From Halodesulfovibrio sp. MK-HDV (lineage in GTDB: Bacteria > Desulfobacterota > Desulfovibrionia > Desulfovibrionales > Desulfovibrionaceae), in contig NZ_WYDS01000011.1 in assembly GCF_009914765.1 (NCBI RefSeq), positions 78,928 through 142,927 on the forward strand: a stretch of 64,000 nt of DNA. The letters are read 5' to 3'. The notes beneath the pieces are model-generated. The model did not search any database. It saw only the letters and a list, made by a program, of their open reading frames with translations, and was not told the DNA's origin. The stretch's first letter is position 1. Each line of letters opens with the position of its first letter. A program made the position numbers and the translations under genes. Shown one piece after another: positions 1 to 64,000 of this stretch.

Positions 1-429
1 ACCGCGTTGGAAAATGTCACCCTGCCTATGACCTTTGCAGGCGTGCATAGTGATGCCGCAACAGAGAAGGGACTAGAACTGCTTGACCTTGTAGGACTTG
101 GTTCACGCCATCAGCACAAGCCTCTGGAATTATCCGGTGGCCAGCAGCAGCGTGTCGCCATTGCACGTTCCTTCGCGAATGATCCTGCCATTATTCTTGC
201 GGATGAACCTACAGGCAACCTCGACCAGCGCACCGGTGAAGAAGTCATCGAACTGCTGCGAACTCTGTGCAGAGAACGCGGGGTAACCATCATTACCGCT
301 ACACACGATTACAAAATGATCAATGTTTCTGACCGAGTTGTATGGGTCAAAGACGGACGTGTTGATAGAATAGAACACCGCGACGAACTGAATGTTTCTC
401 TTGGAACAATCGGAGAGAAGGAGCGCTAA
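1..429 (+). CDS. ABC transporter ATP-binding protein, 3' part (LolD/MacB type)
   Basis: The gene enters from the left edge; the first codon of the window is already in frame, so the start and the Walker A motif lie outside. The visible 142 residues hold the signature [13 protein letters not shown], a Walker B segment (ILADEP), the D-loop (TGNLDQRT) and the H-loop histidine (ATHD). The TGNLD sequence and short C-terminus are typical of LolD/MacB/FtsE-type ATPases that pair with FtsX-like permeases. The stop overlaps the ATG of the permease gene (TAATG), so the two are translationally coupled. It probably powers that permease. The substrate cannot be told from sequence. Confidence 0.9.
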
Positions 430-1004
430 TGAACTCCATCTTCGCCATACCGGCTCGCAAGGTCTTATCCTCGTTATGCATAGCTATGCTTTTTGCATCT
501 TGTTTTGTGTTCTGCTTCACCGTTCAAGACAGCTTTGCTAAAAAAAGTTCAGACAGTGCCAAACAGTTTAGAAAGACAACCTACGCTCTTTCTTTACTCC
601 ATGACAGATTCACAGGATCGCAAGGAGTAAAAGAGGCTGCACGCTTTATCCATGACCATTTTAAAGCAGATTTTTCGAATCACAAGTCTGTCAAAACTGG
701 CATTCAATCCTTTCTTCTCCCTGTTACACATTTCAAAATTGGCACTCTTAAACGAGCTGGTATCATAAACCAGCAACCAGTAATGCTTCCGCCTTTGCGC
801 CTGAATGCTGTCACTCCGCCAACCACGACAAAGGAAGGTATAACAGGCCACATTATTTACGTTAAGAACGGTGACCTTGTTGAGTTCAATGGCAAGGACG
901 TACAAGGTGCCATTGTCATAATGAATCTGGCATCAGGGAAGAACTGGGTCAACGCTGCACAACTTGGCGCATCAGCCTTATCTACGTTGATGACGGGCAT
1001 ATGA
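429..1004 (+). CDS. N-terminal fragment of a frameshifted M28-like/FtsX permease
   Basis: This encodes 191 residues: a signal peptide or first membrane anchor (about residues 12-37), then a region resembling the N-terminal and protease-associated parts of M28 peptidase-like ectodomains. The reading frame ends at a TGA at 1002-1004. The sequence that should follow SAL at 972-980 (IYVDDGHM, as in related protease-associated domains) is encoded in the next frame from 980. One missing base around 978-980 would explain this, so the fragment and the 1001-5404 frame are almost certainly one gene. Either the gene is mutated here or the base is a sequencing error. No slippery heptamer is visible, so programmed frameshifting is unlikely. 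Confidence 0.7.
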   Translation: MNSIFAIPARKVLSSLCIAMLFASCFVFCFTVQDSFAKKSSDSAKQFRKTTYALSLLHDRFTGSQGVKEAARFIHDHFKADFSNHKSVKTGIQSFLLPVTHFKIGTLKRAGIINQQPVMLPPLRLNAVTPPTTTKEGITGHIIYVKNGDLVEFNGKDVQGAIVIMNLASGKNWVNAAQLGASALSTLMTGI

Positions 1005-4000
1005 CACCACCAACAAAAGCTCTTTTTAATGACAAATTTGAGCTCACACCTATCGACTTTCCCCGCTTCTGGATTTCACATCAAAAAGCGGTAGAACTTT
1101 TTGGCGATCTCGACGCGCTCTATGATCAAACCATGGCGCAAAATCAAGAAATCAAAGTGACTGTCTCTGCCAATGTCCAATGGGTTCAGGCAGAAGGTGA
1201 AAACGTATGGGCTTTTATTCCCGGAACAGGGGAAGACGCTGATAAAGACTATATGCTCGTTGAGGCATTCTACGACACAGGCGCTTTCGTTCCAGAACAC
1301 GCCCCGGGAGCAGATGAATCAACTTCCATCGCCACGCTCCTGTCCATTGCTGAACGTCTTGGCGACAATCCGCCTAAAGAATCTGTTCTGTTGCTTGCCA
1401 CATCCGGACACTCCCAGAGTAATGCCGGAATGCGCTCTTTTGCGTCGCTATTAGCACAATCACTGGGCAACATAAAAAAACTATCCACAGGTCTTGCACA
1501 AAAAGCTTCTGACACACGAGACACCATTGCAATTCTCAACAATCCAAATCTGCTGGATACGCCGCAATCACTATCCACTTATTCTCCAAGAGAATGTGAG
1601 TTGCTCCGGCTTGCACTCGACTCCGTATCCAAAACACAAGCAGACATGTACACACGGGAAGTTTCACAACTGCGCCTTGCCGCAACCGGCTCAGAGGAAG
1701 ACAACAGCCGTATTAAAGAACTCGCAGCAAAACGGCTGGAGCTTCGTAATCTCCTCTGGTTAAGCTCCAAACAGCAAGCAACGCGCCCTATTCCACCAGA
1801 AGAACTTACAATATTACGCAGTCTATTGTCGCTTGCCACTGCAGAACAGCAGGAACGGTTCGCCGACCTCGTCATTCGTTTACGCAGTGCAGAAAGCAAA
1901 CGGCTTTTAAAAGAAGCAATTGGCGAACGCACATTACAAGCAGGTTTCGGGCTCTATCTTTCTACCCACAGTTCTGGTGTTGGGGGATTTACCCGAGGCT
2001 ACTTATATGAATTAAAAGCGAGCATTAATCGCACATCGTTCTTCGGACCATTATCGGAAATGGTAACGGAACATGCCAAAAAATTACCGAACTATGACGA
2101 ACTATGGCAGGATTCACTACACCCGACTCCGACAACGCCATGGCAAAGTTATCTTCCAGACAATCCGAAGTTCAGTAGCGAAGTTTTAGCTATTGCCGGT
2201 TTCCCGATGATCAGTCTTGCGTCTCTGCACGATTTCCGTCCGTTGTGGGGAACTCCGTACGATGTTCTGGAAGCCACAGATCAAGAATACGCACTGATTC
2301 AAAATGAATTTATTACGTCACTCATTACAACAATAGCAAACAACCCCCTGCCTGTTATTGATCGAGGCAGAAACGGCTCTGCCACACTGGGCGGAAGCGT
2401 AAACTTACAGCGTCAGGGTGAACCGTTTCCAGATAAACCTGCGGTGGGTACGCTTGTTCTTGCCTATCAAGGACCTACCCGTTTTTACTCCATGGTTAAT
2501 ACAGATGGCAGCTTTGATCTTCCGGGACTTGCAACATCCCAGTTCACTGTGCACAAAGCTGTCATTGAAGCCTATAAAATAAATCCTGAGACCGGCCTTG
2601 CCGTATGGGCAGTGGATAAACCGACTACCGGCAAAAGCAACTATCGTGTAAAAATGCGCCGCAATAACATGGGGACACAGCTCACCATGTTTGACTGTGC
2701 GCAAACTACGCTATTTAACCTGCTTGATGCTCGAACACTTGCGTATCTGTACCGAACAGAGATTATTGATGCGCGGACTGAAACCAGCCCGTTACGTTTC
2801 TGGTATTCTCGTCTGGATACACGCAGTTCAACACTGGGGACATTCTTCCTTGAACCGGAAGTACCCTTCAAGCTCACACTTTCGGACACCGTTCTCGGTA
2901 AAAAAGTTCTTCTGTTAAATAACACTCCAGAAGATCCGCTGGGTAAGGGATACCTCATCAGCGAGTGGCCTGTTATTCCGTTTACTGAATACCATGCAGC
3001 AAAAGACATGTGGACGCTGCTCATTCCACGCATTGCAAATCTGGAAAGCAAAGGTATTCACAACGAGCGTATATCCAGTCTCTACAGCCAGGCACAACTG
3101 CTTTTAAAGCAGGCAGATGAATACTATACGCAAAAAGACTGGGTCGGTTTGCTTAACACATCCCGCGCATCACTTGCGACAGCTTCGCTTGTGTACAACG
3201 ATATTGAAGGAACCCAGCGAGACGTTCTCTCCGGCGTGCTCTTCTACATTGCGCTGTTTGTACCGTTTGCCTACTGCCTTGAACGACTGCTCTTCGGGTA
3301 TGCTTCCATCTATAAACGAATTCTTGCATTCCTCGGACTGCTCACAGCCACAATCCTTGTGGTCTATTTTGTACACCCTGCATTCCAACTTACATACAGC
3401 CCGCTCATTGTAATTCTAGCATTTTTCATCATTGGGCTTTCGTTCCTTGTGTCGATGATCATATTCCTCCGCTTTGAGCGAGAGATTAAGAATTTTCAGG
3501 AGCAATCGCACAATATACGAGTTTCTGAAGCGAATAAAAGTGCGACCTTTACTGCTGCGATGGCTATCGGAGTGAGTAACTTACGCCGCAGACCGTTGCG
3601 TACTGCGTTAACTATTGCAACGCTTACCATTCTGACATTTACCATTATGAACTTTACCTCTACCAAAAGCATCCGTACTGCCGGATGGGTAGAGTTCAGC
3701 AACTCTGCTCCATATTACGGATTACTGCTAAAGAACCCGAACTGGCGTGATATGCCGGTAGAAACACTGCAAATCACCACAGATTTGTTTGGAGCTGAGG
3801 GAATATTATCCCCGCGTGTATGGCTTGAAATCCAAGACAAAACACGCGCCCCGTTCCTGCCTGTGGAATATAACGGCAAGGAATCAGTAGCACGTGCACT
3901 CATCGGGCTTGCTCCTTCTGAAACAGAGATGAGTACGATAAGTAAGCATCTTATCTCCGGGTCATGGTTTGAGGAAAGTGATCAGCACGCCATTATTCTT

Positions 4001-5404
4001 CCTGAAGAAATTGCGACCCAGCTTGGCATAACCTACATCGGTGCAATTGCTCCTGAAGTTCTCTTTTGGGGGATACCTTACACCGTACGTGGCATCATAA
4101 AGAACAAAGCACTGGCCGAAAGTAAAGATCTTGATGGCGAGCCAATCACGCCGATCATTTACCCTAACATTGCCGCTTCCGACCTAAGTGATACTGAGGC
4201 TGAAGCACTCAATCGAGGGGAAGACCTCTTACGTTACGAAAGCCGGTACGAACATATAAGTGGCGCACGCACCGTTATTATTCCTGCACGAACACTTTTA
4301 TCCGAAGGCGGCTCACTTAAAGCTGTCGCCATTAAAACAGGGAAAGATAAACCGGACGATGTAAACCATGGTCTGCTAAATCTCGGCTACCGCTTCGGTA
4401 TGCTTATATTCAGCGGCACCACTTCTGGTACATATCTGTACTATGCCTCTAATTTTATCAGCTACAGTGGTCTTTCCACTATCCTGATTCCTATTGGCAT
4501 TGCTGTACTGATTGTTCTGAACACTATGATCGGTTCAGTGTATGAACGCCGCGGTGAAATCGGCGTTTACACATCTGTCGGACTGGCACCGTCCCACGTG
4601 GCTTTCCTCTTTGTCGCAGAATCTCTAGCCTTTGCGGTCATCAGCGCAGTGTTCGGTTATCTCATAGCGCAAACGGTGTCCGGCTTTATGTCCGGCACGG
4701 AGCTGTGGGCTGGCATGACTGCTAACTATTCCTCCACTGCCGGTGTTATGGCTATGTTGCTCATCATAATTGTTGTGCTCATATCCTCCATCTACCCTTC
4801 CAGAATTGCGTCAGAAATTGCCATTCCGGATGTCACACGAGCATGGAAACTGCCAAAACCGGAAGGCGATGTTATGCGCATCGAATTGCCATTCCTTGTA
4901 AGAAGCTCTGAACAGGCCTTCGCCGGAGGCTTCCTGTACGAGTACTACCATGGACACGCGGACATATCGCATGGGGACTTCTCAACTGAAGACATCACAT
5001 GCTCTTTCCTGCCGCCCGATGATCTTGTTGAAAAAGGACTCATACCAGACGCAGTACAGCAGGATGCCGCAGGTGACGCATGTCTTACTTTCGATTTTAA
5101 AACGTGGCTTGCCCCGTTTGACTTTGGTGTACGCCAAAATGTGCAGCTTATCATGTGTCCTTCTGAATCGCATCACGGTTTCAAAGAAATTCATGTAATC
5201 CTGACCCGCGAAGCAGGAGAAAAACGCGTCTGGCAAAATCTGAATAAGCCATTCCTGCATGGTCTGCGGAAACAACTTCTTGTATGGCGTTCTATCGAAA
5301 AAGGCTCACGCAAAAGCTATGAAGATGACTTTAAAACTGCCTTTGCTGAAACAGGAAAAGAGATTCCGCATACAGCGATGGAGACCAAAGGAGACAGCGC
5401 ATGA
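1001..5404 (+). CDS. ABC transporter permease, FtsX-like, with degenerate M28 peptidase-like ectodomain (main fragment)
   Basis: This is the large remainder of the gene that begins at 429; the ATG at 1001 is only the first available start after the frameshift, and coding sense extends back to 980. About the first 150 residues resemble the M28 zinc-peptidase core, but the expected metal ligands are altered: AFYDT stands where AHYDS is usual, and GHSQS where a GEE motif is usual. A long extracytoplasmic region follows, then three membrane segments (about residues 740-830). Next come a MacB-like ectodomain after a fourth segment, and the FtsX domain with YERRGEIGVYTSVGLAP and three more segments (about 1150-1280). 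A soluble tail of about 180 residues ends the protein. It is coupled to the ATPase before it and overlaps the next gene by ATGA. Function is inferred as a mechanotransducing or export ABC system; substrate unknown. Confidence 0.8.
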   Translation: MTPPTKALFNDKFELTPIDFPRFWISHQKAVELFGDLDALYDQTMAQNQEIKVTVSANVQWVQAEGENVWAFIPGTGEDADKDYMLVEAFYDTGAFVPEHAPGADESTSIATLLSIAERLGDNPPKESVLLLATSGHSQSNAGMRSFASLLAQSLGNIKKLSTGLAQKASDTRDTIAILNNPNLLDTPQSLSTYSPRECELLRLALDSVSKTQADMYTREVSQLRLAATGSEEDNSRIKELAAKRLELRNLLWLSSKQQATRPIPPEELTILRSLLSLATAEQQERFADLVIRLRSAESKRLLKEAIGERTLQAGFGLYLSTHSSGVGGFTRGYLYELKASINRTSFFGPLSEMVTEHAKKLPNYDELWQDSLHPTPTTPWQSYLPDNPKFSSEVLAIAGFPMISLASLHDFRPLWGTPYDVLEATDQEYALIQNEFITSLITTIANNPLPVIDRGRNGSATLGGSVNLQRQGEPFPDKPAVGTLVLAYQGPTRFYSMVNTDGSFDLPGLATSQFTVHKAVIEAYKINPETGLAVWAVDKPTTGKSNYRVKMRRNNMGTQLTMFDCAQTTLFNLLDARTLAYLYRTEIIDARTETSPLRFWYSRLDTRSSTLGTFFLEPEVPFKLTLSDTVLGKKVLLLNNTPEDPLGKGYLISEWPVIPFTEYHAAKDMWTLLIPRIANLESKGIHNERISSLYSQAQLLLKQADEYYTQKDWVGLLNTSRASLATASLVYNDIEGTQRDVLSGVLFYIALFVPFAYCLERLLFGYASIYKRILAFLGLLTATILVVYFVHPAFQLTYSPLIVILAFFIIGLSFLVSMIIFLRFEREIKNFQEQSHNIRVSEANKSATFTAAMAIGVSNLRRRPLRTALTIATLTILTFTIMNFTSTKSIRTAGWVEFSNSAPYYGLLLKNPNWRDMPVETLQITTDLFGAEGILSPRVWLEIQDKTRAPFLPVEYNGKESVARALIGLAPSETEMSTISKHLISGSWFEESDQHAIILPEEIATQLGITYIGAIAPEVLFWGIPYTVRGIIKNKALAESKDLDGEPITPIIYPNIAASDLSDTEAEALNRGEDLLRYESRYEHISGARTVIIPARTLLSEGGSLKAVAIKTGKDKPDDVNHGLLNLGYRFGMLIFSGTTSGTYLYYASNFISYSGLSTILIPIGIAVLIVLNTMIGSVYERRGEIGVYTSVGLAPSHVAFLFVAESLAFAVISAVFGYLIAQTVSGFMSGTELWAGMTANYSSTAGVMAMLLIIIVVLISSIYPSRIASEIAIPDVTRAWKLPKPEGDVMRIELPFLVRSSEQAFAGGFLYEYYHGHADISHGDFSTEDITCSFLPPDDLVEKGLIPDAVQQDAAGDACLTFDFKTWLAPFDFGVRQNVQLIMCPSESHHGFKEIHVILTREAGEKRVWQNLNKPFLHGLRKQLLVWRSIEKGSRKSYEDDFKTAFAETGKEIPHTAMETKGDSA

Positions 5405-7377
5405 ATACATTACGACTCCCCGCTCTAGCCTTTGCCATTCTTCTCGGCATACTCATGTGCGCAGCAGGGCCATTCAATACCGCATGGCTTGGCGGTACAC
5501 CGCTTGGTGGTGGACATTTTCCACTTGCACCGTTTTTCATCTCATTCTTTTTATTTATTGGCACAGCAATTATTGCCACATCAACAAACACAAAACCTAT
5601 ACTGAATGGTACTGAGCAACTTGTCACATGGCTCTTTATGGTCATCGGTATAGGTATCGGATATTCCGGACTGGCAGAATCATTCTTCCTTAATATTACT
5701 GCACCGGTTTATTACCAGACTGGTGGATACGGCTGGGTAAAAACACTCACTCCTTACCTTCCAGACTCATGGTATATGAACGACCCTTCCGTGGTGAAAC
5801 CGTTGTACGAAGGATTCATCGGCGGACGGAACATGAGCCTCCTGCAAGTTGTTCAACAGATCCCTTGGGTAGCGTGGACAGGTGTTCTTACATTGTGGGG
5901 ACTATTCATCATGATGGCGTACCTCACCATGCTTTGCCTCGTTAACCTGTTCGGCAGACAATGGGTAGAAAACGAACGCGTCAACTTTCCTCTCCTGCGC
6001 GTGCCGCAGTTTTTGAGCGATGCTTTGGACTCCGGTACAATGCGGGAATTTCTGACCAATAAATTCCTGCTCTGGGGCATTGGTATTCCAGTATTTATTC
6101 ACATGATTAATGGGCTGAGCTACCATTATCCGTCCATTCCTCAACTGCCAATGATCGTACTTGCCGGACAATATTTCCCGAAATATGGGCTCTTTTCCGG
6201 TTTCAACAAGCTGCAACTGTTCCTTGTTCCGGCATACATCGGCTTTGCCTTCCTCGCCACACGGCAAATCGCGTTCAGTTTCTGGTTCTTCTATATCTTC
6301 GGTGCTCTTTTTATGGGTATCCTGTATGTACTGGGATTCAATGTTCCTCAATCTGCCATGGGCATTAACTTCGGACCAAACCTTGCGCGCCCGGCAGAAG
6401 CTATGGTCATGGGCTCTACCCTGATTTTCTTTTTGTTTATTCTCTGGCTCGCACGTGAGCACCTCGTTAATGTTTTTAAATCAGGCTTACGAAATACAGA
6501 TGTTCATCAAGGCGAAATTATACCTGCAGCATGGTCTTTATGGGGCGCAGTTGCCGGTATCGCAGCCATGATGGTTTGGTGCCGATGGTTCGGTATGTCC
6601 ATTGGTGGTTCCGTGGTAATGCCTGTCATCTTCTTTGTAATCTTACTGGTTATTTCCCGCGTCATCACTCAAGGCGGGCTGCCACAGTTTATGCTTACTG
6701 CTGCACCTTCCGACGGTGTTACCGGTATACTTGGAACCCGCTTCCTTGGCGTAGCTGGTATTGCCCTTACGGCTGTGATGCAAAAAATGATGTTCCTTGA
6801 TGTTCAAGAATCCCTCATGCCGAACCTTGTGCACGGCAACAAGATTTCCGAAAACACAAAAAGTAAACGGCGCTTCTTCCTTGCGCTGACAATTCTTCTC
6901 GCCCTGTGCGTCTGCACCGCATTCTGCTCCATGCTCATTCTTGGATACAAAACAGGACTGCGTGATCTTCAACTCGAAGTTCAATCACAGTCCATATTAT
7001 CCATCTATGAAAATGCAGGCAGATTAATTGATGCACCACTGAGCGCCAACTCGTGGACCACATCTTTCGCTATCATTGGTGCCATATTCATGGGCGTACT
7101 TGTATTTTGCTTCTACAAGTTCCCTTGGTGGCCGCTTCATCCATTAGGTTTTATCGCAGCGTACAGCAAAAGCATGCGCATCCTGTGGGTTTGCTTCTTC
7201 CTCGGGTGGCTCTGCAATTATTTGGTACTGCATTACGGGGGCACAGCTCTCTATCGAAAGATTCAGATGGTATTTGTGGGGCTTGTTATCGGTGACATGC
7301 TTATGGGCGGCGTATGGGCTATCGTGAGTCTCTTCTCTGGAATTGTGTATCCAGTATTTCCGGTACTTGGGGGATAG
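5401..7377 (+). CDS. Polytopic membrane protein, DUF6785/DUF6784-like
   Basis: The 658-residue protein is almost entirely hydrophobic, with about 13-15 predicted membrane segments. It starts with a membrane segment followed by a Gly/Pro-rich stretch (NTAWLGGTPLGGGHFPL). Its overall look recalls the OPT-like DUF6785/DUF6784 proteins, which are poorly characterised. A segment near residue 415 (SRVITQGGLPQFMLTAAP) is the sort of conserved intramembrane motif seen in such transporters. The start overlaps the stop of the permease gene by ATGA, and the next gene begins three bases after this stop, so it belongs to one operon with the ABC genes. Family naming is from memory of composition and motifs; the substrate is unknown. 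Confidence 0.6.
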   Translation: MNTLRLPALAFAILLGILMCAAGPFNTAWLGGTPLGGGHFPLAPFFISFFLFIGTAIIATSTNTKPILNGTEQLVTWLFMVIGIGIGYSGLAESFFLNITAPVYYQTGGYGWVKTLTPYLPDSWYMNDPSVVKPLYEGFIGGRNMSLLQVVQQIPWVAWTGVLTLWGLFIMMAYLTMLCLVNLFGRQWVENERVNFPLLRVPQFLSDALDSGTMREFLTNKFLLWGIGIPVFIHMINGLSYHYPSIPQLPMIVLAGQYFPKYGLFSGFNKLQLFLVPAYIGFAFLATRQIAFSFWFFYIFGALFMGILYVLGFNVPQSAMGINFGPNLARPAEAMVMGSTLIFFLFILWLAREHLVNVFKSGLRNTDVHQGEIIPAAWSLWGAVAGIAAMMVWCRWFGMSIGGSVVMPVIFFVILLVISRVITQGGLPQFMLTAAPSDGVTGILGTRFLGVAGIALTAVMQKMMFLDVQESLMPNLVHGNKISENTKSKRRFFLALTILLALCVCTAFCSMLILGYKTGLRDLQLEVQSQSILSIYENAGRLIDAPLSANSWTTSFAIIGAIFMGVLVFCFYKFPWWPLHPLGFIAAYSKSMRILWVCFFLGWLCNYLVLHYGGTALYRKIQMVFVGLVIGDMLMGGVWAIVSLFSGIVYPVFPVLGG

Positions 7378-7380
7378 GTC

Positions 7381-9336
7381 ATGTATCAAGATAAAGAATT
7401 ACAAGAATATCGTGATCTACTTCAGCCGCCTACTCAATTTGAAGAAGGCTTTGACTGGAAAACCATAATCGGTGCTGTCTTCATCGGCTTCCTGATGATG
7501 CCGGGCAGCATGTACTTGCAGCTCGTTATCGGGCAAGGAATCGGCCCTGCTGCACGTTGGGTAACCATTATTCTCTTTGCAGAAGTAGCCAAGCGCTCAT
7601 ATACCGAATTAAAACAGCAAGAAGTTTTTCTCCTGTTTTACATGGCAGGTGCTGCGCTTGCATCGCCATTTTCCGGTCTTTTATGGAGCCAGTATCTTGT
7701 CCAGTCGGACGCGGCCAAGATGCTGGGACTTACAGAATTTATTCCAACGTGGATTGCGCCACAACCCGGCTCAGAAGCACTGGCGGACAGAACATTTTTC
7801 CATCAGGATTGGCTCATTCCAATTTTGCTTCTAGCGGGCGCGCAGCTTGTTCAGCGTATTGACCATTTTGGTCTGGGCTACGCTCTCTTCCGTCTTACAT
7901 CTGATGTGGAAAAACTGCCGTTCCCAATGGCACCGGTTGGTGCATTAGGTACCATGGCTTTAGCAGAATCTACTGAAGACCGTAAATCCGGCTGGAAATG
8001 GAGAGTGTTCTCCATAGGCGGGGTAATCGGACTTCTCTTCGGCTTTTTCTATATACTACTTCCGGCGCTTTCCGGCTTACTTTTTGAAGAACCCATACGG
8101 CTGATCCCGATACCGTGGATTGAGCTGACACGACATACAGAGTCGATTCTTCCTGCGGTTGCTACCGGCTTCCAGTTTGACCTGACGCTCGTTTTTGTTG
8201 GTATGGTTCTTCCGTTCTGGGCAGTCATCGGTGGGCTTGTAGGTCTGCTTGTAACCATTGCCGCAAACCCTTTCCTCTTCGATGCTGGAATTCTTCATCG
8301 TTGGAAACCGGGAATGGAAACTGTTGAAACGGTCTTCGCTAACAACTTCGACTTCTACATGTCTTTCGGTATCGGCCTTGGTCTTGCCATTGCGATTATC
8401 GGTATCTGGCAGGTTATCCGTTCTTTCAGCTCAAAAAGCGGAAAACTGGACTTTTCAAAACTCTTCAAGCCACCTCCTGGACGTGGTGATATTAACTTCT
8501 GGCTTTCAATCGGCATCTATTTCTTCTCAACCATGACCTACATACTCATTTGCCACTGGCTTGTTCCAAGTTTCCCTTGGATTTTCTTTCTCATTTACGG
8601 CTTCATCTATACACCGATTGCATCATACATCAGCGCCCGTATGGAAGGTATTGTCGGACAGTTTGTTTCCCTGCCGTTTGTACGTGAGGCAAGCTTCATC
8701 GCTGGAGCTAAATATTTTGGCTACAACGGGATAGAAATTTGGTACGCCCCGATTCCTTTGCATAACTATGGTGAAGCAACCGTTCAGTTCCGTGAAATCG
8801 AGCTTACCGGTACAAACTTGCGCGGCATTATTAAAGCTGAGTTTGTAGTGTTCCCAATTGTTATTATTGCCTCGCTCATCTTCTCCCAGTTCCTCTGGAG
8901 ACTGGCACCGATACCTTCGGCAAGTTATCCATATGCCCAAAAGATTTGGCATTTGCAGGCACTGAACTCTCTTCTCCTGCAATCATCAACGCTTGAAGGT
9001 AACTCGCTATTCTATCAGGCTCTCAGCTACGCCTATGTTGGCTCCGGTGTCGGACTCGGGATCATTTTGTACGCGTTCCTATCCGTATTCGGGCTCCCCA
9101 TAATGCTTATTTATGGAGTTGTGCGCGGACTTGGGCAATCTACCCCGCACGGCATTATTCTAGAAGTAGTCGGCGCGTTGCTAGGACGCTATTTCTTCCT
9201 AAAAAAATACGGAAAAAAATGGAGGCACTACGCACCAGTTCTACTTGCTGGATTCTCCTGCGGCATGGGGCTCACCGGCATGCTTGCCATGGGTTGCACA
9301 TTGATTCTGAAGTCCCTAAGCCAACTTGCGTACTAA
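7381..9336 (+). CDS. OPT-like polytopic membrane transporter
   Basis: The 651-residue protein begins with a short charged cytoplasmic stretch (about residues 1-25) followed by about 14 hydrophobic segments. The pattern resembles oligopeptide-transporter (OPT) family proteins and is distantly like its upstream neighbour, which suggests the two may form a heteromer. Conserved-looking loops include LPFPMAPVGALGTMALAES near residue 178 and a loop near residue 430 (YISARMEGIVGQF). It starts three bases after the preceding stop and is followed by a strong terminator, so it closes the four-gene operon. Whether it moves peptides, lipids or metal chelates cannot be read from the sequence. Confidence 0.6.
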   Translation: MYQDKELQEYRDLLQPPTQFEEGFDWKTIIGAVFIGFLMMPGSMYLQLVIGQGIGPAARWVTIILFAEVAKRSYTELKQQEVFLLFYMAGAALASPFSGLLWSQYLVQSDAAKMLGLTEFIPTWIAPQPGSEALADRTFFHQDWLIPILLLAGAQLVQRIDHFGLGYALFRLTSDVEKLPFPMAPVGALGTMALAESTEDRKSGWKWRVFSIGGVIGLLFGFFYILLPALSGLLFEEPIRLIPIPWIELTRHTESILPAVATGFQFDLTLVFVGMVLPFWAVIGGLVGLLVTIAANPFLFDAGILHRWKPGMETVETVFANNFDFYMSFGIGLGLAIAIIGIWQVIRSFSSKSGKLDFSKLFKPPPGRGDINFWLSIGIYFFSTMTYILICHWLVPSFPWIFFLIYGFIYTPIASYISARMEGIVGQFVSLPFVREASFIAGAKYFGYNGIEIWYAPIPLHNYGEATVQFREIELTGTNLRGIIKAEFVVFPIVIIASLIFSQFLWRLAPIPSASYPYAQKIWHLQALNSLLLQSSTLEGNSLFYQALSYAYVGSGVGLGIILYAFLSVFGLPIMLIYGVVRGLGQSTPHGIILEVVGALLGRYFFLKKYGKKWRHYAPVLLAGFSCGMGLTGMLAMGCTLILKSLSQLAY

Positions 9337-9410
9337 GGGGAGATTTCATTTGTAACCTCCCCGCACATTCTAGAATCACAACTTGCTAATCTGACACCAT
9401 AAAAAACAAA

Positions 9411-9447
9411 AAACCGGAAAATCGACACACGATTTTCCGGTTTATTT
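9411..9447 (+). terminator. Rho-independent terminator after the OPT-like gene
   Basis: A perfect 13-bp inverted repeat (9412-9424 with 9430-9442, 5-base loop ACACA) is followed by TTATTTT. It lies about 75 bases after the stop at 9336. The A-rich left flank could allow weaker function on the other strand, but no gene there needs it. Confidence 0.85.
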
Positions 9448-9464
9448 TGTCTAACGCTCTGTTA

Positions 9465-9495
9465 TTGACAGAGCATAATCAAAACTTACTATAAT
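9465..9495 (+). promoter_or_regulatory. Candidate sigma-70 promoter upstream of fdhE
   Basis: TTGACA at 9465-9470 and TATAAT at 9490-9495 are both perfect consensus hexamers, but their spacing is 19 bases, longer than the ideal 17. It lies just after the terminator and about 350 bases before fdhE, which would leave a long untranslated leader. In the rest of the 9337-9851 gap I see no open gene, no molybdenum-cofactor riboswitch consensus and no clear sigma-54 site. Confidence 0.4.
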
Positions 9496-9851
9496 AGTAT
9501 TATCTACTAACCACCACCTCGCCTCTTTTGTCCACATCCGGTGCATAGTGCTTCCTTCACAGAATGGCATTCATCCTGTAAATACAAGCACTGCAACCAT
9601 GTCGACCCTCAGTTACGTATTCGTTCATCATTTCAATACATAACGTGCGATGTGCTTTTGCTTTAAACAAACAATGTTCATTCTGGTTATTTCTGGTTCT
9701 TTTTAGTTATACAGTGTCGTGCTATTTTTCGTACAAAAATTCACATTGTGTAATACTATGAGCAGGAAATAAAAGCGTTGTTCTCACTCGTAGTCACGAT
9801 ACAGTACGACCTTCCTGAATGTTCAGATATAAATCTTCCTGAGGAGATAGC

Positions 9852-10733
9852 ATGGAATTCGATTTGGAATTAGAAACAAAAAGACTTGAACGTAAACTTA
9901 AACATATCGCTGGAAAAGGTTTTCTCCCTCAAGCTCTTTTGCAAATCGTAAGCAACACAGCTGTGCTTCAACTTGCAAGCCGTGTTAATGTTTCTGTGCA
10001 GCCGCTGCGTCCTCAAGTTACACAGGACATGCACATTCAAGGTGCACCGCTTGTAAACAGAGCTACGTTTACGTATGATCCTAAAGAAACTGCTATTCTC
10101 TTTGGAAAATTACTGGCAATGCTGGATAAAGCTGAGGAACCGCTGGCATCTTCTGCTGTTAAAATCCGTGAAGCCATTGAAAAACAAGAATTAAGCATTC
10201 AGGAAGCATGTGATGCATTTATTGCAGATGACAATATGTTCTACGCTGACTGGGCTGCCCGTATTCCAGAATCACCGAGCCTCGTACGTTTTCTGGCTCA
10301 AGGCAGCCTGACCCCGTCATTACAAGTACAGACAGATCTTTTAAAAGAGCACAGAAGCGACGAAGAACCTTGGCCTCATGGACACTGTCCGCACTGTGGT
10401 TCCCAGCCGCTCATCGCTACTTTGAAAGAAAAAGAAGGTCTTAAACACCTCACCTGCTCCTTCTGTCGTCTTGAGTACCGTGCAAAACGCTTACAGTGTG
10501 CTTTTTGTGGTGAAGAAGGCCACGATAAGCTTGAATACTTTAAAGCTGACGGCGAACCGGGGTACGAAGTACATGTATGTAAAACATGCACCTGTTATAT
10601 CAAAGTTAGCGATTTCCGCGAATTTGACCGGGTGAGCATCCCAGTCCTTGATGATCTTGAATCTCTCACTCTTGACATTCTAGCACGTAAACAAGGATAC
10701 GCTCGCCCTACACTCTCAGCATGGGGGTTCTAA
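9852..10733 (+). CDS. fdhE: Formate dehydrogenase accessory protein FdhE
   Basis: The 293-residue protein is FdhE-like, a cytoplasmic rubredoxin-like factor needed for maturation of respiratory or periplasmic formate dehydrogenases. The N-terminal half is helical; the C-terminal half carries the metal-binding Cys pairs, CPHC (about residue 179), CSFC (about 205), CAFC (about 217) and CKTC (about 243). The ATG has a good ribosome binding site (GAGGAG, 7 bases upstream). It is the first gene of a tightly packed set with fdhD, mobA and moaA, all serving assembly of molybdo- or tungsto-pterin formate dehydrogenase. The presumed client, fdhAB, is encoded 9 kb further on. Confidence 0.9.
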   Translation: MEFDLELETKRLERKLKHIAGKGFLPQALLQIVSNTAVLQLASRVNVSVQPLRPQVTQDMHIQGAPLVNRATFTYDPKETAILFGKLLAMLDKAEEPLASSAVKIREAIEKQELSIQEACDAFIADDNMFYADWAARIPESPSLVRFLAQGSLTPSLQVQTDLLKEHRSDEEPWPHGHCPHCGSQPLIATLKEKEGLKHLTCSFCRLEYRAKRLQCAFCGEEGHDKLEYFKADGEPGYEVHVCKTCTCYIKVSDFREFDRVSIPVLDDLESLTLDILARKQGYARPTLSAWGF

Positions 10734-11452
10734 TGCCAAAAAATGAAACTCGTTGTAGCTGCGAACCAAAACCAATTACGGTTACGCAGTATAAAGACGG
10801 CCAGTGGGCTGTGCATCCTGACGTCGTAAGTATTGAAGTACCCATCAAACTGAACTTCAACGGTGAACAGCACATGCTATGGGCATGGCCGGAGCACCTT
10901 GAAGATTTGGTAGCAGGTCATGCTCTACTCGACCTTGGTGGCGGTAGTGTCAAAACTACGGTTGAAAAGGTCAGTGAAGGCGAATTTACCGTGACCACTG
11001 GTGATGCCATTGAAAACGACCTTGAGCCGGGTAAACTTCACGGTTCAGAAATGCTCGGAGCAATGGCTACCTTTATTGCAGAAGAGGGCCAATGGCATGG
11101 CACTGGTTGTTTCCACCGTGCCGGTGTGTACAATGCCAGTACACACACCATGCTCCACCGCACAGAGGATATCGGACGTCACAACTGCGTTGACCGCCTT
11201 GCCGGATGGGCAAGCCGTACAGAAACACCGTTGTCCGGTCTCGTACTCATGGTCTCTGCCCGAGTAACAGCTAGTCTGTGCGCCAAGGCCATCCGTGCCG
11301 GATACAAGTTTATTATCAGCCGTTCCGCTGTAACAAGTGCTTCTATCGCAATGGCAGAAGAACACGGTGTTACACTGGTAGGCTTTGCTCGAGATCAAGA
11401 AAAACGCTTTACCGTTTTTCACGATTTACAGACTCCGAGGGTCCTTACCTAA
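10733..11452 (+). CDS. fdhD: Formate dehydrogenase accessory sulfurtransferase FdhD
   Basis: FdhD-family protein of 239 residues, shorter than the roughly 270 of E. coli FdhD. In the known family it passes sulfur from a cysteine desulfurase to the bis-MGD cofactor of formate dehydrogenase. The family signature is clear in TGCFHRAGVY and the following RTEDIGRHNCVDRL, and again in SGLVLMVSARVTASLCAKAIRAG. The usual CxxC sulfur-carrying loop is not seen; only a single Cys sits in TGCFHRA. The ATG at 10733 overlaps the fdhE stop (TAATG) and is preferred, but an in-frame ATG at 10721 is also possible. The stop again overlaps the next start (TAATG). Confidence 0.88.
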   Translation: MPKNETRCSCEPKPITVTQYKDGQWAVHPDVVSIEVPIKLNFNGEQHMLWAWPEHLEDLVAGHALLDLGGGSVKTTVEKVSEGEFTVTTGDAIENDLEPGKLHGSEMLGAMATFIAEEGQWHGTGCFHRAGVYNASTHTMLHRTEDIGRHNCVDRLAGWASRTETPLSGLVLMVSARVTASLCAKAIRAGYKFIISRSAVTSASIAMAEEHGVTLVGFARDQEKRFTVFHDLQTPRVLT

Positions 11453-12066
11453 TGCATAAAGACGGTTCTGATAATCTCACCGGAATCGTTCTTGCTGGTG
11501 GATTAAGCTCCCGCATGGGTCATGATAAGACTCGCATTCATGCGCATGGAGATTCCGAACCTGATTTGCTTGTGTACACATGCAAGCTGCTTGAATCAGT
11601 GTGCTCAGAGGTCTGGATTTCCAGTAGGGATGTCAGGCCGCACGCGGACGGGTATCTCTGGGTTAAAGATGAAATTGAAGGCAAAGGGCCTATAGGCGGT
11701 GTAATGACCGCCTTGCGCGCTGCGCAGGGTCCTGTGCTTGTACTTTCATGCGATCTACCGTTTATGAACCCCGAAATGCTGCAACAGCTTATCGACTTTT
11801 GGAAACAGAAGCCTGAAGGAACGTTGCACACAACCTTTTTACAGGCAGAAACAGGCTTCATCGAAGCTCTTGTTTCTATCTATGAACTCGAGGCGCTGCC
11901 CCTTTTTGAACGTGCAGTTGATGACGGGATGTATAAATTGAGTCGCGTTGTTCCAACAGAACAGCAACACTGTTTGCCATATGTCCAGCAGGAGTCACTA
12001 CCGTTCTTTAACGTAAACTATCCCGCAGACCTTGAAATGGCCCGCCGGATCATAGCTGCAATATGA
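11452..12066 (+). CDS. mobA: Molybdenum cofactor guanylyltransferase MobA
   Basis: The 204-residue protein starts with the MobA nucleotide-binding signature LAGGLSSRMGHDKTRI (about residues 13-28) and has the conserved segment KGPIGGVMTAL and the metal-binding Asp in SCDLPF. The enzyme adds GMP to molybdopterin to make the MGD form of the cofactor that formate dehydrogenase uses. The open frame extends upstream to 11278 inside fdhD, but the ATG at 11452 overlaps the fdhD stop and gives the normal family length, so it is chosen. The stop overlaps moaA by ATGA. Confidence 0.88.
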   Translation: MHKDGSDNLTGIVLAGGLSSRMGHDKTRIHAHGDSEPDLLVYTCKLLESVCSEVWISSRDVRPHADGYLWVKDEIEGKGPIGGVMTALRAAQGPVLVLSCDLPFMNPEMLQQLIDFWKQKPEGTLHTTFLQAETGFIEALVSIYELEALPLFERAVDDGMYKLSRVVPTEQQHCLPYVQQESLPFFNVNYPADLEMARRIIAAI

Positions 12067-13097
12067 CACATACCACATTAAGTGCAGAGACAAAGGCGTC
12101 CTTAGCTCTTACCGATAATCACGGGCGTACTGTCAATTATCTGCGCGTATCGATCACTGACCGCTGCAACCTGCGCTGTATGTACTGTTGGTCTGCCGAC
12201 GGCATGCAGTTCATCCCTCACGATAACATTATTACCTACGAAGAGATTGCCAGACTCGTCGACCTTTCCGTCGAAATGGGAGTCAGCAAAGTCCGCCTGA
12301 CCGGAGGCGAGCCATTTGCCCGACGCAATTGCCTTGATCTTATCGAGATGCTGCTTAAAAAACATCCCGATCTTGATCTGCGTCTTACCACAAACGCAAC
12401 TCTTATGAACGGCAAGGCGAAAGCATTAGCTGACCTTGGTGTCCGTCACATAAATATTTCTCTGGATACCTTTGAACGCAAAAAGTTCCAAAGTATTACA
12501 GGCCGTGACATGCTCCGAAGCGTGACACGTTCCATTGATGAATGTTTAGCAAGCGGACTTAAGGTAAAAATCAACACTGTTGCGCTTAAAGGCGTTAACA
12601 ATGATGAGCTGCCTGTCTTTGTCAACTTCGCTAAGAACAATCCGGTAGACGTGCGTTTTATCGAATTCATGCCTATGGGAAGCTGTAGCACATGGAACGA
12701 AAGTAACTTCTGGTCTGCTGATGACATTTTTGAAGAAGCTAGCAAGCTTGCTGTCCTTACAAAACTTGAAAAAGGCGAACGACGCTCCGGCCCTGCCAAG
12801 CTGTTCGGCATAGAAGGCGGTAAAGGGCGACTTGGTTTTATTACGCCAATGTCCAACCACTTCTGCTCTTCTTGTAACAGACTGCGAATAACTGCTAACG
12901 GAATGCTGCGCACCTGTCTTTTCTCTGACAGTGAGATCGATTTACGCACTATGTTGCGTAATACTTCGATTACCGATGCAGACATAGCCAACGTAATGCG
13001 TGAAGCTAATGTTGGTAAGCCACTTGGTGTTGAATTGCTTAAGGCAAAAAAACAAAATGAAGTTGCGTTAAAACGCATGAACGCCATTGGCGGCTAG
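12063..13097 (+). CDS. moaA: GTP 3',8-cyclase MoaA
   Basis: The 344-residue radical-SAM enzyme catalyses the first step of molybdopterin synthesis, turning GTP into 3',8-cyclo-GTP. The N-terminal cluster motif is C35-x3-C39-x2-C42 (CNLRCMYC), followed by the SAM-binding LTGGEP. The second, C-terminal cluster is C268-x2-C271-x13-C285 (FCSSCNRLR). The protein ends in the Gly-Gly pair that the family needs for activity. It is the last gene of the fdhE-fdhD-mobA-moaA set and is followed by two hairpins, the second a terminator. No other moa gene is present in the window. Confidence 0.95.
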   Translation: MTHTTLSAETKASLALTDNHGRTVNYLRVSITDRCNLRCMYCWSADGMQFIPHDNIITYEEIARLVDLSVEMGVSKVRLTGGEPFARRNCLDLIEMLLKKHPDLDLRLTTNATLMNGKAKALADLGVRHINISLDTFERKKFQSITGRDMLRSVTRSIDECLASGLKVKINTVALKGVNNDELPVFVNFAKNNPVDVRFIEFMPMGSCSTWNESNFWSADDIFEEASKLAVLTKLEKGERRSGPAKLFGIEGGKGRLGFITPMSNHFCSSCNRLRITANGMLRTCLFSDSEIDLRTMLRNTSITDADIANVMREANVGKPLGVELLKAKKQNEVALKRMNAIGG

Positions 13098-13109
13098 TTT
13101 TACCTAAAG

Positions 13110-13195
13110 CATAACAGCAAATGCATGCTGTTATGTGCCCCGACCATATCTGAGAATCAAAAGAGTGGATGCAACTATGCATCCACTCTTTTTTA
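13110..13195 (+). terminator. Hairpin plus Rho-independent terminator after moaA
   Basis: The first hairpin pairs 13110-13119 with 13126-13135 (10 bp, 6-base loop). The terminator proper is a perfect 13-bp stem, 13161-13173 with 13178-13190, loop ACTA, followed by a run of T to 13194. It ends the formate dehydrogenase maturation operon. Confidence 0.85.
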
Positions 13196-13300
13196 TTGGA
13201 AAAATAGTAAAAACTTATTTTTACACATGCAACATATTGTAAATGTGGAACTTTACATCACATGAACACTGTTTTTATGTGTAATGCCGCATTGATAAGC

Positions 13301-13327
13301 TAAAGTAATACCCTTATATCCCGATTT
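13301..13327 (+). promoter_or_regulatory. Candidate sigma-28 (FliA) promoter for the chemoreceptor gene
   Basis: TAAAGTAA at 13301-13308, an 11-base spacer and CCCGATTT at 13320-13327 match the known flagellar sigma-28 pattern TAAAGTTT-N11-GCCGATAA at the key positions (TAAAG and CCGAT). It lies about 94 bases before the chemoreceptor start, a class of gene often under this sigma factor. The remainder of the 13098-13420 gap is AT-rich with no gene seen. Confidence 0.5.
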
Positions 13328-13420
13328 GGATGAAGTGCGAACAAGGTAACAGCTGTGCATCCACAACTTTTATCTCTTTGTATATTCACATTCATAACCC
13401 AACACGCCTCGGAGTTATAT

Positions 13421-15544
13421 ATGAACTTCAAATCGCTAAAGCTAAAATTACTCGTACAAATTTCTGCTTGCTTCATTGTATTCATTGGACTTCTCCTCGT
13501 CATTTCAATCAGCTCTATTCGTGAAGAAGCTATTGATTCTGCACATCTTTTATCAGAAGAAGTGGTACGAGAGCACAAATTGTCGATCGAGAAAAATTTT
13601 GACAAGGGCTTTACTATTGCCCGAACCCTTTCGCAAACCATTGAAGGAATACTCAACGCGAACACATCAAAAAGTCGAGAACAGCTTGTTCAAGTGTTAA
13701 AGAATGTTGCTCTCGGAAATCCCGATCTATTCGGAGTTTGGCTGGCATTTGAGCCGGATGCCTTCGGTGAAGACTCTGCTTATTTGAACGAGAAGACATT
13801 CAGCATGAGTAACGGTCAATTTGCTCCATACTGGAGCCGCTCCGGAGGGAGATTAAGTTTAGCACCTTGCCCGCCGCTTAATGACTCATGGTACACGTAC
13901 AGTCGCGATACGCGTGAAGAGTACGCAACTGAAGTCACAAGTTATACAACCTCATCTGGTACTTCCTACAGTGTTTCAAGCCTCTCTGTTCCGATTATAG
14001 TGAACGGAAAAGCCATTGGAGTTGTCGGTGTCGATCTTTCGACCGATTTTCTCAATAACATTGTAGACACGCTGACCGCATACAACGGAAACTGTAATTT
14101 AACGCTTGTAGCTTCAAACGGTAAGGTTCAGGCCCATACAGGCAAGCCTGACGCATTAGGAACATCAATCGATAGAATTATCCCGAATGGTCGATCCTTA
14201 TTCCAGCGCGCACAGCAAGATGAAGTTGTTCAGATAGAAAACGATGACCTTCTCCGTGTTCTCGTGCCGGTTCAACTCGGCAATACAAAAATGAAATGGG
14301 TTGCCACCCTGTCGGTAGCTAAAGACGTTGCACTTTCCAGCGCTAATGATCTAACCCTGAAGATGATCCTACTTGGCCTGCTATGCATTCTCGGTGCACT
14401 AGGTGCCACCTTCTATCTTGCCGGTTTTATCTCCCGCCCTATTATTCAAAGCTCTGATGTTATCACTGAAATTGCACAAGGCAATCTTTCCGCCCGTTGT
14501 CATCCAAAGGGACAAGACGAAATTGCCACCATGCAACACGCCGTAAACTCTATGGCAGAAACACTTCAGGAAAACATCCATGAAATTGAGCGGAATATGA
14601 AAGAAGCACGCGCCCGTTCTAAAGAAGCAGAAAGAGCCACAACACAAGCGAAGTCTGCTGAAGAAAGCGCGTTACAGGCGTACAGTCAGGGACAGGAAGC
14701 TGCAAAAGAACTTGATTTGCTTGTGCTGAATCTTACCTCGGCATCATCAGACTTGAGCGTGCAGATCCAAAGCACTTCAGAAGGTGTTAACCAGCAGGAT
14801 GCACGTAACAGCGAAACCGCCACTGCAATGGAAGAAATGAACAGCACGATTTTAGAAGTTGCCCGAAACGCTTCAGAAGCTGCTTCCAGCGTGGATGTTG
14901 TTTTCCATGAAGCAGAGTCCGGACTTGCTGTTGTGGGAGAATCCGTTTCCACGATTCAAAATGTATCCAAGCTTTCAGCACATCTTACAAAAGAAATGAG
15001 CCAGCTCGGTTCGCAAGTTGAATCCATTGGTGAAATTCTTAATGTGATTAGTGACATTGCAGATCAGACAAACTTGCTCGCACTGAATGCAGCTATCGAA
15101 GCCGCACGTGCTGGCGATGCTGGACGTGGATTCGCGGTTGTAGCGGATGAAGTACGTAAGTTGGCTGAAAATACAATGGAAGCAACCGGACGCGTTGGAA
15201 CCGCCATTCAAAATATTCAAGCTGGAACTCAGCAGAATATTAATGCCATGACCAACACAGCCAATGCAGTAGAAAATGCAACAACATTGGTTACCCAGTC
15301 TGGTGAAGCTTTCGAACGGATTGTAGCCAAAATCACCCCTGCCACCGATCAGGTACGTGCCATTGCAACGGCAGCAGAGCAACAATCTTCTGCAAGTGAA
15401 GAGATCACTCAGGCAATTGAAGAAATCAGTCGTATTTCCTCAATGACTACTTCTAAAATGAATGATGCTGAATCTGCCGTACACGATTTGAATTCAGTTT
15501 CTGATTCATTGAAAGTAACTATGAATAAATTGCTAACCGTCTAA
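13421..15544 (+). CDS. Methyl-accepting chemotaxis protein with Cache sensor domain
   Basis: The 707-residue transmembrane chemoreceptor has a first membrane helix (about residues 10-32), a periplasmic Cache-type sensor (about 35-310) with WYTYSRDT and VGVVGVDLS motifs typical of double Cache domains, and a second helix (about 314-337). HAMP (about 338-390) and a cytoplasmic signalling coiled coil follow. The hairpin tip reads [20 protein letters not shown], the most conserved part of the family, which contacts CheA/CheW. The frame is open from 13355, but the ATG at 13421 has GGAG six bases upstream and gives a normal N-terminus. The gene is a single unit between a candidate sigma-28 promoter and a terminator. 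The ligand is unknown. Confidence 0.93.
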
Positions 15545-15582
15545 AATTTTTGCCCCGATACAAAAATGATGGATATAAAAAG

Positions 15583-15608
15583 AGCGACCCGAGGGTCGCT
15601 TTTTTTAT
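15583..15608. terminator. Bidirectional terminator between chemoreceptor and lipoprotein genes
   Basis: Inverted repeat AGCGACCC/GGGTCGCT at 15583-15600 is followed by seven T on the plus strand and preceded by a run of A (T on the minus strand). It can serve both converging genes. Confidence 0.8.
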
Positions 15609-15623
15609 ATCCAATCTCTACAA

Positions 15624-16100
15624 CTAGTACGGAAGTACTCTTGTGCGTCCGTTTGGTGAAGTCACCACCCGAACACGCTGACCTACGCTATAGTTTGACC
15701 CTTCAGCTGCCTGTACAATTGATACAGACCTTCCGGCATCTAATCTTACAGTAATCTGTACACCGTCGGTTTTTTGAAATTCTTCTTCCGCAACTGCACC
15801 GGCTACAGCACCTACAATTGCACCACCGACAGCACCTACAACGGCACCGGAACCACCACCAATCTGACTACCAAGAACGCCACCGGCAACACCGCCGCCG
15901 ACCAGGCCTACACCTGTATTATCATCCTTAATAGTCACCGCATTCATACGTGTAATTGTTCCGTAGCTGATATTATCAGCCTGCATTGTCTGATTACCGG
16001 AGTAAACATTAGGACTATGTCTATTTGTACAACCTGCTAGAACAGCAAGCGCGATCAATACCAGTAGTATTTGATACCGTTTTGTTGTTGACCGTGTCAT
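15624..16100 (-). CDS. Glycine-zipper outer-membrane lipoprotein, SlyB-like
   Basis: The 158-residue protein has a signal peptide ending in a lipobox (VLAGC, Cys at about residue 24). A central Gly/Ala-rich stretch (about 64-105) with repeated GxxxG and GGG motifs is the glycine-zipper 2TM domain of SlyB/Pcp-type lipoproteins. The C-terminal part (about 112-158) is a small beta-rich domain, as in SlyB. The start has a very strong ribosome binding site (AGGAGGTGA). Such lipoproteins support envelope integrity; no specific role can be given. It is a single gene facing the chemoreceptor. Confidence 0.85.
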   Translation of the reverse strand: MTRSTTKRYQILLVLIALAVLAGCTNRHSPNVYSGNQTMQADNISYGTITRMNAVTIKDDNTGVGLVGGGVAGGVLGSQIGGGSGAVVGAVGGAIVGAVAGAVAEEEFQKTDGVQITVRLDAGRSVSIVQAAEGSNYSVGQRVRVVTSPNGRTRVLPY

Positions 16101-16245
16101 GTCTCACCTCCTGATAGTTAGGTACCTTGTAAAAAAATAACAAAAAAGCTACCAGACTGAACACGATTTTTTTAGCAATATCCCCACAATTCGGGGCTTA
16201 AAAGCCAATCACGCGGCCTAACTATCAAGCATCGTGGACTATATC

Positions 16246-16944
16246 CTACATTTCCAATTCTTGTATATTATCTACAAAAGTTGCAAATCTAGTTACACCC
16301 ATGATTTCAAACACATTACGGAAGTTTTCTGACAAGCCTGAAATAACAACCTTGCCACCGTCGTTGTAGAAAGAACGGATTGCATCCGTTAATAACGCTA
16401 TCGCAGCACCGTTGATAGATGTGTTTTCTGCAAAATCCAAAACAATCCGCTGCGCTTTTCCAGCACCTTTAAAGGCGTGCTTTATCTCTGACTCATCCGC
16501 TGTACCAAGTGTACCGCGAACGGTTATTACCATTGTATCGCTTGTGAATCGTGTGGACAGTGTTACAAATTTTTCTGTGCTCAACTTAATGCGCTCTTCC
16601 ACTCGTTCCAAAGCTTTTTGGAGTACTTCAAGGCGGAGAGGCTTATTGATGAAGTCTGTCGCATCAAGGTTTAGCGCCTGAATAGCAACATCCATATCGC
16701 CATGCCCTGTAATAACAACCACTTCAACACTAGGCTCTTCTTCTTTAAGACGACCGAGCACTTCAATACCGTCCATGCCCGGCATTTTAATATCAGTTAA
16801 CACCAGCGGCGGATGATGTTCTGCAAAAACTTCAAGCCCGCGTTCTCCGGAGTTAGCGAGCAGGACTTCGTGTCCTAACGTACTTAATAACAATTCAAAC
16901 ATTGTTAGTGTAGGTTGCTCGTCATCAATCACTAAAATCTTCAT
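16246..16944 (-). CDS. Response regulator with receiver and STAS output domains
   Basis: The 232-residue protein has a receiver domain (about 1-120) with the acidic pair D7-D8, phospho-acceptor D51 (LTDIKMPG) and Lys in NKPLR. A short linker leads to a STAS domain (about 130-232) with the serine of ENTSINGAAIALL at the position phosphorylated in anti-sigma-factor antagonists. Such a regulator would couple two-component phosphorylation to a partner-switching pathway. It lies 15 bases after the histidine kinase gene on the same strand, so the kinase is its likely partner. An RsbU/RsbW/RsbV set is encoded 10 kb away and might be linked, which is inference. Confidence 0.9.
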   Translation of the reverse strand: MKILVIDDEQPTLTMFELLLSTLGHEVLLANSGERGLEVFAEHHPPLVLTDIKMPGMDGIEVLGRLKEEEPSVEVVVITGHGDMDVAIQALNLDATDFINKPLRLEVLQKALERVEERIKLSTEKFVTLSTRFTSDTMVITVRGTLGTADESEIKHAFKGAGKAQRIVLDFAENTSINGAAIALLTDAIRSFYNDGGKVVISGLSENFRNVFEIMGVTRFATFVDNIQELEM

Positions 16945-16959
16945 ACAAATTACCTTTCC

Positions 16960-18954
16960 CTAATTGGCTGCGAGAGCCACCTCTTGACGCGGGAAACGAA
17001 CAGTAAAGCATGTGCCGTCACCTACTGCGCTTTGAATATTGAGCTCTCCTCCATATTCACGCACAATGCCGTAGGATATGGCAAGGCCTAGTCCCATTCC
17101 TTGCCCTGTGGCTTTTGTTGTAAAGAATGGTTCAAATACCTTCTCTGCCACATGGTCAGGAATACCGGTTCCGTTATCTTCTACCGAAACAGATACTCCT
17201 TCGTCGTCATATTCTGTTCGAATCAGGATACGGCCTCTCACATCCGCTCCATCTTCATTTCTTTCTACAATAGCGTCACGGGCATTAATTACCAGATTCA
17301 GCAACACCTGCTGCAACTTGTTGTGCTGTGCAGTAATGTACGGCAGTGCCGGATCAAGTTCTGTGACAATATGAACATCTTCAATAAGGAATTGCCTGCT
17401 GAGTAATGAAACAACAGACCCTACCGGCTCGTTCAAATTAACGTCTTCAAGCAGTAAATCTGCCTTTCGACCGAACGACCTGAGTGTATTAATGATGTCA
17501 GAAGCCCTGTCTACCTGAGTGCTTATTTCTGTAATCACCTGTACATATTGTTCTTGCGGGATTTCAATACCCTGCTCATGTACCATGGTTAAGAAATCGC
17601 TGCCCATACGGATAGCATTCAATGGCTGATTAAGCTCATGTGCAACCCCTGTGGACATTTCACCAAGAGACTTCATTTTAGATGCCTGAATAAGCTGGGC
17701 ATCTTTTTCTACAAGATCGGTAACATCCGTTGTAGCAACAATTATTGCAGGACGAGTACGATAGCTAATGAGACACGCAGTTACGTTGACGTACATCGGA
17801 ATGTTACCGTTACGTAAATGCACAACACGCGCGGACTTCATCGCCTCTGCGCATAAATCATCATTGTTAAAGTATTCAAAGCATTCTTTTGCATGCTCTT
17901 CACCCAGAACTGAATATCGCATACCGACCAGTTCATCACGGGAATACCCGTAGATTTCTTCTGTTCGCGGGTTTGCGTCCACAAGTTGCTGTGTAAGTAC
18001 ATCCACAACAAAAATAGGGTCAGGACCACTGCGGAACAAGGAACGGTAGGTACTTTCAGATTCCTGCAATCGACGACGGTACAAGCGAATAGACCACACC
18101 ATGTTTCGGAAGGACGTGGTTAACTGCTGTACTTCATCGCCATCGCTCGGTTCATTATAGAATGCACACTTCTTACAACGGTGCGGCCTGGCTCCCGCTT
18201 TCGATCCCGCTCGCTGTTCATCAAAATGCCAGCAAGGGAGATCCGTATCGTGGAAGGCAGGACACGCTATTTGCTCCTCAGTATTCATAAGATCTGAAGA
18301 GCTAAAATTACCCCGCGACAAATCATCAGATATCTTCGTCAGCGTCATGACAGGATCAGCAATATATTTTGTTAACCTGTGACTGACCCAGAAAGTAATA
18401 ATAATGACTGCGGAAATAAATCCTAAGAACATTGCGCGCAACTTACCAACGAGGTTATCTATATGCGCCTTAGATAACCCCACATGAACCGTACCTATTT
18501 GGTAAATACCCTCTTTAATGGGTACTGCAATATCATACGCTTCATGCTCTCCAAGTGGCACAACCTCCACACTCTTCTCCACCCTTTCGGTTACGGGGTT
18601 AACACCCTTTAACCTTTTAGGAAACGGAGTGGTAAAAGTATGGCTAAGTATTTTTCCGTTTTTTCCTTCAACGTAAATATACGCAACGAGATTTCTACGC
18701 TCGTTGAGTTGCTTTTCATCAAAAAGAACATTCAGCAAATGGTCTGTGTCATTCTCTAGAATATATTCTGTGCCACGCGTTGCAACACTGTGCGCGATGG
18801 CTGTACCCCGCATTTCCAGTTCCTGAGTCAAACCGGAAATAAGAATCCAACGCGCGAGCAAAGCAATAGTGCCGCTGATGAGCAGAATAACTATCAGAAT
18901 AGAAAAGAAGAATTTATTCTTCAAACTAAGCTGTGCAAATTTTGAGCGAATCAT
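16960..18954 (-). CDS. Membrane sensor histidine kinase with HAMP, Cys-rich insert and PAS
   Basis: The protein has 664 residues: a membrane helix (about 14-36), an extracytoplasmic sensor with a Cache-like look (about 37-170), a second helix (about 172-190), then HAMP. After HAMP a Cys-rich stretch (about 227-275) holds CPAF, CWHF and CKKCAFY, like half of the two-CW motif known in sulfate-reducer sensors. A PAS domain (about 300-420), HisKA with H439 ([14 protein letters not shown]) and a HATPase_c domain with N and G boxes complete it. It overlaps the binding-protein gene by 4 bases (ATGA) and precedes the receiver-STAS gene. The Cys group may bind a metal or cluster, so redox sensing is possible. 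Confidence 0.9.
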
Positions 18955-20201
18955 TGCTTAACAGGCTCCTCAAGTTTGACCAAAGCTCTACGCTTCAACA
19001 ATAGGTCTGTGTCGTCAATCAATTTAAATTCGCCATTCTCTAACACGGTATAATACACCATATCCAAGCCCTGATGATCTTTAGGCGTAAACGCCACAGA
19101 TGCATAACCGCCAAGCGGAAATTCCTCCATGGATTCTAGCGCATTCATAAAACTTTCACGGGTCAAATTTCTTCCTGCTCTACGCAGTCCCTCAACCAAT
19201 ACCCGTGCATTCAGGTAGCCCTCAAGACCAACCGCATTAGGAACGTCGTCCGGATAAAATTCATTCAAATGACGTACATAATCGTCCGCAATCCCCATCA
19301 GGTCTCGAACCTGAGGTGCAGACGGAGGAGGAACAACTTGTGAAACAAGCACCTCTCCCTTTATGTCGTCCGGCAGACGTCTGGCAAGCTCTTCCGCACC
19401 AACAAAAGACAAATTAAAAAACGCGGCGTCCAGCCCGAGAGCGTCCGCTTTTTTTATAAATTCTGCACATGGCTCGTACGTACCGACAAGCACAACAGCA
19501 TCCGGTTGAGCACCGACTATACGCTGTAACGCTTCATCAATATCAATTCCGCCACGAACATATGAGCCACGCGCAACAGGCGCAAGCCCTACTTCACGCA
19601 AAGCAAGCTCAGTCCCCATAAGACCGTCAAATCCATACGCATCGTATTGATAAAAAACTGCAACGCGCTTGTACTTCATACGAGACACAAGCAAATCAAC
19701 AGCGGCTTTTGTTTCCTGATAGTAGGATGCGCGAATATTAAAGACATATGGATTGAAAGGCACACGCAAGGCATTGGCACCTGTAAAGGCTCCAACTAGC
19801 GGTATTTTGGCATCTTCTATCAAAGGTAAGACACGTACAGTGGTAGGGGTTCCTACAAAACCGAAGAGAGAAAAGACGTTGCCGCTACTAATAAGCTGAT
19901 GTGTATTAGCAAGGCATCTGGTCGGGTCATACCCGTCATTGATGGCCTGCAACGTGATGAGCCGGCCGTGTACGCCCCCAAGAGCGTTGACATTGCGTAA
20001 ATAGCTTAACGCACCACGCAAGGTTTGCGTGCCCAGGTAACTAGCGTGCCCCTCGAGGGCAAGCGAGGAACCAAGGGTGATTTCAGTGGAAGAGACACCT
20101 GGCACCATGGCATGCTGTCCAGTTTTTTTCACTTCCGTTTCACATCCCAGCAGTACAAAACAAAGTACTGCCCAAGCCGCAAACTTGAATGCTTCACGCA
20201 T
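18951..20201 (-). CDS. Periplasmic binding lipoprotein, amino-acid/amide ABC type (Peripla_BP_6)
   Basis: This 416-residue protein has an N-terminal lipoprotein signal (FVLLGC, Cys at about residue 20) and the two-lobed type I periplasmic binding fold of LivJ-like proteins, with GVSSTEITLGSS and the region GVHGRLITLQAINDGYDP. No permease or ATPase genes accompany it. Instead it is translationally coupled to a membrane histidine kinase, so it probably presents a ligand to that kinase rather than feeding a transporter. The ligand is unknown. Confidence 0.87.
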   Translation of the reverse strand: MREAFKFAAWAVLCFVLLGCETEVKKTGQHAMVPGVSSTEITLGSSLALEGHASYLGTQTLRGALSYLRNVNALGGVHGRLITLQAINDGYDPTRCLANTHQLISSGNVFSLFGFVGTPTTVRVLPLIEDAKIPLVGAFTGANALRVPFNPYVFNIRASYYQETKAAVDLLVSRMKYKRVAVFYQYDAYGFDGLMGTELALREVGLAPVARGSYVRGGIDIDEALQRIVGAQPDAVVLVGTYEPCAEFIKKADALGLDAAFFNLSFVGAEELARRLPDDIKGEVLVSQVVPPPSAPQVRDLMGIADDYVRHLNEFYPDDVPNAVGLEGYLNARVLVEGLRRAGRNLTRESFMNALESMEEFPLGGYASVAFTPKDHQGLDMVYYTVLENGEFKLIDDTDLLLKRRALVKLEEPVKQ

Positions 20202-20440
20202 ACACTCTCCCTAGAAAAGCAGGAAAAAACAATGGGACCCTTCTTATATGATGTATACTCTCAGGTAGTTATTCGCAAGTTGTTTGTGAATCAAAGCTGA
20301 CTCTTACAGACTTCCTACGTTGACATATACAGTATTTTGCAAATTTTATAACACTTAATAATTTCACGTTTTTGATTGTGCAACCAACTAAAAAGAATGT
20401 AGTTCTTGCGGTAGTGTCATTTTAGCAGTAAGTAGGCTGT

Positions 20441-21316
20441 ATGCAAGAAACAGCAGTTTTCGACCTTTCAATGCTTGATTCTGAAGAAGCAGCATTAGAA
20501 TACCTTCTTTCTTTTTGTTGGCCTTCTGGTGTACGGTTTTGTCCAAGATGTGGACAACACAAACTTTACACTTTGTCGGGGGGTCGCTATCGCTGTGCAA
20601 CTTGCAAATATACATTTCAGGATTTCAGCGGCCGCTGGATTAACAACGGCAGCCTGTCTCCTTCCACATGGCTCCATCTGGCACACATGTTCCTACAGGA
20701 ATACACTGTGCACGAACTGGCACAAGAAGTTAATCTTTCCTACAACGCTGCCTACAAAGCAGTAACAACCATTCGTTTCGCCCTGCTTGCGCACGCAACT
20801 GATGCGCGCCAGCTTCTCGGGCCGGAAACCGGTCTTGGTAAATACATCAACGGAAAGAAACTCACCGGTGCACCGCCACCTAGAGCCAAGGGTGCCATCC
20901 CTGTTTTCGGAATTATGGAACGAAACGGCTGGGTCTTCATTGACCTTGTCAGTGGCATAGAGGCAGAAACTGTCTTCCACTTCAACCATAGCTTCCACCT
21001 TACGCTCTTCCGCGCCGGTAACATTATATACACGGGTAAATACCGTCAGTATGATGCACTTATCCTGTGCGGAGACGATTCCCTGCCGTATGAATACATA
21101 CGAAAATACAATCACGACTTCCCGATTAAAGAAGGCTCCTTCTGGGAATTCGGTCACTCCCGTCTTAAGCGCTTCAAGGGTATCACCCCACAGCGTTTCC
21201 CGCTCTACCTCAAGGAACTTGAGTTCCGCTACAACAATAAAGAGGGCGACATTCTTTCCCTTTTATTGAACCAGTTGTGCGACCTTGTTCCTGACTTTGA
21301 CCCTTTCAAGAAGTAA
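20441..21316 (+). CDS. IS1595-family transposase-like protein, catalytic residues lost
   Basis: The 291-residue protein has the N-terminal zinc ribbon of IS1595/ISXO2 transposases (C34-x2-C37 and C52-x2-C55) and their body, including PVFGIMERNG and the C-terminal RLKRFKGITPQRFPLYLKE. The catalytic sites appear changed. The first Asp motif (usually DETY) reads INGKK, the TDG motif reads YTGKY, and the N-x-x-E-S-F-W motif reads IKEGSFW. No terminal inverted repeats or target duplications were seen. Codon use looks like that of its neighbours. It sits directly upstream of fdhA on the same strand. Best view: a domesticated transposase, perhaps a DNA-binding regulator. The start lacks a strong ribosome binding site. 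Confidence 0.8.
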   Translation: MQETAVFDLSMLDSEEAALEYLLSFCWPSGVRFCPRCGQHKLYTLSGGRYRCATCKYTFQDFSGRWINNGSLSPSTWLHLAHMFLQEYTVHELAQEVNLSYNAAYKAVTTIRFALLAHATDARQLLGPETGLGKYINGKKLTGAPPPRAKGAIPVFGIMERNGWVFIDLVSGIEAETVFHFNHSFHLTLFRAGNIIYTGKYRQYDALILCGDDSLPYEYIRKYNHDFPIKEGSFWEFGHSRLKRFKGITPQRFPLYLKELEFRYNNKEGDILSLLLNQLCDLVPDFDPFKK

Positions 21317-21356
21317 GTAATCACAGTAAAATTTCAACATGTTAGACACTTACGTC

Positions 21357-21405
21357 TCATATGGTGTCAAACTGTGCGTATATATTGTGCCAGACCGTGC
21401 GTAAT
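21357..21405 (+). other. Direct repeats upstream of fdhA, possible operator
   Basis: The gap 21317-21584 holds CTGTGCGTA and CCGTGCGTA, two copies of an 8-of-9 match about 24 bases apart, next to TGTGCCAG. They could be binding sites for a regulator of the formate dehydrogenase genes, such as the transposase-like protein. No strong promoter hexamers were recognised here. Confidence 0.2.
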
Positions 21406-21584
21406 TGATTTTCGTCATATCACAACATACTGATTTTACAGGCTATACACCGTATACCGAGTGCAGTAGACCTTCTAAGTTCGTTTCTTTTGTCGAATGC
21501 TTTCTTTCGTCGCTAATATACCTCCATCATAACGATTACATCGTGTCTCCAACACTGTGATCATTTTGGAAGGGGTTTTTTGTT

Positions 21585-21821
21585 ATGGAACGTAGAAATC
21601 GTTCGCAACACAATGAAGCAAAGTTGCTTCCTTTTTCAGGACTCGGGATATCCTTATCCTGCGTTAGTACGCGTGCAGCGTTGTGTGAACTTACGCCCAT
21701 CCCAACTGGAAAAGTGTCCTCTATTCGACCATTGCTTTCTGAATACATACCGATCTGTAACGGATACGGCTCCGGATTCAGCATGTTAATTGCGCTTGGT
21801 CGTGAAATTAGAGGCCGATGA
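21585..21821 (+). CDS. Small unknown protein upstream of fdhA
   Basis: A 78-residue open frame starts with ATG after an AGGGG ribosome-binding sequence at a slightly long spacing. It ends 25 bases before fdhA on the same strand. I do not recognise the protein. It is mildly basic, with three Cys and a C-terminal stretch that could be a short amphipathic or hydrophobic helix (SGFSMLIALGREI). Position and ribosome binding site suggest a leader gene of the fdh operon. An overlapping frame in another phase (21580-21789) is the alternative, and it may be chance. Confidence 0.4.
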   Translation: MERRNRSQHNEAKLLPFSGLGISLSCVSTRAALCELTPIPTGKVSSIRPLLSEYIPICNGYGSGFSMLIALGREIRGR

Positions 21822-21846
21822 CAACTCTTCATTACTAGGAGGAACA

Positions 21847-24800
21847 ATGACAGTCTCCCGTAGGCAATTCCTCAAGCTTTCTGCAGGCGCTGCCACCGCG
21901 TCTGCATTTGGCGGACTTGGCATTTCTTTAAAGCCAACCGTCGCGAGAGCTGAGCTCCAAAAGCTTAAATGGGCTAAACAGACAACGTCCGTATGTTGTT
22001 ACTGTGCTGTAGGCTGCGGCCTTATTGTACACACGGCTAAAGACGGTGAAGGCCGTGCAATCAACGTAGAAGGCGATCCGGATCATCCGATCAACGAAGG
22101 TTCCCTTTGTGCGAAAGGCGCGTCCATCTGGCAGCTCGCAGAAAATGCAAACCGACCACAAACTCCATTATACCGTGCTCCTAACAGCGGAGAATGGAAG
22201 CCAGTTTCATGGGACTGGGCACTCACTGAAATCGCTAAACGTGTCAAAAAGACTCGTGACAAATCTTTCCAGCTCAAAAACGACAAAGGCGAACAAGTTA
22301 ACCGTACCGAAGCAATCGCTTCTGCGGGCTCAGCAGCTATGGATAACGAAGAGTGCTGGGCATATCAGTCATTACTCAGATCTCTCGGCTTGGTGTACGT
22401 AGAACACCAAGCACGTATCTGACACAGCGCAACTGTAGCGGCTCTGGCAGAGTCGTTTGGACGCGGTGCGATGACAAACCACTGGATCGACCTTAAGAAC
22501 AGTGACTGTGTATTAATCATGGGCAGTAACGCTGCCGAAAACCATCCGATTTCTTTTAAATGGGTGATGAAAGCTAAAGACAAGGGCGCAACACTTATCC
22601 ACGTTGACCCTCGCTTTACCCGTACTTCCGCTAAGTGTGATGTATATGCTCCTATTCGCTCCGGTGCGGATATTCCGTTCCTTGGCGGTCTGGTCAAATA
22701 CATCCTCGATAATAACAAATTCTTCCACGAGTATGTTGTTAACTATACCAACGCATCATTTGTAGTTGGTAAAGACTTTGAATTTAATGACGGTTTATTC
22801 TCCGGCTTCGATCCGAAGAAAAGTTCCTACGACAAGTCAAAATGGGCTTTTGAAATGGATGACAAAGGTGTACCGGTTCGTGATGAATCGCTCAAAAACC
22901 CGCGTTGTGTATTTAACCTGCTTAAAAAGCACTTTGAACGTTATGACGTAGATACCGTCTCCACCGTTACCGGAACTCCTAAAGAAGATATTCTTAAAGT
23001 TTACGAAACATACGCAGCATCCGGTGTTCCAGATAAGTCTGCAACCATCATGTACGCAATGGGCTGGACTCAGCACACTGTCGGCGTTCAGAACATCCGC
23101 ACAATGGCCATGGTGCAGCTCCTCCTTGGCAACATCGGCGTAGCCGGTGGTGGCGTGAACGCCTTGCGTGGTGAATCAAACGTACAGGGTTCCACCGACC
23201 ACTGTCTGCTCGTCCACATTCTGCCTGGCTACCTTGGTACACCTAAGTCCAAATGGTCAGACCTTGCAGCGTACAACAAAAATTGTACTCCTCAGTCTGC
23301 AGACCCTATGTCCGCTAACTGGTGGGGCAACAAGCCTAAGTATGTATCCAGCTTTGTAAAAGCAATGTATCCGGAAGCATCGCCTGAAAAAGGCTACGAA
23401 ATGCTGCCAAAGCTTGATGCACACAAGCAGATGACTGAATACTACTGGCTTTCCATGTTCGAAAAAATGCACAAAGGTCAGTTTGACGGCTTCTTTGCAT
23501 GGGGACAGAACCCTGCCTGCGGTGGCGCAAACGCCAATAAAAACCGCGAAGCAATGGCAGAACTGGACTGGCTTGTTAACGTAAACATCTTTGACAACGA
23601 AACAGCCTCCTTCTGGCGTGGTCCTAAGATGGACCCGAAAGATATTAAGACAGAGGTCTTCTTCCTTCCGTGTGCTGTTTCCATTGAGAAAGAAGGTTCA
23701 GTTACAAACTCTGGTCGCTGGATGCAGTGGCGCTACAGAGGACCTAAGCCATACGGACAGACACTTCCTGACGGTGACATCATCCTTAAACTCACCGACA
23801 GAATTCAGCAGCTCTACAAAACAGAAGGCGGCGCATATCCTGATCCTATCGTAGGTCTTGGCCTTAACGATTGGCAGAACAGCCATGGTCATTTTGACCC
23901 GCATGGTATTGCAAAACTTATCAACGGTTACTTCTTAAAGGATACCGAAGTTAAGGGTAAGCAGTTCAAAAAAGGCCAGCAGGTTCCGAGCTTTGCCTAC
24001 CTTAAAGATGACGGCTCCACCTGTTCCGGTAACTGGCTCTACTGTGGTTCCTACACAGAAAAAGGCAACATGGCTGCCCGCCGTGACAAAACTCAGAATG
24101 GTGCACAGGCAAACATTGGTCTGTACCCTAACTGGGCATGGTGTTGGCCTGTAAACCGTCGTATTCTTTACAACCGCGCATCAGTTGACCTTAACGGTAA
24201 ACCGTATGCACCTAAGAAAGCGGTTATCGAATGGACTGGTGACAAAACCAAATGGCAAGGCGACATTCCTGATGGCGGCTGGAAACCGGGTACAAAGCAC
24301 GCATTTATCATGCGTAAGCACGGCTTCGGTCAGATTTACGGACCGGGACGCGCAGACGGACCATTCCCAGAGCACTATGAACCGCTCGAATGTCCAATTG
24401 CGAAAAACCCATTCTCTTCCCAGCTGCACAACCCTACTGCTTACCAAATTAGCAGTGAGGAAAAAGCAGTTGCCAACCCGCGCTTCCCTTACGTTGGTAC
24501 AACCTACCGCGTAACAGAGCACTGGCAGACTGGTCTTATGACCCGTTATCAGGGTTGGTTGATTGAAACAGAGCCACAGTTGTTCTGTGAAATCAGTGAA
24601 GAACTTGCGAAGAAAGAAAACATTGATAACGGCGAGACGGTTAACGTTTCCAGCCTACGCGGCAAGCTCGAGTGTGTTGCCATCGTTACCAAGCGCATCA
24701 AGCCTTACAAAGTCCATGGTCAGGACGTACATCTCGTTGGCCTGCCTTGGCACTATGGCTGGGTGACACCGAAAAACGGTGGTGATTCTGCAAACCTCCT

Positions 24801-24885
24801 CACACCTTCTGTGGGCGACCCTAACACCGGTATTCCGGAGACTAAGGCGTTCATGGTTAATGTGAGCAAGATAAAGAGAGCGTAA
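21847..24885 (+). CDS. fdhA: Formate dehydrogenase catalytic subunit, selenocysteine-containing
   Basis: The 1012-residue catalytic subunit oxidises formate to CO2 at a Mo/W bis-MGD centre in the periplasm. A Tat signal is present (SRRQFLK, R5-R6; cleavage likely after ARA, residue 35). A [4Fe-4S] site follows (C50/C51, C53, C57 and C88). An in-frame TGA at 22420-22422 encodes Sec192 in the family context HQARI-U-HSATVA, so the gene runs through it. A naive call would split it into 21847-22422 and 22471-24885. The start at 21847 has a strong AGGAGG site. fdhB begins 3 bases after the stop. The two-subunit form matches the soluble FdhAB of Desulfovibrio, where electrons go to cytochrome c3. 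Confidence 0.96.
22440..22454 (+). promoter_or_regulatory. Candidate SECIS hairpin of fdhA
   Basis: Seventeen bases after the UGA a 6-bp stem (22440-22445 with 22449-22454, one G-U pair) closes a GGC loop. Bacterial SECIS elements need a small hairpin within the coding region, with a G at the start of the loop about 16-37 bases from the UGA; here the distance to the loop is 23. Pairing was judged by eye. Confidence 0.55.
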
Positions 24886-24888
24886 GCC

Positions 24889-25599
24889 ATGGCTAAAAAA
24901 TTCCTCGTCGATCTTACACGTTGTACGGCATGTCGTGGTTGTCAGGTAGCGTGTAAGCAATGGAAAAAGCTTCCGGCCGAAGCAACTGTGAACTGGGGCT
25001 CCCACCAGAACCCTAGAGATCTGAGCTTCAACACATTGCGGCTCGTCCGCTTTGAGGAAGTCGTTAATGATGGCAAAGTTGACTGGCTGTTTTTCCCTGA
25101 GCAGTGTCGTCACTGTTACGAGCCGCCTTGTATGGGGCAGGCTGAACTTGATGACGAACGCGCTGTAGTTCAGGATGAAGAAACCGGTGCTGTTATCTTT
25201 ACCGAATATACTAGAAATGTTGATGCTGAAGGCGTTCGCGAATCATGTCCGTACGATATTCCACGTAAGGACCCAGCAACGGGACAGCTCTCTAAATGTG
25301 ACATGTGTATCGACCGTATTCAAAACGGCATGAAGCCGTCCTGCGTTTTATCCTGTCCAACAGGCGCTATGACGTTTGGCGAAGAAGAAGAAATTGATGC
25401 ACTGGCAAAAGAACGACTCGCGGCTGCGCAAAAGCGTTACCCAGAAGCCGTTCTCGGCGATCCGGACGATGTACGCGTGGTCTACCTATTCCAACAGGAC
25501 CCAACCAAGTACTTTGAAAAAGCAATTGCAGCGGCTTCACCAAATATGATGAATCGTAAGCAGATGTTTGCACGTCTGCTCGGCACAACAAAAGCATAA
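24889..25599 (+). CDS. fdhB: Formate dehydrogenase iron-sulfur (beta) subunit
   Basis: The 236-residue electron-transfer subunit carries four [4Fe-4S] clusters. The first Cys group is C12-x2-C15-x2-C18-x3-C22, and further groups lie in CRHCYEPPC, ESCPYDIP, CDMCIDRI and CVLSC. It lacks a signal peptide and a C-terminal membrane anchor, so it is probably exported with the Tat-bearing FdhA as a hitch-hiker, as in related two-subunit enzymes. The usual first Cys group of the second ferredoxin domain is partly replaced (ESCPYDIP), as in Desulfovibrio homologues. The gene is 3 bases after fdhA and is followed by a terminator. Confidence 0.93.
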   Translation: MAKKFLVDLTRCTACRGCQVACKQWKKLPAEATVNWGSHQNPRDLSFNTLRLVRFEEVVNDGKVDWLFFPEQCRHCYEPPCMGQAELDDERAVVQDEETGAVIFTEYTRNVDAEGVRESCPYDIPRKDPATGQLSKCDMCIDRIQNGMKPSCVLSCPTGAMTFGEEEEIDALAKERLAAAQKRYPEAVLGDPDDVRVVYLFQQDPTKYFEKAIAAASPNMMNRKQMFARLLGTTKA

Positions 25600-25620
25600 T
25601 AAGTCGCGATCCTGATACGA

Positions 25621-25653
25621 GGCACGCAGATACCCATCTGCGTGCCTTTTTTT
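25621..25653 (+). terminator. Rho-independent terminator after fdhB
   Basis: A perfect 11-bp stem pairs 25621-25631 with 25636-25646, loop ACCC, followed by seven T. It separates fdhAB from mobB. Confidence 0.9.
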
Positions 25654-25732
25654 ATTTGAAGATAACAATGCTTGATTTTTCCTGAACCGAAGGCGAACAT
25701 ACATTTTTAAACAACGTATTGAGGTTTCCGTC

Positions 25733-26446
25733 ATGAAAGCAGTCAGCATTGTTGGATACAAAAAATCAGGCAAAACTACTCTCACCCGCAAAATTGCAGA
25801 TGCTCTTGAAGCACGCGGCAAAACCGTGACAATTGCAAAGTTCACTCATTCAGGATTAACAAAACCAGATACCGACACTGGCCACTTTATGAAAGATGGC
25901 AGAGCCGTTATCGGTCTCGGTGAAAAAGAGTGCGCAATTCATTGGGGAGAAAAAAAGATGCTTCCTGATATGCTTCCTTTAACACAAGCTGACTATTTGC
26001 TCGTCGAAGGCGGCAAAACATTGAGCTGGTTACCGCGTATTGTTCTTCTTCGTGAACCGGAAGAGCAAGAAGCGCTGGATAGAGGTCTCGCAATCGCATC
26101 CTTTGGAGATCTCAAAGCGACAGGTGTTCCAAGCTTCACGTCTGCAAACTTTGATGAGCTTGTGGATCGCATTGAAGAAAAGTCATTTATGCTTCCAGCA
26201 CTCGACTGTGGAGCCTGTGGTGAAGAAACCTGTGAAGCAATCGCTCAAAAGATTGTTGCAGGCAAAGCCACCATGAAGGCGTGCAAGTCCATCAACAACT
26301 CCGCAATGACGATCACCGTAAACGGCTCACCAGTCGGGTTGAACCCGTTTGTGGAGAACATTATTCGAGGTTCCATTGAAGGAATGCTCGGTTCCTTAAA
26401 GGGATATGCACCGGGCAGCAAAGTAGAAATAAAAATTTCGAAATAA
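25733..26446 (+). CDS. mobB: Molybdopterin-guanine dinucleotide biosynthesis protein MobB fused to a C-terminal Fe-S domain
   Basis: The first ~150 residues are a MobB GTPase: P-loop GYKKSGKTTL at residues 8-17, then the motif TDTGHFMKDG and VEGGK. The protein continues beyond normal MobB with C159-x2-C162-x4-C167-x16-C184 (DCGACGEETC), the pattern of the small four-Cys Fe-S domain found in RnfB and corrinoid proteins. A further ~50 residues follow. The fusion would link pterin-dinucleotide assembly to an Fe-S or redox signal, which is inference. It follows fdhAB after a terminator, with its own terminator behind it. Confidence 0.88.
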   Translation: MKAVSIVGYKKSGKTTLTRKIADALEARGKTVTIAKFTHSGLTKPDTDTGHFMKDGRAVIGLGEKECAIHWGEKKMLPDMLPLTQADYLLVEGGKTLSWLPRIVLLREPEEQEALDRGLAIASFGDLKATGVPSFTSANFDELVDRIEEKSFMLPALDCGACGEETCEAIAQKIVAGKATMKACKSINNSAMTITVNGSPVGLNPFVENIIRGSIEGMLGSLKGYAPGSKVEIKISK

Positions 26447-26453
26447 AATACAT

Positions 26454-26488
26454 GAGCCGATCAGGAATCCCTGATCGGCTCTTTTTTT
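26454..26488 (+). terminator. Rho-independent terminator after mobB
   Basis: A perfect 12-bp stem pairs 26454-26465 with 26470-26481, loop AATC, followed by seven T. The remaining bases to 26658 hold no gene that I can support. Confidence 0.88.
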
Positions 26489-26658
26489 ATTTCTCATGCA
26501 GAAACAGATGGTTCTGCCAAATCTTGAGTCATATACTTTTTGCCAGACACATTTCAAGCAACGTATTGAACTGATGAGACTGGCTGACATTGTTACGCAA
26601 CAGAATGCAGCGTGCCAGAAAGAAACTCACAGTCATCACTCGTGATAACGAACTTTTT

Positions 26659-26991
26659 TTAAAAATCGCTCACCGCATCATCACGGCTTGTATACATTCC
26701 GAACAGCTGGTCATAACCGGATATTTCAAAGACTTCCTGAATGTAATCACGCGCACAGCATACAGCCACTTTCCCACCATTCGGATGAAGCTGCTGATAT
26801 GCCATTACAAGAATGCGAAGGCCTGCACTATTAATGTAATCAAGCTCTTCAAAATCAAATAGCAAGCGTGAGTACCCGCCGCCTATCAATTCTTCCACTT
26901 TGACTTCAAGCTCTTTTGTATGGGAACCATCCAGACGGTTGCTCATGGCGAGAACCGTACAATTGGGTAATTCAATGGTTGATAATGCCAT
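26659..26991 (-). CDS. Anti-sigma-factor antagonist, STAS domain (RsbV-like)
   Basis: This 110-residue protein is a single STAS domain. The phosphorylatable Ser lies in DYINSAGLRIL (about residue 56), as in RsbV/SpoIIAA. In partner switching the unphosphorylated form binds the anti-sigma kinase; phosphorylation releases it and a PP2C phosphatase restores it. It lies 13 bases after the RsbW-like gene, completing an RsbU-RsbW-RsbV-type operon read from 29717 down to 26659. Confidence 0.9.
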   Translation of the reverse strand: MALSTIELPNCTVLAMSNRLDGSHTKELEVKVEELIGGGYSRLLFDFEELDYINSAGLRILVMAYQQLHPNGGKVAVCCARDYIQEVFEISGYDQLFGMYTSRDDAVSDF

Positions 26992-27004
26992 ATCTGGCTC
27001 CTTT

Positions 27005-27445
27005 CTAATGAGTTTCCGGATCTATTTTTGTACAAATAAGAACATAGTTTTTGCCCGCATGGCGATAGTATGTAAACGAATCCATGAGCTTACGTACGAG
27101 GTGAACCCCCATACCTCCCACAGGTTTTCGCCTTTTTTCTATCGGTGTATCCAGCTCTGGTTCCTTTATTTGAGAAATATCAAACGACATTCCGTCATCT
27201 ATTATCTTAGCGTAAAACACGTCCCGTTCAATGCACACAACAACATCCACCTTTGGTTCCTGTGTGTCTGTAAACGCATAATCAAAAATATTACTTATCA
27301 GTTCATCCAATGCGAGAGTGATCTTAAAGACTACAGAAGGCGCAATAGAGCGTTTATCTGCCATTTCATCTATAGCAGATACAAGCTTGATGAATTCATC
27401 ACGGGAATGAATCACCATTCTATAGCAAATACGCCCGTTACTCAT
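27005..27445 (-). CDS. Anti-sigma regulatory factor, serine kinase (RsbW-like)
   Basis: The 146-residue GHKL ATPase has the N box in LALDELISNIFDYA, a G1-like DDGMSFD and G2 in GGMGVHLVRKLMD. Such proteins bind a target (sigma factor or other) and phosphorylate the STAS antagonist. No sigma-factor gene is next to it, so the target is unknown. Its start overlaps the SpoIIE-type phosphatase gene by 8 bases, indicating coupling. Confidence 0.9.
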   Translation of the reverse strand: MSNGRICYRMVIHSRDEFIKLVSAIDEMADKRSIAPSVVFKITLALDELISNIFDYAFTDTQEPKVDVVVCIERDVFYAKIIDDGMSFDISQIKEPELDTPIEKRRKPVGGMGVHLVRKLMDSFTYYRHAGKNYVLICTKIDPETH

Positions 27446-29717
27446 CCTTATCCTTATCCTTCTCTTCTATGAAGAAATCAAGGTTGCAAATAGATACTTC
27501 TTCACACCCTTTATTAGCATTTTTATCTTTCTTAATAACCACAAGAGTTACGTCATCTGCATTCGGTACATTCTTTTGCCATGCTTCTACAGCTTCAAGC
27601 ACGTAGTCTCGTATCTCTTCTGCTGTTTTGGAAGCATGTTTACGAATGACTTCACGTACCCGGTCTTTGCCGTACAAGTCACCGTACCCACCTTTACGAG
27701 CTTCCCAGATACCATCCGTGCCTAATAATACGATTGTACCTTGCTGAGTAAGATCAATTTCACTCTCTTCATATTCAAAACGCTCAATAACACCAAGCGG
27801 CAAGCCTTTGCCGCGCAGTTCAGTAAATTCTTTTTGTTCCGGCAGATATACTATTGCTGGATCATGTCCTGCTCTAACCCATCGCACGGTATCGCTATCT
27901 AACATTATTTCCAGATAAAACAGTGTCATAAACTGCCCAGTACCATGAATATCCTGCGCAAGTAGATTGCTGACCTGAGAAACTCTGCGAGACGCACTTA
28001 TACGTGTGCACTCTGTATGTACTCTCAACAACGCACGCGCTGTGGTCATCAACAAAGCTGATGCAACACCATGACCGGAAACATCGCCGACAACAACGGA
28101 CAGCACAGGATTACCATCACACGCCGTCATGTAGTAATCGTAATAATCCCCGCCAGTCTGATCACAGTAGCGAATAGCACCGGAAATTTGCCACCCCGGT
28201 AATTTTGGGCTTCTAGCGGGAAGCAAATTTTCCTGAATCTCATGCGCAACATCCAGCGCTTGCTGAGTCTCCAGTAAATGCTCCAATTGAGGCCCTATTC
28301 GGTTGAAGGTCTCCACAAGAGTATCGCGTTCATCACCGGTTTTAAATTCAACACGAGCATTAAAGTTACCCTGAGCAAGCTCTTTAAAGGCTTCCACCAT
28401 CAAGTTCATCGGTTTGGAAATAGTCTGACTCGCGTACATGGCAAAAAGGAATGTCAAAAAGACAATTACAACAACGGCAATTTCCACCACACGCTGTTGA
28501 GCAGAGCTTGCCCAATAAAGATAGGCAAGTATCTTATTAGTCAAATGCATTACGTCATCTTCAGGCACTACTGCGATGAAGTAACTATTTTCTTTGAACG
28601 GCGCCCAAGCCACAAGACTGGATTCCCTATCCCACGGCATTAGCAAGGTACCGGATGTTCCTGAAGCAATGGCATTCATAAATTTTGCCTTCACTTCATC
28701 ATTATTAAACTTGACCCATTGCTCTTTCGAACCACCCATGACCCATGTGTATTCACGGTCGGTTTTTCCACGCTTGTAGGTATGAGCAATTGTGCGCAGG
28801 CCCGCGCTACCAGTCACTTTGTCGTCAGCCTCTTCCGCAAGAATCAGACGGGCGTGGTTCGACCATGCAGCAGAAATATTTCCACCGGAAAGTCCCTGTT
28901 CCATGAGAACATCAAGACCGACAACGCCGACAATCTCTTTTTTTTCATTAAACAGCGGAGCCGACACGGTAAACACAAGCCTGCCCGTCGAGATATCCCG
29001 CAGCGGTGCTCGCCAGACCATTTTTTTTTCCTCAACAGCCAGTCGGTACCATACGCGCTTACGCGGATCATACGTTTTAGGAATACCACCATGAGCAGGA
29101 TAATACGCTAACAGCCCAGACTCAGTACCAATGTAGAGGTTGTAGATGAATGAGCCATATGATTTTTTAAGCTCTTTGAACAAGGGGAGCAGTCGAATCA
29201 GTTTTCCCGCTTGAAGCTTTGCAGCGGCTCGCTCTATCTGATCTTGCGGCAGGAAGTATGCGATATCACCAAAGGAAATATACTTGCTTATGTCATTGCC
29301 ATATTTGACCATATACTGACGAGTTGGTGCATGCTGAGGATCGACGACGAGGTCTTCAGGATACGGAACAGTCGGTTTAATCTGATCAGAGTAAAGCAGT
29401 TTTTCCTTAGATGGGGCATGCATATCAAGAAAATGCTGAGCAGAAAAAGCCACAACATCGATAATGACGCTTCGCATCCGCTCACTGTTCTCAAGATTTT
29501 TAGCAACGTTGACGGCGATATTTTCAATAGAAAGACTCGCCTGTTTCACCAAGTCTTTACGGGTACTTTCATACAAATAATCTTTAATATCTGTTTCCAG
29601 CTGTTGCACCGTTATGAGAGTGCCACAGATGGGCAACACACTGAACAATACCAGCGTGAGGAACAACTTCCATCGTAAGGACAACCTATGAATAAAGGTC
29701 AACTTTCTAAGTGCCAT
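27438..29717 (-). CDS. Membrane sensor PP2C-type serine phosphatase (SpoIIE/RsbU-like) with Cache and HAMP
   Basis: The 759-residue protein has an N-terminal membrane helix (about 17-38), a long extracytoplasmic Cache sensor (about 40-390) with YDPRKRVWYRLA and VGVVGLDVLM motifs, a second helix (about 410-430) and HAMP. A SpoIIE/PP2C domain (about 500-735) follows, with metal-binding Asp in GGDYYDYY and GDVSGHG. It should dephosphorylate the STAS protein encoded at the end of this operon in response to an external signal. The last ~20 residues are an acidic Lys/Asp-rich tail (EEKDKDKDE). Confidence 0.92.
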   Translation of the reverse strand: MALRKLTFIHRLSLRWKLFLTLVLFSVLPICGTLITVQQLETDIKDYLYESTRKDLVKQASLSIENIAVNVAKNLENSERMRSVIIDVVAFSAQHFLDMHAPSKEKLLYSDQIKPTVPYPEDLVVDPQHAPTRQYMVKYGNDISKYISFGDIAYFLPQDQIERAAAKLQAGKLIRLLPLFKELKKSYGSFIYNLYIGTESGLLAYYPAHGGIPKTYDPRKRVWYRLAVEEKKMVWRAPLRDISTGRLVFTVSAPLFNEKKEIVGVVGLDVLMEQGLSGGNISAAWSNHARLILAEEADDKVTGSAGLRTIAHTYKRGKTDREYTWVMGGSKEQWVKFNNDEVKAKFMNAIASGTSGTLLMPWDRESSLVAWAPFKENSYFIAVVPEDDVMHLTNKILAYLYWASSAQQRVVEIAVVVIVFLTFLFAMYASQTISKPMNLMVEAFKELAQGNFNARVEFKTGDERDTLVETFNRIGPQLEHLLETQQALDVAHEIQENLLPARSPKLPGWQISGAIRYCDQTGGDYYDYYMTACDGNPVLSVVVGDVSGHGVASALLMTTARALLRVHTECTRISASRRVSQVSNLLAQDIHGTGQFMTLFYLEIMLDSDTVRWVRAGHDPAIVYLPEQKEFTELRGKGLPLGVIERFEYEESEIDLTQQGTIVLLGTDGIWEARKGGYGDLYGKDRVREVIRKHASKTAEEIRDYVLEAVEAWQKNVPNADDVTLVVIKKDKNANKGCEEVSICNLDFFIEEKDKDKDE

Positions 29718-29800
29718 TCCTCATAGTACCGTACCTTGCTTCTTAATATTGTTATATATGCCCGCACGATGTGTCTTTCTTACATCAAAGGATACCAAGC

Positions 29801-32329
29801 ATGGCAAATGAGTCCACACCGGTTACAAAGCGTTCTATGTACTACTGGGTATTACATAAAAATAGACCGCTTCAACTGGCCATGATTACGATCATTGTTG
29901 TAACGGTCGCAATGCGACTTGTTCCTATTGAAATGCAAAAGCGTATTATCTCTGATGCCATTCAGCTAAAGAAAGTTGATGCTCTCATCTACTACTGTAT
30001 GATCTATATCACTGCCGTATTCTCTGCTGGTATCCTCAAATATGCGATCAATATACTTCAAGCAAAAGTAGGCGAAAGCACACTCTTTAGAATTAGAAAG
30101 CACCTGTACGATCATATTCTCACACTCCCCATGCCTTTCTTCCGCAGAACCTCACCGGGGCTTGTTGTTTCAACACTTATGGCAGAACTGCTTCCTATGG
30201 CGACATTTGCGGGCATGGCTATTTCTGCACCGCTAGTTAATATCCTTACATTCTTCGCATTCGCTGGATACATGCTCTACCTCGACCCACTTCTTGCCGG
30301 ACTTTCCGTCTCAATCTACCCCATTGAAATGATCATTATTCCTATCTTGCAACGTAAATACAACAAGCTCAATCGTCAAAGAACAAATGGATTGCGACAG
30401 ACAAGCAGCATCATCAGCGAATCCATGACAGGGATTCATGAAATCCAAGGAAACTGTGCGTTTTCGCTTGAAGAAACCAAATTTAAAAAATCAGCACGTT
30501 GGCTTTACAACATTACCTACCGTCTCCTAATTGTAAAATTCGGCATCAAATTTACAAACAACATATTCCAATCCATTGGCCCGTTCATCCTATTTTTAGT
30601 TGGTGGTTATCTGGCGATTCAGGGGAAATTCCAACTGGGTGCATTGGTCGCGTTCCTGTCTGCGTACGAAAAATTATACGATCCTTGGAAAGAGCTCATG
30701 GAATTTTATCAGCTCTATCAAGACTGTGTCGTACGCTACAAACAGGTAATGGATTATTTTGATCTCGCGGCAGAATTTGATTCAATTCCGGAAGGTAGAG
30801 CTACCTATAAACTGAATGGCGACATTCATATTAAAGATCTCTCTTTCACTATCGGAACAAACATTCGTATTCTTGATAATATTGATTTAGATATAAAAGC
30901 TGGTGAGCACCTTGCTCTCGTAGGCTTTTCAGGAAGTGGTAAATCCACCCTCGCAAGTGCTGTAGGGCAAATGCTCAAATATACTGGCGGTAATGTGCAG
31001 CTGGATGGATACGAGGTTGCCCAACTGAGTAAGCAGGATATTGCGGAAAACGTTGGGATTGTTGCACAGCACCCATTTATTTTTGACGGCACTATTCGCA
31101 ACAACCTAGTGTACAGCAGTGAAGCGCTTATGCGGCAAAGGGGTGAAACAGACCCTGTGCTTCCGGACTTGGATCGAATCATTGAAGTGGCACAGCAGGT
31201 TGGTCTCTTTGTTGATGTACTCGGTTTCGGCCTGCGCACAACTCTTAAAAAGGACTCATCACCTGAGTTGATAGAAAGCCTGATCCGAGCACGTGAGCAG
31301 TTCCAGCAATTGCATGGTGCGAAGCTTCATAACGACATTGAATTCTTTAATTCTGAAAAATATCTGCAATATGCTTCCATCGCTGAAAATATTGTGTTCG
31401 GTGCATCACGGGATGAAAACATACTTCTTTCAAACCTTCACACACAACAACATTTCGTCAACTTCCTTAAAGAGTTCAACTTGCTTACTCAGCTGGAACT
31501 ACTAGGTTGCCTCATTGCCACGCGTACTATTGAGCTTATCCATAATTCACCGGATGAGCAGGAACTTTTGCAACGTAGCCCAGTTCCGGCTGATGCGCTT
31601 CCAACCTATCATCAGATTGTTGAACAACTGCGCAAATCGCAGACTCTAGAAGAGGGGCTGGTTAAATTGGAGCAGGATGCACGTGCCTCACTTCTTTACC
31701 TGAGTCTCAACTTTACACCGAGCCAGCATTCCATCGCCTCCATCCCAGAAAAACTATTCACTTCGATAAGTAGCATTCGCAAGTCATTCAAAAAATACAT
31801 GGATGAACATATGCCGCAAACATTCACTACATACAGTAGAGAAAACTATGTGCATACGCTCACCATTATGGACAACATCGCATACGGTCACATCAAACTC
31901 GATAATGCAGGTGCTGAAGAACGCGTTCAGCGACACATGAACCAGTTACTCATTATTGAAGGCGTACTGGAGCCAATTTTGGAGATTGGTCTGAACCACA
32001 ACGTCGGCAATATGGGTGAAGATCTCTCCGGTGGTCAGCGCCAAAAAGTTGCGCTGGCACGTGCCTTCCTTAAACAACCACCTATTTATATTTTTGATGA
32101 AGCCACATCTGCACTCGATAACGCGTCACAGACACGCATCCAGAATATTATGGAACGCATGCTGAAAGGCAAAGCGACCATACTCTCTGTGGTACACCGC
32201 CTCGACACCCTACCGGGGTATGACAGTGTGGCCGTGCTGCGTAGTGGCAAGCTTGTAGAAAAAGGTACCTACGAAGAACTTATGGAGAAAAAAGGATCCC
32301 TTTATGAGCTTGTGCACGGAGCGTCTTAA
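29801..32329 (+). CDS. ABC exporter, fused membrane and nucleotide-binding domains, with long NBD insertion
   Basis: The 842-residue protein has an exporter-type membrane domain (about 1-325) and a nucleotide-binding domain. Walker A is at about residue 375 (GFSGSGKST) and the Q-loop at GIVAQHPFIF. The signature LSGGQ does not come until about residue 743, with Walker B in IYIFDEAT and the H-loop in SVVHR. Walker A to signature is about 365 residues, against about 110 normally. The insert contains two more copies of the NI-x-(F/Y)G element that normally follows the Q-loop. The ATG at 29801 with AAGGA upstream is preferred over an in-frame GTG at 29771. The substrate is unknown. Confidence 0.88.
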   Translation: MANESTPVTKRSMYYWVLHKNRPLQLAMITIIVVTVAMRLVPIEMQKRIISDAIQLKKVDALIYYCMIYITAVFSAGILKYAINILQAKVGESTLFRIRKHLYDHILTLPMPFFRRTSPGLVVSTLMAELLPMATFAGMAISAPLVNILTFFAFAGYMLYLDPLLAGLSVSIYPIEMIIIPILQRKYNKLNRQRTNGLRQTSSIISESMTGIHEIQGNCAFSLEETKFKKSARWLYNITYRLLIVKFGIKFTNNIFQSIGPFILFLVGGYLAIQGKFQLGALVAFLSAYEKLYDPWKELMEFYQLYQDCVVRYKQVMDYFDLAAEFDSIPEGRATYKLNGDIHIKDLSFTIGTNIRILDNIDLDIKAGEHLALVGFSGSGKSTLASAVGQMLKYTGGNVQLDGYEVAQLSKQDIAENVGIVAQHPFIFDGTIRNNLVYSSEALMRQRGETDPVLPDLDRIIEVAQQVGLFVDVLGFGLRTTLKKDSSPELIESLIRAREQFQQLHGAKLHNDIEFFNSEKYLQYASIAENIVFGASRDENILLSNLHTQQHFVNFLKEFNLLTQLELLGCLIATRTIELIHNSPDEQELLQRSPVPADALPTYHQIVEQLRKSQTLEEGLVKLEQDARASLLYLSLNFTPSQHSIASIPEKLFTSISSIRKSFKKYMDEHMPQTFTTYSRENYVHTLTIMDNIAYGHIKLDNAGAEERVQRHMNQLLIIEGVLEPILEIGLNHNVGNMGEDLSGGQRQKVALARAFLKQPPIYIFDEATSALDNASQTRIQNIMERMLKGKATILSVVHRLDTLPGYDSVAVLRSGKLVEKGTYEELMEKKGSLYELVHGAS

Positions 32330-32392
32330 CGTTTCATCACTCTTATGCTTACGTTCATTGTAAACTGACTGATACATAATTCAGGAGATAGT

Positions 32393-32905
32393 ATGGATAC
32401 CCCTCAAAAGCCCCCGTCCTGCGAATATGATCGAAATTTAGAATTGCTGCTTAAAGCAGAAATTTTTTCTAAATTTCCAATTGAACGTCTTCGTTCGTAT
32501 GCTTTGCTTGTAAAGCGCATGAATTACCAAGCTGGTGGATACGTTTTCCATCAAGGAGACACAGACAACAAAGCCTACTTACTCGTGCAGGGTTCACTTT
32601 CTATTACTCATACCTACTCAGATAAGCCCAGCACACACGGCACCATCACTCAGGGGCGAGTATTCGGTACGTTGGCATTACTTGCAGATACAGAACGTCT
32701 TTTTTCTGTTGAAGCTGTTGTGCCTTCAACCTGCCTTATTCTGCCGCGCCCTAAAGCGTTAAGTGAGCTTGATAAAGACCCTGAAAACGCAAAAACGTTC
32801 ATAAAAATTATCACAGATCGCTTAAGCCATTGGGAGAAAAATTGTCTAGTAGAAGCAGCAACAATTGAAAGTTGCCCATGTAAATATGGAGTAAGCTTGA
32901 TTTAA
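32393..32905 (+). CDS. Cyclic-nucleotide-binding domain protein
   Basis: The 170-residue protein is essentially one cNMP-binding (Crp-like) beta-roll, about residues 22-145, with YVFHQGDTDNKAYLLVQGSL and a poorly conserved phosphate cassette. No helix-turn-helix follows; the C-terminal ~25 residues carry three Cys (NCLVEA, ESCPCKYG). It lies 63 bases after the ABC exporter on the same strand with a GGAGAT ribosome binding site, so it may regulate that exporter. True ligand binding is uncertain. Confidence 0.8.
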   Translation: MDTPQKPPSCEYDRNLELLLKAEIFSKFPIERLRSYALLVKRMNYQAGGYVFHQGDTDNKAYLLVQGSLSITHTYSDKPSTHGTITQGRVFGTLALLADTERLFSVEAVVPSTCLILPRPKALSELDKDPENAKTFIKIITDRLSHWEKNCLVEAATIESCPCKYGVSLI

Positions 32906-33117
32906 AATAAGGCAGCGCTACTATTTTGCATGAAGTGACAGTCAAAACCTTACATCATACTGTTTTTTCAACTTCATACATAACTATCAGTAACAATAGA
33001 GTATTCTACAAGCACCACTGTCTTTTGAACAACTGACACTGCTATTTTAACTTGCAACCGATATTGATTGAGTATACAACTTAATCAAGCTATCTGATGT
33101 AGCCAAAAATTTCTCTC

Positions 33118-33360
33118 TGCAGCACCTTCGGGTGCGCTCATTGCCACTCCAGTCTGTCATCGACTAGCCCGCGTTTGACAGACTGCTTACCGAGAGAACA
33201 GCGGTCTTCTCCTCTGTCTTTAAATATATGCCTGCAACATATATGCGATCTCTCGGTCGGCGAACCGACTAGCCCACACCTTGTCGGTTCGCCAACCCTT
33301 TTCCCCAATAGTTCCCTAGTGGACAAAAAAAAGCCGTATGCATTGCATACGGCTTTTTTC
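33118..33360 (+). ncRNA. Candidate structured RNA with four hairpins and a terminator
   Basis: The 482-base gap after 32905 contains a run of strong inverted repeats. They are 33122-33126/33131-33135 with a TTCG tetraloop; 33151-33159/33176-33184 (9 bp); 33189-33197/33249-33257 (9 bp) enclosing 33224-33230/33238-33244 (7 bp); and 33259-33269/33283-33293 (11 bp). The second and last hairpins share the loop-side sequence CGACTAGCCC. A terminator follows at 33331-33358. This looks like a small RNA or processed leader on the plus strand. No coding frame with a ribosome binding site fits. It could instead be a decayed repeat element. Confidence 0.4.
33326..33360. terminator. Bidirectional terminator
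   Basis: Stem 33331-33340 with 33346-33355 (the palindrome extends further into the loop), with A8 before and T6 after. It can end the candidate RNA on the plus strand and the redox operon on the minus strand. Confidence 0.85.
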
Positions 33361-33387
33361 ATATCTCATGTAACTTACGCGGTTATG

Positions 33388-33999
33388 TTATCGACATGCA
33401 GCTGCACATTTCTGAACAAGACTTCTCAAGGTACTTCCTATTCGCATACCCAAAACCTGAGGTTTTGATAACGGCTTCCGTATTGGTTTTTCCAAAACGA
33501 CCCCGTTACGTTCTGCTATAATCATACGTGCTGCAAGCTCAGTCACATTTCCAGTAAGCATTGTACACTGCGCAAAATGCTTTGCCGGATCATCTTTGAG
33601 GTGGCGCGTGAGACTGCGACAACAGGTGGATTTATGATTTCTCACAAACGCATCATGTAATTCTTTTCCGCAGTCACGTGCGTGTGCATTGCTTGTAGCA
33701 ATGCGTCCTTTTCCGGTAAACATACCTACAGAGGCAAGTCCCCCAGCAAGAGCACCACACATGCAACCAGCACTGCCCACCCCCATACAGAAGGTTGAAC
33801 CAAGGTTGATTGCTTCCTCTTCAGAAAGGGAACCATCAAACGCATCGTTCAGGGTAAACAGTACGGCTTCGGCACACAGCAGAGCTCGTGTCTCAAAGAG
33901 ATTCTCGGCCTGAAGTTTCAGCTTATCAATTGTAGCTGCAATTTCAGGAGATAGTTCAGCGTCAGCAAATGACGCATCAGTGTACTTATTTAATTTCAT
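33388..33999 (-). CDS. C_GCAxxG_C_C family putative redox protein
   Basis: The 203-residue protein matches the family named for its conserved cysteines: C-x-x-x-x-x-x-x-GC-x-CGA followed by GG, here STFCMGVGSAGCMCGALAGG at about residues 69-88. Later Cys are C109 (DCGKE), the pair in STCCR and the single Cys of AQCTM. Members are thought to bind a metal or cluster, but function is not established. The start overlaps the end of the rhodanese gene by 14 bases, so the two are translated together. It is the last gene of a three-gene operon and is followed by a terminator. Confidence 0.85.
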   Translation of the reverse strand: MKLNKYTDASFADAELSPEIAATIDKLKLQAENLFETRALLCAEAVLFTLNDAFDGSLSEEEAINLGSTFCMGVGSAGCMCGALAGGLASVGMFTGKGRIATSNAHARDCGKELHDAFVRNHKSTCCRSLTRHLKDDPAKHFAQCTMLTGNVTELAARMIIAERNGVVLEKPIRKPLSKPQVLGMRIGSTLRSLVQKCAAACR

Positions 34000-34495
34000 C
34001 TACAGGGTATCCTGCTTCTTTCCATGCTTTAATACCACCCGGGTGACGGTAAACATTGGTGTAGCCAAGTTTGCGTGCCCACATGGCACCATTATGAGAA
34101 CGGGTACACTTTACAAAGCCGCAATAGAAAACAAGCATACGATCTTTATCTGAGCCAAGAAGCGCTTCAAATTCTGCCTGAGTTTTGCCTGCGGTTTCGT
34201 TAGTATCCCAGCTGGTCATATCTGGAATAGGAAATAAAAATTGTTCAGCAGCAGGAATGTGGTTCTTTTTGTAAGAAGCTTCGTACGGCATGGTATCAAT
34301 AACAAGCAGGTTGCCCTTACTCAAAGCATCTTTCAATTCCTGTGTAGAGATTACGTTGTAATCACCACGCTGGACTTCTTTAGCAAGCTTAATGGACTTA
34401 GTTTCGAGGTCCATTTCAGATTCACCAATACCCATGAATCCGCTTAACATAACAACCCCAACCAACAACACACAGCATACAAAAATCTTACGCAC
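33986..34495 (-). CDS. Exported rhodanese-like sulfurtransferase
   Basis: The 169-residue protein has an N-terminal signal or membrane anchor (about 3-22) and one rhodanese domain (about 45-165). The active-site Cys is in FYCGFVKC, with a second Cys four residues later. The start is GTG with GGAG six bases upstream. It sits between a MauE/DoxX-like membrane protein and the C_GCAxxG_C_C protein, so a periplasmic sulfur or thiol relay is plausible. The substrate is unknown. Confidence 0.85.
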   Translation of the reverse strand: MRKIFVCCVLLVGVVMLSGFMGIGESEMDLETKSIKLAKEVQRGDYNVISTQELKDALSKGNLLVIDTMPYEASYKKNHIPAAEQFLFPIPDMTSWDTNETAGKTQAEFEALLGSDKDRMLVFYCGFVKCTRSHNGAMWARKLGYTNVYRHPGGIKAWKEAGYPVDEIK

Positions 34496-34534
34496 AGCAT
34501 ACTCCAGTTTGAAATATCTTTTTAGTAACAGCGA

Positions 34535-35023
34535 CTACAAAATTTTAGCAGTCTGTTTTCTTCGCATGGGAGAAAAAAATAAAAAACAACAGGCAGCCAA
34601 CAGACCCACATCCCGTATGAATGCCTCTCGCAATGCACTGCCATCATCATAACCGGCAGGAACTTCACCCGCGGCAAAACAGCCGCAATCGGCAATGACA
34701 AGTCCTTCGTACATGGCGTAGCTAAGCACTGCCATAAACATTACGGTCATGGCAGTGATCGCAGTCAAACTCCCGCGCACATTCCAGACAAGCCCAGCAC
34801 CTGCCAGAATTTCAAGCACAGGAAGTCCAACTGCTACATATGGAAGCAGTTCCAAGGGAACCACGCCAAATTCTTCTATGATGATCGCAAATCCACGTAA
34901 ATTCCAAAGCTTTCCGGCTCCCGCATATACAAAAACGGCACCGAGAAAAATGCGCACAACCAGCATAACGGTAGTGCGTTTTAAAATACGTGGAAAAAAT
35001 TTATCGAGCAGATACATACTCAT
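34535..35023 (-). CDS. MauE/DoxX-like membrane protein
   Basis: The 162-residue protein has four predicted membrane helices (about 18-40, 58-80, 85-105, 135-155). The N-terminal part has the DoxX/MauE feature VRIFLGAVFVYAGAGKLWN, and the loop after the third helix carries DCGCF, a Cys pair typical of MauE proteins that work with thioredoxin-like partners. It is the first gene of the redox operon. Its role is probably in thiol redox in the envelope, by analogy. Confidence 0.82.
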   Translation of the reverse strand: MSMYLLDKFFPRILKRTTVMLVVRIFLGAVFVYAGAGKLWNLRGFAIIIEEFGVVPLELLPYVAVGLPVLEILAGAGLVWNVRGSLTAITAMTVMFMAVLSYAMYEGLVIADCGCFAAGEVPAGYDDGSALREAFIRDVGLLAACCFLFFSPMRRKQTAKIL

Positions 35024-35176
35024 TGTTTTATCATCCTGAAGTTTTTAATCAAATCGATAATCCTCATTGCAATCACCACATTGCATCAGCTTTATCTATG
35101 ATAGCGGTAATATTTGCAGATAGTACAGCAGACTAATGTTTTTGCAATTTCGCCCACACAGCAGTATACATTGAAA

Positions 35177-36289
35177 ATGGCTGAAAAGAGACTACGAGAA
35201 GGATACACAACAGGCTCATCAGCATCGGCTGCTGCCGGTGCAGCGCTCCGTTTACTGCTCAAACAGCAGACGGTTACAGCGCTTGAAATAGCCCTCCCAC
35301 CGTTTTTACGAGAAAACGGGGCTACAGATGCGCCTAAAGAACGACTGATAATCCCTGTTTATGCAGTTCACCTTGAAGAAGGTGGAGCTGTTGGCAGTGT
35401 TATAAAAGACGGTGGTGACGATCCGGATGCAACCAATGGGTTACACATTGAAGCACATGTTTCGTTATTTCCTGACAATGCAGAGATCATTCTTGAAGGC
35501 GGGAAAGGGGTTGGCAAAGTGACGCTCCCCGGATTACCCGTACCGGCAGGAAATCCTGCAATTAATCCAGAACCACAGGAACAAATAAAAGCAGCAGTAC
35601 GAGAGGCATGTGCCGAAGCCAACTACACTGGCGGCGTGCGTGTACGTATAGAAGTGCCGCGCGGTGAAGAGCGATCCAAGAACACCATGAATGCCCGATT
35701 GGGAATTCTCGGTGGAATATCTATCCTTGGAACACGCGGAACCGTAAAGCCCTTTAGTCATAGCTCATGGAAGGCAACCATTCTGCAAGGTATGGATGTT
35801 TCACTTGCAGCCGGTGTAGATTACATAGGATTTTCCACAGGCAGACGCAGCGAGCGGCTACTTATGGAAACCCTGCCGGAGTGGAAAGAACTCGCCTTTG
35901 TTCAGGCAGCAGACTTTGTTCAGTTCTCACTGGAGTCAGCGGCAGACAAAGGGTTCAAGCGCGCGGCATGGTCATGTTTCTTTGGGAAACTGGTCAAGTT
36001 GGCGCAAGGACACGCATACACCCACGCCAAAACTGCACCTGTTGATTTTCTATTACTCGCACAATGGTGTCGCGAAGCCGGTATCGCCGACTCTTTGCTT
36101 CCTGAAATTGAGGGAGCCAACACTGCGCGGCAAGTACTCGACATCATCAAGGACGATCCAAACAGAGAAACAGCGCTGCGCCACGTAGCAACCATAGCAC
36201 GTGACATTGCGCAGGCATGGGCTAAAAACTCCGTAGAAATTACTGTCTATTTATTTGATTTTGATGGCACACTGCTCACAGTTGTGTAA
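35177..36289 (+). CDS. cbiD: Cobalt-precorrin-5B C1-methyltransferase CbiD
   Basis: The 370-residue protein opens with the CbiD signature REGYTTGSSASAAAGAA and has GGDDPDATNG, the nucleotide-binding-like VPRGEERSKNTMNARLGILGGISILGT and TGRRSERLLM. It methylates C1 in the anaerobic cobalamin pathway. The start is uncertain: the ATG at 35177 matches the family N-terminus but lacks a clear ribosome binding site, and the frame is open from a TTG at 35114. The next gene, cbiET, begins about 40 bases after the stop. Confidence 0.92.
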   Translation: MAEKRLREGYTTGSSASAAAGAALRLLLKQQTVTALEIALPPFLRENGATDAPKERLIIPVYAVHLEEGGAVGSVIKDGGDDPDATNGLHIEAHVSLFPDNAEIILEGGKGVGKVTLPGLPVPAGNPAINPEPQEQIKAAVREACAEANYTGGVRVRIEVPRGEERSKNTMNARLGILGGISILGTRGTVKPFSHSSWKATILQGMDVSLAAGVDYIGFSTGRRSERLLMETLPEWKELAFVQAADFVQFSLESAADKGFKRAAWSCFFGKLVKLAQGHAYTHAKTAPVDFLLLAQWCREAGIADSLLPEIEGANTARQVLDIIKDDPNRETALRHVATIARDIAQAWAKNSVEITVYLFDFDGTLLTVV

Positions 36290-36330
36290 TGTTACCAAAG
36301 CATTGCAACCGGAAACTTGCTGGAGGGATT

Positions 36331-37560
36331 ATGGCTATTCACGTTGTAGGTCTTGGAATTGATCCTGACACGCTTCCTGAAATTTACGAACAGATTATTA
36401 CAACTGCTGATGTGCTTGTGGGCGGCAAACGCCAACTGGCAGCCTTTGACGAACTTGATGTGGAAACCATTCCCATTACAGCACCATTATCCAATGTTTT
36501 TGATGCCATGTCCGCCAGCTACAATGCTCGTAAAGAAGTCGTTGTTATTGCGGATGGCGACCCACTATTCTATGGAATTGGTGACAGAATAATCAAAGAA
36601 TTCGGTTCAGAAAACGTCGTTGTTCACCCTAACACAGCAACCGTACAAGCCATTGCATCCAGAGCCAGCGTTTCTTGGCAGAACATGCGAATGGTATCAT
36701 TGCACGGACGCAACGACTTCACCCCGCTCTTTACATCACTCATGCAGTGTGACCATGTCACTGTGCTTACAGATGATACAAACATCCCTGCCTTTATTGC
36801 TCAAAGACTGCTCGACAGGGGCATCTCGTGGTTTCATATGAGTGTTTTTGAGAACATGGGGACTAGCGAAGAAAAATTTTCCAATTACACTCTGGAAGAA
36901 GCAAGTAATCTGAGTTTTTCCAGACTTAATGCTATTCTGTTAGAACGCGTCGGGGCTCCTGCACAGCCATTACGATTAGGTATTCCAGACGCAGAGTTTG
37001 CGACTGAGCGCAAGCTTATTACCAAACGTCCCGTCCGCGCTGCATCGCTCGGCATGCTTGAATTGGAACCACATAACACCATGTGGGACATTGGAGCAGG
37101 GAGCGGCTCTGTCAGTATCGAAGCCGCGCACCTTTTATCGAAAGGTGCTGTCTTTGCTATTGAACGCAAAAGTGAACGCATTGATCTTATCCGGGAAAAC
37201 CGTACACGTTTCGGTGCCATCAATGTGGACGTACGACATGGCGATGCGCAGGCAACCATTAAAGACTTACCGACACCGGATAGAATTTTTATTGGCGGCG
37301 GGTTAGGTTCTGATACCACCCTCCTCGCGCCACTTTGCGAACGCCTACAAAACGGCGGAATTATCGTGGTTAACTGTACTTTGCTCTCAAGCCTTGAAGC
37401 TGCAAAAAATCACTTTAAAACCACAGGCTGGGAATACGAAGTAACCATGATTCAAGCAGCCGCTTCCAGCCCACTCGCTGGAGACATCCGCCTCGACAGC
37501 ATGAATCCGATATTTATCATCAGCGCACACAAACCTGTGCCTGAAAAACAATCAGACTAG
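36331..37560 (+). CDS. cbiET: Bifunctional cobalt-precorrin-7 C5-methyltransferase / precorrin-8 C15-decarboxylating methyltransferase CbiET
   Basis: The 409-residue fusion joins CbiE (about 1-200, tetrapyrrole methyltransferase with VVGLGIDPDTLPE and IADGDPLFYGIG) to CbiT (about 215-409, class I methyltransferase with the SAM loop WDIGAGSGSVSIEAA). It corresponds to CobL of the aerobic pathway. The ATG at 36331 follows a GGAGG site and is chosen over the open frame back to 36289. It lies between cbiD and cobM, in pathway company. Confidence 0.93.
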   Translation: MAIHVVGLGIDPDTLPEIYEQIITTADVLVGGKRQLAAFDELDVETIPITAPLSNVFDAMSASYNARKEVVVIADGDPLFYGIGDRIIKEFGSENVVVHPNTATVQAIASRASVSWQNMRMVSLHGRNDFTPLFTSLMQCDHVTVLTDDTNIPAFIAQRLLDRGISWFHMSVFENMGTSEEKFSNYTLEEASNLSFSRLNAILLERVGAPAQPLRLGIPDAEFATERKLITKRPVRAASLGMLELEPHNTMWDIGAGSGSVSIEAAHLLSKGAVFAIERKSERIDLIRENRTRFGAINVDVRHGDAQATIKDLPTPDRIFIGGGLGSDTTLLAPLCERLQNGGIIVVNCTLLSSLEAAKNHFKTTGWEYEVTMIQAAASSPLAGDIRLDSMNPIFIISAHKPVPEKQSD

Positions 37561-37582
37561 AATTAATCGACACGGAATATAT

Positions 37583-38362
37583 ATGACGACCACACGTTCT
37601 GAATGGAAGACAGCGCCAGTATGGTTCATTGGTGCAGGCCCCGGTGACCCTGAACTTATCACCGTAAAAGGTGCCCGCATGATTGCAGAGGCAGACCTTG
37701 TACTCTACGCCGGTTCATTAGTACCGACAGTCATAATTGAAGGTGCAAAAGAATCTGCAAAGATCATGGATTCTGCTCCAATGAATCTGAACGAAACGCA
37801 CGCAGCAGTTATGGAAACAGTACGCAACGGCGGCACGGTTGCCCGTGTACATACCGGTGATCCAAGCCTCTACGGTGCCATCCGCGAACAAATGCGTTTG
37901 CTGGATAAAGAAGACGTCGGCTACGGAACCATACCGGGGGTTACCGCAAGCTTTGCAGCCGCGGCTGCATCCGCAACCTCCCTCACCGTGCCGGAAGAGT
38001 CACAATCAGTGATCATTACCCGCCTCGAAGGTCGCACCCCTGTTCCGGAAACCGAAAAACTGCGCGACATGGCAAAACATCGCTGTGCAATGGCAGTCTA
38101 CCTTTCCGCAGCACATCCGGAACGCCTTGTTGAAGAACTGCGTGCCGGTGGGCTTGAAGATGAAATCGTAGTCGTGATCGCCTACCGTGTCGGCTGGCCT
38201 GAACAGAAAATTATCCGTACCAACATTGGCAGCATCTGCGCCACTGTTGCAGAGCACAACCTCACACGCCAGACAGTTTTCCTTGTCCTCCCCGGCGAAG
38301 ACAACAAAGAACATTTCTCAAAGCTTTACGACGCAGGATTCCTGCATGGATTCAGAAGCTAA
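37583..38362 (+). CDS. cobM: Precorrin-4 C11-methyltransferase (CobM/CbiF)
   Basis: The 259-residue tetrapyrrole methyltransferase has the SAM-binding GAGPGDPELIT near the start, YAGSLVP, and THAAVMETVRNGGTVARVHTGDPSLYG, which are specific to CobM/CbiF. It methylates C11 of precorrin-4. It is the third and last corrin gene here; other cobalamin genes must be elsewhere. A small hairpin follows at 38372-38392 but without a T tract. Confidence 0.93.
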   Translation: MTTTRSEWKTAPVWFIGAGPGDPELITVKGARMIAEADLVLYAGSLVPTVIIEGAKESAKIMDSAPMNLNETHAAVMETVRNGGTVARVHTGDPSLYGAIREQMRLLDKEDVGYGTIPGVTASFAAAAASATSLTVPEESQSVIITRLEGRTPVPETEKLRDMAKHRCAMAVYLSAAHPERLVEELRAGGLEDEIVVVIAYRVGWPEQKIIRTNIGSICATVAEHNLTRQTVFLVLPGEDNKEHFSKLYDAGFLHGFRS

Positions 38363-38468
38363 GAAAAACAACGGGCAGGAAGAACCTGCCCGAAAAAATC
38401 ATCCTTCCGACAGTTTTTTCTAAAAAACGGTCAAGAATCACAATTCGCTTCGTGGTAAAGGAAACCAG

Positions 38469-39326
38469 ATGAACACGAAGAAAGTACATATCCGCGACCA
38501 AATAGCGCAATCACAACGGTATATTGAGAAACATCTCGATTCAACCATTACACTCGAATATCTAGCAACTTCATGCGGATATTCTGCCCTCTATTTCCAC
38601 TCTATTTTTACTGGAATAGTTGGAGAAGGAGTTAAGGAATACCAACGCCGTCTGCGCTTACAACGTGCCGCGAATCAATTACTTTTCTCTGAAACATCCC
38701 TCATAGATATAGCACTGGATGCAGGATATGAATCCCAAGAAGGATTCTCACGCGCATTCAAAAAGCGGTTCTCCTTTTCACCACTCAAATTCAGAAAATT
38801 GCAGTCTGACTACAATTTTCTGGCTGGAGGCAAAATCATGAATACCCCCATTCAGCAATCCGACCCAACCGTTGCAATCAAAAATTTCGCCCCAATAACC
38901 GTAGCCGCCGTTCGTCACACCGGTCCATACTCTGAATGCGCCAAAGCCTTCACCACTCTTTTCAAATGGACACGCGAACAAGGTCTTTACGGCACCTACC
39001 GGCAAGTAATCGGCATTTCGCACGATGCTCCACGGACAACTCCAGCAGAAAAGCTACGCTACGATGCCTGCATGGAAATTCCCGAACACTTCATTGTCAC
39101 TGGTGAAGCACAAAAGTACACCATCCACGGTGGCCGCTATGCATGTTGCGTGCATAAAGGATCATACCGTAACATCCAGAAAACTTTTGTAGCCATGCTC
39201 GGCAGCTGGTTCCCCGATTCCGGCGAGGAACTCACAAACAACCCGCCGCTTGAGGTATACCTCAATTGCCCATCCATCACTCCAGAAGATGGGCTGCTCA
39301 CGGAGCTTCGGATTCCGCTTAAATAA
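38469..39326 (+). CDS. AraC-family regulator with GyrI-like effector domain
   Basis: The 285-residue protein has an N-terminal AraC double helix-turn-helix (about 10-110, ALDAGYESQEGFSRAFKKRFSFSP) and a GyrI-like ligand domain (about 130-285), the layout of Rob and related drug-sensing regulators. Markers of the second half are VAAVRHTGPYSE and YACCVHKGSY. It is probably a small-molecule-responsive activator. It stands alone after the corrin genes and its targets are unknown. Confidence 0.9.
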   Translation: MNTKKVHIRDQIAQSQRYIEKHLDSTITLEYLATSCGYSALYFHSIFTGIVGEGVKEYQRRLRLQRAANQLLFSETSLIDIALDAGYESQEGFSRAFKKRFSFSPLKFRKLQSDYNFLAGGKIMNTPIQQSDPTVAIKNFAPITVAAVRHTGPYSECAKAFTTLFKWTREQGLYGTYRQVIGISHDAPRTTPAEKLRYDACMEIPEHFIVTGEAQKYTIHGGRYACCVHKGSYRNIQKTFVAMLGSWFPDSGEELTNNPPLEVYLNCPSITPEDGLLTELRIPLK

Positions 39327-39347
39327 GCTACCGTTGAGAGGATATAT

Positions 39348-39480
39348 GCCTTCGGCGAGTCTTCGACGAGCCTCCGGCCGCTTAAGAACCCTTTAAAAAG
39401 GGCTTCTTAAGGATCTCCTAAACTTTTTTAGCTGCGAATTTAGCACGTTGCTTTAGTAGCCTCGCGGCTATGCCCCACTA
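39348..39480 (+). repeat. Intergenic repeat, copy A
   Basis: Starts after the AraC gene with CTCCGGC-type motifs, then an inverted repeat (CTTAAGAACCC...GGGCTTCTTAAG), ATCTCCTAAA, and ends CTCGCGGCT...CCACTA. The same order of motifs recurs at 59946-60118 and, inverted and degenerate, at 39628-39811. Each copy sits just downstream of a gene. Confidence 0.7.
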
Positions 39481-39577
39481 ACTTTCTTTGCAACTAACTT
39501 TTGTACTCTTTTAAAAACTCAGTCCATTTTTTAGAACGAACAATAAGAATTTTGCGCCTACCTTAGTAAATGCACAA

Positions 39578-39609
39578 AAAAGGCTGCCTTACATGTAAGG
39601 CAGCCTTTT
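39578..39609. terminator. Bidirectional terminator
   Basis: A 14-bp perfect stem pairs 39578-39591 with 39596-39609, loop CATG, with A before and T at the end. It lies between repeat copies A and C, serving the AraC gene and/or mqnA. Confidence 0.75.
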
Positions 39610-39627
39610 CGTTATCAGAAAGGTAAT

Positions 39628-39811
39628 GTGGATAAGCCGCGAGGTTGTGTAAAAAACGTACTAACCTCGCAGGTAAAAGTCTTTGGAGATTTTTAAGAAT
39701 CCTTTCTACAGAGCCTTAGCCGTTCTCAAAAAATGAGAGATTACGGATAAGGACAGTGAAACAAGGCTCTTAAAGCCCCGCTGGCAAGCGCCGCCGGAGG
39801 CTCGTCGAAGA
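39628..39811 (-). repeat. Intergenic repeat, copy C (inverted, degenerate)
   Basis: Read on the minus strand it begins GCCTCCGGCGGCG six bases after the mqnA stop, continues to GGATTCTTAAAAATCTCC and ends CTGCGAGGTTAGTACG...CCTCGCGGCTTATCCAC, matching copies A and B in order. A middle portion of about 70 bases is unlike the others. Confidence 0.6.
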
Positions 39812-39817
39812 CATTTA

Positions 39818-40663
39818 TCAGCACTGATGCGAATAAAATTCAAGCTCCGGTGCTGACGGAATTTCTTTTGCTTCGGCAAGTCGCTTGAAGAACAGGCGCA
39901 AACCTTTTTGTTCTTCTTCACCCAGATCAAAAACAAGACTTTGAAAATACTGTGTAAGCCCTTCAGTATCCATGTATCCGGCTTTTTCTGCGAGTTCGAT
40001 GACGTGCTGAATATTTTCATCACCCCAATTCTTTGCATTTCTAAAAAGCTCTGCTGGATCTTGTGTGAAACAGCCGGTTTCTACTGATTTGCGAGAAACA
40101 ATCCAGACGCCGAAAATAAACGGAAGTCCTGTCCACTCGCGCCATGCTTCACCGAGATCAAGAAGGTATGGGTAACGATCATCATTTCTGAGGCGAAGTG
40201 CTTCGTCACCAATACAGAGCGCTGCTGTCGGCAGTTCACCTTGTTCTATGTGATCTGACACAGACCCTGTTTTGTAGGACACGTTAAGCTTGAGGCAATC
40301 ACGAAAGAGCATACGCAGCAGTGCTGCTGATGTATGTGACTGTGCAGTTGTGAGAATTTCTTCCCCACCGAGTTCAGAGATAGGCTTTTTACTAATAAGA
40401 AGCACACTCATGACCGGACCAGCACTGCCTATGGCGATGTCGGGCAACAGGAAATATTTTTCTGGATGCCTTGCGTACTCGAATGAGGAACACGAGGACA
40501 CGTCAAGCTTTCCTGCTTCCATCTGTTCATTCAATTCTGCTGGAGTTCCGTATACGAGGTCAAAATTTTCACCAAGTATGCCGGTTTCCAGTGGATGATA
40601 GATTGGAAGCACGTTTAAATAACGGATGCGACCGACTTGCAGTTTTTTTGCAGATTTCTGCAC
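39818..40663 (-). CDS. mqnA: Chorismate dehydratase MqnA
   Basis: The 281-residue protein has the MqnA/MqnD periplasmic-binding-like fold. It begins with VGRIRYLNVLPIYHPLE and has PAELNEQMEAGKLDVSSCSSFEYA and LGEAWREWTGLPFIFGVW, typical of MqnA. It dehydrates chorismate to 3-enolpyruvylbenzoate, the first futalosine-pathway step to menaquinone. It is last in the mqnE-mqnC-mqnA operon, 3 bases after mqnC. Confidence 0.92.
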   Translation of the reverse strand: MQKSAKKLQVGRIRYLNVLPIYHPLETGILGENFDLVYGTPAELNEQMEAGKLDVSSCSSFEYARHPEKYFLLPDIAIGSAGPVMSVLLISKKPISELGGEEILTTAQSHTSAALLRMLFRDCLKLNVSYKTGSVSDHIEQGELPTAALCIGDEALRLRNDDRYPYLLDLGEAWREWTGLPFIFGVWIVSRKSVETGCFTQDPAELFRNAKNWGDENIQHVIELAEKAGYMDTEGLTQYFQSLVFDLGEEEQKGLRLFFKRLAEAKEIPSAPELEFYSHQC

Positions 40664-40666
40664 GAG

Positions 40667-41779
40667 TTAGACTTCCTTGTCCTCAATGAGGGAATAATCC
40701 ATTGTGCGCTGCTTTGGAGTAAATCCTGCTGCTTCAACAATAGTATGAATTTCCTCACGTGTAAGCTGGAAAGAGGTGCCTGCCGCTGCAACAACGTTTT
40801 CTTCGATCATTAATGACCCAAAATCGTTTGCACCGTAGGAAAGAGAAAGCTGAGCAATCTCTGGTCCCATTGTCACCCAAGATGCCTGAATGTTGTCGAT
40901 GTTATCGAGAACAATACGTGACATGGCAAGCACCCGAAGGTAACCGGCGCTTGGCTCAGGGCGGCAAGAAATGTTGGTATTACCCGGCTGGAATGTCCAA
41001 GGGATGAAGGCTGTAAAACCGTTTGTTCTATCCTGTACTTCACGTACAGCAAAGAGGTGTTCGATACGATCTTCAGGCTTTTCTTCGTGCCCGAACATCA
41101 TAGTCGCGGTTGTATTCAAGCCTTGGTAATGAGCTTCTTCCATCACCGCAAGCCAGCGGGTTGCGCTACACTTGTTAGGAGAAACATGCTTACGGACTTC
41201 ATCCACGAGAATCTCAGCACCGCCACCTGGGATAGAATCAAGACCGGCAGCACGAAGCCGCGCGATTACGTCTTTTACGAGTAATTTTTCGTTCTCAGCA
41301 AAGAAAACGATTTCAGGCGGGGAGAATGCATGAATGTGAATGGAAGGAAATGTCTTCTTAATCCAGCGAATCATATCTTCGTAGAATTCCATGGTCAGGT
41401 CAGGGTTATGTCCACCCTGCATAAGAATCTGTGTACCACCGAGTGCGATGGTTTCTTCGATTTTCTGACCAAGTTCTTCACGAGAAATTACGTAGCCGCC
41501 GTCTGTGTCTGCTTTTTCAGGAGCAACATAGAAGGCGCAAAAACGACAGGCACAGCTGCAAATATTGGAATAGTTAATATTGCGGTCTGCAACATATGTA
41601 ACCATGCGTTCAGGATGTTTTGCAAAACGTACATTGTTCGCAAGGTATGCAAGGGTATGCAAGCTTGCCTCATTGTACAGAACATTCGCTTCGCCCTGAT
41701 CGATTCGATCCCCGCGAAGCACTTTCTTAGAAACTTCGACTACGGCGTCGTTTTCATGAAATGGACTATGAACAAACAT
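40667..41779 (-). CDS. mqnC: Cyclic dehypoxanthinyl futalosine synthase MqnC
   Basis: The 370-residue radical-SAM enzyme has its cluster Cys in CSCACRFCAFY (C-x3-C-x2-C) and the MqnC sequences GGTQILMQGGHNPDL and IPGGGAEILVDEVR. It cyclises dehypoxanthine futalosine. The gene begins 2 bases after mqnE ends. Homology with mqnE on the same strand shows an old duplication. Confidence 0.93.
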   Translation of the reverse strand: MFVHSPFHENDAVVEVSKKVLRGDRIDQGEANVLYNEASLHTLAYLANNVRFAKHPERMVTYVADRNINYSNICSCACRFCAFYVAPEKADTDGGYVISREELGQKIEETIALGGTQILMQGGHNPDLTMEFYEDMIRWIKKTFPSIHIHAFSPPEIVFFAENEKLLVKDVIARLRAAGLDSIPGGGAEILVDEVRKHVSPNKCSATRWLAVMEEAHYQGLNTTATMMFGHEEKPEDRIEHLFAVREVQDRTNGFTAFIPWTFQPGNTNISCRPEPSAGYLRVLAMSRIVLDNIDNIQASWVTMGPEIAQLSLSYGANDFGSLMIEENVVAAAGTSFQLTREEIHTIVEAAGFTPKQRTMDYSLIEDKEV

Positions 41780-41781
41780 GC

Positions 41782-42906
41782 TTACGCCCCCTGCTCTGGG
41801 TTAACTGGCTTAAAGAAACTGTTACGGCGTACCGGATTAAAGCCGGAACGAACAATCATCTCTTCAAGCTGCGGAATTGTCATAGCCTGATCAGACGCAG
41901 CACCTGCATCGTGACCAATTTTCTCTTCAACAATAGTTCCGTCCAAATCATCAGCACCAAAGTGCAATGCAGCTTGCGCAAGCTTTACGCCAAGCATAAC
42001 CCAGTATGCTTTAATATGCGGAATATTATCCAGCATAAGGCGGGAAATAGCGATAGTACGGAGTTTATCAAGCCCTGTATGTTTACCTTTGCGCTCTTCA
42101 GGTAATTCAAGCATGCTGTTTTCTGTGAGGAACGGAAGCGGAATAAAACAGGAGAAGCCGTTGGTTTCATCCTGAAGCTTACGCAGTTTATCAAGGTGAT
42201 CTAAACGATCATCAATTGATTCAAGATGCCCGAACAGCATTGTACAGTTTGATGTAATACCGAGCGTATGCGCTTCACGCGCCACATTCAGCCATTCATC
42301 CCCTGTTGCTTTTCGTGGACAAATTTTTTCGCGAACTTCAGGTGCAAAAATTTCTGCGCCGCCGCCCGGCATGGCTTCTAAGCCGGCAGCTTTTAAGCGC
42401 TCTAACACTTCCTGAGTAGAAATATTTTCAAGCTCAGCAAAGTGTGCAATTTCTACAGCGGTAAATGCTTTTACAACAATACCGGGGTAGGTTTCCTTGA
42501 TGCGCCCAATGGCTTCTTCAAAAAAGCTCAAAGGAAGCTTAGGGTGACAGCCGCCGACGATATGTACTTCATCGTACGGAAGACCATCTTTAGGATCGAG
42601 CTTAGCTACAATATCATCTAGGCTCAGACAAAATGCGCCCTCTTGCTCGTCTTCTTCTTTCTGGTAGGCACAGAAAAGACAGGCATTTACACAAACGTTT
42701 GTGTAATTGACGTGACGGTTAAGAACATAATACGTGGAATCCCCATGCATACGTGTACGCGCATGATGCGCCAACGCGCCAAGGGCGTTTATGTCTTCAC
42801 AGGCAAACAGTTTTCTTCCGTCTTCAATGGACAGTCGATCACCGTTCATGACCTTTTCAAATACACTGCCCAATCCGAGATGGGCATAGTAACCAGCATC
42901 TAACAT
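41782..42906 (-). CDS. mqnE: Aminofutalosine synthase MqnE
   Basis: The 374-residue radical-SAM enzyme joins 3-enolpyruvylbenzoate with SAM to form aminofutalosine. The cluster motif is CVNACLFCAYQ, with VGGCHPKLPLSFFEE and MPGGGAEIFAPEVREKICP. The frame extends upstream to 42972, but the ATG at 42906 has GGAG at good spacing and fits the family start (MLDAGYYAHLGLG). It heads the minus-strand mqn operon. Confidence 0.93.
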   Translation of the reverse strand: MLDAGYYAHLGLGSVFEKVMNGDRLSIEDGRKLFACEDINALGALAHHARTRMHGDSTYYVLNRHVNYTNVCVNACLFCAYQKEEDEQEGAFCLSLDDIVAKLDPKDGLPYDEVHIVGGCHPKLPLSFFEEAIGRIKETYPGIVVKAFTAVEIAHFAELENISTQEVLERLKAAGLEAMPGGGAEIFAPEVREKICPRKATGDEWLNVAREAHTLGITSNCTMLFGHLESIDDRLDHLDKLRKLQDETNGFSCFIPLPFLTENSMLELPEERKGKHTGLDKLRTIAISRLMLDNIPHIKAYWVMLGVKLAQAALHFGADDLDGTIVEEKIGHDAGAASDQAMTIPQLEEMIVRSGFNPVRRNSFFKPVNPEQGA

Positions 42907-43196
42907 AATCACGGTCTCCAGATGTCTACTAAAAACAACCACGCAGCATGCGTTATGGAAAGGCAGTATCACGATGTACTGTTGTTACCGCAGTGTGAAA
43001 AGCAAATTAAAACGTTCCAATTTACCTAACAAACAAAGCACAGTATAAAAAACGTGCGGCAACTTGTGTGTGTGGTCTTCGGCGGGCTGAGTATCTGCTT
43101 GCATGCGAGCTATGTCAACCGTAAGAATAGACACAAACAAACCCCACTAAGTGCGTTACCTTTAGAACAATAAGCTCCTATATATCGGAGGTTTTT

Positions 43197-44033
43197 ATGC
43201 AGTTAGAACTCGGCATTTCCCCCTGCCCTAACGACACATGGATTTTTTACGCCCTCGCAAACAACAAAATCGATTTACCCTTCGACATCAAAATGTACAT
43301 GGCAGATGTTGAAGACTTAAATATCCGAGCACGCAAAGGCGATATCGCCGTAACAAAACTTTCAGTGGCAGCCATGACAAACTGCCTCGACGAGTATATT
43401 TTGCTCCGCACCGGTGGTGCCCTCGGCAGAGGCTGCGGTCCGATAATCGTTACAAAAAAAGACGCATGCTTCCAGTCCGCAAGAGAACCAGACAAAAAGG
43501 TTGCCATACCAGGCAAGCTCACCACTGCAAACATGCTCCTATCGCTCAACAATTCACTCAAAGGTGAACGAGTAGAAATGCTCTTCGATGAAGTCATGCC
43601 AGCAGTACAAGCAGGCACAGTAGACGCAGGTGTTGTCATCCACGAAGGACGCTTCACCTACGAAAAATTCGGGCTCAAAAAAGTTCTAGATCTCGGTCAA
43701 TGGTGGGAAAACACAACAGGTCTTCCCCTGCCACTTGGCGCAATTGCCGTACGCCGCGACCTCGGTATGGACGTAGCACGTCAGCTCGAAAAAGCTATTC
43801 GTGCAAGTCTCGCATACGTACAACAGAACCCCGATGAAGCTACCGCATACATTAAAGAACATGCACAAGAAATGGACGACAGCGTCATCAAAGAGCACAT
43901 AGCGACCTTCGTCAACGAATTCTCAATGGAACTCGGCGCGGATGGCGAATATGCCATCCAGCTCATGCTTGAAAAAGCATTTGAAATCGCTGGCAAGCCA
44001 ATGCCAGATCTTCCTGTTTTTGTGACTGACTAG
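43197..44033 (+). CDS. mqnD: 1,4-dihydroxy-6-naphthoate synthase MqnD
   Basis: The 278-residue protein begins ELGISPCPNDTWIFYAL, diagnostic for MqnD, and includes NIRARKGDIAVTKLSVAAM and LGQWWENTTGLPLPLGAIAVRR. It converts cyclic dehypoxanthine futalosine to dihydroxynaphthoate. It is divergent from mqnE across a 290-base gap that presumably holds both promoters. The start follows GGAGG. No mqnB (nucleosidase) gene is seen in the window. Confidence 0.93.
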   Translation: MQLELGISPCPNDTWIFYALANNKIDLPFDIKMYMADVEDLNIRARKGDIAVTKLSVAAMTNCLDEYILLRTGGALGRGCGPIIVTKKDACFQSAREPDKKVAIPGKLTTANMLLSLNNSLKGERVEMLFDEVMPAVQAGTVDAGVVIHEGRFTYEKFGLKKVLDLGQWWENTTGLPLPLGAIAVRRDLGMDVARQLEKAIRASLAYVQQNPDEATAYIKEHAQEMDDSVIKEHIATFVNEFSMELGADGEYAIQLMLEKAFEIAGKPMPDLPVFVTD

Positions 44034-44154
44034 CCTGTCGTGTGTTAACAGCAAATTATGATGAACTACCTGTATACATGCCTCTTCCCACTTGTTAATG
44101 CGTACAGGGAGTGAAACAATTTGCTAAGTTCTTTAAGTGAAACTGGAGATGATA

Positions 44155-44769
44155 ATGGTGAGCAATGAATTTCTTTTAACAACATTACTTGTTGTATTAA
44201 TGCCTGGTACTGGAGTTATCTATACAGTATCAAACGGTCTTTTTGGTGGAAGACGATCCGCACTTGCAGCGGCATTAGGTTGCACCGCCGGTATTATTCC
44301 CCACCTGCTTGCAAGCATTTCTGGACTTTCTTTACTTCTTCATACGAGCGCCCTTGCCTTCCAAACGATAAAGATAATCGGAGCAGGTTATCTACTGTAT
44401 ATGGCGTGGGTAATGTGGCGTGACCCCAATGCCCTTAAATTTGAGAATTCTGGTAAAGAGCAAGGTGTATGGCGAGTCGCTGTAAGAGCGATGCTCATTA
44501 ATATTTTGAATCCTAAACTCTCGCTTTTCTTTTTGGCTTTTCTCCCACTCTTTATTTCCGCGGAGGAAACCTCGCCAACAGTGCAGATGTTTATCTTGAG
44601 TGGAATTTTTATGGGCCTTACGCTGTGTATTTTTGCACTCTACGGACTGTTTGCTCACAGTGTTCGCTCTTACGTTATTAATTCTCCGAACATTATCAAG
44701 ATGCTACAACGATCTTTTGCATTCGCTTTTGCTATGTTTGGTATAAGATTAGCAATGGCAGAGAGATAA
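44155..44769 (+). CDS. LysE/RhtB-family amino-acid exporter
   Basis: The 204-residue membrane protein has about five to six helices and the LysE/RhtB markers MPGTGVIYTVSNGLFGGRRSALAAALG near the start and LNPKLSLFFLAFLPLF in the middle. Such proteins export amino acids or their analogues. The ATG at 44155, six bases after GGAG, is preferred to upstream in-frame starts at 44137 (GTG) and 44149. Confidence 0.88.
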   Translation: MVSNEFLLTTLLVVLMPGTGVIYTVSNGLFGGRRSALAAALGCTAGIIPHLLASISGLSLLLHTSALAFQTIKIIGAGYLLYMAWVMWRDPNALKFENSGKEQGVWRVAVRAMLINILNPKLSLFFLAFLPLFISAEETSPTVQMFILSGIFMGLTLCIFALYGLFAHSVRSYVINSPNIIKMLQRSFAFAFAMFGIRLAMAER

Positions 44770-44894
44770 AAGCTCGCCGGACTTCTTCCCAAATCGAGAA
44801 GTGAGCATTTATATTATTCTACTGTAGTGACTAAGAAACAAACCAAGAGAAACTAAATAATACCAAAAAGTTAGGTATAGTCGTTAAAAAACAT

Positions 44895-44930
44895 AGCCCT
44901 TGTTATCTAAATGATAACAAGGGCTTTTTT
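44895..44930. terminator. Bidirectional terminator
   Basis: A perfect 13-bp stem (44895-44907 with 44913-44925, loop TAAAT) is followed by T6, with an A-run upstream. It serves the LysE-like gene and the converging EamA-like gene. Confidence 0.9.
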
Positions 44931-44987
44931 CATAACAAAAATTTAAAAAATCCAAGTTGCTGATAAAACAGTATTTTAGATCAATAA

Positions 44988-45896
44988 TTACTCGTTGTTT
45001 TTGGCTACAGCTTGCTGCCCATATATGCCCATACCGATGGCAAAAAGGACAAGCGCCACACCAAAGAGACCGTAGGCGCCTGTTGGACGGCTGAAAAGCA
45101 CGACATCCCATACGAACGCCAACGCTGGTTGCAGAAGCATGAGAAGCCCTGCGATTGCTGCTGGCAGGTTCGGGAGCCCTTTTGATATGAACGCCCAGCC
45201 GATGCCTTGGCAGAATACACCGTAAATGATGAGATAGAGCCAGTCGCTTGAAGTTGGAATGACAAACGAATCGCCTGTTACATTCATCGATATGCCGACA
45301 CTCAGAGCTGTAAGCAAAGAGATTATGCCCATGTTGGCAAATAGCGGCAGCTTTTTTTCTGTAGACTGCGACTGACGCAGACATATTATGTAACTAGAAT
45401 ATGATATGGCTGTAAGGATACCGAATAAAAGTCCCCAGAGGATATCTGATGATATTTCATTCAGATCAAGACCTATGAGAAGGAATAGACCTATTACGGC
45501 AAGCGGCAACGCAACTATGAGCCGTTTGGAGATTACTTCTTTGAACAGAAGTGCCCCGAATGCTGCTGTTGCGAATACTTGCAAGTTGCCGAGGATGGTT
45601 GCTAACCCGGGACCGACGTATCCGATAGCTCTGTGCCAGCATTGAAGATCAATGGCAAAAAAGAGTGCCGTCAGTATGACTAGTCCCCATATTTTTAGGG
45701 GAACAGAAAACCGCTCTCGTCTAATGACGGAAAATATCATGAGAGTTATTCCACCAAAAAATACGCGATAAAAAGCTGAGCTATCTGGTGACACACTGGA
45801 AAGCCGTACAAGTACCGGCGAAAAACTGATTATGAAGGCACCTATTGGCACCGCAATATATGGCGAAGAAAAAAACGTCTTCAACTGCTGAAGCAC
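44988..45896 (-). CDS. DMT-superfamily transporter (EamA domains)
   Basis: The 302-residue protein has ten predicted membrane helices in two EamA repeats, e.g. DSSAFYRVFFGGITL in the first and LIIYGVFCQGIGWAFISKGL in the second. It is a drug/metabolite exporter type with unknown substrate. The GTG start overlaps the stop of the TPR gene (TAGTG), so it is coupled to that gene. Confidence 0.88.
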   Translation of the reverse strand: MLQQLKTFFSSPYIAVPIGAFIISFSPVLVRLSSVSPDSSAFYRVFFGGITLMIFSVIRRERFSVPLKIWGLVILTALFFAIDLQCWHRAIGYVGPGLATILGNLQVFATAAFGALLFKEVISKRLIVALPLAVIGLFLLIGLDLNEISSDILWGLLFGILTAISYSSYIICLRQSQSTEKKLPLFANMGIISLLTALSVGISMNVTGDSFVIPTSSDWLYLIIYGVFCQGIGWAFISKGLPNLPAAIAGLLMLLQPALAFVWDVVLFSRPTGAYGLFGVALVLFAIGMGIYGQQAVAKNNE

Positions 45897-48301
45897 TACA
45901 ACTCCCCTGCTTTCACAAGCGCCTGATGCGCATCCTGTTTCTTACCGCACGCTTCTAACGCACGGGCAAGCTGGAGCCATGCTCCTTTAAAGTCCGGTCG
46001 CAGTGCTGCTGCCTGTCTGGCAAGCACTTCTGCAATTTCCGGATCTTCTCCCCCATCCAGATAAATACGCGCCATTAATTCCAGCGCTACCGCGTCCTGT
46101 GGATTGTAAAGCAATGCCTGATGAAGATGTTCGCGAGCTTTGTCCGGATTTTCTTCCTTCATGCATAGACGCGCAAAGTTGCGCTCCACAAGAGGTTTGT
46201 TTTCTTCCAAAGCACGTGCACGTTCAAAGAAAGTACGCGCTGTGGCAAAGTCGCTCTCCATTTCATTCACCTGCCCAAGGCGAATGAGGGAGAAAAAGTG
46301 TTTCTCATCATGCAGGAGACAATCATCGTAATAGTCACGGGCAGCTGAAAAATTGCCGATTGTCTGCGATATGTGCCCTAAGTTGTACAAGGCCATCACA
46401 TCATCTTCGTCACGGGCGAGTGCGCCTTCAAAGTGCTTACGAGCCTCTTCTGGTCGCCCTAATCCGGCGTAGCACACCCCGAGGGAATTCCACGCCATTG
46501 TGTTATCTTCATCTGCAAGCAGCGCGCGCTTATATTCTTCGATAGCACCAAAAGAATCATTCTTGGAATAAAGCTTGTCTGCACTGATGTTAAGCGCGAG
46601 AGAATCAAGAATACCGACCCGTGGAGCCGGAAGCAGCATGCCATATTCAAGTGCTTTTAAACAACATTCCAAGGCATCACCTTTACGGTAATCCAAGTAT
46701 GGATAACAGAAAACACCCACTGCTGCTTCGATCCCTAAGTTCGTTAACAGACGTTCACACAGTTCATTAAAAAGAATCTGTACAAACTCCGGCTTACCTT
46801 CTGGATAAAAGCAAATAAGTGAGTTGAGACCGTATCGACCACCGATCATTTCGCTACCGAGAATGTCACGGCATTGCTGCGTGGCTTCCGCTAAAATTTG
46901 TTCCCCTGCTCCGCCCTGTACGTGCGGGATACGGGAAAGGCGGATAAGCGCAAGAGCAAAGGAATCTGTTTTTTCACGTTCTTTGGTGAAACGACCGATG
47001 AAGTCTCTGTGCTTGTAAAGACCGGTGAGCGAATCCAACTGCTCTGCCTCGTCGTTCTTTTCTACCGCTACGCCGATGCCCTTTTCTTCCGGCAACAACT
47101 TAATGGCGTCAGTCGGCTCCACAGCCCATGTGGGGTCACCCATATGCATAATCTCAGCTATGGAATCTGCTTCACGCACTTCCATAAGCACAAGCTCCCC
47201 TTTGTACAAAGGATGCCTGTTGATAAGAGAATTAGCGGGAACGCCATTGGCGTAGGTGGAATCATAACTACATGACCATACGGAAAACCGCTGCCCTTCA
47301 CGTGCGCCCATAGACATTCCCACATCAACCACAACGCGGCTGACAGGAAGCACTTCACGGACAGTTCCGCCTTCATGGAGCAGACGGTTAAAACCGAGCA
47401 CGTGCGGAATAGTAAGAGAATCGCTGAGGCGCTTTGCAACGCTAGCACCGATACGTGCTTTACGGAGCAGCAAACGGCTCTGCTCATCGCTTTTCAACTC
47501 AAACTGTGCTCCCTCAAAATCCTGAGGAAACGCAGCATAGCCTGCGGCAATATCGACACCTACGCGATGTTCCGTGATGGCATGAACTTTTTGGATAGAC
47601 CGGAGAGTACGAACAGCTTCCGCAGCAATTTTTCTGCAGGCACTTGATGTTCCGGCAGGAACAAGGATAGCGTATTCATAATCACCGCTGTTACACACAA
47701 GAGCCTGCTCCGGTGCGACAGCCGCAAGGGCGTCTGCAAACTGCACAGCCAGCTCTTCAGCGAACAGGTGACCAAATTCTGTTTCGACAGAACGAAGTCC
47801 TGAAAGATCGAGAAGCACGACACCAACAGTGGCGCGATACTCTTCACTCCCTGCGGTACGGGGTTCTCCGGAAAGATGAAAACCTTCACGGATCATACGC
47901 AGTTCGCGATTAGCTGCATGGTGCAGGTAATCACGGGTAAACAAACCATTCTGCGCATTTGTAATGCTGGATTTCATGCCTTGAACTTTTTCAAGCGCCA
48001 GCGTTGCCACCGCGGGAAGCATAGACATGAGGGTCTTGGGCGCGCGAATGCTTACGCCTCTGGCCACAAATTGCCCATAAAATTTATTGTTCATCACAAG
48101 GGGTAACAAAAGTTTTTTCTCTTTTGCATCCCAAACAGCTTCAAGACTTTGTATCTTTCGGGGAAAATACAAACTGTATGATGAATAGTTGAGAATAGAT
48201 TTAATCGATTCAGCGAGTAGATGCTCATAAGTTATGAGATCAAATCTGCTTAACTGTGTCCGCTCTGAATTCAGAATATCTATTTGCGCTTTCATAACCA
48301 T
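45896..48301 (-). CDS. Large signalling-type protein with two degenerate GGDEF-like domains and TPR repeats
   Basis: The 801-residue soluble protein starts with a GAF-like stretch (about 1-115). A GGDEF-like region (about 120-290) follows in which the active-site loop reads NSGDYEYAILV instead of GGDEF. A second region starting DSLTGLYKHRDF (about 420-580) has GRYGLNSLICF at the same point. Both therefore lack the diguanylate cyclase signature. The C-terminal part (about 610-800) is five or six TPR repeats (e.g. AWNSLGVCYAGLGRPEEARKHF). It is probably a non-enzymatic scaffold or sensor. It is coupled to the EamA gene downstream. Confidence 0.8.
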   Translation of the reverse strand: MVMKAQIDILNSERTQLSRFDLITYEHLLAESIKSILNYSSYSLYFPRKIQSLEAVWDAKEKKLLLPLVMNNKFYGQFVARGVSIRAPKTLMSMLPAVATLALEKVQGMKSSITNAQNGLFTRDYLHHAANRELRMIREGFHLSGEPRTAGSEEYRATVGVVLLDLSGLRSVETEFGHLFAEELAVQFADALAAVAPEQALVCNSGDYEYAILVPAGTSSACRKIAAEAVRTLRSIQKVHAITEHRVGVDIAAGYAAFPQDFEGAQFELKSDEQSRLLLRKARIGASVAKRLSDSLTIPHVLGFNRLLHEGGTVREVLPVSRVVVDVGMSMGAREGQRFSVWSCSYDSTYANGVPANSLINRHPLYKGELVLMEVREADSIAEIMHMGDPTWAVEPTDAIKLLPEEKGIGVAVEKNDEAEQLDSLTGLYKHRDFIGRFTKEREKTDSFALALIRLSRIPHVQGGAGEQILAEATQQCRDILGSEMIGGRYGLNSLICFYPEGKPEFVQILFNELCERLLTNLGIEAAVGVFCYPYLDYRKGDALECCLKALEYGMLLPAPRVGILDSLALNISADKLYSKNDSFGAIEEYKRALLADEDNTMAWNSLGVCYAGLGRPEEARKHFEGALARDEDDVMALYNLGHISQTIGNFSAARDYYDDCLLHDEKHFFSLIRLGQVNEMESDFATARTFFERARALEENKPLVERNFARLCMKEENPDKAREHLHQALLYNPQDAVALELMARIYLDGGEDPEIAEVLARQAAALRPDFKGAWLQLARALEACGKKQDAHQALVKAGEL

Positions 48302-48479
48302 TTTTTATACATAGGTTACACCACAATGAAAAGCATCGGTTGCTTTTTGCCTTATTTTCCAGAAGGCTACACCTACTGTCTGGCCTGCTTCACCTTGTGG
48401 TATTAAATAAAAAAATACGCTACCAAAATAAAAAAACACCATAACAACCTCTAGTATAACATAAAAACGAGGAGACCGC

Positions 48480-48992
48480 ATGTCCAATCCTGTTCTTGCT
48501 GCTTTACAAGAGCGCCGCAGCATACGAAAATATACTGATCGCGAAGTTACCCGCGAAGAAATCACTGCAATGCTGGAAGCCGGTCGCTGGGCACCAAGTG
48601 GAAAAAACAATCAGCCTTTCCGCTTCATTGCGCTTCGTCCAAATGATCCACGGATTGACGGATTAGCAGATTGCACGATTTACTCACATATCGTACACAA
48701 TGCAGCTCTGATGATTGGCGTTTTTCTCGACAAAAATTGCCTGTACCACGAATTAAAAGATCATCAGTCCGCTGGCGGTTGTATTCAGAATATCATGCTC
48801 GCGGCACATTCTCTCGGTCTTGGCTCTGTATGGCTTGGACAGATGATGAACAATGCTGAGCAGGTTCTTGATGTTCTGTCCCTTGATACTGACACATATG
48901 AATTCATCACATTTATTGCCATCGGCGAACCTGCACAGGAGGGAACCTCCTCACGTAAGCCGCTGGAAGATATTATGCTGGAGCAATTTTAA
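48480..48992 (+). CDS. Nitroreductase-family flavoprotein
   Basis: The 170-residue FMN-dependent oxidoreductase has the N-terminal RRSIRKYTDREV and WAPSGKNNQPFRFIAL motifs of the family and GLGSVWLGQMMNN later. The substrate is unknown. It has a strong ribosome binding site (GAGGAG), and its stop overlaps the next start (TAATG), so it is cotranslated with the metallo-hydrolase. Confidence 0.9.
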   Translation: MSNPVLAALQERRSIRKYTDREVTREEITAMLEAGRWAPSGKNNQPFRFIALRPNDPRIDGLADCTIYSHIVHNAALMIGVFLDKNCLYHELKDHQSAGGCIQNIMLAAHSLGLGSVWLGQMMNNAEQVLDVLSLDTDTYEFITFIAIGEPAQEGTSSRKPLEDIMLEQF

Positions 48993-49618
48993 TGCAAGTA
49001 AAAACATTCCCTTTAGGCCCGCTTGAAACAAATTGCTACGTTCTTTTCCACGAAGGAAAAGCTGTTGCAGTTGATCCTGGTGGTGAACCGACTACTGTCG
49101 TCGAGTTTTTGAAAGAAGAAGGCCTGGCCCTTACTCATATTCTTGTTACTCATTTTCACTTTGACCACTTGTACGGAATTAAAGCACTGCAAGACGCAAC
49201 AGGTGCAGTCGTCATTAGTGGCACTGAAGATACTTTCCTTCTCGATTCCGAAGTTGGTCAGGGCGGCATGTGGGGATTCCCTAAGGTTCCTCCATTCACC
49301 TTTACCTCAATTGCAGAAGGCGACCACACCTTTATGGATTTAGACTGTAAAGTACTCGCCACACCGGGTCATTCCCCTGGCAGTCTTTCCTTTTTCTTCC
49401 CTGCTGCAAAGGCAGTGTTTGTAGGCGATGTATTATTCTACCGCGCCATTGGTCGTACCGACCTGCCGGGTGGTGATTTTGATGTTCTGAAAAAGTCAGT
49501 AACAGAAAAAATCTTCGCACTCCCACCTGAAACCGTAGTATATTCAGGTCACGGACCACATTCATCCGTGAACGACGAGCAAATTAACAACCCGTATTTT
49601 TCTGACTTCCAGCGCTAA
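48992..49618 (+). CDS. MBL-fold metallo-hydrolase (glyoxalase II-like)
   Basis: The 208-residue protein has the metal-binding THFHFDHLYG motif, later His and Asp ligands in PGHSPGS and VGDVLFYRAIGRTDLPGG, and the final His in YSGHGPHS. The length and the GRTDLPGG element are typical of YcbL-type hydroxyacyl-thiol hydrolases. The start overlaps the nitroreductase gene. A long hairpin follows the stop. Confidence 0.9.
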   Translation: MQVKTFPLGPLETNCYVLFHEGKAVAVDPGGEPTTVVEFLKEEGLALTHILVTHFHFDHLYGIKALQDATGAVVISGTEDTFLLDSEVGQGGMWGFPKVPPFTFTSIAEGDHTFMDLDCKVLATPGHSPGSLSFFFPAAKAVFVGDVLFYRAIGRTDLPGGDFDVLKKSVTEKIFALPPETVVYSGHGPHSSVNDEQINNPYFSDFQR

Positions 49619-49622
49619 AAAG

Positions 49623-49655
49623 TTTGTTCAGGCACTAACTTAGTGCCTGAACAAA
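49623..49655. terminator. Strong hairpin after the metallo-hydrolase gene
   Basis: A perfect 15-bp inverted repeat, 49623-49637 with 49641-49655, loop ACT. No T tract of normal length follows, so it may be a weak or Rho-assisted terminator or an RNA-stabilising hairpin. Confidence 0.5.
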
Positions 49656-49798
49656 CAATAATATCAGACTGTTGATCAATCATCCGGTACAAACACAGTA
49701 CGTTTGTTTTGCAGAACATTGGTCATTAGCAGCTGGTACGTTAGCGTAAGGCTAGGCGCACAAACTTAATACGGGGGTTTCATCGATCTGGAGTTATC

Positions 49799-50047
49799 AT
49801 GACAACACACAATGAAGACACCGACACAACTGTAGCTGATTTACGAAATGCATGTTGAGGCTTGGGACTCGAGATAAGTTTTTATCTCGGCTTTCAGAAG
49901 AAGAACAGAGTCCTTCTTCTGCTTCCCGCTAAGGCACATGCTCCGCTGGAGTATGCACTGGAGAAATATCCTCAGTGGCAATGTGAAATCCAAACAGATG
50001 ATGACACAGAGCTTTCAGCTTTGTGCAAGCGTGCTGCAAAGAAATAA
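49799..50047 (+). CDS. Candidate selenoprotein of unknown family (in-frame UGA, C19-U20)
   Basis: The frame starts at ATG 49799 with GGAG five bases upstream, runs 19 codons, meets TGA at 49856-49858 and continues in the same frame for 62 more codons to TAA. With the UGA read as selenocysteine it gives 82 residues, with C19-U20-G in NACUGLGLE and further Cys near residues 62 and 76. A perfect hairpin starts 11 bases after the UGA. The part after the UGA has no usable start of its own (a TTG at 49862 lacks ribosome-binding spacing). I do not recognise the family. A thiol-disulfide or peroxide role would fit a Cys-Sec pair. A flavodoxin-fold reductase follows 26 bases later. The alternative is a decayed gene with a nonsense mutation. 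Confidence 0.6.
49870..49889 (+). promoter_or_regulatory. Candidate SECIS hairpin of the unknown selenoprotein
   Basis: CGAGATAA (49870-49877) pairs perfectly with TTATCTCG (49882-49889) around the loop GTTT. It begins 11 bases after the UGA and the loop lies 19 bases after it. Size, distance and a G at the first loop position fit the known bacterial SECIS pattern. Confidence 0.6.
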
Positions 50048-50073
50048 TTCTGCAGCTGCTGGAAGGAGAGATG

Positions 50074-50709
50074 ATGAACGCACAACAATCTTTTGCCAAT
50101 GCTCTTCAAATATTAGGGTGCAGCGCCCGTAAAGGTGGCAACACTGACGATGCAGCAAGACTGTTTGCCCAAGGGTACGAAGCTGCTGGTGGACAAACAC
50201 AGACGCGTTTTATGCGCGACTATACCGTCCGGCACTGTACAGCATGTGAAGCGTGCGCAGTTCCCGGTAATAAAAAATGTGTGCAGGAAGGTAAAGACGA
50301 CAGCTCAGAACTCTATTCTATGCTGATGGAAGCACCATCGCTGTTTATAAGCTCGCCGATCTATTTTTACCATCTGCCGTCCATCTTTAAAACGTTCATA
50401 GACCGTTGTCAGTGCTTCTGGTTCCGCCAACATAATCGTGACCCATTTGTACTTTCTCTTCCACCGAGAAAGGCATACATCTGCCTTGTTGCAGCACGTC
50501 CTGTCGGCGACCAGCTATTTCACGGTTCATTGCTGACACTAAAATATTTTCTGTCTCCGTTTAATATCAGCCTGGTAGAACCACTGCTTATTTACGGAAA
50601 AGACGGCCCTGATGAACTGGCAAATGATCCGGAAACCATTGAGCGGATTAAGGACTATGCAACGGCAGCGTACAACGACACTGTCCCTCGTTTTTCAACC
50701 CAAAAATAA
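50074..50709 (+). CDS. Flavodoxin-fold NAD(P)H-dependent oxidoreductase with Cys cluster
   Basis: The 211-residue protein is of the FMN-reductase/iron-sulfur flavoprotein type. It has a flavin-phosphate loop near GCSARKGGNTDDA, then CTACEACAVPGNKKC (about residues 57-71), the Cys pattern that holds a [4Fe-4S] cluster in such flavoproteins, and SSPIYFYHLPSIFKTFIDR. The frame is open upstream, but ATG 50074 (or 50071) follows GGAAGGAG. It lies directly after the candidate selenoprotein and before comF, probably in one transcript, so it may be a redox partner of the former. Confidence 0.85.
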   Translation: MNAQQSFANALQILGCSARKGGNTDDAARLFAQGYEAAGGQTQTRFMRDYTVRHCTACEACAVPGNKKCVQEGKDDSSELYSMLMEAPSLFISSPIYFYHLPSIFKTFIDRCQCFWFRQHNRDPFVLSLPPRKAYICLVAARPVGDQLFHGSLLTLKYFLSPFNISLVEPLLIYGKDGPDELANDPETIERIKDYATAAYNDTVPRFSTQK

Positions 50710-50726
50710 CGCACGGAAACCAGAAC

Positions 50727-51572
50727 ATGCATAGTGTTTTTGCTTTACTCAAGAGTACTGCCGCGTTTCTGGGATTAGATGAAACCCGATGCGTTTCATG
50801 CTTTGCGCCCTATAGTCCGGTGAAGGAAATGTCATTTCGTTCATTGTACGAAGAAAAGAGCGCTCTGCCTGATAAAACAGAATACACAAAAAGGCTCCAT
50901 CACCAGTGGAGCCTTTCACCCCAACTTTGCCCAGATTGTCTGCGCCACTTGGCGCCCCGTTCTCAAGGCTATTGTCCAGATTGCGGCATGCTATACGCAA
51001 AAGCGGTCGGTGCCCCGTCCCGCTGCTCTACCTGTATGATTACTCCACCGCCGTGGACACACATAACATTCTACGGTGCCTATGAAGGCATCCTGCGAGA
51101 GCTGCTTCTTAAACATAAATTCCACGGCAGACTTGATGCAGGGCTCACACTTGCCCGCTTGCTCGCAGCTATATATTCACCTCGAGAAACTCCTCCTGCC
51201 GCAGTTGTACCAATCCCGCTCCATGAGTCCCGTCTTCTCCATCGCGGTCATAACCAAAGCATGTTATCCGCAAAACTCATCGCACAAAAAATTGAAGCTC
51301 CACTTTTGCCGGATTTACTTCGCCGAAATCGTGAAACAGCTCCACAGGCAACTTTAAGTAAAAAAGAACGCAACCAGAACCTATCCGGCGCGTTCACTGC
51401 AACTATCCCCACCTCATTCCAAAATGCTCACATTCTGCTTGTGGACGACATTGCCACAACAGGCTCAACCTTACGACAGGCCGCGAGAACTCTTCTTGAA
51501 GGCGGCGCTGGCTCTGTTGAGGTTGCCATCATGGCTCGAACACCTGAGCCAGAAAATGTGATCAAAAAATAG
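50727..51572 (+). CDS. comF: ComF-family phosphoribosyltransferase-like protein
   Basis: The 281-residue protein has N-terminal zinc-ribbon Cys pairs (CPDCLR, CPDCGM, CSTC), the ComF middle KHKFHGRLDAGLTLARLL and the PRPP-binding motif LLVDDIATTGSTL near the C-terminus. Family members act in DNA uptake or recombination, though the precise activity is debated. It starts about 18 bases after the preceding gene. Confidence 0.9.
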   Translation: MHSVFALLKSTAAFLGLDETRCVSCFAPYSPVKEMSFRSLYEEKSALPDKTEYTKRLHHQWSLSPQLCPDCLRHLAPRSQGYCPDCGMLYAKAVGAPSRCSTCMITPPPWTHITFYGAYEGILRELLLKHKFHGRLDAGLTLARLLAAIYSPRETPPAAVVPIPLHESRLLHRGHNQSMLSAKLIAQKIEAPLLPDLLRRNRETAPQATLSKKERNQNLSGAFTATIPTSFQNAHILLVDDIATTGSTLRQAARTLLEGGAGSVEVAIMARTPEPENVIKK

Positions 51573-51755
51573 AATCAACTAACACACCAGATTTACAAGC
51601 TAATTATGTAAAAACGCTGATTTTTTTCTGCCTTCTGTCAGACAGGTGACACATATTTTGTCTTTTTATTTTAGTAGTGACACGAATATCCAATTCGTAT
51701 AACCACGACATAGGTGTTCACTTATATCTCTTTTTCCAAAGTAATAGGAGCAGTT

Positions 51756-52517
51756 ATGCGCACTACCATTCTTACCTTTATTGCCTTTATGCTTGTTGCC
51801 AGTCCGGCTTTTGCCCACTTCGGCATGGTTATTCCTGATTCGAATGTTGCCACTCAGGAAACACGTAGCACCAACTTAACGATTTCTTTCTCCCACCCGT
51901 TTGAAGGCGCAGGCATGAAGCTTGAAAAGCCGAAACAATTTTTTGCTATCGCAAACGGTAAAAAAATCGACCTGCTCCCTACTCTCTCCACAACAAAAGT
52001 TATGGATCAAGAGGCATGGAAAACTGCATTCCGCTTCAAACGTCCGGGCGTATACCAGTTTATTTTGGAACCAACACCATACTGGGAACCGGAAGAAGAC
52101 TGCTTCATCATCCATTATACAAAAACATATGTTGCAGCATTCGGCTCTGAAGAAGACTGGGATGCTCCGGCAGGACTGCCTACAGAAATTATTCCGCTCA
52201 CTCGTCCTTACGGGTTATACGCAGGCAGCAGTTTTACCGGTCAGGTTCTGTCAAACGGCAAGCCCGTAGCAAATGCAGAAATTGAATATGAACTCTACAA
52301 CAAAGATGGCTTTACAGCACCGACCGAACATCACGTAACCATGGTTACCAAAACAGACAGCAACGGCGTATTCACTGTTACCTGTCCAAAAGCCGGATGG
52401 TGGGGATTTGCAGCACTCACCACAGCAAATTATACTCTTACTGCACCTTCAGGAGAAGAAAAGCCTGTAGAATTAGGTGCAGTTACATGGATAAAGTTCG
52501 ACAATTTTAAAAAATAA
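51756..52517 (+). CDS. Exported DUF4198-family protein
   Basis: The 253-residue protein has a signal peptide cleaved after AFA (about residue 19), leaving an N-terminal HFGMV typical of DUF4198 proteins, where the His near the mature end may bind metal. An Ig- or carboxypeptidase-regulatory-like domain follows (GLYAGSSFTGQVLSNGKPVANAEIEYEL). DUF4198 proteins often accompany nickel or cobalt importers, but none is adjacent here. ATG 51756 with AGGAG is preferred to the open frame from 51714. Confidence 0.85.
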   Translation: MRTTILTFIAFMLVASPAFAHFGMVIPDSNVATQETRSTNLTISFSHPFEGAGMKLEKPKQFFAIANGKKIDLLPTLSTTKVMDQEAWKTAFRFKRPGVYQFILEPTPYWEPEEDCFIIHYTKTYVAAFGSEEDWDAPAGLPTEIIPLTRPYGLYAGSSFTGQVLSNGKPVANAEIEYELYNKDGFTAPTEHHVTMVTKTDSNGVFTVTCPKAGWWGFAALTTANYTLTAPSGEEKPVELGAVTWIKFDNFKK

Positions 52518-52601
52518 GACTTTTTTTGGAGCACCTCTGCTCTTGACTCATGCCTTATTATAGTTACATGGTACGGGATATCTATTTACATGGAGAATTG
52601 T

Positions 52602-53540
52602 ATGAAAATGATCCGCCTAATTGCCTTACTCCTAATCCCAGTCATAGCCGCCGTTTTTGTTTTCGGCATGGCAGACTTCGCAGAAGCCAAGCGTTTTGGC
52701 GGGGGTAGGTCATTCGGCAGTAAGCCGATGTTCAGCAAAAGCTTTTCTAAGCCCGTACCTAAGGCTCCGCTGAACCAAAACAAATCCGCACTTTCCAGCT
52801 CCGCGCAACCGCGCAGGGGTCTCTTCGGTGGCATGGGTGGCATGTTCGGCGGTCTTCTCGCCGGTACATTGCTTGGCTCAATGCTCTCCGGTGGAGGGTT
52901 TGGCGGCATTGGTTTCTTTGATATTATCTTGTTTGGATTGGCGTTCCTATTTCTCCGCAAAATGTTCCGGTCTCGAAGGATGGAATCGCGACAATCTGCC
53001 TACCAAGGCGGAGGGTCAGCGAATTACAACCAGCAGCAAGCATATACACCACCTGAAGACAATTATTCAAACATGCAACGACAATCTCAGGATGCATGGT
53101 CAAGTCTACGAAGCACACCTGCGGGTGGCGGTCATGCACAAGACGTGCAGCCAGAGGTAACCACTCCGGCCGGATTTGATACTGACGACTTCCTTAAAGG
53201 TGCTAAGGTGGTATTCAACCGCCTGCAGCAGAGCTGGGACAGCCGAGATCTTGATGACATTAAGCAGTTTACAACCCCTGAAGTCTACGAGTCTATTAAA
53301 CAGCAGATTAAAGAAGACCCTGAACCATCCCGTACTGAGGTTCTTATGTCTAACGCCCGCTTGCTCGAAGTTAAAGACGAGACAGACGGCCTTCTTGCCA
53401 CTGTCTACTTTGATGTTCTCATGCGCGAAGATCAATCAGCGCAGAACCCTGAGCAGGTACGCGAAGTATGGCATTTCTTTAAAGCCCACAAAGACGACTC
53501 CATGTGGCTTCTCGACGGTATTCAGCAATTAGAAAACTAG
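52602..53540 (+). CDS. Tim44-like domain membrane protein
   Basis: The 312-residue protein has a signal or membrane segment (about 4-24), a Lys/Pro/Gly-rich linker, a Gly-rich hydrophobic stretch (about 70-115) containing one or two membrane helices, and a C-terminal Tim44-like domain (about 180-312: FLKGAKVVFNRLQQSWDSRDLDDIKQF). The function of bacterial Tim44-like proteins is unsettled. ATG 52602 with GGAG six bases upstream is chosen. Confidence 0.85.
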   Translation: MKMIRLIALLLIPVIAAVFVFGMADFAEAKRFGGGRSFGSKPMFSKSFSKPVPKAPLNQNKSALSSSAQPRRGLFGGMGGMFGGLLAGTLLGSMLSGGGFGGIGFFDIILFGLAFLFLRKMFRSRRMESRQSAYQGGGSANYNQQQAYTPPEDNYSNMQRQSQDAWSSLRSTPAGGGHAQDVQPEVTTPAGFDTDDFLKGAKVVFNRLQQSWDSRDLDDIKQFTTPEVYESIKQQIKEDPEPSRTEVLMSNARLLEVKDETDGLLATVYFDVLMREDQSAQNPEQVREVWHFFKAHKDDSMWLLDGIQQLEN

Positions 53541-53563
53541 TCGACATCCACTGACAATACGAG

Positions 53564-53594
53564 AAAAGGGGAAGCATATGCTTCCCCTTTTTGT
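53564..53594. terminator. Bidirectional terminator
   Basis: A palindromic stem, 53564-53574 with 53581-53591, loop CATATG, is flanked by A and T runs. It ends both the Tim44-like gene and the converging LuxR-type regulator. Confidence 0.88.
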
Positions 53595-53605
53595 TTTCTA
53601 TACTG

Positions 53606-54283
53606 CTACGATGCAGTTAACTCGGGCTTTTTAAAAATCACGCCCTGCTGTGCAGCAAATTCTCTAAGCTCCGCTGCGGAATGTACACATAGCTTATTCA
53701 TAAGATTAGAACGGTGCTTTTCAACTGTTTTTATACTTACCACAAGCATATCTGCAATCTCTCTACTCTTATAGCCTTCTGCCACAAGCTGAAAGATCTC
53801 TTCTTCACGCGGTGTCAATTCAGCCAGTGGTGATCCACCGTCGTTTGTCGCGCCTCCGTTCAAATATCCCCGAATGACATTGTTTGCCACTCCCGGAGAG
53901 ATGTAGGTCTTTCCGTCTAATACGCTTGTGACCGCAAGTAGAAATTCTTCACTTGTAGCATCTTTAAGAATGTAGCCATCGGCTCCGGCAGACAACGCAG
54001 AATGAACATAATCGTTAGCATCATACTGTGTGATTACGAGAATTTTGATGTGAGGAAGAGTACGCTTAATTATTTTAGTTGCCTTTAAGCCATCCAGCTT
54101 CGGCATTGACAAGTCCATCAATACCAAATCTACGGTCAAGGTTTCACATAGTTCTACAGCTTGATACCCGTCGCCTGCTTCTCCTACCACAACAAAGTTT
54201 TCAAATGACTGTAATAATGATTTCAGCCCTTCACGCAACAACACATGATCTTCAGCTAAAACAACATGATACAACGATTCCAT
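53606..54283 (-). CDS. NarL/LuxR-type response regulator
   Basis: The 225-residue protein has a receiver domain with D57 (LMDLSMPKLDG) and a LuxR-type helix-turn-helix at the C-terminus (LTPREEEIFQLVAEGYKSREIADMLV is split here across the scanning and recognition helices). No kinase is adjacent on its strand. It faces a gap of about 290 bases before the CII-like gene, so it might control it. Confidence 0.92.
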   Translation of the reverse strand: MESLYHVVLAEDHVLLREGLKSLLQSFENFVVVGEAGDGYQAVELCETLTVDLVLMDLSMPKLDGLKATKIIKRTLPHIKILVITQYDANDYVHSALSAGADGYILKDATSEEFLLAVTSVLDGKTYISPGVANNVIRGYLNGGATNDGGSPLAELTPREEEIFQLVAEGYKSREIADMLVVSIKTVEKHRSNLMNKLCVHSAAELREFAAQQGVIFKKPELTAS

Positions 54284-54576
54284 TAAAACGCCTGCCTTTA
54301 GGTTTTACCCCCAATGTACACACACTAATAGCCTAAGCGCCTGTCTATTCCATGCGCTAACTATCTTCAGTTGCTACCCTTATATGAGTAGTAATCAGAC
54401 TATACCCTACCATAAAAATACGGACACTCTCAACACAAAAATACAGCATGCGCCTAATTCACGCATCACGAACAATATGGTCTATTTTATATCAGAGTAG
54501 GAGAGTATCCGCGGGATCTCACAACGACTGCGGATATATGGTAATTCGTCTAACTTTCGATAGTAAGGATGGCTTT

Positions 54577-54846
54577 ATGAGAGAAACTGTAACTCGCGTG
54601 ACACAAAACATGGTTCTTGGTGCAAGACAATCTAAATGGGTAGCAGAGCAAATCGGTAAACCTTACCCTACAATGATGCGTGAATTAAATCCGTATGACC
54701 AAAGTGCTAAACTTGGCGCGGATACTCTACTCGACATCATGCGTGCAACCAAAGACATTACAGCCCTTGAATTTATGGCAAAAGAGCTTGGTTACGAACT
54801 TAGTCCGGTTCAACTTGAACTAGATCACCCCTTCACCGACGAGTAA
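54577..54846 (+). CDS. Phage CII-like regulatory protein
   Basis: The 89-residue protein resembles the phage regulatory CII family seen in Desulfovibrio and related genomes, with GKPYPTMMRELNPYDQSAKLGADTLL. No other phage gene is near, so it seems to be a resident regulator. The frame is open from 54448, but ATG 54577 has AAGGA upstream and gives the family length. A 7-bp hairpin (54506-54512/54530-54536) lies in its leader. The rest of the 54284-54576 gap has no gene I can see. Confidence 0.7.
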   Translation: MRETVTRVTQNMVLGARQSKWVAEQIGKPYPTMMRELNPYDQSAKLGADTLLDIMRATKDITALEFMAKELGYELSPVQLELDHPFTDE

Positions 54847-54867
54847 TCAACACATTTTTCATGTTCT

Positions 54868-54908
54868 ACTGCCAGACGATTTGATACAATCGTCTGGCAG
54901 TTTCTTTT
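54868..54908 (+). terminator. Terminator after the CII-like gene
   Basis: A perfect 14-bp stem (54868-54881 with 54888-54901, loop TGATAC) is followed by a T-rich tract (TTCTTTTTA). Confidence 0.8.
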
Positions 54909-54945
54909 TATAGGCTCACACAAACGCTTACGTATCGGAGTGGTT

Positions 54946-55314
54946 ATGCAAAAAACAATTCTTATTGCAGATGATCGTCCTGAAATAAGAACGCTTGTAC
55001 GTATCACTCTTGCCAGTGACGGATTCAACGTTGCCGAATGTAAAAGTGCACCGGAAGCCATCTCCTTGGCAAAGGAGCTGGCTCCACATCTTATCCTTAT
55101 GGATATTGATATGCCGGGCGAGTACAACGGTATTGTTGCTACCAAAATGCTCGCCGCGAATCCTGAAACGAAAAATTGTCCTGTAATTATGCTTACAGCA
55201 TCGCGGGACGCAATTAAAGCCTGTATCGAATCCGGTGCAGTCGCCTACCTCACAAAGCCTTTCAGCCCCATCGATTTATTAAAACACGTACAGCAATTTG
55301 CGCGCAATAGTTAA
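54946..55314 (+). CDS. Single-domain response regulator
   Basis: The 122-residue receiver has acidic D9-D10, phospho-acceptor D53 (LMDIDMPGE) and Lys in TKPFSP, with no output domain. It lies upstream of an HD-GYP protein and a hybrid kinase on the same strand and may receive phosphate from that kinase. ATG 54946 is six bases after CGGAG; the in-frame GTG at 54940 overlaps the ribosome binding site and is not chosen. Confidence 0.9.
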   Translation: MQKTILIADDRPEIRTLVRITLASDGFNVAECKSAPEAISLAKELAPHLILMDIDMPGEYNGIVATKMLAANPETKNCPVIMLTASRDAIKACIESGAVAYLTKPFSPIDLLKHVQQFARNS

Positions 55315-55565
55315 GACTATAACAGCAACGCATTCCTCGTATCCACATCGCTTTGTGGTAAAATACCCGCTATACCTGCTATTCTCATAGTACATATCCT
55401 AGAGTGGCGCATATTATTAGAAGACAGCTTCTCTTTTTCAAAGCTGTTAGCAATAATGTGCCCATGCAAACTTTCTTTGAAGGATACACGCTATAGTCTA
55501 AAAACAACACCTGCGAGCTGGAAGTAAAAGAAGCATATGCTCAGCTTATTAAATATGCTGAAGAC

Positions 55566-56291
55566 TTGCATACGACCATCAACCTGCTCAAAGATTCTCA
55601 TCTTGATCTGGAGATGGCGTACGTAGATACCGTAAACAGGTTGGCACAAGCAGTTGAATACAAAGATGAAGCAACCGGTCACCACGTCTTACGTATATGC
55701 TTTTTCAGCGCCATTCTTGCCCATTCACTCGGGCTTTCAAACGAAAAAGTACTTAGAATTTACAACTCAGCAGCGATGCATGATGTTGGTAAAATCAGCA
55801 TACCGGATTCCATCCTTCTAAAACCCGGGCCATTAACTACAGAAGAATTTGAAATAATGAAGACCCACACCACGGTGGGGGCAAAACTGCTTGCAAATTC
55901 AAAATCCAGCCTCTTGGAAACCGGACATATTATTGCGCTGAATCATCATGAACGATGGGATGGAACGGGATATCCAAATGGACTTACGGACACAAATACT
56001 CCGATTGAAGGCCGTATTGTCGGACTAGTTGATGTGTATGATGCGTTACGCTCCGAGCGACCGTATAAGAAACCATACTCCATGGAAAAAACCACAGCCA
56101 TTATTCGCAACAGTTCCGGAAAACATTTTGATCCAAAACTCGTTAAAGCCTTTTTTGAAAATCTTTCACGCTTTGCGCATGTTGATGAGATTTTACGCAA
56201 CCCAGACCAACAAGATATTGAAATTTTGTTTAAGGAAGTGCTCCCCGATTGCACGCTAACCCACAGTTCATCTATTACAACCATTTTATGA
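55566..56291 (+). CDS. HD-GYP domain protein, cyclic-di-GMP phosphodiesterase type
   Basis: The protein is 241 residues from a TTG. An HD-GYP domain fills most of it: the HD pair in MHDVGKISIPD, GHHVLRI before it, NHHERWDGTGYPNGL and GLVDVYDALRSERPYK. The start is problematic. Coding-like sequence with a coiled-coil pattern continues upstream of the TTG back to 55497, where an in-frame TAG (55494) stands; a CTG at 55518 is the only other option. An ATG at 55464 is in frame but on the far side of that TAG. The N-terminus may have been damaged. Confidence 0.82.
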   Translation: MHTTINLLKDSHLDLEMAYVDTVNRLAQAVEYKDEATGHHVLRICFFSAILAHSLGLSNEKVLRIYNSAAMHDVGKISIPDSILLKPGPLTTEEFEIMKTHTTVGAKLLANSKSSLLETGHIIALNHHERWDGTGYPNGLTDTNTPIEGRIVGLVDVYDALRSERPYKKPYSMEKTTAIIRNSSGKHFDPKLVKAFFENLSRFAHVDEILRNPDQQDIEILFKEVLPDCTLTHSSSITTIL

Positions 56292-56307
56292 CGTCAGGCA
56301 ACGCTGT

Positions 56308-57774
56308 ATGCAGACAGAACCAAAAAAATACATACTGATTGCTGTATCTGAATCAAAAGCAGCAGCACAGCTAAAAGAAGGGATAGAATCAACATGCGGT
56401 ATACCCTGCCTCGTTGCGACAACCTCTTCCGAAGCCTTCAGTATGGCCTCACGGTACAGTGACCAGCTACCGCTTGCTATTCTAGACACTTCTTTAACGG
56501 GCATTTCTGAAAATTTATTCTACGTAACTGCGGAACATAGCATTCCGACTCTGCTCCTTACTGACAACTACACCGAAGCATGTGCCTCCTGCACATTGTC
56601 CCCGACAATTATCGATGCAGTGCTCAAAAGCAGCGATCTTGTCGCGAATGTTATCGAGGTCGTACAGCGCCTGCATCAAAATAGAAATACAGAAGTTCTG
56701 ATCGTCGACAGCTCTGCATCCGTCCGGCACTATCTGTCATATGTCGTTTCGAACTATATGCTGAACCCGCGAACAGCACCCTCCGGCAAAGACGCTCTGG
56801 CTCTGCTGGAACATGAAAAGTTCCCGCTCATCCTCATTGACGCTCACCTTAGTGATATGCCCGGTGTCGAACTCACGCGTTTGATACGTAAAAAACATCC
56901 GCCGGAACTTACATCCATCATAGGGATTTCTGGAAATTCAGATCTACATATCTCCGCCATGTTTCTAAAAAGCGGTGCCAGCGACTTTTTGAATAAGCCG
57001 TTCAAACGAGAAGAGCTCTACTGTCGTATGATACAGAATCTAAAAATGACGGAACTGCTCTATTATTTGGAACAACTGAATGCGCTTAAAAACAAAATGC
57101 TCGGCATGGCAGCCCATGATTTAGTCACGCCCATCACCGGCGTACAGGGACTCTCTTCTATTCTTAAGGAAGGATACGCAGGTGAATTGACAAAACAGCA
57201 GAAAGAAATTGCTCAGGCAATATTTTCAGCCAGTAACGACATGCTCACCCTTGTTACTGACATTCTGGATGTTTCAACAATCGAAAGCGGACTGCTTTCC
57301 ATCAAAAAAGAACCTATTCAACTGAATGACATTGTAGCTCGGAGACTCGCTTTTGCCGGACTCACTGCGGCTCGTAAATCAATTGCTCTTCATCACAACC
57401 TCGAACCGCTGGTGGAAATCCACGGCGACCCTAAACGCATAGGACAACTACTCGACAATCTGCTATCCAACGCTATTAAATTTTCTGATCGTGAAACAAC
57501 AATTCACATCAGCACAAAAAAAATAGAAAACAACATTCTGCTGATTATAAAAGATGAAGGGCCCGGAATAGCAGAGGAAGAGCTCGAACAATTGTTCACA
57601 CCATTCACTAAAGGCGCAGCCTCACCAACCGGAGACGAACCAAGCCACGGTCTCGGATTACACATAGTAAAGCGTATTGCTAGTGCCCATAATTGTAGTG
57701 TAGATGTAGCAAGCTCTCTGGGCAACGGCACACAATTTACCGTCAGCTTTCCTTTGGAAGCTGCTTCAAGCTAA
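56308..57774 (+). CDS. Hybrid response regulator / histidine kinase
   Basis: The 488-residue soluble protein starts with a receiver-like domain (about 7-118) lacking clear acidic-pocket residues. A true receiver (about 128-240, phospho-acceptor Asp in LILIDAHLSDMPG) and HisKA with H270 (MAAHDLVTPITG) follow. A HATPase_c domain completes it, with N box DNLLSNAIKFS and G boxes DEGPGIAEE and GLGLHIVKR. It follows the HD-GYP gene by 16 bases and precedes a pseudouridine synthase gene. Confidence 0.92.
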   Translation: MQTEPKKYILIAVSESKAAAQLKEGIESTCGIPCLVATTSSEAFSMASRYSDQLPLAILDTSLTGISENLFYVTAEHSIPTLLLTDNYTEACASCTLSPTIIDAVLKSSDLVANVIEVVQRLHQNRNTEVLIVDSSASVRHYLSYVVSNYMLNPRTAPSGKDALALLEHEKFPLILIDAHLSDMPGVELTRLIRKKHPPELTSIIGISGNSDLHISAMFLKSGASDFLNKPFKREELYCRMIQNLKMTELLYYLEQLNALKNKMLGMAAHDLVTPITGVQGLSSILKEGYAGELTKQQKEIAQAIFSASNDMLTLVTDILDVSTIESGLLSIKKEPIQLNDIVARRLAFAGLTAARKSIALHHNLEPLVEIHGDPKRIGQLLDNLLSNAIKFSDRETTIHISTKKIENNILLIIKDEGPGIAEEELEQLFTPFTKGAASPTGDEPSHGLGLHIVKRIASAHNCSVDVASSLGNGTQFTVSFPLEAASS

Positions 57775-57794
57775 CTTTTTCCACCCAACATTAT

Positions 57795-58763
57795 ATGATA
57801 CCTAATCTCTCAACAGTGACTGTTCCGGAAACGTTGAACAACACACGCCTTGATGGTGCACTTTCTCTATTTCTTCCTGAATCCGGTATGCGCGTGCGCA
57901 GAAGAGTTTTCGAAACCCATACGGTTCTCGTTAACGGTATCCCACGTTCAAAAGGGTATTCGGTCTCCACTGGTGATCAAATTCTGCTCGTTGAAAAAAC
58001 AGTTCCGAAAAGCATAAAACAAGAGACCTCCACAACGAAAGCGTGCGTTTCGGACGACAGTGCAGAGCTTAAAAAGCAGTTACATATAGTGCATGAAGAT
58101 GCTCATTTTGCAGCAATTTACAAGCCGGGCGGACTACATACCGCAGCTATATCAGGAAAGAGTTCACCCAATCTCGAAGCGGAATTGCCAGCCCTGTTTG
58201 CCCATCACACGACGTCTGAAGATCCGCTGCCTATCCTTGTAAACAGACTCGATTGCCTGACCTCGGGGATGGTCATGGCTGCAAAGTCAGAAGCCGCAGC
58301 AGCCATGTTCAAAGAAATTGAAAACGCCGGTGCTGTAGAAAAAATATACATTCTTCTCGTGCATGGCTCCGTGCCCGCTCCCCTGCATGTGACCAACAAG
58401 CTTGATATGGCAAAACGCAAGGTAACAAAGGTATTGCCCGAAGCAGATACCGACCCGCTTCGTCACACAATGTTTCTTCCCCTGTTGGAAACCACTATTC
58501 CAGACGCCCCTTCCAGTTCAGCAACGCTCCTTATGGCTGCAATAAGCAAAGGGGCGCGCCACCAAATTCGTGCTCACATTGCTTCCCAAGGATTTCCCAT
58601 CGTCGGAGACCCGCTCTACGGCCCCCCTCAACCATGTGCTGAAATAGCACCTCAGACCATGTACCTTCACCACTACCAAATAGAACTTGGCTCCTTTTCT
58701 GCCATGTGTCCTCCAATATGGAACGCATGGGAACAATGGAAAGGATCAATTCCTACTAAATAA
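57795..58763 (+). CDS. RluA-family pseudouridine synthase
   Basis: The 322-residue protein has an S4-like RNA-binding segment near the N-terminus (RVRRRVFETHTVLVNG) and the catalytic domain with Asp in VNRLDCLTSG and the C-terminal GARHQIRAHIASQGFPIVGDPLYG. The target RNA position is not deducible. It begins about 20 bases after the kinase gene. Confidence 0.9.
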   Translation: MIPNLSTVTVPETLNNTRLDGALSLFLPESGMRVRRRVFETHTVLVNGIPRSKGYSVSTGDQILLVEKTVPKSIKQETSTTKACVSDDSAELKKQLHIVHEDAHFAAIYKPGGLHTAAISGKSSPNLEAELPALFAHHTTSEDPLPILVNRLDCLTSGMVMAAKSEAAAAMFKEIENAGAVEKIYILLVHGSVPAPLHVTNKLDMAKRKVTKVLPEADTDPLRHTMFLPLLETTIPDAPSSSATLLMAAISKGARHQIRAHIASQGFPIVGDPLYGPPQPCAEIAPQTMYLHHYQIELGSFSAMCPPIWNAWEQWKGSIPTK

Positions 58764-58803
58764 TCAGTGTGTTATAAAAAAATATAAATTTATTGCATTT
58801 TTT

Positions 58804-58824
58804 AATTGAAAAAGATTTTCAATT
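58804..58824 (+). promoter_or_regulatory. Fur box upstream of flavodoxin
   Basis: AATTGAAAA-AGA-TTTTCAATT is a perfect 9-3-9 inverted repeat and closely resembles the known Fur site of Desulfovibrio (TGAAAAT around ATTTTCA). It lies in the AT-rich region between the pseudouridine synthase gene and flavodoxin, about 205 bases before the flavodoxin start, so iron limitation should induce the operon. Confidence 0.65.
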
Positions 58825-58905
58825 TCAATATAAAGGATTCAACCCGAACATAGTTGGCTGAAAACAAATATGAAATTACACATCACCATTACTCCTTCAC
58901 AGTCC

Positions 58906-58935
58906 ACCGGACCGTCTCCCCAACGACGGTCCGGT
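58906..58935 (+). other. Strong hairpin in the flavodoxin leader
   Basis: An 11-bp perfect stem (58906-58916 with 58925-58935, loop TCCCCAAC) lies between the Fur box and flavodoxin. No T tract follows, so it is either a leader structure or an RNA end-protecting hairpin. It overlaps a doubtful 37-codon frame. Confidence 0.5.
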
Positions 58936-59029
58936 CTGTATTCATCAAGAACTCCCGAAACATACGACGTCTACTGTAGATAGCTGTTGTATTTCCATAC
59001 AGCAGCATAACCAAACAGGAGACAAGATT

Positions 59030-59482
59030 ATGGCATCAGTATTCATTACGTACGGTTCAACTACAGGCAACACAGAATACGTTGCAGAAAGCATTCAACG
59101 TACACTGGAACAAAGCGGTCACGAAGTAACCATTGAAGATGTTGCAGACATCAAAGTTACGGACCTGGCTAAAGCCTATGATCTTTGCTGCCTTGGATGT
59201 TCCACGTGGGGTGATGATGAAATCGAACTACAGGATGATTTTATCCCCGTATTCGAAGAAATCGAAGGCATTGACCTTGCTGGTAAAAATATCGCCTGCT
59301 TCGGTTGTGGCGACAGCAGCTACGAATATTATTGCGGCGCAGTAGATGCAATTGAAGAAGCATGCAAAAACGCAGGCGCTTCCGTATTTGCCGAGTCACT
59401 CAAAATCGACGGTGATCCAAAGGCCGAACAAGCAGACATTGATGCATGGGTAAAAGACCTCATTGCTAAATTAAACGCATAG
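59030..59482 (+). CDS. Flavodoxin
   Basis: The 150-residue FMN electron carrier has the phosphate loop YGSTTGNTEYVA (about residues 7-18) and the two isoalloxazine loops near CSTWGDDEIELQDD and CGDSSYEYYCGAVD, as in Desulfovibrio flavodoxin. It replaces ferredoxin when iron is short, consistent with the Fur box upstream. It has an AGGAG site. Microprotein candidates follow it. Confidence 0.95.
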   Translation: MASVFITYGSTTGNTEYVAESIQRTLEQSGHEVTIEDVADIKVTDLAKAYDLCCLGCSTWGDDEIELQDDFIPVFEEIEGIDLAGKNIACFGCGDSSYEYYCGAVDAIEEACKNAGASVFAESLKIDGDPKAEQADIDAWVKDLIAKLNA

Positions 59483-59498
59483 CATAAAGGGGTGTCCT

Positions 59499-59645
59499 AT
59501 GAATCAATCGCTAAGCATCAGCTCTTGTCATCATGCGCAAGCAATCCGAAATTTCTTTAAGAAGACACGGATACTTAAAACTGAACGTCCTTCCCCATAC
59601 ACGGACAAAACCCCGCAGCATGATGACATTGAACAAAACCCATAA
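59499..59645 (+). CDS. Candidate 48-residue microprotein after flavodoxin
   Basis: The frame starts with ATG six bases after AAGGGG, a strong ribosome binding site, 16 bases after the flavodoxin stop. The product is basic and soluble, with one Cys (SSCHH) and no recognisable domain. A hairpin (59650-59660/59669-59679) follows at once. Position suggests cotranscription with flavodoxin. The frame is short, so it remains a candidate. Confidence 0.4.
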   Translation: MNQSLSISSCHHAQAIRNFFKKTRILKTERPSPYTDKTPQHDDIEQNP

Positions 59646-59704
59646 AAAAGGGGAACAGGTAATGCTACACCTGTTCCCCCCTTCTACAAAACAAGAGACA
59701 TGAT

Positions 59705-59791
59705 ATGAGTAAGCGAAATATCTTTGAAACAATTGCCTTTGTCTCCACTATCGTAGCTTTGCAAATTGCAGCAGCAAATCTGATGCTGTAA
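59705..59791 (+). CDS. Candidate 28-residue membrane microprotein
   Basis: ATG follows a weak AGAGA site. The product has a charged start (MSKRN) and then a single hydrophobic helix (about residues 9-27). It would be a one-helix inner-membrane peptide. It lies in the same transcript region as flavodoxin, before a terminator. Chance cannot be excluded. Confidence 0.35.
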   Translation: MSKRNIFETIAFVSTIVALQIAAANLML

Positions 59792-59910
59792 CAGCAAGCA
59801 TATACAAATTTCTACGCTGGGCTTACCCCAGCCGGAGCTTCAGCTGGTGCATTAACTCGGTCTCTTCACTGATGCGCACCAGCTCTCCGGCTACACAAGC
59901 TCTGCACTTT

Positions 59911-59942
59911 AGCACCCCTTGCTCCCGCGGGGGTGCTTTTCT
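59911..59942 (+). terminator. Terminator of the flavodoxin region
   Basis: AGCACCCC (59911-59918) pairs with GGGGTGCT (59930-59937) and is followed by TTTCTTTT. A repeat copy starts directly after it. Confidence 0.75.
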
Positions 59943-59945
59943 TTT

Positions 59946-60118
59946 GCCTCCGGCGGGGCTTTGACGAGCCTCCGGCGACCGCCTATCAGCGGGATTGCGG
60001 GACTTGCCTCCGGCGGCTTAAGAACCCTTTTGGTAAAGGGCTTCTTAAGAATCTCCTAAAACTTTTATCTGCGAGGCCTGCACGTTTTTTACGTACCCTC
60101 GCGGCTTATACGCCACTA
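59946..60118 (+). repeat. Intergenic repeat, copy B
   Basis: Contains three CCTCCGGCG motifs, the inverted repeat CTTAAGAACCC...GGGCTTCTTAAG, ATCTCCTAAAA, and the end CCTCGCGGCT...CCACTA, in the same order as copies A and C near 39.4-39.8 kb. It is downstream of the flavodoxin terminator. The gap to 60483 contains no gene I can support. Confidence 0.7.
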
Positions 60119-60131
60119 CCTTTCGAGAAAT

Positions 60132-60176
60132 AAAACGAACTGTTCAACATACCTAGAACAGCTCGTTTTTTGTTTA
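60132..60176 (+). terminator. Terminator-like hairpin
   Basis: AAAACGAACTGTTC pairs with GAACAGCTCGTTTT with one mismatch and ends in T6. No gene immediately precedes it apart from repeat copy B. Confidence 0.45.
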
Positions 60177-60311
60177 TCAAGTCAGTGGAGTTAAGCCGCG
60201 TGAAAACATTATCAGCGTATATTTCATCGCATAGTAAAAAATTTTTGAAGGCCTTTGACCGTTAACGAGTCTTCGAGTTTTACGGACGAAGAGAGTGTAA
60301 CGGGTCTGGGG

Positions 60312-60333
60312 GAAACTTTTTTTAAAAAGTTTC
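60312..60333. repeat. A/T-rich inverted repeat
   Basis: GAAACTTTTT and AAAAAGTTTC flank two T. The surrounding bases 60240-60350 (CGGGTCTGGGGG before it, GCCCAGCCGTCGGAG after it) look like a second intergenic repeat type, but no other copy is in the window. Confidence 0.35.
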
Positions 60334-60428
60334 AGCCCAGCCGTCGGAGACATAAAAAAGTGTCGCAGACAACAATTACTACGATACACAACACACGACA
60401 AACTCAATTAAAAAAACTCAACCACAAA

Positions 60429-60465
60429 AAACAGGCTGTGGAGTTAACCACAGCCTGTTTCATTT
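60429..60465. terminator. Terminator after the DUF456 gene
   Basis: A perfect 13-bp stem (60429-60441 with 60448-60460, loop AGTTAA), flanked by A-runs on the left, i.e. a T tract on the minus strand. It ends the minus-strand PaaK-DUF456 pair. Confidence 0.8.
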
Positions 60466-60483
60466 TATTACGTAGAGAGATTG

Positions 60484-60981
60484 CTAGTTCCAGATGTACG
60501 ATGCACCGTAGACAACGACGAATACGCCGATGCCGAATTTAATGCTCATACCAAGGGACTTTCCATAAAAGGCGCCTTTTGACGCGATCATGGCTTCGCT
60601 TAAATTTCTGCCATGTGCAATTTCAAAAACAAGACACCCTGCGTATGAACCGCCTAGGGCTCCGATAAGGGCACCGAATCCGAAAAAAAACGGAGCACCG
60701 ATAATAGCGCCACAGATGGCACCAATGATACCGCCCAGGTTCCCTTTCTTTGATCCGCCATATTTTTTGGCTCCCACAAGCTGGGAAATAAACTCGAGTG
60801 CTTCACCAAGCAACACAAGCCCGCCGGTAATTACAAAGAACATGGTGTTCATATCCACAGATTCTGCGGGATACATGAACTTCCATAAAACTAGCATGCC
60901 CATAATCAAAAAGTTTGCGGGCATGCTCAGAAAATGCAGGCCGAGAAACGCGACCATCAGAGCTGTAAAAAACAACTGCAA
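60484..60981 (-). CDS. DUF456-family membrane protein
   Basis: The 165-residue membrane protein has about four helices and the Gly-rich stretch GGIIGAICGAIIGAPFFFGFGALIGALGG characteristic of DUF456 (given here as positions about 90-118). Function is unknown. It begins about 24 bases after the ligase gene on the same strand, so it is probably cotranscribed with it. Confidence 0.85.
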   Translation of the reverse strand: MQLFFTALMVAFLGLHFLSMPANFLIMGMLVLWKFMYPAESVDMNTMFFVITGGLVLLGEALEFISQLVGAKKYGGSKKGNLGGIIGAICGAIIGAPFFFGFGALIGALGGSYAGCLVFEIAHGRNLSEAMIASKGAFYGKSLGMSIKFGIGVFVVVYGASYIWN

Positions 60982-61004
60982 AAACTGTTTCCACTCAATA
61001 TTCC

Positions 61005-62297
61005 TTATTCTCGTTTATCTACCACTCGCTGCGCCTTGCCTTCTGATTTTGGCAGACTATTATGCTGAACAATTTCAACACGCGGTGTGATAAGAATTTC
61101 ACTACAAAGCCTTGAGGCAATTTTACGTTGCAACCCTTGCAGTACACGCATGTCATCTACAAAGTGTTCATCTTTAATTTCCACTTTTACGCGCAACTGG
61201 TCTATAAAATTCTCACGCTCAAGCTCAATTACATAGTTCTCACCCACTTCATCAAATTCCATAAGCACGCGTTCGATCTGCATAGGGTAAATATTAACCC
61301 CTTTAATAATAAGCATATCGTCTGCACGGCCTAGAATTCTATCAATGCGTCTATGCAATCTGCCACAAGGACATTCGTCAGTAATAAATCGAGTAAGGTC
61401 TCTGGTACGGTAACGAATAATCGGCATGCCGTTACGGCACAAGGTTGTCATAAGCAACTCGCCAATTTCTCCATCCGCCACAGGCTCTAATGTATCGGGA
61501 TTCACAATTTCAGGAAGAAAAGCATCTTCCCAAATATGCATACCATTCTGTTCTGTACATTCAAAAGCTACACCCGGTCCGTTCATTTCTGAAAGACCGT
61601 AGGAGTTGTATGCCTTTGCACCGAGTAATTCTTCAATACGCTGACGTGCTTCTTCCGTATGCGGTTCTGCACCTGTTACAATAATACCCAATGGTAAATC
61701 ATCCGGCGTCATGCCCATGTCGCGCAGTGCTGCACCCAAGTATAGAGCATAGGAAGGAATAATGTGCGCAGCATACGTGTTGAAATCTTTCATCAACTTG
61801 AACTGACGCTTTGTATTACCCGGCCCAGAAGGCATAGTAAGACAACCTAACCGCTCCGAACCATAGTGCAGGCCGAGACCACCGGTGAACAGTCCGTACC
61901 CTGTCATATTCTGGAATACGTGCTCTGCACGAACACCCACCATATGAAGACAACGGGCTACGAGATCAGACCAGTTATCGAGGTCACTCTGCGTGTAATG
62001 AATAACGGTCGGAGAACCTGTTGTACCGCTGGATGCGTGCATACGCACAATATCTTTTAGCGGAACGGTGTTCATTTTATCCGGATACTGGGCACGGAGA
62101 TCATCTTTAGTGGTAACTGGCAGCTTGCGCACATCTTCAACACTCTGAATTGAATCAGGCGTAATTCCCATTTCATCGAATTTATTTCGATAAACTGGAG
62201 CCTTGCCAGCCTGAGCTATAGTTGTGCGTAAGCGGGCAACTTGTGCCTGTTCGATTTCTTCCCGTGACCAACCTTCTGCCGGATCAAAGTATACCAT
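61005..62297 (-). CDS. Phenylacetate-CoA ligase family protein (PaaK-like)
   Basis: The 430-residue adenylate-forming ligase has the AMP-binding loop ASSGTTGSPTVI, YNSYGLSEMNGPG and a C-terminal domain with GRADDMLIIKGVNIYP. It activates an aryl or related acid to its CoA ester. In sulfate reducers such genes often serve aromatic amino-acid breakdown (inferred). The partner genes (indolepyruvate oxidoreductase) are not in the window. Confidence 0.9.
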   Translation of the reverse strand: MVYFDPAEGWSREEIEQAQVARLRTTIAQAGKAPVYRNKFDEMGITPDSIQSVEDVRKLPVTTKDDLRAQYPDKMNTVPLKDIVRMHASSGTTGSPTVIHYTQSDLDNWSDLVARCLHMVGVRAEHVFQNMTGYGLFTGGLGLHYGSERLGCLTMPSGPGNTKRQFKLMKDFNTYAAHIIPSYALYLGAALRDMGMTPDDLPLGIIVTGAEPHTEEARQRIEELLGAKAYNSYGLSEMNGPGVAFECTEQNGMHIWEDAFLPEIVNPDTLEPVADGEIGELLMTTLCRNGMPIIRYRTRDLTRFITDECPCGRLHRRIDRILGRADDMLIIKGVNIYPMQIERVLMEFDEVGENYVIELERENFIDQLRVKVEIKDEHFVDDMRVLQGLQRKIASRLCSEILITPRVEIVQHNSLPKSEGKAQRVVDKRE

Positions 62298-62382
62298 TCT
62301 ACAACCCCTTATTCTCTAAATGAGGGGGGATTATACGTAGCTAACTGATGATGTCAATTTCGGCATTGTCGAAATTCAATTT

Positions 62383-63408
62383 TTATTCAATATTCTGTGA
62401 TGCTTTAAGAAGGCCGAAGCATCCTGCGAGCATCATATCGCCACCGGGAGCAATCATAACGCCCTGCCCATCAAGAATCGAGCGCTTTGGTCCAAGCAAG
62501 TATGTTGGGAAAAACCCTTCAGCTTCATCCGGTAATTCAAGGTACATACACCCATGACCACCAGCATCGCGCACCATATCGTCAGTAAGCCAACCTCGAC
62601 GAAATTCTTTTAAGTCGTGGATCAACTCTTCCTTAGACAACATGCCTGTGTGGTGTTCATAGACACCGTAAATTTTTTCCTGATACACGAGGAAAGCAGA
62701 GATATGACTGTTGCCGACATTCACAACTGTAACGCCAGTACGCCAGCTACGCTGCGCCACTTCCGGAACATACAATGCACCGAGTACTGCCGCCGAAGCA
62801 CTGTCAGCTACGCATCCACCACCGGTTGCCTTCTGAATTGTGGCAAGTCGGGTAAGAGCTGCGGTAGGCTTTCTATATAGTAAGGAATATGGATTGCCTT
62901 CATGACGGGTCAAAAGATCATTCCACATACGGAATCGACCGATTCTATTTCCTTCGTCCTCATGCACACCGTGATCCTGAGCTGCTATGATCACTTCATC
63001 TGGATTCGGCAAGCCTGCCATTCCGAGGTACGCACTCCACCAGCCCGCATTATAGTCGCAAAGCTCAATAGGAACGTAGTCGGAAGGACAGCTATCACAA
63101 ATAGTAACGCCAATTGCTGCCACACGTTTAGGATCATCGTTCAACGCGTAAGCAGCTTCCGGATGAATAGCCACATGAAGACCTGCATCAAGATGCTTTT
63201 TCATTGCACCAAAGAAACCGCCCCCCATATTGGAGCCAAACATATAAATATCACGCTTGGCATTGGTAAGCTCCATGATACGTTTTGCAATCATTTTTGC
63301 TGGAGACGGCAGAACAAACTTACTGCAATTTTCCAATTCAACATCATCGCGGTAATACAAAACGTCCTGAGTTCCGCTACCAATATCAAGAAAGAGAGTC
63401 GATTTCAT
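62383..63408 (-). CDS. DUF1786-family ASKHA-fold protein
   Basis: The 341-residue protein starts with the phosphate-1-like loop LDIGSGTQDVL of actin/Hsp70-fold ATPases and has the later motif VTVVNVGNSHISAFLV, matching DUF1786, whose function is unknown. Cys-rich spots include TICDSCPSDY. It is separated from the ligase gene by 85 bases on the same strand and may be cotranscribed. The 63409-63770 gap upstream is AT-rich and holds only the tRNA promoter candidate. Confidence 0.85.
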   Translation of the reverse strand: MKSTLFLDIGSGTQDVLYYRDDVELENCSKFVLPSPAKMIAKRIMELTNAKRDIYMFGSNMGGGFFGAMKKHLDAGLHVAIHPEAAYALNDDPKRVAAIGVTICDSCPSDYVPIELCDYNAGWWSAYLGMAGLPNPDEVIIAAQDHGVHEDEGNRIGRFRMWNDLLTRHEGNPYSLLYRKPTAALTRLATIQKATGGGCVADSASAAVLGALYVPEVAQRSWRTGVTVVNVGNSHISAFLVYQEKIYGVYEHHTGMLSKEELIHDLKEFRRGWLTDDMVRDAGGHGCMYLELPDEAEGFFPTYLLGPKRSILDGQGVMIAPGGDMMLAGCFGLLKASQNIE

Positions 63409-63671
63409 ATAAATGCTCCAATGGAGTTATGTAACGTAGGATAAGCAATCTTGCTCTTGCAAAAAACAGCATTTTTTACGCTTCGATATGCAAGACCATT
63501 CAGGTATCTAATTTCATGCATCACAAAAAGCTAGAAATTTTGTGTATCCCTAAAAAGTGCTTCAGAGATGAGGAACTACAAACATACTATTTAATCAGCT
63601 ACATAGACTAACAATATGTTTTTCAAGATATAAATGCCTTTTTAAAAAATGCAAAAAAGACAAAAAAACGC

Positions 63672-63700
63672 TTGCAAAGCACCGCCGTTCCGCATAAACA
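63672..63700 (+). promoter_or_regulatory. Candidate promoter of tRNA-Leu
   Basis: TTGCAA at 63672-63677 and TAAACA at 63695-63700 are spaced by 17 bases and lie about 70 bases before the tRNA. The match is moderate. Confidence 0.3.
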
Positions 63701-63770
63701 CTTTTCCGCGCTGAGGAACAACACCTTAGCGCACCCCTCAGAACAACGCGTAAGCGAAGTTCAAATAAGT

Positions 63771-63856
63771 GCCCAGGTGGTGGAATTGGTAGACACGCTA
63801 TCTTGAGGGGGTAGTGGGCTACGCCCGTGGGAGTTCGAGTCTCCCCCTGGGCACCA
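63771..63856 (+). tRNA. tRNA-Leu (anticodon GAG)
   Basis: The acceptor stem GCCCAGG pairs with CCTGGGC (63771-63777 with 63846-63852), with discriminator A and an encoded CCA at 63854-63856. D arm, anticodon stem CTATC/GGTAG, and loop TTGAGGG give anticodon GAG at 63805-63807. A long variable arm (GGGC/GCCC) confirms a class II tRNA, and the T arm contains TTCGAGT. A terminator follows. Confidence 0.97.
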
Positions 63857-63870
63857 TGCACTTAGGAAAA

Positions 63871-63899
63871 GATCATACGAAAGTATGATCTTTTTTTTT
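63871..63899 (+). terminator. Terminator after tRNA-Leu
   Basis: A perfect 8-bp stem GATCATAC/GTATGATC (63871-63878 with 63883-63890) closed by a GAAA tetraloop and followed by nine T. Confidence 0.92.
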
Positions 63900-64000
63900 G
63901 CTTTTTTTCTACTCAAGACTTTTCACGAAAATGCTGCGTTCCATTTCTCTTCAAAAATAGAGACAACGTTATTCAACCGTTGCTATCACATATTTTTAGA

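Follow-up and report, generated by a model that had tools for sequence, protein, structure and literature searches.

The region from 49,799 to 50,047 of the window (the whole stretch of DNA analyzed, 64,000 nucleotides from Halodesulfovibrio sp. MK-HDV) almost certainly encodes a selenoprotein. Our preferred reading, to which we assign a probability of about 0.6, is that of an 82-residue selenoprotein with a predicted TusA-like fold, in which Sec20 and Cys19 form a sulfur-relay or redox site that would be reduced by the adjoining flavoprotein. A preliminary description of this DNA had proposed a selenoprotein with a Cys-Sec pair and a SECIS element, and that proposal holds up because the TGA is conserved, the hairpin that follows it covaries, the Sec machinery is present, and paralogues have Cys at the aligned position.

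Reading Frame and Conservation of the UGA

The frame is laid out as had been described, with GGAG ahead of an ATG at 49,799, 19 codons, a TGA at 49,856-49,858, 62 further codons, and a TAA at 50,045-50,047. Both the sequence and its translation place the TGA directly after the TGT codon of Cys19. The part that follows the TGA had been said to have no credible start of its own, and we agree; it is without an ATG, and the earliest codon there that could serve as a start is a TTG at 49,862. The features of the gene are as follows.

49799..50047, + strand: predicted coding sequence of the 82-residue selenoprotein, with codon 20 (UGA) as Sec and the TAA stop included; homologues are conserved across the UGA
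49790..49793, + strand: ribosome-binding site GGAG, 5 nt upstream of the ATG, from sequence
49853..49858, + strand: Cys19-Sec20 codons TGT TGA; 67 of the 68 loci with the UGA have Cys ahead of Sec
49870..49889, + strand: SECIS hairpin, with arms 49870-49877 and 49882-49889 and loop GTTT at 49878-49881, from folding and covariation

A protein search with the UGA read through, which the preliminary description had suggested as a check, finds homologues that are conserved on both sides of codon 20. The read-through protein is matched in 31 of 59 genomes (E ≤ 0.01, own genome counted), each with exactly one in-frame TGA, which is more than chance would provide; the matches include every one of the nine further genomes from the window's genus. 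When the order was searched with a profile, 168 of 348 genomes matched at E ≤ 0.001, a count that includes at least two genomes (G613 and G616) matched solely through a Cys paralogue, as well as G468, which has Cys-Pro-Cys, and G686, which has a degenerate copy. The TGA is carried by every match among the matches listed for this search. Only 6 of 395 genomes match in a sample of the phylum, and all six are from the window's own family.

The form of codon 20 was read in homologous loci from a subset of the 168 matching genomes, 69 loci in all and each from a different genome; second loci of the same genome were left out, as were those with a Cys paralogue or a degenerate copy (L045, L089, and L092-L103). 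TGA is present in 68 of these loci and a sense codon in one, with neither TAA nor TAG in any of the 69. Since the search translates through every stop codon, a TAA or TAG at this codon would have shown up. The terminal stops of the 68 UGA-bearing loci are 35 TGA, 21 TAA (one of them the early stop of L081), and 12 TAG, and this mixture indicates that the lineage does not simply use TGA. A second set of 24 loci from named genera, drawn partly from the same genomes and including Pseudodesulfovibrio, Desulfovibrio, Solidesulfovibrio, Salidesulfovibrio, Halodesulfovibrio, and others, has TGA in 24/24.

The protein around the UGA is conserved as well. Across the 68 loci, the residue before Sec is Cys in all except one, which has Gly, and the residue after it is Gly in 62, Arg in four, Ala in one, and Lys in one. 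Asp14, Sec20, Leu30, and Trp60 are invariant in an alignment of 30 members, and Arg16, Cys19, Gly21, and Glu25 are nearly so. For the 13 codons upstream of the TGA, the six closest copies give change rates of 0.16, 0.17, and 0.57 at positions 1, 2, and 3, and this bias toward the third position is that expected for a translated protein. Two copies of the gene look to be decaying: L081 (G668) has a TAA 36 codons after a UGA that is still there, and L092, from a genome of the same genus (G686), has lost many conserved residues and likewise keeps the UGA.

The SECIS Hairpin

The hairpin had been described as eight perfect base pairs starting 11 nt after the TGA, and the sequence confirms it, with eight Watson-Crick pairs closed by a GTTT loop and extended by a flanking U-G pair. 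Folding of the RNA, also proposed earlier, gives −13.6 kcal/mol for the 45-nt stretch (z −2.3; 3 of 200 shuffles equal it). The same hairpin forms within a 181-nt stretch, whose overall fold stands out less from shuffles (z −1.4; 17/200 are as good).

Its counterparts in relatives were compared in 66 loci; the other three of the 69 lie outside the text pattern used, and of these L084 and L085 have the UGA and L086 does not. Most commonly, the stem has 7 bp and the loop 6 nt, with GGTTGG or AGTTGG as the most frequent loops, and the 8-bp form with loop GTTT occurs in the window and in three other loci of the 66 (L004, L006, and L090). At least six of the seven pairs form in 63/66 loci when a common register is imposed, and loop position 2 is G in 65/66, in keeping with the G near the start of the loop in bacterial SECIS elements. 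The three that fall short are L024, L030, and L079, of which L030 and L079, by eye, pair when shifted by one step.

The paired positions also change together. In 68 sequences (66 distinct), 95.2% of cells are paired, and 36 cells carry a double change versus 2.1 in shuffles (0/500 as many); in 30 sequences, the values are 91.7% and 16 versus 5.1 (0/500). Registers in which the hairpin is slid along the 68 sequences pair at 37-67%. Two other measures are not exceptional: further pair types are matched by 136/500 shuffles with 68 sequences and by 392/500 with 30, and the count of base pairs that show a double change is matched, with 30 sequences, by 228/500 shuffles (with 68 sequences, by 12/500). 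All of these shuffles are of a kind that does not preserve the relatedness of the sequences. The basal pair is C-G in five rows, all close relatives of the window, and may thus represent a single event.

Sec Machinery

The host genome encodes SelB, above its curated cutoff, together with SelA and a tRNA-Sec with anticodon TCA; selA and selB are on other contigs than the gene. Across the order, selB is found in 155/168 matching genomes versus 129/180 others (Fisher P = 7e-7, uncorrected for relatedness). Each of the 13 matching genomes without selB above the cutoff has at least 180 contigs or is at most 85% complete; in G465, selB is visibly split across two contigs, and pieces that could be selB are present in G687 and G707. 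It had also been remarked that fdhA in this genome carries a Sec UGA. Consistent with this, an in-frame UGA is present at 22,420 of the window in the context ARIUHSATVAALAESFGRGAMTN, with 210 open codons upstream and 820 downstream, in a frame that we take to be the alpha subunit of a selenocysteine formate dehydrogenase (FdhA).

Cys Forms and Loss of Sec

A second family, typified by locus L045 and represented by 71 database proteins at E ≤ 0.01, carries Cys at the position of Sec20. This Cys is invariant in 11 aligned sequences, namely, L045 and ten of these database proteins, and comparison of the family profile with that of the selenoprotein by hhalign gives 97.5% with E = 8e-12. Paralogue loci L045, L089, and L093-L103 have Cys-Gly where the selenoprotein has Sec-Gly. 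While these "xCGLVP" paralogues (A3) are homologous to the selenoprotein, with their invariant Cys aligned to Sec20, they differ in their length of about 100 residues, in the CGLVP and FGxGGxW motifs, and in having no UGA at the site. None of the five members scanned has a Pfam match. A gene presumed to be mnmE, for tRNA wobble-uridine modification, is just upstream of the Cys paralogue in 4 of 13 inspected loci.

Cys is also found within the family proper. P0002, a metagenomic full-length protein known as a protein record, has KCCG where the others have KCUG; used as a query, it returns itself and one 60-residue protein, and a scan of genome contigs with the CC form gave no close relative. 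Homologues that lack the residue had been named in advance as evidence against the selenoprotein reading, and among the 69 loci this applies to one genome, the rest keeping the UGA. In that locus (L086, from G468), Cys-Pro-Cys replaces the Cys-Sec-Gly that is seen in a genome of the same genus (L030, G042). G468 is a draft that is 85% complete, without selB above the cutoff, and Sec appears to have been lost there; the gene retains its neighbors for the metallo-beta-lactamase (MBL)-fold hydrolase, FMN reductase, and ComF-like protein.

The protein database holds the family almost solely as fragments from after the UGA, which indicates that the gene is misannotated in these bacteria: 40 of 42 proteins that match the profile start a few residues downstream of the UGA, the remaining two being P0002, at full length, and P0011, with an unrelated start. 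Taken at face value, such entries fit a reading in which the TGA is an ordinary stop and the region is a translationally coupled pair made up of a leader of 19 codons and a distinct gene of 60 codons, as does the ATG that some members have a few codons after the UGA. However, only the TTG is at hand in the window, codon 20 is never TAA or TAG even though terminal stops are mixed, the hairpin covaries, and the paralogues and P0002 read straight through with Cys. We regard this explanation as very improbable.

Family and Predicted Fold

That the selenoprotein is undescribed, as the preliminary description had it, is borne out in Pfam, in NCBIfam, and in the 119-family table of PMC13188914, and we therefore consider it an undescribed selenoprotein family as far as was searched; supplements and subscription journals lie outside that search. 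None of 30 members matches Pfam or NCBIfam above chance level; against NCBIfam 20.0, the window's protein has no match at E ≤ 1, and other members have single chance-level matches only. PMC13188914, a 2026 review, tabulates 119 families or subfamilies, and this table contains no matching entry and none that is TusA-like. The published literature on selenoproteins, within the scope given above, yielded no description of the family. In the deep-Sep work (PMC12013277), which by its own account may miss families without Cys homologues, the row for both Desulfovibrionia genomes ends in 0, which we take to mean no new candidate. A 2006 survey (PMC1794560) lists selenoproteins of D. vulgaris and D. 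desulfuricans, and this one is absent from that list. Nothing on the family was found in the portions covered of PMC1914089, PMC8318568, PMC5029168, and PMC9312934.

No family had been recognized for the protein earlier. This stands at the level of profiles and can be improved upon at the level of structure, where the predicted fold is TusA/SirA-like and puts Sec at the position of the catalytic Cys. The predicted model has a beta-alpha-beta-alpha-beta-beta arrangement, with Sec20 just ahead of helix 1 in sequence. In a second fold comparison, the first four rows for this model are TusA-family proteins, with IF3 and Alba close behind, and Sec20 lines up with the catalytic Cys that the CPxP motif supplies in TusA. 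We thus think it probable that the protein folds like TusA. It is not filed as TusA, because the PF01206 profile matches 0/30 members and the 30-member alignment has no CPxP motif, most members having U-G-[LVI]-[GS].

The likeness to TusA/SirA (PF01206) and YeeD/TsuB lies in the predicted arrangement over about 75 residues and in a reactive residue predicted to sit six after a conserved Asp, just before helix 1. In contrast, the present protein has Sec for Cys, a UGxG-type motif for CPxP, an extra Cys before the Sec, and the invariant Trp60. YedF, a TusA-DsrE fusion, shares a TusA-like domain and a connection to selenium (PMC5322559), but it carries a DsrE domain, whereas here a single domain is encoded beside MBL and flavin genes; the part of PMC5322559 covered does not term YedF a selenoprotein. 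The host genome also contains, at another locus (L126), a TusA-domain protein with the length of YedF. A Cys immediately ahead of the Sec is shared with the CU-motif selenoproteins of PMC13188914 (KCU-star, SaoC, SaoL, HgcA, the Csac_0668 type, and MbdU), which differ in name and domains as judged from the descriptions in its table. Hypothetical protein DG (GUxG) and other deep-Sep families (PMC12013277, for the part covered) are likewise small, domain-less selenoproteins from the same phylum; they have another motif, and the present protein is without an NCBIfam match.

Gene Neighborhood and Possible Function

The four nearest genes on the same strand are as follows.

48480..48992, + strand: nitroreductase-family protein, present in 47/69 loci
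48992..49618, + strand: MBL-fold hydrolase, glyoxalase-II (GloB)-like, below the GloB cutoff; conserved upstream neighbor
50071..50709, + strand: FMN reductase/flavodoxin-fold protein with CxxCxxCx7C; conserved downstream neighbor
50727..51572, + strand: ComF/GntX-like protein, below both curated cutoffs; next gene downstream

Among the 69 loci, the FMN reductase follows in 63, the MBL hydrolase precedes in 61, and the ComF-like gene is present in 61; because about 1.5 kb of flank was available per locus, these counts and that for the nitroreductase are lower bounds. The preliminary description had suggested that the flavodoxin-fold protein might reduce the selenoprotein; the two genes stay paired in those 63 loci, and electron transfer between their products would be a possible link. 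The 24-locus named set has 16 loci with both the MBL hydrolase and the FMN reductase and eight without any of the four neighbors, five of these eight being Solidesulfovibrio. A CxxCxxCx(3-12)C pattern is kept in all 63 FMN reductases, and we take it to be the pattern of iron-sulfur flavoproteins. The MBL hydrolase has GloB as its best NCBIfam row, under the cutoff, and in the PDB an unnamed Lactamase_B protein and hydroxyacylglutathione hydrolases rank highest for it, a persulfide dioxygenase coming further down. A 16-pair inverted repeat at 49,622-49,656, between the MBL and selenoprotein genes, is terminator-like on the minus strand only; several relatives have a much shorter distance between the end of the MBL match and the selenoprotein gene. 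In L158 (3700-3946, Solidesulfovibrio alcoholivorans) and L041, the gene appears to lie downstream of a putative UPF0016/GDT1-type membrane protein gene in place of the MBL gene.

The Cys of the CPxP motif in TusA proteins takes sulfur from a desulfurase, and that of YeeD carries thiosulfate and persulfide adducts, with sulfide released (PMC11073785, for the part covered). We suggest, with confidence somewhat short of even, that the present protein is a Sec version of a TusA-fold sulfur carrier, encoded in a Desulfovibrionales-wide operon, in which Sec would stand in for the persulfide Cys, the neighboring Cys would resolve, and a dedicated Fe-S flavoprotein would reduce the sulfur taken up as selenopersulfide to sulfide. 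In such a relay, thiosulfate, polysulfide, or a persulfide would donate a sulfane sulfur to Sec20; Cys19, as the resolving residue, would attack, releasing sulfide; and the flavin protein, with a putative Fe-S cluster, would return the selenenylsulfide so formed to its reduced state. This sequence of steps, drawn from the fold, the register of Sec20, and the neighbors, is offered tentatively.

The protein could instead be a selenoprotein that carries no sulfur, namely, a small Cys-Sec oxidoreductase acting on peroxides or disulfides, with the TusA-like fold being only a common alpha/beta arrangement. The adjacent Cys and Sec are reminiscent of GCUG in the tail of thioredoxin reductase from mammals, two of the neighboring genes encode general redox proteins (an FMN reductase and a nitroreductase), and homology to TusA is weak by sequence, with the IF3 and Alba folds scoring close behind. 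This is nevertheless the less likely assignment, as the first four fold rows are all TusA-family, Sec20 aligns with the Cys of TusA, and the PDB relatives of the MBL hydrolase include persulfide dioxygenases besides hydroxyacylglutathione hydrolases.

A role as a selenium carrier or sensor, in which Sec20 would bind selenide or a selenotrisulfide and deliver selenium instead of sulfur, seems improbable to us. YedF has been tied to selenium metabolism through genome context (PMC2432076 and PMC5322559, in the parts covered), and the high frequency of selB in matching genomes would agree with such a role, but there is no selenium gene among the four neighbors listed above, selA and selB lie on other contigs, and the genome already has a TusA-domain protein of YedF length.

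These findings add an apparently undescribed selenoprotein family that is found in many genomes of one order, mostly within a conserved gene cluster. The natural Sec, Cys, and lost forms provide a ready set for comparison. If the predicted fold and register are right, Sec occupies the sulfur-carrying position of a TusA-like protein, and the selenopersulfide as a sulfur relay would thereby become testable.
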